From the NCBI GenBank assembly GCA_017883135.1, contig JADGOE010000025.1:1-39319 (forward strand): a stretch of DNA of 39,319 bases, written 5' to 3'. The DNA is from Acidimicrobiales bacterium. Its GTDB lineage: Bacteria > Actinomycetota > Acidimicrobiia > Acidimicrobiales > RAAP-2. Positions 1 to 39,319 of the stretch are shown piece by piece. The position numbers were made by a program, and so were the translations under genes. The stretch's first letter is position 1. Each line of letters opens with the position of its first letter. The notes under the pieces are model-generated. The model was not told where the DNA came from. It was given only the letters and a program-made list of their open reading frames with translations, and did not search any database.

Positions 1-161
1 CGGGGGAGGTAGTTTTCTACTGCCAGTCCGGCGTGGCCGCAGCGCTCGGTGCCCTCGTACTACACCTGCTCGGTCGTGACGATGGCCTTCTCTATGAAGC
101 GTCGATGGCGGAATGGGCCAACCGGGACGACACGCCTTTGGATTGTGATGCTGACGATTGA
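1..161 (+). CDS. Rhodanese-domain sulfurtransferase, C-terminal end only
   Basis: The reading frame is open from the window edge (first full codon at 3) to a TGA at 159-161. The peptide carries the rhodanese active-site loop VVFYCQSGVAAA, in which the Cys would take up sulfur as a persulfide, and the typical closing segment LLYEASMAEWANRDDTPLD. Thiosulfate and 3-mercaptopyruvate sulfurtransferases end with this type of sequence. The 5' part is outside the window, so the choice between the two and the number of rhodanese domains cannot be settled. After the TGA the same frame stays open for 46 more codons to a TAG at 300-302 (see findings). Confidence 0.8.
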   Translation, partial: GEVVFYCQSGVAAALGALVLHLLGRDDGLLYEASMAEWANRDDTPLDCDADD

Positions 162-610
162 GACCCCGCCGAGCCCGCTGCCCGGCTGGAGCCGTTGGAC
201 CAGGACGCTGCCTGCGAGCAGCGTCGGCACGACGAGGAGCCGGCTCAGGCCCTCGACGGGCTGAACCCTGCCGACGTCACTCTGACCGTGATGAGTCAGT
301 AGGGGGAGATGACAGTAGCTCGCCTCCGAACTTCCCTACATAGGAAGAGATGGCTCATCAATCCGGCAGGTGAGGACACCCTGATCGCCGGATGGCTTAC
401 CCACCATGACATTTCCGCCATCTCGTCAGACGCAAGCAGCGGAATCGACAGCCGCTGTGTCAGACTCGGCGCAACCGAACGACAGATTCCGAGCGAGTAC
501 AGATGAGGGGCAGATGCACCGTGAGACGACACAGTTGTTGGAAGCTGGTTTCGGTCCTTGCGATGGCGCCGATGAGATTCGCGCATCGGGTCACTGCTAG
601 CTGAAAGCCC
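162..610. other. Intergenic stretch, no supported gene
   Basis: This stretch lies between the rhodanese end and the repeat protein. Bases 162-302 continue the rhodanese frame past its stop, with a hydrophilic D/E/Q/R-rich translation and GC-rich third positions. Bases 303-610 look less coding: only short open frames without convincing ribosome sites or recognisable sequence are present. No riboswitch, tRNA or terminator was recognised. Confidence 0.4.
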
Positions 611-1996
611 ATGACCAGATCGGTCGTGGGAGTAGCAGCCTCGATGGCAGTGCTGGTCGCAACCGGAACCGTGGGCGCAGCACCGGCTGGTGCGTCCACG
701 ACGGCCCTCGCCCAGCGGGTCATCGCCCTGGCCGGACCAGCCGCTGTCCATGTGACGCCCGACATTGGGACGCCTCGCATTCCCGGGATCCGCGGCATCT
801 CCAAGGTGACCACCGCTTCCGGCAGCGCCACCACCACCGCTGCTGCGGTCTCGACGACCACATCGGGTATCTCCGCCACCTACACCGGCACCACGTTGGT
901 CGTTTACTGGGACACGGGGAATTCGCTAGCCGTGTCGGGTGCTGGACCATTGGCTGTCGGATCGACCGTCGTTAGTGCGGGTCTGGGCCTGGGCCTGGGT
1001 GTGGGCCCGGGAGCAGGCCAGATCGGCACCATCACTATCGGTGGCACTTACGCGTGCGATGCATCCGGTGGACTCGGAGTGGTCTCCATCGACCAACTCG
1101 CCACCGGCCCCATGAATGCTGTGACGTCGCTGTCGCTGCAGTTCGCCTGCCTTTCGATCGTCGCCAACTTCGCCATCATCGGGATGATCGGAGTGAACGT
1201 ATCTCCGGATACGCGCCCTCCTGGCTACAACCTGTTCGAGGGCAGCGGCACCGTCTCGAGCACCTCCTCCATGTCCGGATCCCCGTCCGGAGGGCTCTTC
1301 GGGGCCGACGTCTTCGGTGATCTGACTGGCACTCCGCTCAACCAGCCAGTGGTGGGCATGGCCACGACACCGCTCGACGGGGGCTACTGGCTGGCCGCCA
1401 GCGACGGCGGCATCTTCTGCTTCGGCGATGCCGACTATTACGGATCGACCGGTAACCTCCGGCTCAACAAGCCGGTGGTGGGCATGGCCGCCACTCCCGA
1501 CGGCAAGGGCTACTGGTTGGTCGCCTCGGACGGCGGGATGTTCTCGTATGGAGACGCACAATTCTTCGGTTCGACGGGCAACCTGCAACTGAACCGACCC
1601 GTCGTGGCGATGGCCGCCACTCCCGACGGCAACGGTTATTGGTTGGTGGCCGCTGACGGCGGGGTCTTCTCCTTCGGCGACGCCCGGTTCCACGGATCGA
1701 CCGGCTCGGTCCGGCTCAATCAGGCCATCGTGGGCATCGCCCCGACGCCGAGCGGCAACGGTTATTGGTTGGTGGCCGCTGACGGCGGGATCTTCGCCTT
1801 CGGAGATGCCGCGTTCTACGGTTCGGCCGGATCTATCCAGCTGAACAGTCCCGTCGTGGGCATGACGGCCACGCCGAGCGGTAACGGCTATTGGATCACC
1901 GCAGCCGACGGCGGTGTCTTCTCTTATGGCGATGCGCCCTTCGGTGGGAGTCTGGGGGACACGGGAGTCAGTGACGTGGTCGGCATCACCCGCTAA
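611..1996 (+). CDS. Secreted protein with five 42-residue GYWL/DGG repeats
   Basis: This 461-residue protein starts with a signal peptide (residues 1 to about 29: positively charged start, VAASMAVLVATGTVGA core, small residues before the likely AGA-S cleavage). Residues about 30-240 are rich in Ala, Gly, Ser and Thr with no recognised domain. The rest is five tandem units of exactly 42 residues with the core GYWLVAADGG(I/V)F(A/S)FGDA.FYGSTG followed by LN.PVVGMA.TP. Such repeats are frequent in exported Acidimicrobiia proteins and probably form a beta-propeller-like structure, possibly for adhesion or carbohydrate binding; the role is unknown. A TGA at 602-604 in frame just upstream fixes ATG 611 as the first possible start. 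No strong Shine-Dalgarno is visible. Confidence 0.8.
   Translation: MTRSVVGVAASMAVLVATGTVGAAPAGASTTALAQRVIALAGPAAVHVTPDIGTPRIPGIRGISKVTTASGSATTTAAAVSTTTSGISATYTGTTLVVYWDTGNSLAVSGAGPLAVGSTVVSAGLGLGLGVGPGAGQIGTITIGGTYACDASGGLGVVSIDQLATGPMNAVTSLSLQFACLSIVANFAIIGMIGVNVSPDTRPPGYNLFEGSGTVSSTSSMSGSPSGGLFGADVFGDLTGTPLNQPVVGMATTPLDGGYWLAASDGGIFCFGDADYYGSTGNLRLNKPVVGMAATPDGKGYWLVASDGGMFSYGDAQFFGSTGNLQLNRPVVAMAATPDGNGYWLVAADGGVFSFGDARFHGSTGSVRLNQAIVGIAPTPSGNGYWLVAADGGIFAFGDAAFYGSAGSIQLNSPVVGMTATPSGNGYWITAADGGVFSYGDAPFGGSLGDTGVSDVVGITR
1333..1962 (+). repeat. Five tandem 126-bp coding repeats
   Basis: The GYW codons recur near 1382, 1508, 1634, 1760 and 1886, a spacing of 126 bp, which matches the 42-residue protein unit. 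Units 3 and 4 are nearly identical at DNA level over the GYWLVAADGG core (around 1631-1660 and 1757-1786), which suggests recent unit duplication or gene conversion. Confidence 0.8.
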
Positions 1997-2080
1997 CCTA
2001 CGAACCAGCAGAACATCCTCCGGAACCAGCTCCTACCCGGTGATTAGGGATACCACACCTGTCCGGCTGGCGATTCTGCC

Positions 2081-2158
2081 CTAGCCGAAACAGAACTCAT
2101 TGCCCTCGGGGTCCAGTACTACGGTCCAGCTCGCGGCCGCCATCTCCGTGCGCCCCAT
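2081..2158 (-). pseudogene. Remnant of a VOC/glyoxalase-like protein C-terminus
   Basis: On the minus strand, ending with TAG at 2081-2083, a short frame reads ...SWTVVLDPEGNEFCFG. DPEGNEFC is the characteristic last strand of many actinobacterial VOC-superfamily (Glyoxalase_6 type) proteins, where the Glu is a metal or substrate ligand. Only about 25 codons are recognisable. Upstream, the frame runs into the 3' end of the aldo/keto reductase gene and loses any similarity. It is best read as the tail of a truncated gene and not as a functional small protein. Confidence 0.6.
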
Positions 2159-2163
2159 TGCAG

Positions 2164-3198
2164 TCAGTCCCTGTGGGGACGACGACGTCGCCAGGCCTGG
2201 GTGATCGAGGGCGGGTCATAGCCGGCATCCTCGGTGAGAAGGTTCTGTCCGGGGGGCACGATCTCGTCGATCTGGTCCAGGACCTCGGCGTCGAGGGTCA
2301 CGTCCGCCGCCCCGATCTGGCTCTCGAAGTGTTCCATGGTGCGGGGCCCGATGATCGCCGACGTCACTGCCGGATGGTTGATGACGAACGCCAGTGCCAG
2401 GTGGATCAACGTGATCCCGGCCTTGTCAGCCACGTTGGCCAAGGCATCGGCGGCGTCGAGCTTGGCCTGGTTGCCGGGCTTGGAAAGGTCGTAGCGGTCG
2501 GGCAGTAACGCCGACCGGTGGCTGCCGAGCTCGCTGCCGTCCTTGCGCCACTTGCCCGACAGCCATCCGCCGGCCAGCGGGCTCCAAGTGATGACGCCCA
2601 TGCCGTACTTGTCGCAGATGGGCAGGATTTCGGTCTCGACGCCGCGGGCCAACAACGAGTAGGGCGGCTGTTCGCAGACAAACCGCTCCCGTTGCCGCCG
2701 CTCAGCCGTCCATTGGGCCTCGACGATCGACGAGGCCGGAAACGTCGAAGACCCGGCGTAGCGCACCTTGCCCTGGCGGATCAGGTCGGTCAGGCCGGCC
2801 AGGGTCTCGTCGACGTCCACCTCGGGATCGGGCCGGTGGATCTGGTACAGGTCGATGTAGTCAGTGCCGAGGCGGCGCAAACTGTTCTCACACTCCTGGA
2901 TGATCCATCGCCGGGAGTTCCCCTGCTCATTGGGATCGGAGCTCATCGCCCCGTGGACCTTGGTGGCCAGGATGACTTTGTCCCGTCGGCCAGCCAGGGC
3001 CTTGCCGACTATCCCCTCCGATTCGCCGGCCGCGTACATGTCCGCGGTATCGATGAAGTTGATGCCCGCGTCGAGGGCGGCGTGGATGATCCGGATCGAG
3101 TCCTCGTGATCGGTGTTGCCCCACGCCCCGAACATCATGGTCCCGAGGCACAGCGGGCTCACCTTGATCCCGGTCGAACCGAGGTTGCGGTACTTCAT
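2164..3198 (-). CDS. Aldo/keto reductase
   Basis: This is a 344-residue NADPH-dependent oxidoreductase of the AKR superfamily, the usual length for a single TIM barrel. The catalytic tetrad is in place: Asp50 (NFIDTADMY), Tyr55, Lys80 (VILATKVHG) and His121 (LYQIHRPD). The N-terminus MKYRNLGSTGIKVSPLCLGT is typical. A strong ribosome site GGGAGGA (3207-3213) lies 8 nt before the ATG. The substrate cannot be inferred. Remnants of two other genes flank it on both sides, so it may have been inserted or been part of a local rearrangement. Confidence 0.92.
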   Translation of the reverse strand: MKYRNLGSTGIKVSPLCLGTMMFGAWGNTDHEDSIRIIHAALDAGINFIDTADMYAAGESEGIVGKALAGRRDKVILATKVHGAMSSDPNEQGNSRRWIIQECENSLRRLGTDYIDLYQIHRPDPEVDVDETLAGLTDLIRQGKVRYAGSSTFPASSIVEAQWTAERRQRERFVCEQPPYSLLARGVETEILPICDKYGMGVITWSPLAGGWLSGKWRKDGSELGSHRSALLPDRYDLSKPGNQAKLDAADALANVADKAGITLIHLALAFVINHPAVTSAIIGPRTMEHFESQIGAADVTLDAEVLDQIDEIVPPGQNLLTEDAGYDPPSITQAWRRRRPHRD

Positions 3199-3206
3199 CG
3201 AATCGT

Positions 3207-3213
3207 TCCTCCC
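3207..3213 (-). promoter_or_regulatory. Shine-Dalgarno of the aldo/keto reductase
   Basis: GGGAGGA read on the minus strand, 8 nt before ATG 3198. It supports that start and contrasts with the many leaderless-type starts nearby. Confidence 0.7.
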
Positions 3214-3315
3214 AGTGGCGTGGCTTGCCCACCGAGGACCCTATCTGTCATCACGGGAAGTCATCCACACGCCCGGAAGTGCCGGTCGGGGGGAGCCGCA
3301 AAGGGGTCTGATTAA

Positions 3316-3504
3316 CGACTTGCGGGCAACCTGGCCCGCCTCTGCGGTCATCACCACTACCTGAGGACCCACAAGGGGTTCCATCTCGGCGGTGGACCAG
3401 GTCGCTGGACCTGGACTCCACCCAGCAGGTCGACGCGACCGCCACTGCCATTCTCGGAACCAGCCAACTGCTCGGATCCACCGCTCTTCAGCACCGAGGA
3501 GTGA
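3316..3504 (+). pseudogene. C-terminal remnant of an HNH endonuclease (13E12/DUF222 type)
   Basis: The frame 3316-3504 translates to RLAGNLARLCGHHHYLRTHK, then GFHLGGGPGRWTWTPP and a Pro/Ser-rich tail ending in TGA. NLxxLCxxHHxxxTHxGF followed by a W.W..P segment is the hallmark end of the HNH nuclease domain in actinobacterial 13E12-repeat/DUF222 proteins. A TAA at 3313-3315 closes the frame immediately upstream and the catalytic first half of the HNH motif is missing, so the gene is broken. It fills most of the otherwise geneless space between the aldo/keto reductase and the Lgt-like gene. Confidence 0.72.
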
Positions 3505-3660
3505 GCCCGATTCGAGGCCACCTGGGTAGGGGTCGGAGGCGCGTGGTCACCGGTCGGACCGGTACGCCTCGAATGCTTGGTCTTTGTAGCCAGCCCCGCA
3601 TCCAGAATGGCGCTGCCGACCCCTCTCTTGGGTCGACTCGCCGGACTCGAACTACTCGAA

Positions 3661-4749
3661 CTACTCGGGCGATTCGGCCTGACCCGTCGGCACTCCCGAC
3701 CCGACCTCGATCGGTCTGACAGCGCCTCCAAGCGATGTCGTCCGGTCGCTGTCGCCTTCGCCTTCGTTCTCGCCTTCGCCTTCGCCTTTGCCTTCGTTCT
3801 CGACCTCGCCACGATGCCAACGCTGGAGCGGACCGACACGCGAGATCAACAGGATCGCGCCCACGACCGCCAGCGCGATCCCAGCACCTTGGACCAGAAG
3901 GGACCCGAGGTGCCCGTCCTCACCGAGCCACAGGTGCTCGTCGAGGAAGCGTTCGATGCCCCAGAGCACCATACCCACGCCGAGGACGATCCCCGATGGA
4001 GGAAGGACACGTGCCGGTGGGGAAGCCGATGGAGCCGGTGGCACCGAGGTAGCCGGCAGAACCGGGTCGTCGTCCTCTGCATCCAGGAGGTCCGAATTCT
4101 CGTGTGCGCGTGCCTCGGCGGGACTCGCGGGGGTCTCGACGAGCGCAGGGACAGCCTCAACCGGCACCGGGGCGATATTGCGCAGCCAGCGTTCGACCAG
4201 AAGCAGCATTCCGAAGATGGCAAGGTCCTCGATGGACTGGAGTATGGGCACCGGAAGGCGCTTACCGACCTGTCCGGCGTAGTACATGCCGAACCATTGA
4301 TTGGTCGGATGGCCACCGCCGGCCACCATCAGCTGGGGGCCCAGCAGCCGGCCGATGCCCCAGCAGGCCATCAGCACCGGAGCCATCAGATCGGCGAAGC
4401 GCATCGTCGGCAGTTGGGGACACCGGCGCCGTGAGCTCACTACGGCGACCGGCACGGCGAAGAGGAGACCGCCGAACGAGGAGAGCCCTCCCTGCCAGAT
4501 GGCGAAGACCTGTGTCGGATAGTGCGAGTAGTAGGAGAGATTGGAGACCACGTGAAGCGCCCGGGCCCCGACGATCGCCGCCAGAATGACCCAGAGGAAC
4601 ATGCCGGTCACCCACTGCCACGGATAGCCGGCATTGCGCAACCGGCGCTCGGTGTAACGCAGGCCGAACCAGAAGGTCAGGGCCAACCCGATCCCGTAGG
4701 TGTGTACCTCGAGGAACCAGATGTGGAACGCGACGGGAATCGGTCTCAT
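3661..4749 (-). CDS. Divergent prolipoprotein diacylglyceryl transferase-like membrane protein
   Basis: This 362-residue polytopic membrane protein resembles Lgt, which transfers diacylglycerol from phosphatidylglycerol to the lipobox Cys. Lgt-like features are HTYGIGLALTFWFG near the N-terminus, VGARALHVV (about 60-68) and IWQGGLSSFGGLL (about 84-96), with hydrophobic segments continuing to about residue 180 and again at about 250-310. Key differences are Phe92 where Lgt has an essential His (GG.S.HGG), and GRLLGPQLMVAGGG (from Arg134) where the Lgt signature GRxGNFxNxExxG is expected. Between the membrane blocks is a Pro/Ala/Glu-rich linker. The C-terminus is a GEGEGENEGEG tail encoded by 6-bp repeats. 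It may be a functional variant or a paralogue with another role. Confidence 0.7.
   Translation of the reverse strand: MRPIPVAFHIWFLEVHTYGIGLALTFWFGLRYTERRLRNAGYPWQWVTGMFLWVILAAIVGARALHVVSNLSYYSHYPTQVFAIWQGGLSSFGGLLFAVPVAVVSSRRRCPQLPTMRFADLMAPVLMACWGIGRLLGPQLMVAGGGHPTNQWFGMYYAGQVGKRLPVPILQSIEDLAIFGMLLLVERWLRNIAPVPVEAVPALVETPASPAEARAHENSDLLDAEDDDPVLPATSVPPAPSASPPARVLPPSGIVLGVGMVLWGIERFLDEHLWLGEDGHLGSLLVQGAGIALAVVGAILLISRVGPLQRWHRGEVENEGKGEGEGENEGEGDSDRTTSLGGAVRPIEVGSGVPTGQAESPE
3751..3803. repeat. Imperfect hexanucleotide repeats in the Lgt-like tail
   Basis: Repeated CGCCTT/CGTTCT units on the plus strand encode the alternating Gly-Glu-Asn tail of the Lgt-like protein on the minus strand. Slippage in this tract would change tail length in steps of two residues without a frameshift. 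Confidence 0.6.
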
Positions 4750-5000
4750 GGAGAAGGGGGGCTCATGGTCAATGGGCGTCTGATCAGCGACGCAACCGAC
4801 GCCCCCCTAGTATGCCCCAGGTGCCCAGTAGGGTGACACCGGGCGCAGGCAGCGGAGTCAGCGGCATGGGCCCGCCGGTAACCAGGCCACTTGCCGGCGC
4901 CGACCAGACACCGACCGCCGGCGACCGACCACCGGCGCAGGAGGCTGGTCACCAAGCGGTGGCCGGTCGGGGGCACACCGCAGATCACGAATCAAGACAT

Positions 5001-5006
5001 GGGGGA
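5001..5006 (+). promoter_or_regulatory. Shine-Dalgarno deciding the SDR start
   Basis: GGGGGA ends 4 nt before ATG 5011. An in-frame ATG at 4999 sits on top of this site, so 5011 is the better start. The upstream stretch 4750-5000 is GC-rich and holds no recognisable gene or clear promoter. Confidence 0.5.
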
Positions 5007-5010
5007 ACCA

Positions 5011-5808
5011 ATGGGATCGCTTTCGGGGAAAGTAGCCGTCGTTACCGGCGGAGGGTCAGGGATCGGTCTGGCTACCGCCACCCGTTTGGCCGAGGCCGGG
5101 GTGTCGGTAGCCGTCGTCGACCTCGACGGCTCATCGGCCGAACGGGCCGCCGGCGAAGTCGGTGGCCTGGCCCTCCAGGCCGATGTCGGAAAGTCCGAGG
5201 AGTGGCCGGGCATCGTGGATGCGGTGATCGCCCGCTTCGGCGGTATCGACCTCGCCCACCTGAATGCCGGGGTGACGACGGGTGAAGCGGACATCACCAA
5301 GGTCACCGACGAGATCTACCGGCGGGCGGTGGGGGTCAATGTCGACGGGGTCTTCTTCGGCATCCGGGCGCTTGTGCCAGCGCTGTCGGCGGGTGGGGGC
5401 GGTGCCATCGTCGCCACCGCGTCCCTGGCCGGCCTGATCGGTTTCTCGCCCGATCCCATCTACTGCCTCACCAAGCATGCAGTCGTCGGACTGGTGCGGT
5501 CTCTCGGACCCCAGCTGGCCGAGCGTCACATCACGATCAACGCGGTGTGCCCGAGCATTGTGGACACGCCGTTGATCGACGAGATGCGAGAAGTGCTGGA
5601 AGGAAGCGGGTTTCCCCTCATCGACGTATCGGCAGTGTCCGAGGCAGTGTTCGATCGCCTTGCGGGTGAAGAGACTGGTGAGGCGATGGTCATCCAGGCC
5701 GGCCGCGAGGCCCTGTCGTTCCGTTTCGCCCGCCCCCCTGGTCCCCGGGCCGGCGGGGTGGTGGGACAGATGCCACCTGGAGAGTTCGCGGCCCACGATC
5801 AGGTCTGA
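5011..5808 (+). CDS. Short-chain dehydrogenase/reductase (SDR)
   Basis: This 265-residue classical SDR has the NAD(P)-binding TGGGSGIG at residues 12-19, the NAG motif (LNAG, about 84-87), the structural Asn110, and the catalytic Ser138-Tyr151-Lys155 set (ATASLAG... IYCLTK). Asp37 at the end of strand beta-2 (VVDLDG) suggests a preference for NAD over NADP. The last 25 residues are Pro/Gly-rich and not conserved SDR sequence. It stands alone: the gene upstream is divergent and the one downstream is convergent. Substrate unknown. Confidence 0.88.
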   Translation: MGSLSGKVAVVTGGGSGIGLATATRLAEAGVSVAVVDLDGSSAERAAGEVGGLALQADVGKSEEWPGIVDAVIARFGGIDLAHLNAGVTTGEADITKVTDEIYRRAVGVNVDGVFFGIRALVPALSAGGGGAIVATASLAGLIGFSPDPIYCLTKHAVVGLVRSLGPQLAERHITINAVCPSIVDTPLIDEMREVLEGSGFPLIDVSAVSEAVFDRLAGEETGEAMVIQAGREALSFRFARPPGPRAGGVVGQMPPGEFAAHDQV

Positions 5809-5930
5809 GCGCGGGCCGGTCAGTCGACGACGCCCGACCTATGGAGGGTCACTTCGGTGGGTGCGGCCGACGCCGCTGTGTCGACCGGCGCCGCCGGGCA
5901 GAGGGAGGGAGCGATCGTCGGGAGAGTATC

Positions 5931-5957
5931 GACCCGTCCGACCCGTCCGACCCGTCA
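5931..5957. repeat. Three tandem 9-bp units
   Basis: GACCCGTCC, GACCCGTCC, GACCCGTCA follow each other in the 189-bp gap between two convergent genes. Nothing else was recognised in 5809-5997. Confidence 0.8.
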
Positions 5958-5997
5958 GCAACCGCCAGCAAGCAGCCGACCCCTGCGACAGGCGCAG

Positions 5998-7218
5998 TTA
6001 GCCGACCCGGCCGACCCCGACGAAGCCACCATCGGTGCGCACCCCTGTGATGTGCACCGTGGCCCCGGTGTACGGCGCCTCGATCATCGAGCCGCCTCCG
6101 ACGTACATGGCCACGTGATCCGAACCACCCGGACCGTAGAAGAGGAGGTCACCGGGCTGGATGTCGGCGAGCGGGATATGGGTGGTGTCGTTGTACTGGG
6201 CTCCCGAGAAGTGGGGGAGGCTGATGCCGACCTGGGCATAGGCCCATGCGACAAGTCCGGAGCAGTCGAAGCCGGCGGGGGACGAGCCACCCCACACATA
6301 GGGAACGCCGACCTGGGACTCCGCAGCCTGCACCGCGCCGGCGGCGCCGGCTGCCAGGGGCGGGGGAGGAGCGGTCGGAACGGACGGAGCCGAGCCGCCA
6401 CTGCTGGAGCTGCCACCGCTGCTCGTGCGAATGGCGGTGGTCTGGGCGGCTGCCTGGGCCTGTGCAGCCTGGGCGGCGGCGACCTTGTCATTGAACGCCT
6501 TCGCTGCTGCGGCTTTCGCTGCGGCTGCATCTGCTGCCTGCTGCTGCTGGACCAACGATTGGATGTTGGCGTTGACGCTGTTCAACGTGCCCTGGTACTG
6601 GCTGGCCAGGGCCGAGGCCTGGTTCTCCGCACCGGCCAAAGTGGCTCTGGTGGCCGTGGCCTGTGCCTGCTGTTGCTGCAGGGCGGTCTGCGTGGCCTGC
6701 AGCTGCACCTGGGCCGTGTGCAGGTGAGCGATAGTGGTCGTGACGTTGCCGGTGGCGATCGACGAGTACTCGGAGCGGATGCCGCTGGTATTGACGTTCG
6801 ACGTGAACATCTGGGTCACCTGGCTGCTGGTGCCGCTGCTGGTGTAGTCGCTGATGGCCTGGGACCGCAGCTGGGACTGGTCCTTGGTCACCGTCGCCTG
6901 GTCCTTGGCCATCTGGCTCTGGCTGGCGGCGATCTGGCCCTTCAGCTGAGCGAGCTGATAGTCGGCCGCCGTGACCTGTCCGGTCAGGGTTTGCCGCTGT
7001 GCGTCGATTGCCTGGATCTTGGAGGTGATCGCGGCAGCCTGCGCCTTGGCATCAGAGATTTGATCGGCCGCGGCCGGCACGGAAGTGGAAATCGCGGCCG
7101 AGGTAGCACCCAATGTCGAGGCCAGTACCACCAATGCAAGTGCCCGTCTGCGAGGCTTCCTACGGGCGGTTCGGCAGGTACCTGGCTCGGACGTCGAGTA
7201 GAGCTCGGCGTGAGTCAT
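5998..7218 (-). CDS. Secreted NlpC/P60 peptidoglycan endopeptidase with coiled coil
   Basis: This 406-residue exported cell-wall hydrolase resembles RipA/CwlO-type proteins, which cut stem peptides. A charged n-region (RRKPRRR) and a hydrophobic core ending near AAA-D about residue 52 make the signal peptide. Residues about 53-260 are Gln/Ala-rich heptad sequence, a long coiled coil that typically anchors or autoinhibits such enzymes. A Ser/Gly/Pro linker follows, then the NlpC/P60 domain from about 293 to the end, with catalytic Cys319 in FDCSGLV and His368 in SDHVAMYVG. A third residue would lie near MIEAPYTG. The gene is convergent with the SDR and divergent from the dienelactone hydrolase. 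Confidence 0.9.
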   Translation of the reverse strand: MTHAELYSTSEPGTCRTARRKPRRRALALVVLASTLGATSAAISTSVPAAADQISDAKAQAAAITSKIQAIDAQRQTLTGQVTAADYQLAQLKGQIAASQSQMAKDQATVTKDQSQLRSQAISDYTSSGTSSQVTQMFTSNVNTSGIRSEYSSIATGNVTTTIAHLHTAQVQLQATQTALQQQQAQATATRATLAGAENQASALASQYQGTLNSVNANIQSLVQQQQAADAAAAKAAAAKAFNDKVAAAQAAQAQAAAQTTAIRTSSGGSSSSGGSAPSVPTAPPPPLAAGAAGAVQAAESQVGVPYVWGGSSPAGFDCSGLVAWAYAQVGISLPHFSGAQYNDTTHIPLADIQPGDLLFYGPGGSDHVAMYVGGGSMIEAPYTGATVHITGVRTDGGFVGVGRVG

Positions 7219-7409
7219 ATGTGCATAGTTTCTAGTCCAACCAGGTGCCGATCACAAGGACACTCCCCCCTGGAACACCTCTGACCTGGATGTTCGTCCC
7301 CGAAAATCACCTCGGAACTCTGGCACATCGGCGCCACCCGGCGACGCCACGGACCTTGGGAACGCCACGCGGGTCTCCGCCCGACGGTGGCAGGGTAAGG
7401 TCGGTGCCC

Positions 7410-8102
7410 ATGGGCGAAATCATCGAATTTCCGAGCAATGGAACCAGCGGCCAGGGCTATATCGCAACCCCTTCCGATGGAGCGCATTCGACCACGGGGA
7501 TCATCGTTCTGCAGGAGTGGTGGGGCCTGGTGGACCAGATCAAACGCACCTGTGATCGCTTCGCCGAGGCCGGCTTCACCGCCCTCGCCCCCGACCTCTA
7601 CCACGGCACCACGGTCCCGCTGACCGAGCCCGACGAGGCCGGCAAGGTGATGATGGCGCTCAGGATGGAGTCGGCGGCCACCGACCTGAGCGGCGCGGTG
7701 GACGAGTTGGTCCGCCGGACCGGGAGGTCGCAGGTGGGCGTGATCGGGTTCTGCATGGGAGGCGGCCTGGCCCTTGTGCTCGGCACCCAGCGCCCCGACG
7801 CGATCAAGGCGGTGGTGCCGGCCTACGGGTTGATCCCCTGGCCCGATGCCCGGCCTGACTATTCGAAGCTGGACGCCGCGGTGCTCGTCCACGCCGCAGA
7901 GCTCGACGACTACTTCACCCCCGAAGCGGCACGTGCGCTCGCGTCCGAACTCGGAGGCTTCGGCAACGACGTCGAGCTCCATCTGTACCCGAGCGCGGGG
8001 CATGCATTCTTCAACGAGGACCGACCCGAGGCCTACGACCACGATTCGGCCGAGCTCCTCTGGGACCGCACAGTCGCCTTCTTCCGTGAGCGGCTGAACT
8101 GA
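7410..8102 (+). CDS. Dienelactone hydrolase family protein
   Basis: This 230-residue cytoplasmic alpha/beta hydrolase is close to the family length. The Cys-Asp-His triad characteristic of dienelactone hydrolase is visible: Cys115 in GFCMGGG, Asp166/167 in ELDDYFTPE and His198 in SAGHAFF. QEWWGL near residues 35-40 matches the conserved E36-containing loop. The family opens dienelactones in chlorocatechol degradation, but many members act on other esters. ATG 7410 follows a possible -10 TAAGGT (7396-7401) by 8 nt. Its stop is 6 nt before the next gene, so the two are probably co-transcribed. Confidence 0.9.
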   Translation: MGEIIEFPSNGTSGQGYIATPSDGAHSTTGIIVLQEWWGLVDQIKRTCDRFAEAGFTALAPDLYHGTTVPLTEPDEAGKVMMALRMESAATDLSGAVDELVRRTGRSQVGVIGFCMGGGLALVLGTQRPDAIKAVVPAYGLIPWPDARPDYSKLDAAVLVHAAELDDYFTPEAARALASELGGFGNDVELHLYPSAGHAFFNEDRPEAYDHDSAELLWDRTVAFFRERLN

Positions 8103-8108
8103 GCCGGA

Positions 8109-9365
8109 GTGGCTGCACCCGGTCTCGTCGATGAGTACCTGACGCTCGGCCTCAGGCTGGGCCGCCACATCGACGGACTGGTGGATGCGTACTATGGCCC
8201 GGCCGAGCGGGCCGCCGCAGTCAGTGCCGAGCCGGTGCAGGCACCTGAGCGCCTGGCGGCCGATGCGAAGGCCCTGGTGGCTGCGATCGACGCCGGGGGT
8301 GTGCTGGACCTGTCGGGATCCGGTGGGAGCCGAGGGGACGGAGCAGCGCCGGCTCGCCGGCACTGGCTTCGTGCCCAGGTCGTCGGTCTGTTGACGACGG
8401 CACGTCGGCTGGCCGGCGAGCCGATCAGGTACGCCGACGAGGTCGAGGCCTGCTACGGGGTGCGACCGACCCGGGTGGATGAGGAGGTCTTCTCCGAAGC
8501 GCACCGCCGACTCGACGAGGTACTGCCGGGCTCCGGCCCGCTGGCCGAGCGTCTGGTGGTGTGGCGCGAGTCGCACGCGGTGCCGGTGGACCGGCTGGGT
8601 GTGGCGATCGCCTCGCTGGCGGAGGACCTCCGTGAGCGGACGAAGAGCATGTTCGGCCTGCCCGAGGGTGAGCATGTGGAGTTCGAGCTGGTCTCGAACC
8701 AGCCCTGGTCCGGGTTCAACTACTACCTGGGCGACCTCCGGAGCCGGGTGGCGGTCAACACCGACCTACCGGTGCTGTCGACGAGCCTCGCCCACCTGGT
8801 GGCCCACGAGTCGTACCCCGGTCACCACACCGAACACACCCGCAAGGAAGTCGGACTGGTGCGCCGCCGCAGTTGGTGGGAGGAGTCCATCTTCCTCGTG
8901 GGCACCCCGCAATGCCTTCTGGCCGAGGGTCTGGCCGACCTGGGTCTCGAGGTGCTCTGGGGTCGGCGGCCCGAGGCAACGGTGGCCGCCCATCTGGTGC
9001 CGCTCGGGATCCACTACGACGCCGAGGTCGTGGAAGAAGTGTCCGAAGCCGGCGAAGCTCTGGGTGCGGTGCGCCAGAATGCCGCATTCCGGCTCCACGA
9101 GGACGGCGCCGACGCCGACACGGTGATCGCAGAGGTCGCCCGCTGGGGCCTGCTGGCGATCGATCGGGCAGCCAAGGCGGTCGAGTTCTTGACCCATCCG
9201 ACATGGCGGGCCTACCTCACTTGCTACGTGGAAGGCCTGCCGCTTTGCCGGTCGTTCGTACGAGGGGACCCGGCCCGGTTCGACCGGCTACTCGCCGAGC
9301 AGTTGACTCCCGACGTGCTGGCGAACCAGATCGAGGCCGACCTGGCCGCCACTGGCCCGGCCTGA
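8109..9365 (+). CDS. DUF885-family metallopeptidase-like protein
   Basis: This 418-residue protein carries the DUF885 hallmark HESYPGHHTEH (His233-Glu234), an HExxPGH variant of a zinc-binding gluzincin helix, and a downstream LAEGLADLGLEVL segment that could supply the second Glu ligand. It is probably a cytoplasmic carboxypeptidase-like or oligopeptidase-like enzyme; the substrate is unknown. The start used is GTG 8109, only 6 nt after the previous stop; the nearby ATG at 8131 is out of frame. It is shorter than typical secreted DUF885 proteins (about 550-600 residues) and has no signal peptide. Confidence 0.8.
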   Translation: MAAPGLVDEYLTLGLRLGRHIDGLVDAYYGPAERAAAVSAEPVQAPERLAADAKALVAAIDAGGVLDLSGSGGSRGDGAAPARRHWLRAQVVGLLTTARRLAGEPIRYADEVEACYGVRPTRVDEEVFSEAHRRLDEVLPGSGPLAERLVVWRESHAVPVDRLGVAIASLAEDLRERTKSMFGLPEGEHVEFELVSNQPWSGFNYYLGDLRSRVAVNTDLPVLSTSLAHLVAHESYPGHHTEHTRKEVGLVRRRSWWEESIFLVGTPQCLLAEGLADLGLEVLWGRRPEATVAAHLVPLGIHYDAEVVEEVSEAGEALGAVRQNAAFRLHEDGADADTVIAEVARWGLLAIDRAAKAVEFLTHPTWRAYLTCYVEGLPLCRSFVRGDPARFDRLLAEQLTPDVLANQIEADLAATGPA

Positions 9366-9391
9366 CCCGGGCGGTCCGACAGGCCTCAGTT

Positions 9392-9420
9392 TTGGTCTGC
9401 CGGCAATTGGGCCGTACCAT
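9392..9420 (+). promoter_or_regulatory. Promoter of the CitE-like lyase gene, leaderless type
   Basis: TTGGTC (9392-9397), 17-nt spacer, TACCAT (9415-9420). The ATG at 9427 is 6 nt beyond the -10 hexamer, so transcription should begin at or next to the start codon. Confidence 0.65.
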
Positions 9421-9426
9421 CGAGGC

Positions 9427-10365
9427 ATGTCCGAACGCTCCCGTTACCTGCCCCGCCGCTCCTGCATGTCATCGCCCGGGTCAAATGAACGCTTTCTGGC
9501 CAAGGCGCCGACCGTGCCGGCTGACATGAGCTTCCTCGACCTCGAGGACTCGGTCGCCCCGTCGGAGAAGGAGGCGGCCCGCGCCAAAGTGGCCGATGCC
9601 ATCAAGAACCTGCCGTGGGACGACCGCGTGCTGTGTGTGCGGATCAACGCCTGGGACACCGAGTGGACCTACGGCGATGTGATCGACGTGGTATCCAAGG
9701 CCGGAGAGCGACTCGACGAGCTGATGCTGCCCAAGGTGCAGAGCGCAGCCGAGGTGGTCGCGCTCGACCTGCTGCTCACCCAGGTGGAGAAGAAGAGTGG
9801 GCTGCCGGTCGGGCACATCGGGATCGAGGCCCAGATCGAGACCACCCGTGGACTGATCAACGTCGAGGAGATCTGTGCTGCCTCACCCCGCCTCGAGACG
9901 ATCATCTTCGGGCCGGCGGATTTTGCCGCTTCGATGGAGATGCCGGTCCTGACCGGTGGGGTGGCCATCCCCGAGTACCCGGGTGACCACTTCAACTACG
10001 TGTTCTCGAAGATCCTGATGGCCGGTCGGGCCAACGGCCTGCAAGTCATCGACGGCCCGTTCCTCAAGATCCGCGAGCTCGACAGCCTGCGCGAGTTCTC
10101 CCAGCGCACCCGTGTGCTGGGCTACGACGGCAAGTGGGCCCTCACGCCCGACCAGGTGGGCGTGCTCAACGAGGTGTACTCGCCCACCCAGGAGCAGTTC
10201 GACAAGGCGTGGAGCATCCTCGATGCCTACCGCAAGGCCACCGAGGACGATCGGTCCGGCGCGGTCATGTTCGGCGACGAGATGATCGACGAGGCTTCCC
10301 GCAAGATGGCCACCAAGTTCGTCAGCCGCGGCGAGCGGGCCGGTCTGAGCCGCGGGCCGGTCTGA
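9427..10365 (+). CDS. mcl: HpcH/HpaI-CitE family lyase, probable malyl-CoA / beta-methylmalyl-CoA lyase
   Basis: This 312-residue TIM-barrel CoA-ester lyase has the N-terminal RSCMSSPGSNERFLAKAP phosphate-binding segment, the DLEDSVAPSEKEAAR metal-site loop, IGIEAQIETTRGL and GPADFAASM, all characteristic of CitE/Mcl proteins. The expected reaction is Mg-dependent reversible cleavage of malyl-CoA to acetyl-CoA and glyoxylate, and of beta-methylmalyl-CoA to propionyl-CoA and glyoxylate. The neighbouring long acyl-CoA dehydrogenase and MaoC protein make the ethylmalonyl-CoA pathway the best context. Citramalyl-CoA lyase is an alternative. Start supported by the promoter at 9392-9420. Confidence 0.78.
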   Translation: MSERSRYLPRRSCMSSPGSNERFLAKAPTVPADMSFLDLEDSVAPSEKEAARAKVADAIKNLPWDDRVLCVRINAWDTEWTYGDVIDVVSKAGERLDELMLPKVQSAAEVVALDLLLTQVEKKSGLPVGHIGIEAQIETTRGLINVEEICAASPRLETIIFGPADFAASMEMPVLTGGVAIPEYPGDHFNYVFSKILMAGRANGLQVIDGPFLKIRELDSLREFSQRTRVLGYDGKWALTPDQVGVLNEVYSPTQEQFDKAWSILDAYRKATEDDRSGAVMFGDEMIDEASRKMATKFVSRGERAGLSRGPV

Positions 10366-10382
10366 GCCGGTCGGCGGGCTGA

Positions 10383-10403
10383 AGCCCGGGAGCCTGCCGG
10401 GCT
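10383..10403. terminator. Hairpin in convergent intergenic region (first)
   Basis: AGCCCGG, loop GAGCCTG, CCGGGCT: a perfect 7-bp stem shortly after the lyase stop. There is no U tract, so it may act as part of a bidirectional termination region. Confidence 0.45.
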
Positions 10404-10435
10404 CCGGGATCGCGCTGCGGGCTCCTTCGGCTCCT

Positions 10436-10454
10436 CCGGGACGGGACGTCCCGG
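10436..10454. terminator. Hairpin in convergent intergenic region (second)
   Basis: CCGGGAC, loop GGGAC, GTCCCGG: a perfect 7-bp stem ending 1 nt before the stop codon of the minus-strand MDMPI gene. With the hairpin at 10383 it separates two convergent genes. Confidence 0.5.
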
Positions 10455-10455
10455 T

Positions 10456-11196
10456 TCAGAAGGAGAACTCGCGATACCAGTCGTCGAGGACGGACCGGTC
10501 GCCGTGATCGTCGACGGGGCCGAGGGGTGGGCGGTTGTACAACAAGAGCTCCAGGTCGGATGAGGTCGCAGCGAGGGCCAGGTCGCAGCCGTTGCCCGCA
10601 GTGGGCACCCGGTGCGGGCGCTCGACGACGACGCGATCGGTCCCGAGCACGACGGCCCAGTTCGAGCCGGCGTCGGTGCCGTGGAGGGCCAGGGTCCTTC
10701 CGGTGCCCTGACCCGAAGGTTCACGGGCGGTGACCAGCACGTCGAGTAGTTCGTCGATCCCGTCGACGGCGAGCCTGGCTGCGATCGGCGCGCAGGTGGC
10801 ACGGGCGGACTGCGCGTCGTAGCGGTGGACGGCCAACTCGTGCGCACACCTGCGGGCCACGAAGCCGGCCGAATGGTCGCCGTCGAACCACGTCCACAGC
10901 TCGGTCGTCGCAGGTGTCTCGGTGAGCTCGTCGACCAGATGGGCGCTCAGGTCGGCCAGCCAGCGGACCAGGTCGCCACCGGTCGGCGGATCCGGAAAGG
11001 GGGTCTTCGGCCGTCCGGTGCCCTCGCACAGCACGTGGCTCCAAAATCCGCAGAAGCTGCCGACATGGAGCGCCAGATCGGCGACAGTCCAGCCCTCGCA
11101 GGTCGGCACCTCTGCGGACATGGGCCCGGCCCGCACCGCGTCGTCGAGTGCGGCACGTTCGGTGCGGACCGCTTCGATCAGCGAGTCGTGATCCAT
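10456..11196 (-). CDS. MDMPI (maleylpyruvate isomerase-like) family protein
   Basis: This 246-residue protein has the actinobacterial MDMPI_N fold (DinB-like four-helix bundle). The N-terminal TCEGWTVADLALHVGSF has the typical metal-site His, and CAHELAVHRYDA supplies the HExxxH pair. The C-terminal about 90 residues form the second MDMPI domain (LALAATSSDLELLLYNR). Some members are mycothiol-dependent isomerases or transferases; most have no known reaction. ATG 11196 was chosen because TAGGTT lies 7 nt upstream; an open frame continues to 11433 but has no similarity there. Confidence 0.82.
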   Translation of the reverse strand: MDHDSLIEAVRTERAALDDAVRAGPMSAEVPTCEGWTVADLALHVGSFCGFWSHVLCEGTGRPKTPFPDPPTGGDLVRWLADLSAHLVDELTETPATTELWTWFDGDHSAGFVARRCAHELAVHRYDAQSARATCAPIAARLAVDGIDELLDVLVTAREPSGQGTGRTLALHGTDAGSNWAVVLGTDRVVVERPHRVPTAGNGCDLALAATSSDLELLLYNRPPLGPVDDHGDRSVLDDWYREFSF

Positions 11197-11203
11197 CGTG
11201 GCC

Positions 11204-11209
11204 AACCTA
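11204..11209 (-). promoter_or_regulatory. -10 hexamer of the MDMPI gene
   Basis: TAGGTT on the minus strand, 7 nt before ATG 11196; no good -35 seen. Confidence 0.45.
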
Positions 11210-11246
11210 CACACGGAGTGACCGGCCCGGCCAGGGGTCGGAACGC

Positions 11247-12872
11247 TCAGGTGCCGGCGTTTCTCAACAGCCGACGGGCGATGACCTTCAGCGCCAAGGT
11301 CTCGTCCGCGCCCTCGAAGATGGAAAGCACCCGGGCGTCGACGAAGTAGCGGCTGACCGGAAACTCCTCGGCATAGCCCATGCCGCCGTGGACCTGCAGG
11401 GCCTCGCGGGTGACCCATTCGGCGGCCCGGCACACGTACGCCTTGATCATCGAAGCCTCGAGTGTGCCGTTGCCTTTGGACATCAGGCGAGCCACTTCGT
11501 AGGTGAACTGGCGCGATGCCTGGATGAGCACGGCCATTCTGGCCAACTTGGCCCGGGTGAGTTGGTAGTCGATGATGGGCGTTCCGAAGACGACCCGGTT
11601 CCGGGCGTAGTCGAGAGCCGCCTCGTACGAGGCCTGCATCACCCCGATGGCGCGGGCGGCAGTCTGGAGGCGCCCGTTCTCGAATCCCTGCATCTGCAGG
11701 TAGAAGCCCTTGCCCAGCCCCTCCTCCTCACCGACCAGATTGGCGTTGGGCACGAACCAGCTCTCGAAGGCCACTTCGTAGGAGTGCATCCCCCGGTAGC
11801 CGAGGGTGTCGATGGCCCGGCCCTCCATCCGTCCAGAGGACTCGGCCGGCCGGCCGTCGGACCCGGCCGCCTGGTCGAATCGGAACCCGTGGCCGTCGGC
11901 TTGGGGCTTCTCCACCAAGAACAGGGAGAGCCCACGATGGGCCTTCGTCTTGTCGGGATCAGTGCGGGCCAGAAGCATGAGCACGTCGGCCCGAGCAGCA
12001 AAGGTGCACCAGGTCTTCACCCCGTTGATCAGCCAACCACCCTCGACAGGCGCCGCGGTGGTGACCACCCCGGCGACGTCTGAACCGAAGTCGGGCTCGG
12101 TGACGGCGACCGCCCCCATCACCTCGGCGGTAGCCAGCCTGGGGAGCCAGTGCTGCTTCTGCGCCTCGGTGCCACCATGGACGATGGCTCGGGTGAGGAT
12201 CTCCGGCCGGGTGATCAGCGAGCCTCCGGCGCCGAGCGAGCCCCACGCCAGCTCTTCGGTGGCCACCACCATGCCCATGTAGTCGGACTCGCCCCCGGTG
12301 GCGAATCCTCCGTACTCTTCGGGTACCGACATGCCGAAGCCGCCCATCTCGGCCATCCCCGAGATGATCTCTTCGGGGATGTCGGTGTTGGCCCGGTGGA
12401 TGTGCTCGGCCCGCGGACGGATCTGCTCGTCCGCGAACCGGTGGAAGGTCTCACGCACCAACTCGAAGTCGCCATCGAGATGGCGCAGGCCCTGGCATTC
12501 GGCCAACGATGCCAGAAAGCTGGGATCCCGGTAGGTGGCCACGAACTCCTCGGCCGGGCTCAGCCAGTCGGCGCCGATCCCCCACTCCTTGGACCGGCCG
12601 ATGGTGCGGTTGGCGAGGTCGGCCAGCGCGTCGGCGGCAAATGCACAAGCGATGCGGGCCTCGGTGCCGCCGTGTGCGCCGTAGCCCAGCACCGCGTCGG
12701 CGATGCGCACGGCCGCTGCCGAATGGGACACGTCATAGGCGAGCACCTGGGCCTCGTCGGGACCGCCGGCCGCGGCCACGGCGGCGATTCCGGCTTGGAC
12801 GACGACCTGGGCCACCGCCACTGCTTCGGCGGCGGCCAGGAGATCAGGTGAGGGGAGCGGTTCGGTGGTCAC
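11247..12872 (-). CDS. mcd: Long acyl-CoA dehydrogenase, probable (2S)-methylsuccinyl-CoA dehydrogenase
   Basis: This 541-residue FAD enzyme has about 150 extra N-terminal residues (Ala-rich helical) before the acyl-CoA dehydrogenase core that begins near FELVRETFHRFADEQIRP. Core motifs are AVTEPDFGSDVAG (FAD/CoA loop), ALQVHGGMGYAEEFPVSRY, and a putative catalytic base Glu520 in SIFEGADETLAL. The length and N-terminal extension match methylsuccinyl-CoA dehydrogenase, which oxidises methylsuccinyl-CoA to mesaconyl-CoA in the ethylmalonyl-CoA pathway. The adjacent mesaconyl-CoA hydratase and malyl-CoA lyase candidates support this. An isovaleryl- or generic acyl-CoA dehydrogenase would lack the extension. 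The GTG at 12872 follows a TAACCT -10 by 6 nt. Confidence 0.78.
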   Translation of the reverse strand: MTTEPLPSPDLLAAAEAVAVAQVVVQAGIAAVAAAGGPDEAQVLAYDVSHSAAAVRIADAVLGYGAHGGTEARIACAFAADALADLANRTIGRSKEWGIGADWLSPAEEFVATYRDPSFLASLAECQGLRHLDGDFELVRETFHRFADEQIRPRAEHIHRANTDIPEEIISGMAEMGGFGMSVPEEYGGFATGGESDYMGMVVATEELAWGSLGAGGSLITRPEILTRAIVHGGTEAQKQHWLPRLATAEVMGAVAVTEPDFGSDVAGVVTTAAPVEGGWLINGVKTWCTFAARADVLMLLARTDPDKTKAHRGLSLFLVEKPQADGHGFRFDQAAGSDGRPAESSGRMEGRAIDTLGYRGMHSYEVAFESWFVPNANLVGEEEGLGKGFYLQMQGFENGRLQTAARAIGVMQASYEAALDYARNRVVFGTPIIDYQLTRAKLARMAVLIQASRQFTYEVARLMSKGNGTLEASMIKAYVCRAAEWVTREALQVHGGMGYAEEFPVSRYFVDARVLSIFEGADETLALKVIARRLLRNAGT

Positions 12873-12878
12873 CTCCCA

Positions 12879-12884
12879 AGGTTA
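12879..12884 (-). promoter_or_regulatory. -10 hexamer of the mcd gene
   Basis: TAACCT on the minus strand, 6 nt before GTG 12872. A GGGAGG also touches the GTG but is too close to act as a ribosome site, so a leaderless start is favoured. Confidence 0.5.
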
Positions 12885-12956
12885 CCGACCCGTAGACAGC
12901 AGCAGCTGGAAGTGCGGCCGCAGCCGCAGCCGGAGGCGCCCCGGTCGTCGGTTGCT

Positions 12957-13604
12957 TCAGCGAGCGGGAACCTGAGCCACCACCGTCACCAGCGGTGGCA
13001 GCACTACGGGGTCGTCGCCCGGGTCGACCTCGGTCAGGAGCTCGAGGTAGTCGGCCACTGGCCCGGGCCCGGCCCCCGCAGGCGCCTCGGCCCAGGCATC
13101 GATCGTGATCAACCCGGCATCGCGGGCGAGCGACGGCAGCAGCGCACCGATGTCGGGGTGACGGGCCGCGGGCATCGAGAACGGTCGGCCGTTGATCCGG
13201 CCGGCCGAGGTGATCGGCTCCTGGGCCACCACCCAGCCCCCGGGTCGCACGCACGCGGCCATCCGAGCGAGCACCACGGCGGGGTCGGCCACGTGCAGCA
13301 GCAGAAACCGGCAGAAGGCCAGGTCGACTGCTTCGGGCAGGCGAAGGTCCTCACCGGACTGGGTGATGGCGAGCACCTGGCTGTGTGCAGCGGCCGCCTC
13401 TGCCACCTCATCGCGGGCCGTAGGATCGCTGTCTACGGCGTAGACCCGACCTTCGCGCCCGACGATCTCGGCCAAGGCCACCGAAACGTCGCCCCCGCCG
13501 GCGCCGACGTCGACGCATGTCCAACCCGGACCGATGCCCAGGCGATCGAGAGCCGTGGCCAGCGGGCGCCGGTAGACGTCGTCCCTCAGTCCTCGCAGCT
13601 CCAT
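12957..13604 (-). CDS. Class I SAM-dependent methyltransferase
   Basis: This 215-residue methyltransferase has motif I CVDVGAGGGDVSVALAE (about 35-50), an acidic residue after strand beta-2 (YAVDSD), and the motif IV region DLAFCRFLLLHVADP followed by ARMAACVRPGGWVVAQEP. The substrate cannot be read from the sequence. It lies in the same direction as, and 84 bp upstream of, the mcd start, but both genes have their own -10 element. ATG 13604 is 6 nt after TAACGT. Confidence 0.85.
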   Translation of the reverse strand: MELRGLRDDVYRRPLATALDRLGIGPGWTCVDVGAGGGDVSVALAEIVGREGRVYAVDSDPTARDEVAEAAAAHSQVLAITQSGEDLRLPEAVDLAFCRFLLLHVADPAVVLARMAACVRPGGWVVAQEPITSAGRINGRPFSMPAARHPDIGALLPSLARDAGLITIDAWAEAPAGAGPGPVADYLELLTEVDPGDDPVVLPPLVTVVAQVPAR

Positions 13605-13610
13605 GGCGCA

Positions 13611-13616
13611 ACGTTA
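13611..13616 (-). promoter_or_regulatory. -10 hexamer of the methyltransferase gene
   Basis: TAACGT on the minus strand, 6 nt before ATG 13604. Confidence 0.5.
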
Positions 13617-13725
13617 CCGGCCACCGCGGCCGAGGTAGCGGTGCCACCAGCCGCTTGGCGTCGGTCCGGTGCCCGGTTCGGCCCCCAACGATGGACTCCG
13701 CAATCCAGGGTGGGCCAAGGGCCGG

Positions 13726-13731
13726 TATCCT
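13726..13731 (+). promoter_or_regulatory. Candidate -10 of the DUF6941-like gene
   Basis: TATCCT, 8 nt before GTG 13740. An alternative TACCGT (13736-13741) would place the start later, at ATG 13752. Confidence 0.35.
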
Positions 13732-13739
13732 GGCATACC

Positions 13740-14171
13740 GTGAGAGTGACGATGATGTTGTGCGACGCCGCCCAGGTATCCGACGGCAAGCTCTATGTGC
13801 TGGGTGGCGGCTGGAGCATGACCGGCCCCGATCCGGTGCCGTCGGCCATCGCTCTCAAGATCGATGTCGGCTGGCACGAAGCCGAGGCGGCCCACCACTG
13901 GGAGCTCTTCCTCGAAGATGCAGACGGCCGCCCGGTGCTGGTGGACACGCCCGAGGGTGAGCACCCCGTCGAGGTGCGGGGTGAGTTCACGGTTGGGCGC
14001 CCCCCAGGCATCCCCGAGGGGTCCCCGATCGATGTGGCGCTGGCCGTCAACCTGGGGCCGCTGCCACTCACGCCCGGCACCCGCTACACCTGGCGCATGT
14101 CGATCGACGGCGAATCGCTCTCGGACTGGGTACTGGGGTTCACCACACGGCCGACGTTGGTTCGGGACTGA
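13740..14171 (+). CDS. DUF6941-like conserved actinobacterial protein
   Basis: A 143-residue protein beginning (V)RVTMMLCDAAQVSDGKLY followed by VLGGGWSMTGP, which resembles a widespread small actinobacterial family (DUF6941-like) of unknown function. The remainder is a predicted all-beta domain (HWELFLEDADGRPVLV ... TRYTWRMSIDGESL), similar in feel to an immunoglobulin-like sandwich, with no catalytic motif. GTG 13740 is preferred over ATG 13752 because the family's RVT..L.CDAAQV start would otherwise be lost. The gene is divergent from the methyltransferase, about 135 bp away. Confidence 0.7.
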   Translation: MRVTMMLCDAAQVSDGKLYVLGGGWSMTGPDPVPSAIALKIDVGWHEAEAAHHWELFLEDADGRPVLVDTPEGEHPVEVRGEFTVGRPPGIPEGSPIDVALAVNLGPLPLTPGTRYTWRMSIDGESLSDWVLGFTTRPTLVRD

Positions 14172-14300
14172 GCGGAGGGCCGGCAGCGTTCGGCACAACC
14201 CGGGCGTGCCCATGGATCGTCGCCGCAGCGATGGTCTTCGCGAGGCCGGTCCTGTCGTGGCGTTGGACGCCGGGCCTCCCGGCGTACTACACCAAGCCCC

Positions 14301-14813
14301 ATGACCATCTACGACCGTCCCTTCGGCCGCTACTTCGAGGACTTCGAGCCCGGCGACGTCTATCGCCACTGGCCGGGCAAGACCATCACCGAGGCCGACG
14401 ATCACCTGTTCTGCATGATCACCATGAACCATCATCCGCTGCACACCAACAGCTGGTTCGCCGAGAACGAGACCGTGCAGGGGAAGAACGTGGTGGTGGG
14501 GAACCTGGTCTACTCCCTGGCCCTGGGGATGAGCGTCCCCGACGTCAGCGGCACGGCCATCGCCAACCTCGAGGTCGAGTCCCTCATCCATCGGTCGCCG
14601 ACCTTCCACGGCGACACCATCTATGCGGAGACCAAGGTCATCGCGCGGACCGAGTCCAAGTCACGAGACGACCGTGGCGTGGTGACGGTGGAGACCAAGG
14701 CCTTCAATCAGCGCGGTGAGGAGGTGTGCTTCTTCCGACGGAAGGTGATGGTCTGGAAGCAGGCGAGTGCCCCGGTCCGCCGGCGTCCCTACGGGGACGA
14801 TGCCTGGGGCTGA
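14301..14813 (+). CDS. mch: MaoC-family hydratase, probable mesaconyl-CoA hydratase
   Basis: This 170-residue single hot-dog enzyme has the hydratase signature ITEADDHLFCMITMNHHPLH, with Asp and His expected to activate water, and the GNLVYSLALGMSVPDVSG helix. MaoC proteins of this short type occur next to CitE-like lyases and long acyl-CoA dehydrogenases in actinobacterial ethylmalonyl-CoA clusters, where they hydrate mesaconyl-CoA to beta-methylmalyl-CoA. Here those partners are within 5 kb. A generic enoyl-CoA hydratase role remains possible. The start codon ATG 14301 lies 10 nt after TACTAC (14285-14290), a possible -10. Confidence 0.78.
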   Translation: MTIYDRPFGRYFEDFEPGDVYRHWPGKTITEADDHLFCMITMNHHPLHTNSWFAENETVQGKNVVVGNLVYSLALGMSVPDVSGTAIANLEVESLIHRSPTFHGDTIYAETKVIARTESKSRDDRGVVTVETKAFNQRGEEVCFFRRKVMVWKQASAPVRRRPYGDDAWG

Positions 14814-14829
14814 GCAGATCCGCTGATCG

Positions 14830-15792
14830 GTGACTCGGAAAGTTGCCGTGGCAGGACTTCGCGCCGTTCACCAGCGCCACACAGGCACAGTGGTTCGTGA
14901 CCCTGCCCAGGTGCGCGCCATCGGGCGTGCCATCGAGCAGTGGGGGACAGCGCTCGGTTCTGACTCGCGGCGACCCGAACTTCCCTGGCGATCCACTCGG
15001 GACCCTTGGGCGGTGCTGGTCAGCGAAGTGATGGCCCAGCAGACCCAGCTGTCCCGGGTGGTGCCGGCATACCACCGGTTCTTGACTTCGTTCTCGACCC
15101 CGGACGCATGCGCGTCAGCCCCATTGAGCGAGGTGATCCGGGCCTGGCATGGGCTGGGCTACAACCGGCGCGCGCGCAACCTGCACCGGGCCGCCAAGGC
15201 GATCGTCGGTGAGCACCACGGCGAGGTCCCCGCTGACCTCGGTGCACTGTTGGCCCTTCCGGGAGTGGGCCCGTACACGGCCCGGGCGGTGTTGGCCTTC
15301 GCGTTCGGGTGCGATGCGGGGGTGGTGGACACAAATGCCGGGCGGGTGCTGTCGAGGGCGGTTGCCGGTCGCCCACTTCGGCCCCCCGAGGCACAAGCGC
15401 TGGTGGACGCCATGGTGCCCACGGGGCGTGGCTGGCAATTCGGTCAGGCCCTGCTCGATCTGGGGGCCACCGTCTGTGTCGCCGGCGCCCCCAGATGCGC
15501 CGGCTGCCCGGTCCGGCGACGATGCCGCTGGGCATCGGCGGGACGTTCCAATCCCGACCCTGCCTGGGGCTCGGCCGGAGTCTCGACGGCCCAGGCGTTG
15601 TTCGCCGGTTCCGACCGGCAAGGGCGGGGGAGGCTGGTCGACGCGCTGCGGCGGGCCCCGGTGCATCTGGACCAGGCGGCATCGGTGATGGGGTGGCCGG
15701 ACGATCCCGAACGGGCGGCCGCCGTGGCGGCTGGTCTGATTGGGGACGGGTTGGTTGCCCGTAGCGATCTCGGGGTGCTCCACCTGCCCTGA
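14830..15792 (+). CDS. mutY: A/G-specific adenine DNA glycosylase
   Basis: A 320-residue HhH-GPD base-excision enzyme that removes adenine mispaired with 8-oxoguanine. Catalytic Glu66 (SEVMAQQTQ) and Asp167 (GVVDTNAGRVLSR) are 101 residues apart, as in known MutY. The helix-hairpin-helix is LPGVGPYTARAV, and the [4Fe-4S] ligands are Cys216-x6-Cys223-x2-Cys226-x5-Cys232. The C-terminal segment is short (about 85 residues) and does not look like a full NUDIX-type 8-oxoG recognition domain; the end resembles a small winged-helix-like region. Start GTG 14830, 16 nt after the hydratase stop, suggests co-transcription. Confidence 0.92.
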   Translation: MTRKVAVAGLRAVHQRHTGTVVRDPAQVRAIGRAIEQWGTALGSDSRRPELPWRSTRDPWAVLVSEVMAQQTQLSRVVPAYHRFLTSFSTPDACASAPLSEVIRAWHGLGYNRRARNLHRAAKAIVGEHHGEVPADLGALLALPGVGPYTARAVLAFAFGCDAGVVDTNAGRVLSRAVAGRPLRPPEAQALVDAMVPTGRGWQFGQALLDLGATVCVAGAPRCAGCPVRRRCRWASAGRSNPDPAWGSAGVSTAQALFAGSDRQGRGRLVDALRRAPVHLDQAASVMGWPDDPERAAAVAAGLIGDGLVARSDLGVLHLP

Positions 15793-15821
15793 GTAACCCG
15801 TCCTGAGTCACCTGCCCTGGG

Positions 15822-15827
15822 TACGGT
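15822..15827 (+). promoter_or_regulatory. -10 hexamer of the lipoprotein hydrolase gene
   Basis: TACGGT, 5 nt before GTG 15833 and 8 nt before ATG 15836. Confidence 0.45.
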
Positions 15828-15832
15828 GTGCG

Positions 15833-17356
15833 GTGATGCGATCTCGCCGGGCGGCACGCACAGGCGGGCGACACGACGGGAGACCAATGGGGCCGATGAG
15901 ACCAAGGGGACGACGGGCAATTGGGCCGAGGGTGGCCATCACCGCGGCGATCGGGGCGATTGCCCTCGCCGGGTGCGGGGGCTCGGCCGCCACCTCGGCG
16001 ACAGCATCGCCCCCCGGCCCCGTTGCGGTCGGGGCTCCCGCATCGGTGCCCGAAGGCGTCTTCACCGTGGCCACCCCGAGTGTCCCCGGAACGCCGGCCC
16101 GGTACGACCAAGTGCAGGTCCGCCGGTTCGGATCCCCCGATGCCACCCACGTGCTGGTGCTGGTGCCCGGAACCAATGGAGGGGCCGGCGACTTCGACCT
16201 CGTCGCACCCTATCAGGCCACTCACGTCCCCGATCTGCAGGTGTGGGCCGAGATGCGCAGGGAGGGTGCACTTCAGAACGACTCGGTGATCCGCTCGACG
16301 TTGGCCGGAAGGACGACAGCTCGGCAGGCCTTCGACTACTACCTCGGTTGGATCGCCGATCCGTCGATCACCCACCACTACCAGCCGCTGAAGTCTGCCG
16401 ACTATCAGTTCGTCCAGCAGTGGGGCTTGGCGGTGGCCATGGTCGATCTTCATGCCGTCATCGCCAAGGCCCGGGACGGTGGGAAGCGCACGGTGACGCT
16501 CGGCGGCCATTCACTGGGTGGCACCGAGGCCGCCGTCTACGCTGCCTGGGACTTCAACGGACAACCCGGTTACAAGACGATCAACGGGATCATGTGCATC
16601 GACGGGTGCGCCGGTGCAAGCGGCTTCTACGGCCCGCCCCCGACCATGGCAACGGTGCGCCGGGACCTCTCGGCCATGAGCACAACGGGCCCTTGGCTCG
16701 ATCTGCTGGGTGTCGGCCTGCCGTGGGTGGCCGGTGCGTTCAGCCAGGTCGGTGCCGTCACCGCATGGAAGGACCCGACCGGTCCCGCCACGCGCTTCGA
16801 GTCGTTCAAACTTCTACCGGCCGAGTTCAAGCCGCCGGAGCCCGTGACCAATTCGGCCCAGTTCGGGTACGCGTTCGACTTCAAGACGTCGCCCCCGAGG
16901 TTGGCCCTGATCCAGGTGCACTCGGGTCACGTGGCCTCCACCGGCGATCCCGCAGGCTGGGTCGACAGTGGGATCACCCCAGTGCGGAACGTCGTGGATG
17001 TCTTCGCCCAGGCGCCGCTGGCTGCCACCGAGTGGTACTACCCCATGCGCCTGTCCATCGACGCCGGGGCGTCGGCCGCCCTTCAGCAGACAGACGTGGC
17101 CACCTACCTCGGACTGCGTCTGCAGCACACCAGCCAGGTGGACGTGCCCCTGTATGCCTTCCAGACGTCCCTGGGTGGCAGCAACGATGCTGTGGCCCGA
17201 AGCGCCCGCGCCTACCAGCAGGAGTCGAAGATCCCGAGCGTGACGGTGATCAGCCGGGTCGACGACTACAGCCACCTCGACCCGCTGCTGGCTTCGACCG
17301 GGCAGAACGCGTTCCTGCAGACGGCGGTGCCGTGGCTGAAGAAGATCGACTCGTGA
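15833..17356 (+). CDS. Predicted lipoprotein with alpha/beta hydrolase fold
   Basis: This 507-residue protein has an unusually long, Arg-rich N-region and then a hydrophobic stretch ending in the lipobox ALAGCGG, with Cys48 as the lipidation site. A nucleophile elbow GHSLGG (Ser227) and later GVDDYSHLDPL-type sequence (RVDDYSHLDPLL) near the C-terminus suggest a Ser-His hydrolase, such as a lipase or esterase, anchored on the outer face of the cytoplasmic membrane. The middle has LVPGTNGGAGDFD, an oxyanion-hole type loop. No close named family was recognised. The gene starts 40 bp after mutY but has its own -10 element. Confidence 0.75.
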   Translation: MMRSRRAARTGGRHDGRPMGPMRPRGRRAIGPRVAITAAIGAIALAGCGGSAATSATASPPGPVAVGAPASVPEGVFTVATPSVPGTPARYDQVQVRRFGSPDATHVLVLVPGTNGGAGDFDLVAPYQATHVPDLQVWAEMRREGALQNDSVIRSTLAGRTTARQAFDYYLGWIADPSITHHYQPLKSADYQFVQQWGLAVAMVDLHAVIAKARDGGKRTVTLGGHSLGGTEAAVYAAWDFNGQPGYKTINGIMCIDGCAGASGFYGPPPTMATVRRDLSAMSTTGPWLDLLGVGLPWVAGAFSQVGAVTAWKDPTGPATRFESFKLLPAEFKPPEPVTNSAQFGYAFDFKTSPPRLALIQVHSGHVASTGDPAGWVDSGITPVRNVVDVFAQAPLAATEWYYPMRLSIDAGASAALQQTDVATYLGLRLQHTSQVDVPLYAFQTSLGGSNDAVARSARAYQQESKIPSVTVISRVDDYSHLDPLLASTGQNAFLQTAVPWLKKIDS

Positions 17357-17384
17357 CCGGGCCCGCCTGAACGGCGGCACCGGT
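17356..17384. terminator. Two-level hairpin between convergent genes
   Basis: Inner stem CCGCC (17363-17367) / GGCGG (17373-17377) with loop TGAAC, outer stem ACCGG (17356-17360) / CCGGT (17380-17384). It begins at the stop codon of the lipoprotein gene and lies between two convergent genes; there is no U tract. Confidence 0.5.
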
Positions 17385-17416
17385 CCCCGGCACCTCAGAC
17401 CGCCAGTCGATCCTGG

Positions 17417-18286
17417 TCAGGCTGTGATGAAGCGGAGGATGTGGTCGTTGACCTCGTCGGGGCGCTCGACGTGCAGGAAGTGCCCCGCTCCGTCGACGAC
17501 CACCATCTCCGATCCGGGAGCCAGAAAGTCGGTCACCGGGCCGATCACCTCGATGCCCATGCAGCCGTCGTCGGCACCGTGTAGGTACAGAGTCGGCTGT
17601 GGGGCCGTCGTGTCGCCGGCCGCTTGGGCGGCTGCGGCCTCGGGGTCGTCCGGCGGTCCGGCGAACATGGCCCGGTAGTACCCGATGGCAGCGGTGAGGT
17701 TCTCGGGCGTGCCCAGTGCCTTCTTCACCTCGGCTGCATCCCACGACCCGTCGAAGCCCGGAGACCAGGCGGCCCACAGGCGGTCGATGAAGGCATAGTC
17801 GTCGACGGAGACGCCGTACTCGGCCAGCGCCGTCTGAAAGAAGAAGATGTACCAACTTCGGTGCAGCTGGTCGAAGGAGAAGAATCGCTCGCCCATCGAC
17901 CGCTGCGGCGCCACCGCTGCGGTCACCATTTTCCGCCAGCGGTCCGGCTGGACGGCCGCCGCGCCGTAGCTGGCCATCGCCCCCCAGTCGTGGCCGATGA
18001 TCACCGCGTCGGCACCGCCCCCGAGCGCCTCGTGGAGTGCACAGGCGTCGAGGGCCAGCGTTCCCGTGTCGTAGCGGCCGTCCGCGGGCACCGTCGTCGG
18101 TGAGTAGCCGCGCAGGAACGGCGCCACGGCGTGGTACCCGGACTCGGCCAGACGGGGGAGCAGGTGCCTCCAGGTGTGGGCGGTGTCGGGGAACCCGTGG
18201 AGGCACAGGGCCAGTGGCCCTTCCTCGGGTCCGTCGCTCAGGTACGCGAACTGGACGCCATTGGCGGTGACGGTGTCGTGATCCAT
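17417..18286 (-). CDS. Alpha/beta hydrolase, epoxide hydrolase-like
   Basis: This 289-residue enzyme has the HGFPD oxyanion motif (residues 30-34), nucleophile Asp100 in GHDWGAM and His269 in GAGHFLHVERPDEV. Asp as nucleophile in a GHDWG elbow is characteristic of soluble epoxide hydrolases and haloalkane dehalogenases. The cap region includes FFSFDQLHRSWYIFFFQ. The substrate is unknown. ATG 18286 follows TACCCT by 7 nt. The gene is divergent from the metallo-beta-lactamase gene, with the two -10 elements only about 27 bp apart. Confidence 0.88.
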   Translation of the reverse strand: MDHDTVTANGVQFAYLSDGPEEGPLALCLHGFPDTAHTWRHLLPRLAESGYHAVAPFLRGYSPTTVPADGRYDTGTLALDACALHEALGGGADAVIIGHDWGAMASYGAAAVQPDRWRKMVTAAVAPQRSMGERFFSFDQLHRSWYIFFFQTALAEYGVSVDDYAFIDRLWAAWSPGFDGSWDAAEVKKALGTPENLTAAIGYYRAMFAGPPDDPEAAAAQAAGDTTAPQPTLYLHGADDGCMGIEVIGPVTDFLAPGSEMVVVDGAGHFLHVERPDEVNDHILRFITA

Positions 18287-18293
18287 GGCCCGG

Positions 18294-18299
18294 AGGGTA
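18294..18299 (-). promoter_or_regulatory. -10 hexamer of the epoxide hydrolase-like gene
   Basis: TACCCT on the minus strand, 7 nt before ATG 18286. Confidence 0.5.
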
Positions 18300-18326
18300 G
18301 CTCGGAGGTCACCTCCACGCCGCGAC

Positions 18327-18332
18327 TAGCCT
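18327..18332 (+). promoter_or_regulatory. -10 hexamer of the MBL-flavin reductase-RmlC operon
   Basis: TAGCCT, 9 nt before GTG 18342. Confidence 0.4.
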
Positions 18333-18341
18333 GCCTTGTCT

Positions 18342-19199
18342 GTGAGAATCACCTATTTCGGCGTACGGGGTTCGTGCCCGTGCTCCTCCGACCAACACCG
18401 CCGCTACGGGGGCAATACGTCCTGCGTGCTGGTGGAGGTGGACGGCGAGCCCCCCTTGATCCTCGACCTGGGCACCGGCCTCCGATCCTTGGGGAACCAC
18501 CTCAGCGCACCCCTGCAGGCCGCAGGCGTCCCGCTGCAGGCCAACGTGCTGTTGACCCACCTGCACTACGACCATGTACTGGGGCTGCCGTTCTTCTCGC
18601 CGATGAGGGACCCGGGCGCGGTGCTCGACATCTACGGCCCGTCGCAGGAAGGCGGGACGCTGGGCGATGTGTTGGCCGGAATGGTGAAACCTCCGTTCTT
18701 CCCCATCCAGATGGCCGACTTTCGCGGCGAGCTGCGCTTCCGTGAACTGGGTGATTCCGATGACGTCACCCTCGGAGGCATCAAGGTGAAGGTCCGGGCC
18801 ATCCCCCACGTCGGGCACACGCTTGGATTCCGGGTCGAGGCCGACGGGCGCAGCGTGGTCTACCTTCCGGATCATCAGGCACCGGTCGACCGTCAGTCGG
18901 TCGACCCGGGGGTCCTCGAACTGTGCGACGGTGCAGACCTGCTCATCCACGATGCCCAGTACACCGAGGACGAGTTCGTGCTGCTGTCCGACTGGGGCCA
19001 TTCGACCCCCGCCTATGCAGTCCATGTCGCCAGCCAGGCGGGGGTCCGCAAGTTGCATCTGTTCCATCATGATCCGGGCCACGTCGACAAGGAGATCGAC
19101 CAGATGCTCCGCCAGTCGCGGCGCATCGCCTCGAAGCTGCGGCACTCCGAGGTATCCGCCGCCGCCGAAGGGATGTCGTTCGACCTGGGGACGGGGTGA
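18342..19199 (+). CDS. Metallo-beta-lactamase fold hydrolase
   Basis: This 285-residue binuclear metal hydrolase has THLHYDHVLGLPFF (His73, His75, Asp77, His78), a second-metal His near IPHVGHTLGF, Asp in YLPDHQAP and later HHDPGHV. The N-terminus RITYFGVRGSCPCS and NTSC are typical of the subgroup that includes cyclic-phosphate phosphodiesterases, so a phosphodiesterase role is more likely than beta-lactamase activity. GTG 18342 gives the family N-terminus exactly; the TTG at 18336 is less likely. It is first in an operon with flavin reductase (4-nt overlap) and RmlC-like genes. Confidence 0.85.
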   Translation: MRITYFGVRGSCPCSSDQHRRYGGNTSCVLVEVDGEPPLILDLGTGLRSLGNHLSAPLQAAGVPLQANVLLTHLHYDHVLGLPFFSPMRDPGAVLDIYGPSQEGGTLGDVLAGMVKPPFFPIQMADFRGELRFRELGDSDDVTLGGIKVKVRAIPHVGHTLGFRVEADGRSVVYLPDHQAPVDRQSVDPGVLELCDGADLLIHDAQYTEDEFVLLSDWGHSTPAYAVHVASQAGVRKLHLFHHDPGHVDKEIDQMLRQSRRIASKLRHSEVSAAAEGMSFDLGTG

Positions 19200-19705
19200 C
19201 GATGCCGTTCGACGTCGCGCAGTTCAAGGAGGCCATGAGCCGGTTCATCACCGGGGTCACCATCGTCTCGGGCATCGAGGACGGCGAGCCGGTGGGCTTC
19301 ACCTGCCAGAGTTTCGTCTCGCTCTCCATCGATCCTCCGTATGTCGCGGTCTCCCCTGCCCGCACGTCGACCAGCTGGCCTCGGATCGCCCGGGCCGGAA
19401 GTTTCTGCGTCAACGTGCTGGGCGAGCACCAGGTGGATCTGTGCAGGGGCTTCGCTGTGTCCGGAGGGAAGAAGTTCGAAGGCGTCGAGTGGCATCCATC
19501 GCCGGCCACCGGCTCGCCGGTCATCGAGGGCTGCCTCTCGTGGGTGGACTGTGCGGTGGAGCTGGTGCACGACGCCGGCGACCACGAACTGATCATGGGA
19601 CGGGTCCTCGACCTCGGGACCGGCGACGGATCGCCGCTGGTGTTCTTCCGCAGCGGGTTCGCTACTCTTGCCCGGCAGAGTCATAACGAGGACAGGGAGC
19701 AGTAG
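19196..19705 (+). CDS. Flavin reductase domain protein
   Basis: This 169-residue protein is of the FMN-binding split-barrel flavin reductase family (HpaC/HsaB type), which supplies reduced flavin to two-component monooxygenases. FKEAMSRFITGVTIVSG and GFTCQSFVSLSIDPPYVAVSP are the conserved flavin-binding segments, and the C-terminus has PLVFFRSGFATL. No oxygenase partner gene is visible nearby. GTG 19196 overlaps the preceding stop (GTGA), indicating translational coupling; ATG 19202 is an alternative. Confidence 0.88.
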   Translation: MTMPFDVAQFKEAMSRFITGVTIVSGIEDGEPVGFTCQSFVSLSIDPPYVAVSPARTSTSWPRIARAGSFCVNVLGEHQVDLCRGFAVSGGKKFEGVEWHPSPATGSPVIEGCLSWVDCAVELVHDAGDHELIMGRVLDLGTGDGSPLVFFRSGFATLARQSHNEDREQ

Positions 19706-20257
19706 GTGCCAGATATCAACGAGTCCGACGTGATCGCTGACGTCATCGTGGTCGAGCCCGATGCCCACGGCGACGAGCGGGGACGGTTCGTGGAGACCTA
19801 TCGGCGGAGCTGGTTCCCGTTGGGTCGGGAGATGACCCAGGCCAACCGGTCGGAGAAGCAGGCCGGTGCGATCGTGGGTCTGCACTATCACCTGCACCAG
19901 GCCGACTACTGGTACGTCCTCAGAGGCACCGCTCGGGTCGTGCTCCACGACCTGCGCCTGGGATCACCGACGGACGGTGCCACCCTCACGCTCGACCTCG
20001 ATGGCGACCATGACCGCGGTCTGTTCATCCCTCCCGGCGTGGCCCACGGATTCGCCTCGCTCACCGATCTCACCTTGTGGTATCTGGTGGACGGCTACTA
20101 CAACCCGAACGACGAGCTCGGTGTGGCCTGGGACGATCCGGCGATCCGAGCGGACTGGGGCCTCGCCGATCCCGTGCTGTCGGACCGTGACCGCTCGAAC
20201 CCTAGGCGGTCGGAGATCCCGCCGGGCGTCCAGCCGCGGGCCGGCCTCAGGACGTGA
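19706..20257 (+). CDS. dTDP-4-dehydrorhamnose 3,5-epimerase (RmlC) family protein
   Basis: This 183-residue cupin matches RmlC in order: HGDERGRFVETYR, QANRSEKQAGAIVGLHYH (catalytic His60 in GLHYH), IPPGVAHGFASL and YYNPNDELGVAWDDP. RmlC epimerises the 3 and 5 positions of the dTDP-4-keto sugar on the way to dTDP-rhamnose, a cell-wall linker sugar in actinobacteria. The usual LRG.HYQ is here VGLHYH, so the substrate may differ. A GGGAG ribosome site (19695-19699) serves GTG 19706, which directly follows the TAG of the flavin reductase. No other rml genes are present. Confidence 0.82.
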   Translation: MPDINESDVIADVIVVEPDAHGDERGRFVETYRRSWFPLGREMTQANRSEKQAGAIVGLHYHLHQADYWYVLRGTARVVLHDLRLGSPTDGATLTLDLDGDHDRGLFIPPGVAHGFASLTDLTLWYLVDGYYNPNDELGVAWDDPAIRADWGLADPVLSDRDRSNPRRSEIPPGVQPRAGLRT

Positions 20258-20335
20258 TCGTTCCGTGCAGCCCGCCCGCCCGGTGAGGTGCGGCGAGTTC
20301 GCCTGCTGACGCGGCACTTCTGACAGACTTCGCCG

Positions 20336-21145
20336 ATGACTCCCCCCTCGCAAGGTGCCTCGGCCCACACCCATCAACGACTGGGCTCCCCGAACACCGG
20401 CGTCCTGGTCACCGGTGGAGGATCGGGCATCGGCCGGGCGGCTGCTCTGGCCCTCGCCGAGGTCGGGCGCCCGGTCGCCGTCTGGGACATCGACGCCGAG
20501 GGCGCCGAGGAGACCGCCGCCATCTGTCGGGAAGTCCACGGGTCCGTGGCCGAGTGGGCGGTCGTGGACGTGGCAGACACGGCGGCCATCGCAGAGGCGG
20601 TGCCCCGGGCCGCTGATGCTCTCGGTTCACTTGGAGGGTTCGTCCACGCCGCCGGCGTGTCGGGAGCGATGACAGTGGACTTCATCGACGACGAGTCGTG
20701 GGACACCACACTCAACGTGAATCTGCGGGCTGCGGCGATGATCTCCCGTGTGCTCCTCGAGCCATTCCGCCAGGCCGGGCCCGGTTCGTCCGTCGTCCTG
20801 ATCTCTTCGATCGAAGGACTGTTCGGAAGTGCATTCCTGACCGCGTACTGCGCATCCAAGGGTGGCGTTCTGGGCCTGATGCGATCGATCGCTCACCGGT
20901 TTGCCGGCGAGGGCTTCCGGGTCAATGCTGTCTGCCCGGGTGCGGTGGACACCCCGATGCTCCAGCCTGCCTTCGAGCTCCCCGGATTTCGCGCGCAGCT
21001 TGAGGAGAGGACCCCCCTGCAGCGGGTTGCCACCCCGGACGAGATCGCACGGCCCATCCGCTTTTTGCTCTCCGACGAGGCATCCTTCATCACGGGCACC
21101 CACCTGACGGTGGACGGGGGACTGACCTCGATCACCGCCATTTGA
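20336..21145 (+). CDS. Short-chain dehydrogenase/reductase (SDR)
   Basis: This 269-residue classical SDR has TGGGSGIG (26-33), DVAD (about 78-81), HAAGVSG replacing NAG, and the catalytic Ser158, Tyr171 and Lys175 (SSIEGLFG... TAYCASK). It ends in the standard ITGTHLTVDGGL. Asp51 after strand beta-2 suggests NAD. It lies 78 bp after the RmlC-like gene, with a possible -10 CAGACT 6 nt before the ATG, so it may be transcribed separately. Substrate unknown. Confidence 0.87.
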   Translation: MTPPSQGASAHTHQRLGSPNTGVLVTGGGSGIGRAAALALAEVGRPVAVWDIDAEGAEETAAICREVHGSVAEWAVVDVADTAAIAEAVPRAADALGSLGGFVHAAGVSGAMTVDFIDDESWDTTLNVNLRAAAMISRVLLEPFRQAGPGSSVVLISSIEGLFGSAFLTAYCASKGGVLGLMRSIAHRFAGEGFRVNAVCPGAVDTPMLQPAFELPGFRAQLEERTPLQRVATPDEIARPIRFLLSDEASFITGTHLTVDGGLTSITAI

Positions 21146-21193
21146 CCGTTCTGAACGGCCAATTCGCCCGCAATACCCCCTCGGGACGACCCG

Positions 21194-21216
21194 GATCGGG
21201 GCGCCGCTGCCCGATC
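21194..21216. terminator. Hairpin downstream of the SDR
   Basis: GATCGGG, 9-nt loop, CCCGATC: a perfect 7-bp stem. A second short hairpin CCCC-TTTTC-GGGG follows at 21220-21232, only 4 nt before ATG 21237. The pair could end the SDR transcript or influence translation of the next gene. Confidence 0.4.
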
Positions 21217-21236
21217 GGTCCCCTTTTCGGGGTTGA

Positions 21237-22292
21237 ATGGTCGTGATGTGGCTCGTCGTGATCGCAGTGGTGTTGGTCGCCGTTGGCGTTCTCGCCGCGG
21301 GGTTGCTCCGACGCCCGAGTAGCGATGACCTGCACTCCGTCCGGAGCTACCACTCGGCCCTCGGCACGCTGGAGCACCTGTCCGACAGGGTGGATCCATC
21401 GGCGGTGGCGCCACTGGGGCAGACCGATGCGTCCGCAGAAGCCCGAGTGACCTCCGCCCCGGACGGGGATCGCCAATCCGGGAGGGGCGGAACCGGTCGT
21501 GGGGGTGCGGGGCCTGCAACATCCCGATCGGTCCCACCGGTGCCGGTCAGGGGGCGTGATGATTTCCCCGACCCCGACGCGCCCCTGGTCTTCGACGATT
21601 CGCGGCCGCAGGACCGGTACCGTTCGGGCTCCTCCGTCGAGGGTGGACCGGCGTTTCGATCGAGCCGTGCGCAGAAGCTGGCACTCGACTCGATGAACCA
21701 TCGACGCCGGCGAGGAACGGCGGCGCTGGTGGTCGTGGTGGCCCTGGTGCTGTTCGGGGCGCTGGCCTACGCCGGGAGCAGGCGCTCGAGCCCTTCCACC
21801 CACCCGACCACCTCGTCGATCACGCGGGCCACCGGCTCGGCGCACTCGTCGACCTCTGTCGGCACATCGAACCAGGGGAAGGCGCCGGCCCATCAGCGCA
21901 AGACCAAGACCACCCCGACCACTTTGCCCAGCCAGATCGTCGCCTCGTCGTCGACGGGGTCGTCCGCGACCTTCCCGGTCGGCGACAACTCCTTCGAGAT
22001 CACGGTGACCGCCTCCGCACCGTGTTGGGTGCAGGCGACAACGATCTCCTCGGGCTCGACGCTGTGGGCAGGGACGGTCCAGGCCGGGGCTTCCCAGGTG
22101 GTCCGGGCCACCGGTCCCACCGCCGTCCAGCTCGGCACCGCCTCGGTGTCACTCGCCGTCGGCACGGTTCCGGTGGTCCTCCCATCGCCGTTCTACACCC
22201 CGTTCGTGGCGACATTCGAGCCGGTGGTTGCGGCTCCGACGACCACGGCCGTTGTGACGACGACCGTGGCGACGACGACCACCCTCGGCTGA
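21237..22292 (+). CDS. Two-TM protein with RodZ-like C-terminal domain
   Basis: This 351-residue protein has an N-terminal TM helix (residues about 4-24, WLVVIAVVLVAVGVLAAGLL), a hydrophilic Gly/Arg/Asp-rich loop, a second TM at about 162-180 (ALVVVVALVLFGALAYAG), a Ser/Thr-rich linker, then a beta domain reading FEITVTASAPCWVQATT, LWAGTVQAGASQVV and VQLGTASVSLAV. That domain resembles DUF4115, the extracytoplasmic C-terminus of RodZ, which helps organise cell-wall synthesis. The cytoplasmic helix-turn-helix of RodZ is absent. It ends in a Thr/Val-rich tail. Function not known. Confidence 0.7.
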   Translation: MVVMWLVVIAVVLVAVGVLAAGLLRRPSSDDLHSVRSYHSALGTLEHLSDRVDPSAVAPLGQTDASAEARVTSAPDGDRQSGRGGTGRGGAGPATSRSVPPVPVRGRDDFPDPDAPLVFDDSRPQDRYRSGSSVEGGPAFRSSRAQKLALDSMNHRRRRGTAALVVVVALVLFGALAYAGSRRSSPSTHPTTSSITRATGSAHSSTSVGTSNQGKAPAHQRKTKTTPTTLPSQIVASSSTGSSATFPVGDNSFEITVTASAPCWVQATTISSGSTLWAGTVQAGASQVVRATGPTAVQLGTASVSLAVGTVPVVLPSPFYTPFVATFEPVVAAPTTTAVVTTTVATTTTLG

Positions 22293-22319
22293 GATGCCCA
22301 GGGTTCGGATCGATGAGAC

Positions 22320-24575
22320 TCAGGAACTGGGTGTTCGCTCCGTGAGCCCGAGGGCATCGAGGATGAAGGCGTAGACGAAAGCCTCGTCCTTCCATGCGTC
22401 GTAGCGGCCCGAAGGGCCGCCGTGGCCGGCTCCGAGCTCGGTCTTCAGCAACACCTTGTTCTCTGGATTTGCGGCTCTCAGCCTGGCCACCCACTTGGCC
22501 GGTTCCCAGAATCCCACCCTGGGATCGGAGAGCCCGGCCGTCGCCAGAATGTCCGGGTAGCGCACCGGCTCCCCTGCCGAGTCGACCGAGCAGACATTGT
22601 CATAGGGCGAGTAGGACTTGATGACGGAGTAGATCTCCGGGTCCTCTACCGGGTTGCCCCACTCCTCCCACTCCAGCACGGTGAGGGGAAGGGTCTCATC
22701 CAAAATGGTGGTCAGGCAGTCCACGAAGGGAACCTCGGCCACGATGGCCCGGAACAGCTCCGGGGCCAGGTTGGCCACAGCCCCCATCAACAGGCCCCCC
22801 GCACTTCCGCCCCGGGCGACCAGCCGGTCAGGTGAGGTCCACCCGGCAGCCACCAGGCTCCGGGCGCATGCCACGAAGTCGGTGAACGTATTGGGCTTGG
22901 CCACGAACTTGCCGTCCTCGTACCACCGGCGGCCCATCTCCCCGCCGCCCCGGATGTGGGCGATGGCGAAGATGAACCCGCGATCGAGGAGGCTGAGGCG
23001 GAGCGACGAGAACGTCGGGTCGATCGATGCCTCGTAGGAGCCGTAGCCGTACAGCAGGCATGGTGCACCGGCAGAACTGCCGGCATCGGCAGATCCCCCG
23101 GACCCCTCGTGCCCTGCGCCGGGAGGGGGAACGAGATCGGGTCGGTAGACCAGGGAGATGGGGATGTCGGCGCCGTCCTCGGCCACCGCCCACCGCCGCT
23201 CGGTCCGATACCGGCTCGGATCGAAGCCACCCAGGACCGGTTGCCGCTTCCTCAACACGGCCTCGCCCGTCTGGAGGTCGAGGTCGTACACCGAGCGCGG
23301 GGTGGTCAGGGACGTGTACTCGTAGCGGAGCGTGGTGGAGTCGTACTCGGGGTTGGCCCCTCCCCACACGGTCGAGGGCGACTCCGGCTGGCTGATCGGC
23401 GTCGATGCACCGGTCGACGCGTCGATCACCCGTATCCGGGTCTCGCCCCCCTCCCGCTCGAAGACCACCAGGTGGTCGGCGAACGGGTCGACACCGTCCA
23501 GCCTGACTCCCGGTCGGGCGGGGATCACCTCACGCCACTGGGCCCGGCCCGGTGCCCGGTCGGGCGCTTCCATCAACCGGAAGTCTTCGGCCCCGTCGTT
23601 GGTGACGATGAGGAACCGGCTGTCGCGCCCGCCGTTCGGATCGCCACGGTCGTGGTCGACGCTGTACTCGATGCCCTGGCGCCGGGGCTCGATCACCATG
23701 AACTCGCCCTGGGGGTCGTCCGCCGGCAGCGCCCGGACCTCGGAGGTCACCTTGGAATCGAGGCCGCAGAGGATGAATTGATCGTCCTTGGTCCGTCCCA
23801 CGCCGAGATAGAAGCGGTCGTCGGCCTCCTCGTGGACCCGCACGTCGGTCGAGGGATCGGTCCCGACCCGGTGGCACCACAGTTGGTAGGGGCGCATGGC
23901 CTCGTCGACCCGGACGTAGAACACGGTGGCGTTGTCGCTGGCCCAGGCCACCCCGTAGGAGGTGTCCTCGAGCGACTCAGGCGACTCCGCCCCTGTCGAC
24001 AACTCGCGGAAGCGCATGGTGTAGCGCTCGCCACCGGAGGTGTCGGTCGAGTACACCAGCCACTCATGGTCGGGGCTGACGGCCAGGTTCCCCACGGCGA
24101 AGTAGCCATGCCCTCCGGCCAAGAGGTTCTCGTCGAGGATGACCTGCTCCCCTTCGCGGGCCTCCCCGTCCCCGCCTCCTGCCTTGCCTTCGGTTTCGAC
24201 GCCGTCCCCGCCCACTTCCCCGCCCCCGACGGCCGGTCGGCGACAGTGGATGCCGTAGTTGCTCCCTTCCTTCGTGCGTCCGTAGTAGTACCACGGGCCT
24301 TTGCGGACCGGCACCGACAGGTCGGTCTCCTCGATGCGAGCGACGATCTCATCGAACAGCGTGGTCTGGAGCCCCGTCGTACCCTCCATCACCGCCTCGG
24401 TGTAGGCGTTCTCGGCCGACAGGTGTGCGAGCACCGCCGGGTCGTCCTTGTCCCGAAGCCAGAACCAGTCGTCGACCCGAACATCGCCGTGTGCCTCGAG
24501 CTGGACCGGACGCCTCTCGGGGACCGGAGCCCGGGCGTCTCCGGAGGGGTGGTCGGAAGCGGAGCTGTGGGGCAT
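22320..24575 (-). CDS. Oligopeptidase B-like serine peptidase (family S9)
   Basis: This 751-residue prolyl-oligopeptidase-family enzyme cuts short peptides, classically after Arg/Lys. The N-terminal part has VRVDDWFWLRDKDDP and the beta-propeller. The C-terminal catalytic domain has HIRGGGEMGRRWYEDGK, Ser about residue 588 in GGSAGG, Asp in LSDPRVGFWEPAKW and His in GAGHGG. These match oligopeptidase B closely. A Gly/Glu-rich low-complexity insert (about residues 115-145, bases near 24145-24235) interrupts the propeller region. ATG 24575 was chosen because CATCCT lies 6 nt upstream; ATG 24596 would add 7 residues. Confidence 0.9.
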   Translation of the reverse strand: MPHSSASDHPSGDARAPVPERRPVQLEAHGDVRVDDWFWLRDKDDPAVLAHLSAENAYTEAVMEGTTGLQTTLFDEIVARIEETDLSVPVRKGPWYYYGRTKEGSNYGIHCRRPAVGGGEVGGDGVETEGKAGGGDGEAREGEQVILDENLLAGGHGYFAVGNLAVSPDHEWLVYSTDTSGGERYTMRFRELSTGAESPESLEDTSYGVAWASDNATVFYVRVDEAMRPYQLWCHRVGTDPSTDVRVHEEADDRFYLGVGRTKDDQFILCGLDSKVTSEVRALPADDPQGEFMVIEPRRQGIEYSVDHDRGDPNGGRDSRFLIVTNDGAEDFRLMEAPDRAPGRAQWREVIPARPGVRLDGVDPFADHLVVFEREGGETRIRVIDASTGASTPISQPESPSTVWGGANPEYDSTTLRYEYTSLTTPRSVYDLDLQTGEAVLRKRQPVLGGFDPSRYRTERRWAVAEDGADIPISLVYRPDLVPPPGAGHEGSGGSADAGSSAGAPCLLYGYGSYEASIDPTFSSLRLSLLDRGFIFAIAHIRGGGEMGRRWYEDGKFVAKPNTFTDFVACARSLVAAGWTSPDRLVARGGSAGGLLMGAVANLAPELFRAIVAEVPFVDCLTTILDETLPLTVLEWEEWGNPVEDPEIYSVIKSYSPYDNVCSVDSAGEPVRYPDILATAGLSDPRVGFWEPAKWVARLRAANPENKVLLKTELGAGHGGPSGRYDAWKDEAFVYAFILDALGLTERTPSS

Positions 24576-24639
24576 CCGACCAGGATGGCACGTCATTCTC
24601 TCGTTGCGATCGGTGCCCGCTCACTCGGGCGTGCATGGT

Positions 24640-24648
24640 TGTTACTAT
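24640..24648 (+). promoter_or_regulatory. Extended -10 promoter element of sufB
   Basis: TGTTACTAT, an extended -10 (TGn-TACTAT), 53 nt before ATG 24702. The region 24600-24663 is noticeably more AT-rich than the flanking sequence. No clear -35 is visible, as is common with extended -10 promoters. Confidence 0.5.
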
Positions 24649-24653
24649 CTGTA

Positions 24654-24663
24654 TAGGAGAAAT
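24654..24663 (+). promoter_or_regulatory. TAGGAGAAAT motif upstream of sufB (putative operator)
   Basis: TAGGAGAAAT lies at the expected transcription start of sufB. The same ten bases occur, in the same orientation relative to the gene, upstream of the second sufC (34676-34685). It is too far from the ATG to be the ribosome site; a separate AGGAG (24692-24696) serves that role. Confidence 0.4.
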
Positions 24664-24701
24664 CCCCCGCACCCCCACCCGGCGGCGACCTAGGAGCCCT
24701 C

Positions 24702-26102
24702 ATGACGACCACCGGCCTCGATCTCGGAAAGTACAAGCTTGGATGGTCCGACGAGGAGGACTACGTCTTCAAGCCCAAGAAGGGCCTGAACGAATCCATC
24801 GTCCGAGAGATGTCGGCGATGAAGAAGGAGCCCGAGTGGATGCGCGAGTTCCGGCTCCGTGCCCTGCAGCGCTTCGAGAAGCGCCCGATGGCCGAATGGT
24901 TCGCCGTGAACATGCCCGACCTCGACTTCGACGACATCTACTACTACATCAAGCCGACGTCAGGGCAAGTGGAGGATTGGAACGACCTCCCCGACGCCAT
25001 CAAGAACACCTACGAGAAGCTGGGTATCCCCGAGGCGGAGCGCAAGTACCTGGCCGGGGTCACCGCTCAGTATGAGTCCGAGGTCGTGTTCCACCGCAAT
25101 CGCGAGGACCTCGAGACCCTCGGCATCATCTTCTGCGACATGGACACAGCGGTGCGCGACTATCCCGACCTGGTGGCCAAGTACTTCGGGACGATCATCC
25201 CGCCCAATGACAACAAGTTCGCCGCCCTCAACTCTGCGGTCTGGTCCGGCGGGTCGTTCATCTACGTCCCGCCCAACGTGGTTGTCGACCAGCCACTGCA
25301 GGCCTACTTCCGGATCAATGCGGAGAATATGGGCCAGTTCGAGCGGACGCTGATCATCGCCGACGTGGGAGCCCAGGTCCACTACATCGAGGGCTGCTCT
25401 GCCCCGGTGTACACCACCGACTCCTTGCACTCCGCCGTGGTGGAGCTGGTGGCGCTGGAGGGTTCGCGGATCACCTACACCACCATCCAGAACTGGTCGA
25501 ACAACGTCTACAACCTGGTGACCAAGCGAGCCCGGGCCGAAGCCGAGGCCCATGTGGAGTGGATCGACGGCAACATCGGGTCGCGTCTCACCATGAAGTA
25601 CCCGTCGGTCTACCTGATGGGACCGAAGGCCTCCGGCGAGGTGCTCTCGGTGGCATATGCCGGAGCCGGCCAGCACCAGGATGCCGGCGCCAAGATGGTT
25701 CACGCTGCACCCGAGACCACCTCCACCATCATCTCCAAGTCGATCTCCAAGGATGCCGGCATCACCACTTACCGAGGCCTGGTCCATGTGGACGAAGGTG
25801 CCAAGCACGCCAAGAGCTTCGTCCGGTGCGACGCCCTGCTCCTTGACGACACTTCGGTATCGGAGACCAAGCCGTACATGGAAGTTGCCGAACGGGACGC
25901 CCGGATCGGCCACGAGGCGACGGTGTCCAAGGTGGGCGACGACCAGCTCTTCTACCTGATGAGCCGGGGGTTGTCCGAGACGCAGGCCATGGGGATGATC
26001 GTCAATGGGTTCATCGAGCCGATTACCCGCACCCTGCCCATGGAGTATGCCGTCGAGTGGAGCCGATTGATCGAGCTCCAGATGGAAGGCTCGATCGGCT
26101 GA
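24702..26102 (+). CDS. sufB: Fe-S cluster assembly scaffold SufB
   Basis: This 466-residue protein is the core scaffold of the SufBC2D complex, on which [4Fe-4S] clusters are built before transfer to apoproteins. Family landmarks are [56 protein letters not shown] (conserved Cys), the beta-helix repeats and [12 protein letters not shown] ... [20 protein letters not shown], where Cys and Glu are proposed sulfur and iron ligands. There is no intein. It has its own promoter and an AGGAG site 5 nt before the ATG. Unlike most actinobacteria, sufD does not follow directly. Confidence 0.96.
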
Positions 26103-26158
26103 ACTGGCCGACTGGCCGACTGGCCGACTGGCCGACTGGCCAACTGGCCAACTGGCTG
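26103..26158. repeat. Seven tandem 8-bp units directly after the sufB stop
   Basis: Four ACTGGCCG units, then two ACTGGCCA and one ACTGGCTG, without interruption, starting at the base after the TGA of sufB. The 8-bp period is not a multiple of three and lies outside coding sequence. The tract looks like a slippage-prone minisatellite in the 3' untranslated region. Confidence 0.92.
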
Positions 26159-26222
26159 GATCCACGGTCGCCGGCCAGCAGGAGATGCGACGGGTGCGCC
26201 GCCAGAAGGGCAGAATGTCCCC

Positions 26223-26567
26223 ATGCCGATGAGGGAAGGGTGCAAGCACTTTCAGAGCAGGACCTACGACTCAGGGGAGGTGGCCCGGTTCTGTGTCCTC
26301 GATCTGGCACCTGATGCGCCGTGGAAGTGCCCCGACGACTGCCCGTCCTACGCCCCCCGTCTGGTCGATGTCGGATGGAGCCATGGCTCGCTGATCGAGC
26401 CGAAGGTGGAGAGGATGCCCGACGTTCCCGACGCCGATGCGGCCGAGCTGCTCGACCAGGCTGAGGACATCGTCAATGCCGCCGGGCCCGAAATTCTGGC
26501 CGAGGTGCGCACCGAGGACGAGCGCAAGGGGCGTGCGGGGCGCCACTGGTGGAACCGCAAGCGCTGA
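26223..26567 (+). CDS. Small Cys-rich conserved-type protein in the SUF locus
   Basis: This 114-residue cytoplasmic protein has its conserved-looking part in the first 55 residues: Cys7-Lys-His9, FCVLDLAPDAPWKCPDDCP with Cys24, Cys36 and Cys40, then YAPRLVDVGWSHGSL. Four Cys plus a His could bind zinc or an Fe-S cluster. The C-terminal half is acidic (PDADAAELLDQAEDIV) and ends in a basic RKGRAGRHWWNRKR. I do not recognise a named family, though similar short actinobacterial proteins exist. It follows sufB on the same strand by 120 bp; a CAGAAT 6 nt before ATG 26223 may be a separate -10. A role with SUF is inferred from position only. Confidence 0.7.
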   Translation: MPMREGCKHFQSRTYDSGEVARFCVLDLAPDAPWKCPDDCPSYAPRLVDVGWSHGSLIEPKVERMPDVPDADAAELLDQAEDIVNAAGPEILAEVRTEDERKGRAGRHWWNRKR

Positions 26568-26570
26568 GCC

Positions 26571-26586
26571 TGCCGGCCCCCCGGCA
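26571..26586. terminator. Hairpin between convergent genes
   Basis: TGCCGG, loop CCCC, CCGGCA: a perfect 6-bp stem just after the small Cys-rich gene and before the 3' end of the minus-strand crotonase gene. A T-rich stretch (GTTTGTT) follows about 10 nt later on the plus strand. Confidence 0.5.
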
Positions 26587-26616
26587 CCGCGATCCGTTTG
26601 TTCGACCCCTCGAGGG

Positions 26617-27471
26617 CTACCGCCCGGTGAAGACGGCGGGGCGCTTCTCGATGAACGCGGTCATCGCCTCGGCGAGGTCATCGGAGGCCAGAGACCAAGC
26701 ATTCCACGTGGCCACATAGTCGAGCCCTTCGGCTACCGAGCGCCCCTCGCCTGCGTCGAGCACCGCTTTGGCACCCTGCACGGCCAGTGGCGAGTTGGCG
26801 GCGATCTCGGCGGCCATGGCACGGGCGTCGGCCAACACTGTCTCCGCGTCGGCGCTGACCTGGTTGACCAGACCGATCGACTCGGCGCGTGCGGCAGTGA
26901 TGTCCTTGCCGGTGAAGGCCAACTCGGCCAGATGCCCTTTGCCGATGATGTGGGGTAGGCGCTGCAGGCTGCCGACATCGGCGACGATGGCCACCTTGGC
27001 CTCCCGAACGGAGAAGATTGCATCCGTGCTGGCAAGCCGGATGTCGCACGCCGCCACCAGGTCCACGCCGCCGCCGATGCAGTAGCCGTGGATGGCGGCG
27101 ATGACCGGAACTGCGCATTCGGCTACCGAGGTGACCGACGCCTGCATGCGGACGATCTCCGCCCGGGCCGACCGGGCGCGAGAGGCCATGGAGTGCGGGG
27201 TACCGGCGCCGGAACTGGGCGCACCGGCCAGGCCCGACATCGCGACCAGGTCGAGCCCGACGCTGAAGTGGGGTCCTCGGGCGGCCAGCACCACCGCCCT
27301 GATCTCCGGGTCCGATCCGATGGCGGCCATGGCGACGGGGAGGTCTGCCCAGAATGGCGGACCCATCGCGTTGCGCTTCTCGGGGCGGTCGAGCCAGAGC
27401 GTGGCCACGTGCCCGTCGACCTCGATGGTGAGGACCTCGGAGGCGAAGGAGGCAAGGGTTGAGGTGGTCAT
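26617..27471 (-). CDS. Crotonase family, probable dienoyl-CoA isomerase
   Basis: This 284-residue enoyl-CoA hydratase/isomerase superfamily protein has oxyanion-hole segments GPHFSVGLDL and HGYCIGGGVDL. Acidic residues Asp137 (GGGVDL), Glu157 (SVREAKV) and Asp165 (VADVGSLQRLP) have the same 20- and 8-residue spacing as the catalytic set of mammalian delta3,5-delta2,4-dienoyl-CoA isomerase, and ADVGSLQRLP is that subfamily's signature. It would reposition double bonds during unsaturated fatty-acid oxidation. It lies antisense between sufB and sufD. ATG 27471 is 7 nt after TACGCT; an upstream open extension to 27609 is unconvincing. Confidence 0.85.
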   Translation of the reverse strand: MTTSTLASFASEVLTIEVDGHVATLWLDRPEKRNAMGPPFWADLPVAMAAIGSDPEIRAVVLAARGPHFSVGLDLVAMSGLAGAPSSGAGTPHSMASRARSARAEIVRMQASVTSVAECAVPVIAAIHGYCIGGGVDLVAACDIRLASTDAIFSVREAKVAIVADVGSLQRLPHIIGKGHLAELAFTGKDITAARAESIGLVNQVSADAETVLADARAMAAEIAANSPLAVQGAKAVLDAGEGRSVAEGLDYVATWNAWSLASDDLAEAMTAFIEKRPAVFTGR

Positions 27472-27478
27472 GGGCCAG

Positions 27479-27484
27479 AGCGTA
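27479..27484 (-). promoter_or_regulatory. -10 hexamer of the dienoyl-CoA isomerase-like gene
   Basis: TACGCT on the minus strand, 7 nt before ATG 27471. Confidence 0.45.
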
Positions 27485-27659
27485 GGCCGTAGGGAGGTAG
27501 GCCGCCGCGCCCGGATCATGCGCCGCAATGGTTGGCCGATGGGCTGCTTCCGCATCCCGAGGGCCGGACTCGTGGCACGAATTCGGACCATCTGGGCGGC
27601 TCGGGCCACACCAACTCAACCGGCAAGTCTCGCTCGGATGGTTGGGATCCGTGGCCAAG

Positions 27660-27670
27660 TAGCATGGGAG
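27660..27670 (+). promoter_or_regulatory. -10 hexamer and ribosome site of sufD
   Basis: TAGCAT (27660-27665) is a possible -10, immediately followed by GGGAG (27666-27670), 9 nt before GTG 27680. The GGGAG decides the start. The two elements are too close to serve one transcript, so the promoter call is tentative. Confidence 0.35.
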
Positions 27671-27679
27671 CCGAGGCTC

Positions 27680-29056
27680 GTGACCCGGGCCTCCTTGCGC
27701 GAAAGGCCTGCTGTCCTGTCGAACTTCACCCCTGAGTCCGCCGCCGCCCTCTCGGGACCGGCCTGGTTGCAGCAACGGAGATGCGCCGCGGCCGACGCCT
27801 TCTGGTCGTCACCCCTCCCCAGCGAGAAGGACGAGGTGTGGCGCTACAGCCGGATCGACCAACTCGATCTTGATCGCTTCCGCCCGGCCGGTTCGGTGTC
27901 GGTCACCGCGCCTGACGATCCCGGGCCGTCGCCCTCCGAGCGCATCCATACACTGGTGAGCAGCCTCGGCGCCCGTGCCGGCTTGGTGGTGACCATCAAC
28001 GGCGTGTTGGCCACCGTGGCCTCTTCGGTCCCCGACCACCTGGCGACGCTCGGCAGGGCAACCGAGCGGGCCGATGCGGAGACCTTTGTGGGATCGGTGG
28101 GATCCGATCCGCGGGACTTCTGGTTGTTGAACGACGCATTCGCGATCGACCCGGTGCTGGTGGACGTGCAACCGGGCGCAGTGGTCGAGGATCCCATCGT
28201 CATCGTGCACATGATCACCGGCGTTGGTGGGACTGCCATATTCCCTCGGACCGTGATCCGAACAGGCACGGGCTCCAGCGTCGGTGTCATCGAGATCGTG
28301 ATCGACGTCGACACCGGGCTGCTGGCGGACCTCCCCTCGGACGGCGTCCGGGCTCCCAACCGGCCACTCGAGCACCTGGTCGTACCGGCAACCGAGCTGC
28401 AGCTGGCCGAGGAAGCGGCCCTTGACTACGTGAGCGTGCAGTCGTTGGGCGCGGAGACGTGGCAGCTGGCCCACCAGGCGAGCTTCATCGGAGCCAATGC
28501 CACCCTCCGCAGCTTCGCAGTGGCCCTGGGCGGTAAGTACGCTCGCCTGCGCACGGACTCGGCGCTTGCCGGAGAGGGCGGAACCAGCATGTTGCGTGCG
28601 GCCTACATCGGACGTGACGAGCAGATGCTCGATTTCCGGACGCTGCAGGACCACCTGGCGCCACGGACCACCAGCGACCTGCTCTTCACGGGGGCGGTCG
28701 CGGACCGGTCGCACTCGGTCTACAGCGGCCTCATCCGAGTTCGGCGCGGAGCGGTCCGCTCCGACGCCATGCAGACCAATCACAACCTTGTGCTCGGTGA
28801 AGGGGCCCATGCCGATTCCGTGCCCAACCTCGACATCGAGGAGAACGACGTCAAGTGCAGCCACGGATCGACGGTCGGTCCGGTGGACGAGGACCAGCGG
28901 TACTACCTCGAGTCGCGGGGGATCGAACCGGAACGGGCCGAGCAGCTGATCGTGTCGGGATTCTTCGAGAGCATCGCCGACCAGGTGCCGATCGCCGGCA
29001 CCCGCTCGCTGATCGGCAGAGCCCTCGTCGACCGTGTGGGAGTGCACGGTGAGTGA
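27680..29056 (+). CDS. sufD: Fe-S cluster assembly protein SufD
   Basis: This 458-residue partner of SufB forms the SufB-SufD heterodimer and helps iron entry. Typical features are KDEVWRYSRIDQLDLDRF near the N-terminus, WQLAHQASFIGANA, LDFRTLQDHLAPRTTSDLL and the C-terminal VKCSHGSTVGPVDEDQRYYL with the conserved His, then SGFFESIADQVP. The frame stays open upstream to 27092, but that part overlaps the antisense crotonase gene and shows no SufD similarity. GTG 27680 has a GGGAG site at the right distance. Its end overlaps the Rieske gene start by 8 nt. Confidence 0.94.
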   Translation: MTRASLRERPAVLSNFTPESAAALSGPAWLQQRRCAAADAFWSSPLPSEKDEVWRYSRIDQLDLDRFRPAGSVSVTAPDDPGPSPSERIHTLVSSLGARAGLVVTINGVLATVASSVPDHLATLGRATERADAETFVGSVGSDPRDFWLLNDAFAIDPVLVDVQPGAVVEDPIVIVHMITGVGGTAIFPRTVIRTGTGSSVGVIEIVIDVDTGLLADLPSDGVRAPNRPLEHLVVPATELQLAEEAALDYVSVQSLGAETWQLAHQASFIGANATLRSFAVALGGKYARLRTDSALAGEGGTSMLRAAYIGRDEQMLDFRTLQDHLAPRTTSDLLFTGAVADRSHSVYSGLIRVRRGAVRSDAMQTNHNLVLGEGAHADSVPNLDIEENDVKCSHGSTVGPVDEDQRYYLESRGIEPERAEQLIVSGFFESIADQVPIAGTRSLIGRALVDRVGVHGE

Positions 29057-29396
29057 TCCGACTTCCACTGAGACGTACCCACCGAAGACGGCCCGCCTCT
29101 GCGGCCGAGCGGAGATGGCGCCGGGCGAGGCCAGGCGCTTCGACGTGGCCGGTCTGCGGGTCGCCCTGATCCGCATCGACGACGACTTCTACGCCATCGG
29201 GGACCGGTGCAGTCATGAGGACTATTCGTTGGCCGACGGCGAGGTGTGGACCGGCGAGTGCGAGATCGAATGTGCCAAGCACGGGTCGACCTTCGACCTG
29301 GTGACGGGCCAACCCTGCTCACTGCCGGCAACTCGTCCGGTGCCGGTCTACGAACTGATCTTCGACGGTGACGATGTCTCGGTGGTGGTCCCATGA
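29049..29396 (+). CDS. Rieske-type [2Fe-2S] ferredoxin of the SUF operon
   Basis: This 115-residue Rieske protein has cluster ligands Cys54-x-His56 (DRCSHED) and Cys75-x2-His78 (ECAKHGSTF), the biphenyl-dioxygenase ferredoxin type. Such a ferredoxin sits between sufD and sufC in many actinobacteria and may deliver electrons for cluster assembly, although its exact role is not established. GTG 29049 overlaps the sufD stop (GTGAGTGA) and has GGAG 6 nt upstream. The stop overlaps the sufC ATG (ATGA), so sufD, this gene and sufC form one translationally coupled operon. Confidence 0.93.
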   Translation: MSDPTSTETYPPKTARLCGRAEMAPGEARRFDVAGLRVALIRIDDDFYAIGDRCSHEDYSLADGEVWTGECEIECAKHGSTFDLVTGQPCSLPATRPVPVYELIFDGDDVSVVVP

Positions 29397-30139
29397 GCAC
29401 GGGAGAGCTGGTCATCGAAGGGCTCCGCGCCGGCATCCCCGGCCGGGAGATCCTGCGCGGGGTGACGCTGACCGTGCGCAGTGGTGAGGTGCATGCGGTG
29501 ATGGGCCCCAACGGCTCGGGCAAGAGCACGTTGGCCCATGTGCTTATGGGGCGGCCCGGCTACGAGGTCCTGGACGGGTCGGTAACCCTGGACGGCATCG
29601 ACCTGCTTTCGTTGCCGACCTGGCAGAGGGCTCGGGCCGGTCTGTTTCTGGCCATGCAGCATCCCGTCGAAGTGCCCGGCGTCACGCTGATCGAATCGTT
29701 GACTGCGGCCCGCCCCGGGGTCCCCGCCGAGGAGATCGGCGCCACCGACGCCGGCATCGGGGAGCGCCTTCACGAGGAGGCCCGCCGAATCGGGTTCGAC
29801 GAGCGATTCCTCGATCGTCCGCTCAACGTGGACCTGTCGGGCGGTGAGCGCAAGCGCAACGAGACCCTGCAGATGGGGGTGCTCCGCCCTCGGTTCGCCG
29901 TCCTCGACGAAATCGATTCTGGGCTGGACGTCGATGCCCTGGGCGCGGTGGGACGCCGGGTGGAGGAGGCAACCGCCGAATGGGGACTCGGAGTATTGGC
30001 CATCACCCACTTCAGGAGGCTGCTCGATGTCCTCCACCCTGATGTGGTGCACGTCCTTTCCGAAGGTCGAGTGGTGGCCACCGGGGGAAGCCAGCTGGCT
30101 GAGATCGTCGACCGGACCGGCTACGCCGCCTACGTCTGA
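29393..30139 (+). CDS. sufC: SUF ATPase SufC, first copy
   Basis: This 248-residue ABC-type ATPase of the SufBC2D complex has Walker A GPNGSGKST (38-46), ABC signature DLSGGERKRNE (147-157), Walker B FAVLDEIDSGLD and the switch His in ITHF. Compared with the second copy at 33859-34650 it is about 15 residues shorter, mainly in the helical region before the signature, and deviates from the usual SufC wording (ERHLNVGFSGGEKKRNE) there. Co-translation with sufD and the Rieske gene argues that it is functional. Confidence 0.93.
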   Translation: MSTGELVIEGLRAGIPGREILRGVTLTVRSGEVHAVMGPNGSGKSTLAHVLMGRPGYEVLDGSVTLDGIDLLSLPTWQRARAGLFLAMQHPVEVPGVTLIESLTAARPGVPAEEIGATDAGIGERLHEEARRIGFDERFLDRPLNVDLSGGERKRNETLQMGVLRPRFAVLDEIDSGLDVDALGAVGRRVEEATAEWGLGVLAITHFRRLLDVLHPDVVHVLSEGRVVATGGSQLAEIVDRTGYAAYV

Positions 30140-30233
30140 AGTACCGGCGATGCCGGCCGTACCGCTGGTCGGGGCGGCACCGGCCAAGCCGTCGGCATTC
30201 GAGACCCGGCCCCTGCTCGGAGCGCCCGGTTGG

Positions 30234-30239
30234 TAGCGT
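30234..30239 (+). promoter_or_regulatory. -10 hexamer of the LCP gene
   Basis: TAGCGT, 7 nt before ATG 30247; the same hexamer and spacing occur before the last gene of the window. Confidence 0.5.
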
Positions 30240-30246
30240 CTGCCCC

Positions 30247-31857
30247 ATGGCTCGCCGAGATCGCCGACGGGGTGGAGCCCACAGCGCGTCCCGACAGGGC
30301 AAGGGGACGCCGACTCCTGGTTCCGGCGATTCCGGTGGCTCCGGCGATTCCGGTGCCGGACAGGACGTCTCGCTCCCGCAGGGGACCGACGCCGCGTCCG
30401 GGGGCCAGGCGGTCCCGAGTCTCCCGACGCCGGCACCGATACCGATAGCGCGCGAGGCGGCGTCAACGGCAGGACTGGAACGGCCCGCCGATGGTGCCGC
30501 GCCGACGGCAGTGGGAGGCCTGACCGCTGCGGACCTCCTAGACCCAAGTGGAACTGGCGCAGGCACTGGCGCAAATGCACCGGGCATCCCCCTTCCCGAT
30601 GCCGGCGAGAAGCTGAGCCGCCAGGAGATCAGGGCCGCCTCCCAGGCATCGGCGGCCAACGCGAAGTCGCAAGAGAAGAAGAAGAAGGCAAAGCACAGTT
30701 GGCTCGACCGGGTACTGCTGGCCGGGGTCATCGTGGTGGCCCTGGCGCTGGTCGGGGTGGGGGCGAGCTACGTCTACCTCCGGTACCGATTCGATCAGGT
30801 GTCCAAGGTGGCGGTGAGGCATCTGCAGAAAGCCCCGGTGGGCCAACCGTTCAACGTGCTCCTCATCGGATCGGACTCGCGCGCCAATGTGAGCTCGGCC
30901 GATGCCTCTCACCTGGGTACCGAGGCCACGGCCGGGGGCCAACGCAGCGATGTGGTGAAGCTCGTCCACATCGTGCCGGCCACGGGCCAGGTCAGCGTGC
31001 TGTCGATCCCGAGGGATACCGTGATCACGGCGGCCGGCAACACCAGCCAGATCGGGAAGTACAACCGGATCAATGCCACCTACAACACCGGGCCGGACCA
31101 GTTGGTGCAGACCATCGAAGCCAACTTCGGAATCCCCATCGAGCATGTCGTGCAGATCAACTTCGAAGGTTTCAGGGGGGCGATCGACGCCATCGGCGGC
31201 ATCAATCTGAACTTTCCCGATCCGGCAAAGGATGCCTACACGGGCCTGAACATCCAGCAGTCTGGTTGCCAGCACCTGAACGGCGGCTATTCGTTGGCCG
31301 TCGCCCGCAGCCGCCACTACCAGTACGAGAAGAACGGGTACTGGCAGTTCGACGGGACCAGCGACTTCGGCCGGATCCAACGCCAGAACGCGTTTCTGAA
31401 GGCCGTCATCAATCAGGCCGAGTCCCAGTACAACCCGCTCACCCTGAACGCATTCATCGGATCGGTGGTGCAGGGGGTGACGATCGACTCGACGTTCACG
31501 GTCGGCGACCTGATCACCCTGGCCCGACAGTTCCACACCTTCGCCTCCCAGGCGTTGGCGACGTCGACCCTGCCCACCTACTCCTCCGATTCGTCGGAGT
31601 TCGGATACCTGGGATCGGTGCTCTACGTGCAGGAGCCCCAGGCCCAGCAGGTGATCACCCAGTTCCTCGGGGGGCCGCCGGAGGCTACGTTCACCCCACC
31701 CCCTGGTCCCTACGGAGTGGTGTCGACCACCACTACGTCGTCCACCTATCCGACCGGGTCCACGCTCACTACGACCGGTGGGAACACCCCGGGCACGTCA
31801 GCACCCTCCAGCACGACCACCACCATCGAGACCGACTTCGATCCCACTGCATGCTGA
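30247..31857 (+). CDS. LytR-CpsA-Psr (LCP) family cell-wall protein
   Basis: This 536-residue protein is of the family that attaches secondary polymers (for example arabinogalactan or capsule) to peptidoglycan. Residues 1 to about 150 are a Pro/Gly/Ser-rich cytoplasmic tail ending in the lysine-rich SQEKKKKAKHS. A TM helix follows (about 155-178, LLAGVIVVALALVGVGASYVY), then the LCP domain from about 195 (FNVLLIGSDSRA, VVKLVHIVPATGQVSVLSIP, RDTVI, EGFRGAIDAIGGI, ARSRHYQYE, DFGRIQRQNAFL). The conserved Asp and Arg residues for pyrophosphate-lipid binding are present. A Thr-rich C-terminal tail ends in Cys. The long disordered N-terminal tail is unusual. Confidence 0.92.
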   Translation: MARRDRRRGGAHSASRQGKGTPTPGSGDSGGSGDSGAGQDVSLPQGTDAASGGQAVPSLPTPAPIPIAREAASTAGLERPADGAAPTAVGGLTAADLLDPSGTGAGTGANAPGIPLPDAGEKLSRQEIRAASQASAANAKSQEKKKKAKHSWLDRVLLAGVIVVALALVGVGASYVYLRYRFDQVSKVAVRHLQKAPVGQPFNVLLIGSDSRANVSSADASHLGTEATAGGQRSDVVKLVHIVPATGQVSVLSIPRDTVITAAGNTSQIGKYNRINATYNTGPDQLVQTIEANFGIPIEHVVQINFEGFRGAIDAIGGINLNFPDPAKDAYTGLNIQQSGCQHLNGGYSLAVARSRHYQYEKNGYWQFDGTSDFGRIQRQNAFLKAVINQAESQYNPLTLNAFIGSVVQGVTIDSTFTVGDLITLARQFHTFASQALATSTLPTYSSDSSEFGYLGSVLYVQEPQAQQVITQFLGGPPEATFTPPPGPYGVVSTTTTSSTYPTGSTLTTTGGNTPGTSAPSSTTTTIETDFDPTAC

Positions 31858-31974
31858 GCTTCTCTGCGCGGACTGCCGGCGCAGGAGTCAGGACCCGGGG
31901 GTTGAGCTCGGGAGGCACCGACCGGGTGAGCAGGGGTCCTCGGATGCGCAGGAGACCCCGGGGGTGGAGGGGGC

Positions 31975-32472
31975 TCAGGCGGGTTCGCTCTCGTCGAGCC
32001 CTTGGGCCAAGGTGTTCCAACTGAGCGTGGCGCACTTGATGCGCACGGGGAACTTGACCACGCCCTGCAGCGCGGCGAGCTCGCCCAGAGCCTCGATGTC
32101 GATGGGCTCCGGCTCGCTGGCTTCGTCGTCCGGCGTGGATCCGTCGTCGGCCGACGGAAGGGTCGACCCATGGATCGACATCATTCCCTTGAAGGTCCTG
32201 ATCAGCTCCCGCACTTCCGTCACCGGCCTGCCCTTGACGGCGGCCGACATCAGCGACGCCGACGATTGGCTGATCGAACAGCCGCTGCCTGCAATCTTGA
32301 TGTCGGAGACCACCCCGCCGGTCACCTCGAGCGTCACCACGATCTCATCGCCACAAAGCGGATTGAACCCCTCGACCCGTTGCGCCGGTGGCGACTCCAG
32401 CTCACCGCGGTTGCGAGGGGAGCGGTAGTGATCGAGGATGATCTCGCGGTAGAGGTCCTCCAGCCCGGGCAT
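31975..32472 (-). CDS. sufU: Fe-S assembly sulfurtransferase SufU
   Basis: This 165-residue zinc-dependent sulfur acceptor takes persulfide from SufS. Zinc ligands Cys40 and Asp42 (PLCGDEIVV), Cys65 (GSGCSISQSSASL) and Cys147 (IKCATLSW) match the SufU pattern, and the N-terminus LEDLYREIILDHYRSPRNRG is typical. A low-complexity acidic insert (about residues 105-125, SADDGSTPDDEASEPEP) lies in the usual SufU insertion region. ATG 32472 has AAGGA 10 nt upstream. It lies 142 bp downstream of sufS on the same strand. Confidence 0.94.
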   Translation of the reverse strand: MPGLEDLYREIILDHYRSPRNRGELESPPAQRVEGFNPLCGDEIVVTLEVTGGVVSDIKIAGSGCSISQSSASLMSAAVKGRPVTEVRELIRTFKGMMSIHGSTLPSADDGSTPDDEASEPEPIDIEALGELAALQGVVKFPVRIKCATLSWNTLAQGLDESEPA

Positions 32473-32614
32473 CAGTGGGACGTCCTTTCGATCGGCCCGG
32501 CCCACAGCGGGACATCAGCATCCCGACCGGGGTCTTGGACGGTGGCCGCGTGCGACCGGCTGATGCTGTCGAATGGCGTGGAGCGGATCACCGGACCAGC
32601 GTACCGGCCTCCGA

Positions 32615-33871
32615 TCATCCGAAGAACGCCCCGGTGGCGTCGAGGGCCTCGATCAACGTGTCGACATCGGACTTGTCGTTGTACAGGGCGAACGAGGCGC
32701 GTGCAGTGGCATTGACCCCCAAGCGGCGCATGAGCGGCTTGGCACAGTGATGGCCGGCCCTCACGCATACCCCGTACTGGTCCAGGATCTGGGAGATGTC
32801 GTGTGGGTGCACGTCTCGGAACGCAAAGGACAACACCCCTCCGCGCTCGACGGCATCCTTGGGTCCGAAGATGTGGATGTCGTCGCCGAACCGCTCGTGG
32901 AGGGCGGCCATCGCATAAGTGGTCAACGCGATCTCATGGGCTCGGATCAGTTCCATGCCGATGCCCCGTAGATAGTCGACGGCTGCACCAAGGCCGATGG
33001 CCTCGGTGATCGGTGGGGTCCCGGCCTCGAAGCGCCAGGGGATGTCGTTGGGGGTGAACCCGTCCTTGCGGACGTCGAGGATCATCTCTCCACCACCGAG
33101 GAACGGAGGCAGGTCCGACAGCAGCTCGTCCCGTCCCCACAGCACGCCGATCCCCGTGGGGCCGACCATCTTGTGCGCACTGAATGCCAAGACGTCGACA
33201 CCCAGCGAGGTCACATCGGTGGGGAGATGGGGAACCGACTGCGCCCCATCGGCGACGACGATGGCACCGGCAGCGTGGGCCACGTCGGCAATATGGCGCA
33301 TAGGGTTCAGCGTGCCGAGCACGTTCGACATGCAGGTGACACCGACCAGCTTGGCTCCGTCCACCAACTGCTCGAGGTCGTCGAGGACGAGGTGACCATC
33401 ATCATCGATGGGTATCCAACGGAGGTTCAGCTCTTGTTCGGCGGCCAGCATCTGCCACGGGACGATATTTGCGTGGTGCTCCATTTCGGTGAGGACAACG
33501 GTGTCACCGGCGTGCAAATGAGTGCTTCCCCAGGTGCGGGCCACCAGATTGAGGCACTCGGTGGCGTTCTTGGCGAAGACGATCTCCCGCGAAGGATTGG
33601 GCGCACCGACGAATCGGCCGACGTTGATGCGGGCTGCCTCGAAGCGTCGGGTGGCCTCTTCGGCGATGCCGTACACGCCCCGGTGGACATTGGCATGGGT
33701 GGTCTCGTCGTACTCGCGCATGGCATCGAGCACCTGGACCGGGCGTTGGGACGACGCCGCCGAGTCGAGATAGGTGATGGGGTGCCCGTTGACCTCGAGG
33801 GACAACAGCGGGAAGTCCTTGCGAAGGGTGGCGACATCTAGTTCGGCTCCGGTGCCGTTCAGTTCCGCCAT
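32615..33871 (-). CDS. sufS: Cysteine desulfurase SufS
   Basis: This 418-residue PLP enzyme releases sulfur from cysteine as a persulfide on Cys376 (VRAGHHCAKPLM). PLP-binding Lys234 is in FSAHKMVGPTG. YLDSAASSQRPVQVLDAM near the N-terminus and EMEHHANIVPWQ are typical group II features. The start ATG 33871 lies inside the end of the second sufC (13-nt overlap), so the two are translationally coupled. A longer open frame upstream to 35563 is an antisense shadow of sufC and the debranching enzyme. Confidence 0.96.
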   Translation of the reverse strand: MAELNGTGAELDVATLRKDFPLLSLEVNGHPITYLDSAASSQRPVQVLDAMREYDETTHANVHRGVYGIAEEATRRFEAARINVGRFVGAPNPSREIVFAKNATECLNLVARTWGSTHLHAGDTVVLTEMEHHANIVPWQMLAAEQELNLRWIPIDDDGHLVLDDLEQLVDGAKLVGVTCMSNVLGTLNPMRHIADVAHAAGAIVVADGAQSVPHLPTDVTSLGVDVLAFSAHKMVGPTGIGVLWGRDELLSDLPPFLGGGEMILDVRKDGFTPNDIPWRFEAGTPPITEAIGLGAAVDYLRGIGMELIRAHEIALTTYAMAALHERFGDDIHIFGPKDAVERGGVLSFAFRDVHPHDISQILDQYGVCVRAGHHCAKPLMRRLGVNATARASFALYNDKSDVDTLIEALDATGAFFG

Positions 33872-34650
33872 GCGTCGTACCCTTCGGTCTCCAGCGCGTT
33901 GGCCAGCTCCGGGCCACCCTCGGCGACGATAACCCCGCCGACGAGCAGGTGCACCCGATCGGCGGCGAGCTCGTCCAGCATGCGCTGATAGTGGGTGATC
34001 ACCAGGACCCCTAATTCGGGCCGGGACTCGCGAACGGTGTGAACGCCGCGGGCCACGGTGCGGAGGGCGTCGACATCGAGCCCCGAATCGGTCTCGTCCA
34101 GCACGGCCAGCTCGGGCTCCAAGATGGCCATCTGCAGGATTTCGTTTCGCTTCTTCTCCCCGCCCGAGAACCCCGCGTTGAGGTGACGTTCCCCGAAGGA
34201 CGGGTCCATGCCCAGCTTCTCCATCCACTCCATCATCATCAGCCGGACTTCGAGCACGGACATGTCGATGCCCCGACGGGCGGAAAGCGCCTGGCGGAGG
34301 AATTGGATGACCGGCACGCCCCCAATGGACTCGGGCTCCTGGAAAGCGAGGAACATCCCGGCCTTGCCGCGGACATCGGGCGGCCACGCGGTGATGTCCT
34401 CGCCCTGGAAGCGGATGGTCCCCGAGGTGACCCGGTAGGCGGGGTTGCCGAGGAGCACGTTGGCCAACGTGGACTTCCCCGATCCGTTCGGCCCCATCAG
34501 GGCGTGTACCTGACCCGCCTCGACGGTGAGGTCGACGCCGCGCAGTATGGGCTTCCCGTCCACCGACACGTGCAGGCCTTCGATCTGGAGGAGTGGGGGA
34601 GCGGCGGCCCCGACGGTCTCCTCGGCCAGGTCGGTGTGGTCGTGTGGCAC
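33859..34650 (-). CDS. sufC: SUF ATPase SufC, second copy
   Basis: This 263-residue SufC ATPase is closer to the canonical family than the first copy: Walker A LMGPNGSGKST (53-61), MFLAFQEPESIGGVPV, ERHLNAGFSGGEKKRNE (signature 161-170) and LAVLDETDSGLDVDALR, then VITHYQRML with the switch His. The first about 20 residues are an acidic extension. GTG 34650 is 6 nt after a TAGGAT -10 and also has AGGA in range. It is the first gene of a sufC-sufS-sufU unit facing the sufD-Rieske-sufC operon. Confidence 0.94.
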   Translation of the reverse strand: MPHDHTDLAEETVGAAAPPLLQIEGLHVSVDGKPILRGVDLTVEAGQVHALMGPNGSGKSTLANVLLGNPAYRVTSGTIRFQGEDITAWPPDVRGKAGMFLAFQEPESIGGVPVIQFLRQALSARRGIDMSVLEVRLMMMEWMEKLGMDPSFGERHLNAGFSGGEKKRNEILQMAILEPELAVLDETDSGLDVDALRTVARGVHTVRESRPELGVLVITHYQRMLDELAADRVHLLVGGVIVAEGGPELANALETEGYDAWRN

Positions 34651-34656
34651 ACCTCG

Positions 34657-34662
34657 ATCCTA
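34657..34662 (-). promoter_or_regulatory. -10 hexamer of the sufC-sufS-sufU unit
   Basis: TAGGAT on the minus strand, 6 nt before GTG 34650. The TAGGAGAAAT motif covers the position where the -35 would be. Confidence 0.45.
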
Positions 34663-34675
34663 GCCGCAGTCGGCT

Positions 34676-34685
34676 ATTTCTCCTA
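34676..34685 (-). promoter_or_regulatory. TAGGAGAAAT motif upstream of second sufC (putative operator)
   Basis: Reads TAGGAGAAAT on the minus strand, identical to 24654-24663 upstream of sufB. It overlaps the expected -35 and spacer of the sufC-sufS-sufU promoter. This fits a shared regulator site, but the regulator gene is not in the window. Confidence 0.4.
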
Positions 34686-34756
34686 CGCTGGTAGGGGGAA
34701 TCCGGTTTCCGGGGGGGGATCCATCCCGAAATTTCGCCCGTCACCAGGTCAGCCGG

Positions 34757-34762
34757 TACGGT
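34757..34762 (+). promoter_or_regulatory. -10 hexamer of the glycogen debranching gene
   Basis: TACGGT, 6 nt before ATG 34769. A 10-bp perfect palindrome CGAAATTTCG (34727-34736) overlaps the -35 position and may be an operator. Confidence 0.5.
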
Positions 34763-34768
34763 GACCGG

Positions 34769-36967
34769 ATGGCCGAGCAGTGGAACTACGCCGGCCCGGT
34801 CACGCAACTCAGCAGCAGCCAGGGCGTGGTGACTCTCGTCGACGAGTCGACATTCGCCATCAGTGGCAGCGCCGGGGACATGTCGCCCGGCGGGGCCCAG
34901 GGCCTGTTCGTCCGGGACACGCGCATCATCTCCCGCTTCGAGGTGCTGGTCAACGGGACCGGGACCGAACCCCTCGCAGCGGTCACCGACGACCCGTTCT
35001 CCGCGACGTTCGTCTCCCGGTGCCTGCCCGCGCCCGGCCGGGCCGACTCCACGCTGATGGTGTTCCGGTCGCGCTACGTCGGCCAGGGGATGCGGGAGGT
35101 CTTGAGCCTCCGGAACTTCGCTGACGAGGCGACCGCCTGCACCGTCGAGGTCTTCGTGGGCGCCGACTTCGCTGATCTCTTCGCGGTCAAGGAAGGGCGA
35201 GTGGGTGCGGAGCCGCGGACCGGTGAGGTGACCGTCGAGGTGACGCCGGTGGGCACGGCGGCGACGGGTAGTGAGGCGACCTCCAAGCCCGCCGGCATCA
35301 CCTACGCCTACCGGCGTGGCGGTGTCGCCCGAGGGGTGGAGATCCGATTCGTCGGCGCGGCCGGCCTCAGTCCCGATCTGGCCACGTTCGAGGTCATCGT
35401 GCCTCCGCGAGGTGAATGGACGACGTGCATCGAGATCGCCCCGGTCATCGACGGGACCGCATTCGCCCCGAAGTACCGCTGCGGAGAGCCCGTCGAGCGG
35501 GCTGTGCCCACGGAACGGTTGGCACAGTGGCGGCGGCAGGTACCCCAGGTCGAGACGGACCACCCGGGACTGAAGGAGGTAATCGCCCGCAGCGCCGAGG
35601 ATCTGGGTGCCTTGCGCATCTTCGATCCGGACTATCCGGAGCGGGTGGTGGTGGCAGCGGGGGCACCGTGGTTCATGACGGTGTTCGGGCGCGACTCCCT
35701 CCTGACAGCCTGGATGGCCTTGCTAGTAGACCCGGATCTCGCCCGCGGTGTGCTCCAGACCCTCGCTCGGTTCCAGGGCGAGGAGGTCGACCCGCGCCAC
35801 GAAGAGGAGCCGGGCCGCATCTTGCACGAGATGCGCTTCGGTGATGCGGCGTCCCTCTCGCTCGGTGGCGGGAGCATCTACTATGGCACCGCCGACGCCA
35901 CACCGCTGTTCGTGATGTTGCTCGGCGAGATGCGTCGCTGGGGCGTGGCCCGCGAGATGGTGGACGAGTTGCTCCCCAACGCCGCACGGGCCATCGAGTG
36001 GATCGAGCAGTTCGGCGACGCAGACGGTGATGGCTACGTGGAGTACCGCCGGGCAACCGACCGGGGACTGGCCAACCAGGGCTGGAAGGACAGTTGGGAC
36101 GGGATCCGCTACGCGGACGGAAGGGTTGCCGAGGCCCCGATCGCCCTCTGCGAGGTGCAGGCCTACACCTATGGCGCGTACCTGGCCAGTGCCCACTTCG
36201 CCTTCGAGGCAGGGGACACCGCCACCTATGACCGATTCCGGGCCAAGGCTGCACACCTGAAGGCAGCGTTCAACCGTGATTTCTGGCTGGAGGAGAAGGG
36301 GTGGTTCGCCGTCGGGCTCGATGCCGACAAGAAGCCGATCGACTCGCTCACCTCCAATATCGGCCACTGCCTGTGGACGGGCATCGTCGACGAGGACAAG
36401 GCCCAGCAGGTGGCAGAGGCACTGGTGTCGCCGGCCATGTTCACCGGCTGGGGCCTGCGCACCCTTTCGAACGAGAGTGGTGGCTACAACCCGATCAGCT
36501 ACCACTGCGGGTCGGTCTGGCCCCATGACACGGCCATCGCGGCGGCCGGGCTCGCCCGGTACGGGTTCGACGGGGCGGCACAGAAGCTGATCTTCGCGCT
36601 GCTGGACGCCGCGGGGGCCCAGGGCGGCCGGCTCCCCGAGCTCTTCAGCGGTCTCGACAGGGGCGAGCTGACCGTGCCGGTTGGCTACCCGACGTCGTGC
36701 TCGCCCCAGGCCTGGTCTGCGGCCTCACCCCTGCTCTGCCTGCGGACGCTGCTCCGGCTCGACCCTTGGATCCCCTATGGCAAGACCTGGCTGTCACCGA
36801 ACCTTCCCGAGGGGATCGGCTACCTGAAGGTCGAAGGGATCCCTCTCGCTGGCTCGCGGGTGACCATTGAGGTCGGGAGCGAAGTGCCCGGCGGCGTTGC
36901 CATCGAAGGCCTGCCCCCGGAGATCGAAGTCATCCGGGCCCCCCGGCGCCCCTCGACAGCGGTCTGA
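34769..36967 (+). CDS. Amylo-alpha-1,6-glucosidase (glycogen debranching enzyme family)
   Basis: This 732-residue protein has an N-terminal beta-rich domain (about residues 15-240; FAISGSAGDMSPGGAQGLFV, RDTRIISRFEVLVNG) typical of bacterial GDE_N_bis proteins, and then an (alpha/alpha)6-barrel glucosidase domain with FGRDSLLTAWM, QGWKDSWDGIRYADG, ALCEVQAYTYGAYLASAHF, YHCGSVWPHDTAIAAAGL and PTSCSPQAWSAASPLL. It would remove alpha-1,6 branch glucose units from glycogen or related glucans; members of this type may act on other oligosaccharides. No other glycogen genes are adjacent. It is leaderless-type and divergent from the second sufC. Confidence 0.9.
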   Translation: MAEQWNYAGPVTQLSSSQGVVTLVDESTFAISGSAGDMSPGGAQGLFVRDTRIISRFEVLVNGTGTEPLAAVTDDPFSATFVSRCLPAPGRADSTLMVFRSRYVGQGMREVLSLRNFADEATACTVEVFVGADFADLFAVKEGRVGAEPRTGEVTVEVTPVGTAATGSEATSKPAGITYAYRRGGVARGVEIRFVGAAGLSPDLATFEVIVPPRGEWTTCIEIAPVIDGTAFAPKYRCGEPVERAVPTERLAQWRRQVPQVETDHPGLKEVIARSAEDLGALRIFDPDYPERVVVAAGAPWFMTVFGRDSLLTAWMALLVDPDLARGVLQTLARFQGEEVDPRHEEEPGRILHEMRFGDAASLSLGGGSIYYGTADATPLFVMLLGEMRRWGVAREMVDELLPNAARAIEWIEQFGDADGDGYVEYRRATDRGLANQGWKDSWDGIRYADGRVAEAPIALCEVQAYTYGAYLASAHFAFEAGDTATYDRFRAKAAHLKAAFNRDFWLEEKGWFAVGLDADKKPIDSLTSNIGHCLWTGIVDEDKAQQVAEALVSPAMFTGWGLRTLSNESGGYNPISYHCGSVWPHDTAIAAAGLARYGFDGAAQKLIFALLDAAGAQGGRLPELFSGLDRGELTVPVGYPTSCSPQAWSAASPLLCLRTLLRLDPWIPYGKTWLSPNLPEGIGYLKVEGIPLAGSRVTIEVGSEVPGGVAIEGLPPEIEVIRAPRRPSTAV

Positions 36968-37042
36968 GCCCCCCATCGCGCAGCTCCGGCGACCCGGACG
37001 GCCACCGACATCCAGAGAGAGCCGGTCACCGGCCCCGGACGG

Positions 37043-37660
37043 TCACCAGCCCCGCTCCAACCACTCGTCGAGGTGCGGCGTTTCGGTCCCGATGGTGGTT
37101 CCGACCCCGTGCCCGGGCAGCACCAAGGTGTCAGGTCCGAAGGCGGCGAACAGCCGTCCTTCGATCGATTCGATGATGGTGGCGAAGTCGGCGTCCTCGA
37201 AGGAGGTATTACCCGGACCCCCCGGAAAGAGCGTGTCCCCGGTGAAGAGCAACGGCGTGCCCTCGACTGTGAAGCACATCGAGCCCGGCGTGTGCCCCGG
37301 GGTGGCGATGGTGGCGATCCGGAGCCGTCCCACCTCGAGCGTCGACTGGTCTTCGAGGATCCGGTCGTAGGAGGGGAGCATCCCCGCGTCGGCCTGTGCC
37401 ACGGCGACGTCGATCCCCGCATTCCGGACTGCTTCGACGGCCTGGATGTGGTCCCAGTGCCCGTGTGTCTCGACCACTTGGCGCACGCCCAGGGCCCGGC
37501 AGAGCTCGAGCAGCCTGTCATGTTCGTTGGCCGCGTCGATCAGCAGTGACTCGCCGGTGGCCCGGCACCTGACGATGTAGACGTTGTTGTCCACCGGTCC
37601 GACCACGACCCGGTGGATTTCGACCGCAGAGTCCTGATAGTCGATGATGGTGCCTGGCAC
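37043..37660 (-). CDS. Metallo-beta-lactamase hydrolase, glyoxalase II-like
   Basis: This 205-residue binuclear metal hydrolase has THGHWDH (His66, His68, Asp70, His71), TPGHTPGSMCF, TGDTLFPGG and LPGHG. The order and spacing match hydroxyacylglutathione hydrolase-like thioesterases; in actinobacteria the thiol carrier would be mycothiol or another thiol. The GTG start at 37660 has an excellent AGGAGG site 10 nt upstream. It is convergent with the debranching gene; no clear hairpin was seen between them. Confidence 0.88.
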   Translation of the reverse strand: MPGTIIDYQDSAVEIHRVVVGPVDNNVYIVRCRATGESLLIDAANEHDRLLELCRALGVRQVVETHGHWDHIQAVEAVRNAGIDVAVAQADAGMLPSYDRILEDQSTLEVGRLRIATIATPGHTPGSMCFTVEGTPLLFTGDTLFPGGPGNTSFEDADFATIIESIEGRLFAAFGPDTLVLPGHGVGTTIGTETPHLDEWLERGW

Positions 37661-37669
37661 GGCAGGGGG

Positions 37670-37676
37670 ACCTCCT
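37670..37676 (-). promoter_or_regulatory. Shine-Dalgarno of the glyoxalase II-like gene
   Basis: CAGGAGG on the minus strand, about 10 nt before GTG 37660, supports this start. Confidence 0.6.
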
Positions 37677-37855
37677 GGCGGACGACAGGGCCGGAACAGA
37701 AACTGAGGCTCGGCATGGATGGGCCCGGGCGCCCACGCTTGCCCCTCAGGCTAGTAGCCGTCCGGGGCCTGTTGGTCAACCTCGGCACGCTTCTGGTAGA
37801 CAAACGGGGCACACGGTCCTCGTTGCGGGGACCACCCAGGGGATGGAGAACTTAG

Positions 37856-38971
37856 ATGAACTTCGCTTTCAGCGAGGAGCAGGACGAACTCCGCAAGTCG
37901 GTGCGCCGGTTCCTGGAGGACAAATCGCCCGAGACCGAGGTCCGCCGGCTGATGGAGACGGCCGATGGCTACGATCCCGCAGTCTGGACCCAGATGGCCG
38001 AACAACTGGGGCTGCAGTCGCTGATCATCCCTGAGCAGTTCGGGGGAGCGGGATTCTCCTACGTGGAGCTCATCGTGGTCCTCGAGGAGATGGGAGCCGC
38101 CCTCTTGTGCGCACCGTTCTTCTCCACCGTGGCCCTGGCCGCCAATGCCATTCTCACCTCGGGCGACCAGAGCGCCCAGGAGAGCCTGCTGCCGGGCATC
38201 GCCGCCGGCGAGACCATCGCCACCCTGGCCTTCACCGAAGACTCCGGCCGATGGGACGCCGACGGGATCACGCTGGCTGCTTCGCCATCGGGTGACGGCT
38301 GGGTGCTGAACGGCCACAAGTCGTTCGTCGTCGATGGGCACACGGCGAGTCTGATCCTGGTCGTGGGGCGCACCCCCGCCGGCCTGTCCCTCTTCGGGGT
38401 CAAGGGCGATGCGGAGGACCTCATCCGCACGCCGCTGGCCACCATGGACCAGACCCGCAAGCAGGCACGCCTCGAGTTCGCCGGCACCTCCGCGTGGCTC
38501 ATCGGTGCCGCCGGGGGAGCCGAGCCGGGGCTGAGCAAGACGCTCGACTTGGCCGCGGTGGCTCTTGCCGCCGAGCAGGTGGGTGGAGCCCAGCGCTGCC
38601 TCGACAGCTCGGTCGAGTATGCAAAGACGCGTATCCAGTTCGGGAGGCCGATCGGCAGTTTTCAGGCCATCAAGCACAAGTGTGCCGACATGCTGTTGGA
38701 AGTGGAGTCGGCGAAATCGGCGGCCTACTACGCGGGGTGGGCGGCGGCCGAGGACTCCGATGAACTGCCGGTGGTGGCCAGCATGGCCAAGTCGTACTGC
38801 TCGGAGGCCTACTTCCATGCAGCCGCCGAGACGATCCAGATCCACGGCGGCATTGGCTTCACCTGGGAGCACCCGGCCCACCTCTACTTCAAGCGGGCCA
38901 AGTCCTCGGAGCTGATGTTGGGCGACCCCTCCTACCATCGGGAGCTGCTCGCCCAGCGCATCGGCATCTGA
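37856..38971 (+). CDS. Acyl-CoA dehydrogenase
   Basis: This 371-residue FAD enzyme has the N-terminal FSEEQDELRKSVRRFLEDK, LAFTEDSGRWD in the flavin loop, YAKTRIQFGRPIGSFQAIKH and IQIHGGIGFTWEHPAHLYFK. Glu338 in FTWEH is the likely catalytic base, a placement seen in FadE-type dehydrogenases, including those that work as pairs on steroid side chains. No partner dehydrogenase gene is next to it, so the substrate class is open. A GGAG site (37845-37848) lies 7 nt before the ATG. Confidence 0.9.
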   Translation: MNFAFSEEQDELRKSVRRFLEDKSPETEVRRLMETADGYDPAVWTQMAEQLGLQSLIIPEQFGGAGFSYVELIVVLEEMGAALLCAPFFSTVALAANAILTSGDQSAQESLLPGIAAGETIATLAFTEDSGRWDADGITLAASPSGDGWVLNGHKSFVVDGHTASLILVVGRTPAGLSLFGVKGDAEDLIRTPLATMDQTRKQARLEFAGTSAWLIGAAGGAEPGLSKTLDLAAVALAAEQVGGAQRCLDSSVEYAKTRIQFGRPIGSFQAIKHKCADMLLEVESAKSAAYYAGWAAAEDSDELPVVASMAKSYCSEAYFHAAAETIQIHGGIGFTWEHPAHLYFKRAKSSELMLGDPSYHRELLAQRIGI

Positions 38972-39048
38972 TTTCTGGCCGCGTGTCGACCGCACCTGCA
39001 CGAGCAGTGACCGCTGCCGACGTGAATCTACCCGTCCGCAATCTGGCG

Positions 39049-39054
39049 TAGCGT
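39049..39054 (+). promoter_or_regulatory. -10 hexamer of the last gene
   Basis: TAGCGT, 7 nt before ATG 39062. Confidence 0.45.
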
Positions 39055-39061
39055 CTGCATC

Positions 39062-39319
39062 ATGAGTGATCTGAGGCGAATCATCAGCTGGCTCCTCTTG
39101 GCCCTGGTGGCCGTGGTGGGTGCCGGCGGCGCGGCACTCGGGCTCTCCCAGGCGCCCAAAGCCGCACTGTTGCCGGCGGCGGTGACCAACACCACCGGCG
39201 CATCCAACTACTCGGAGGTTCTCACCGAGCAGACGCCGCAGGGCAACGAGACCGCCTACCTCACCTACCAGGCTCCCGATCGGCTGGGTGGGTACATCGA
39301 GAGCGGGAAGAAGCGCAGC
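39062..39319 (+). CDS. Membrane-anchored or secreted protein, N-terminal part only
   Basis: The 86 codons visible begin MSDLRRIISWLLLALVAVVG followed by AGGAALGLSQ, an N-terminal signal anchor or uncleaved signal peptide without a lipobox Cys. The following part is hydrophilic (NYSEVLTEQTPQGNETAYLT, YQAPDRLGGYIESGKK) and looks like the start of an extracytoplasmic beta domain of the kind found in outer-surface lipid-carrier-like proteins, but no family was recognised. The gene runs off the window. Confidence 0.7.
   Translation, partial: MSDLRRIISWLLLALVAVVGAGGAALGLSQAPKAALLPAAVTNTTGASNYSEVLTEQTPQGNETAYLTYQAPDRLGGYIESGKKRS

Follow-up and report, generated by a model that had tools for sequence, protein, structure and literature searches.

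CXP is a real, undescribed and strongly conserved family of four-cysteine (Cys4) proteins, described here from the suf region of an Acidimicrobiales contig (the window, that is, the whole stretch of 39,319 nucleotides that was analysed). Its relatives in sister orders of the class Acidimicrobiia sit elsewhere, which makes it probably a metal-binding protein of general function rather than a constant component of the SUF machine. The reading we prefer, tentatively and with a little less than even confidence, is that of a class-restricted metal-binding housekeeping protein with a Cys4 site and a basic tail, which would act independently of SUF and has its home in suf in one order only.

The CXP gene and its surroundings

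The reading frame of CXP (Table 1) is a real gene. Both the GC content per codon position (0.69/0.48/0.83) and the identity among the long homologues in the order (48-82%) show that it is coding. As the first-pass annotation had it, the frame lies on the same strand as the SUF genes. Its direct upstream neighbour is sufB (120 bp gap). The same annotation placed the gene between sufB and sufD. This holds in so far as sufB is upstream and sufD downstream, but a hydratase gene on the minus strand, convergent with CXP, intervenes, so that CXP and sufD are not direct neighbours here. A scan of positions 24500-27800 detected neither promoter nor terminator.

The tandem repeat of the 8-bp unit ACTGGCCG (6.8 copies) begins directly at the end of the sufB stop codon; two consecutive units occur nowhere else in the window (at most one mismatch allowed). 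The window also carries two sufC copies that are 48% identical, one with sufD and the other with sufS-sufU. Such a pair recurs in many Acidimicrobiales and in some suf regions of other orders, and the copies perhaps represent two different SufC subunits.

Table 1. Features of the window, with the representative loci of CXP2 and c1.
Feature	Position	Strand	Remarks
sufB	24702..26102	+	466 aa; TIGR01980 696.6 bits (cut-off 346.4)
Tandem repeat, ACTGGCCG x 6.8	26103..26156	+	covers 54 bp of the 120-bp sufB-CXP gap
CXP	26223..26567	+	ATG start, 114 aa; Cys4 module at the N terminus (residues 1-60), then a predicted helix (70-105) and a tail rich in Arg and Trp
Cys4 stretch of CXP	26241..26342	+	C7-x16-C24-x11-C36-P-x-x-C40
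Enoyl-CoA hydratase family gene	26617 to about 27440	-	PRK06142 354.2 bits (cut-off 308); start approximate, match from residue 58 of ORF 26617-27609
sufD	about 27701-29056	+	SUFBD_core (Pfam) E=1.6e-64; TIGR01981 218.2 bits, just below cut-off 222; start approximate
Rieske-type ferredoxin gene of suf operon	29034..29396	+	PF00355 4.8e-16
sufC, first copy	29393..30139	+	TIGR01978 258.8 bits (cut-off 212.8)
sufU	31975..32505	-	TIGR01994 141.4 bits (cut-off 92.5)
sufS	32615..33871	-	TIGR01979 535.6 bits (cut-off 475.1)
sufC, second copy	33868..34590	-	TIGR01978 304.2 bits (cut-off 212.8)
CXP2	L061:7479-7664		19 other loci (L051-L070), Acidimicrobiales; near larE and Nudix genes
c1	L160:10101-10658		about 186 aa; near rdgB and CXP in other orders

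A conserved cysteine module and a basic tail

Cys7, His9, Cys24, Cys36 and Cys40, which the first-pass annotation had pointed out as a compact pattern suited to metal or Fe-S binding, are all found at these positions. The four cysteines are, as expected of a metal-binding Cys4 protein, retained in 167 of 167 distinct homologues of CXP and its short paralogue CXP2, so the pattern is no chance string. This set comprises 98 SUF-linked and 26 rph-linked sequences, 7 second copies, 6 members of the deep family f96, 21 short paralogues and 9 others that have no recognised neighbour within the available stretch. His9, on the other hand, is kept in only 141 of 167 (Asn, Phe, Tyr, Trp and others replace it elsewhere) and is therefore not a required ligand. 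Across 33 diverse CXP sequences (alignment A1), 16 columns are fully invariant.

Because of the conserved cysteines, metal binding by CXP is likely, as judged from sequence. Cys7, Cys24, Cys36 and Cys40 of the N-terminal module may together hold one metal centre. Zinc and an Fe-S cluster are indistinguishable by sequence; we lean towards a putative structural zinc, with an Fe-S cluster as the second candidate.

The AlphaFold model (mean pLDDT 75.5, pTM 0.33) contains a hairpin (residues 10-14/20-24) and a long helix (70-105). Confidence is poor in the Cys module, where the beta hairpin is the only structure predicted, and the first 60 residues modelled alone reach a pLDDT of 50. The charged tail noticed earlier is borne out by the homologues: in every full-length group the final 25 positions have a basic character (median 7-11 Lys+Arg). 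In rph-linked forms the tail is rich in Lys and Arg, in Acidimicrobiales mostly in Arg and Trp, and together with the helix it may bind a polyanionic partner, for instance RNA, the ribosome or the surface of a membrane. A Trp/Phe pair or near-pair is present in the tail of 81/98 SUF-linked, 7/7 second-copy and 0/26 rph-linked sequences; since 3/6 members of f96 and 5/9 sequences without recognised neighbour have one too, it is no clean mark of the SUF-linked form.

Searches for known families returned little. Against Pfam, CXP gave nothing at E-values up to 1, and a scan of the 33 members of A1 (E up to 5) yielded 0.082 at best. The best NCBIfam match reached 13.8 bits, where the cut-off is 459, and the best PHROGs match (E 0.025) concerned the helix part only. 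Profile searches of the PDB gave best E-values of 0.63 and 0.87, Foldseek with the full model against the PDB reached 0.38, and the matches of the VIA structure comparison were confined to the long helix (best Z 4.2). No relatives turned up in plasmids, phages or viral contigs, and no description of such a gene was present among the literature matches listed. Related surveys concern the signature proteins of Acidimicrobiia (26 proteins, with A. ferrooxidans as starting genome; PMC5962788, in part) and the suf loci of acidophiles, with hypothetical genes marked in its Fig. 1 (PMC9628965, in part).

CXP2 is a second, short family, in most members consisting of the Cys4 module alone (17 of 20 have 55-70 aa, the rest 73-113 aa). 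It shares the four Cys, P33, P37, R46 and W52 with CXP in 21 of 21 sequences, and hhalign relates the two alignments (A1 vs A2) with a probability of 99%; unlike CXP, most members are without the long helix-and-tail part. In a Pfam scan of 20 members (E up to 5) three matched DUF1163 (best 0.0022), and no Pfam family was assigned. At least one of larE, Nudix, chlorite-dismutase-like (by eye), GNAT-like (by eye) or groEL genes is nearby in 20/20 loci. The larE gene (identified from one member, TIGR00268 288.8 bits vs 150) accompanies CXP2 in 17 of 20 stretches but is encoded on the other strand every time, which does not point to an operon. A LarE of Thermotoga needs a [4Fe-4S] cluster (PMC9283937, in part), and a sulfur theme linking CXP2 and larE is possible.

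Gene neighbourhood inside and outside Acidimicrobiales

As far as sampled, CXP is confined to the class Acidimicrobiia. In other classes of the phylum no match was found in 358 genomes (396 minus 38 of the class) among the candidates scored, at most 11 first-look candidates per genome; the CXP2 profile likewise gave no match there. The best 80 loci of a genome-contig scan carry titles of Acidimicrobiia-type or of general actinobacterial or bacterial MAGs.

SufB was matched in 142 of 148 class genomes. The co-occurrence with SUF that the first-pass annotation proposed to examine is complete in one direction (SufB in 76/76 genomes with CXP or CXP2), but SufB is also present in 66/72 genomes with neither. 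The six genomes without SufB (G509, 94% complete, and five of 71-84%) are also without CXP. As all genomes with CXP or CXP2 have SufB and all SufB-less genomes are without CXP, co-occurrence is no argument against SUF. SufU was matched in 112/148 genomes; small f97 genomes, which are also without CXP, make up 18/20 of the listed SufU-less genomes and many of the CXP-less ones.

Within the order, CXP matches at E <= 0.001 were obtained in 60 of 61 genomes (our own and 60 relatives). Matches better than 1e-16 are found in 57 of the 61, own included, with one (G030) covering residues 39-110 only; G015, G032 and G060 have weak matches of the short-paralogue kind only, and G052 has none. Of 96 order loci (L037-L050, L080-L159, L201 and L209, some genomes being counted twice), 89 have sufB upstream in the same orientation and 85 have sufD downstream, and contig ends account for part of the remainder. 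Gaps range from -1 to 121 bp in 64 of the 89 and from -34 to 179 bp in 28 of the 85, distances that fit a common transcript; CXP of Acidimicrobiales is presumably co-transcribed with sufB and sufD. The commonest longer gap between CXP and sufD (about 1 kb) contains the hydratase gene, and the position between sufB and sufD persists despite insertions of various sizes. Loci L031-L036 have both sufB and sufD (6/6). Two order loci outside the 96, L200 and L202 (the latter a 4.7 kb contig), gave no sufB or sufD match.

In the class sample, a long CXP match is present in 36 of 37 order genomes (hand count, own included). In 30 of these 36 the contig that carries CXP also has a SufB match, no more than about 5 kb away (that of G172 being divergent). 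In G413, G215, G277 and G555 it is on another contig, with CXP within 2 kb of a contig end, and in G055 and G435 the 8-9 kb upstream of CXP contain no SufB and CXP faces sufU-sufS. At the level of loci, CXP beside sufU-sufS with no sufB nearby is seen in L046 and L200 (two genomes). In G139, an order genome of 2,158,157 bp, sufB is intact and full-length CXP was not found; transposase-like ORFs (by eye) follow sufB, and the 7 kb read contain no sufD match.

In some genomes SufB matches come in ordered pieces with long spacers (L050, L108, L122, L124, L135, L137, L146 and L155), and in G246, G104 and G548 the split matches lie within one open frame of 889-1032 aa, which is suggestive of candidate inteins in sufB.

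The constancy of this neighbourhood, which survives insertions and extends to CXP facing sufU-sufS in L046 and L200 though sufB is absent nearby, together with the invariant Cys4 module, fits another reading: CXP would be a lineage-specific SUF factor, recruited in Acidimicrobiales as cluster carrier, SufBCD partner or redox-sensitive brake, with a transient Fe-S cluster in the Cys4 site. Persistence beside suf is by itself weak evidence, however, because a peptidase and a LytR-type gene, with no evident SUF role, also persist there in many of 80 loci examined.

The other orders of the class argue against such a factor. CXP was matched in 39 of their 111 genomes, and 43 loci from 36 of the 39 were examined (leaving out G462, G518, G521 and one of two copies in G542; some stretches end at contig ends). 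None of the 43 has sufB, sufD, sufS or sufU near CXP, yet every Cys is retained. Instead, rph, rdgB or c1 precedes CXP in the same orientation in 26, separated from it by as little as tens of bases and as much as about 5 kb. Seven second copies share no common neighbourhood, except for one pair in matching positions. Moreover, the SufB stretches of ten other-order genomes with CXP elsewhere contain no CXP match over 40 bits (10/10). Here sufB and sufD are closed up in seven (G477, G495, G504, G465, G489, G076 and G542; gap -9 to 177 bp); in G451 they are 1.9 kb apart, in G257 the SUF type is a different one with sufC between them, and in G449 no sufD was seen. Among eight CXP-less genomes, sufB and sufD are separated by 95 bp to 7.3 kb in seven, and in one no sufD was seen; CXP is found at none of these places. 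A second, divergent SUF type of the order sufB-sufC-sufD was observed in L226, L228 and L229 (SufB 44-46% identical to that of the window).

Consequently, the SUF accessory factor suggested by the first-pass annotation is not supported as formulated, given the 0/43 other-order loci, the 10/10 SufB stretches without CXP and the SufB in 66/72 genomes without CXP or CXP2. The adjacency of homologues to sufB/sufD on which it hinged is real in Acidimicrobiales and absent in the other orders; the cysteines, whose loss was to accompany that of the SUF neighbourhood if the idea were wrong, are retained. We consider a lineage-specific SUF factor in the sense given above somewhat unlikely.

Adjacency of sufB and sufD without CXP is the wider bacterial state, so CXP would have come into suf in the Acidimicrobiales line. 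A single move is not shown: in a quick tree (72 of 164 inner branches open) SUF-linked rows fall into more than one group, and the starred branches require this label to have changed three times or more.

As for c1, this gene is found in 95/148 class genomes, both with and without CXP, and was therefore rejected as a specific CXP partner; the one member scanned had no Pfam or NCBIfam match. None of 12 Acidimicrobiales c1 stretches contains an rph, rdgB or CXP match, which does not tell which home of CXP is older.

Possible roles of CXP

Like the SUF accessory proteins SufT/DUF59, SufA, SufE and SufU, CXP is small and, in one order, encoded in the suf operon. It differs in that neither Pfam nor NCBIfam matches link it to these proteins, in being found, within the sampling, only in Acidimicrobiia, and in having orthologues outside suf in the other orders. 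With suf being one of several homes, the role of CXP should not depend on the adjacent SUF genes. The SUF-independent, class-restricted housekeeping protein that we prefer is favoured by the Cys4 site being kept across SUF-linked, rph-linked, unlinked and short forms, and by G139 with its intact sufB and no full-length CXP found; against it counts that an entire order has kept CXP next to suf, and that in L046 and L200 it stays with sufU-sufS. An intermediate scenario, in which the suf operon of Acidimicrobiales gained an order-specific Cys4 protein that is older than its suf position, was recruited as cluster carrier or supply sensor and changed its tail from Lys-rich to Arg/Trp-rich, appears unlikely to us.

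With the WhiB-like (Wbl) proteins (PF02467) CXP has in common that it is small and actinobacterial, carries four Cys and a Gly-Trp motif, and ends in a basic tail. It might thus be argued that CXP is a WhiB-type Fe-S regulator, placed in suf to sense cluster supply and using the tail to bind nucleic acid: the elements come in the same order (four Cys, then GW...G with G51, W52 and G55, then the basic tail), and the genome makes use of this type of regulator, as its five WhiB matches show. The Cys spacing is nevertheless different (C-xn-C-x2-C-x5-C in WhiB; x16, x11, x3 in CXP), and a beta hairpin is all that is predicted in the Cys module. When compared by hhalign with 23 WhiB rows picked by the former pattern, A1 gave a probability of 0.4% over one aligned column and A2 3.5% over 11 columns, against 99% for the positive control (A1 vs A2). 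The Whib Pfam profile is also absent from the matches of all 33 CXP members (E up to 5). Given the different spacing and the lack of profile similarity we reject WhiB membership, and hold a regulator of this type to be quite improbable. Finally, a passenger role, with CXP as a small, dispensable product of a well-expressed operon whose function it does not share, would agree with its varying position between orders and the many class members without it, but is highly improbable in view of the 16 invariant columns and the presence in 36/37 order genomes, which argue for a function of its own.

Overall, the analysis would add an undescribed Cys4 family that is close to universal in the sampled Acidimicrobiales. 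The same orthologue occurring in suf, near rph-rdgB, elsewhere, or not at all, constitutes a natural experiment, through which the question whether a conserved suf neighbour is a SUF factor becomes directly testable. It also serves as a caution that gene order conserved inside one order can mislead the assignment of function.
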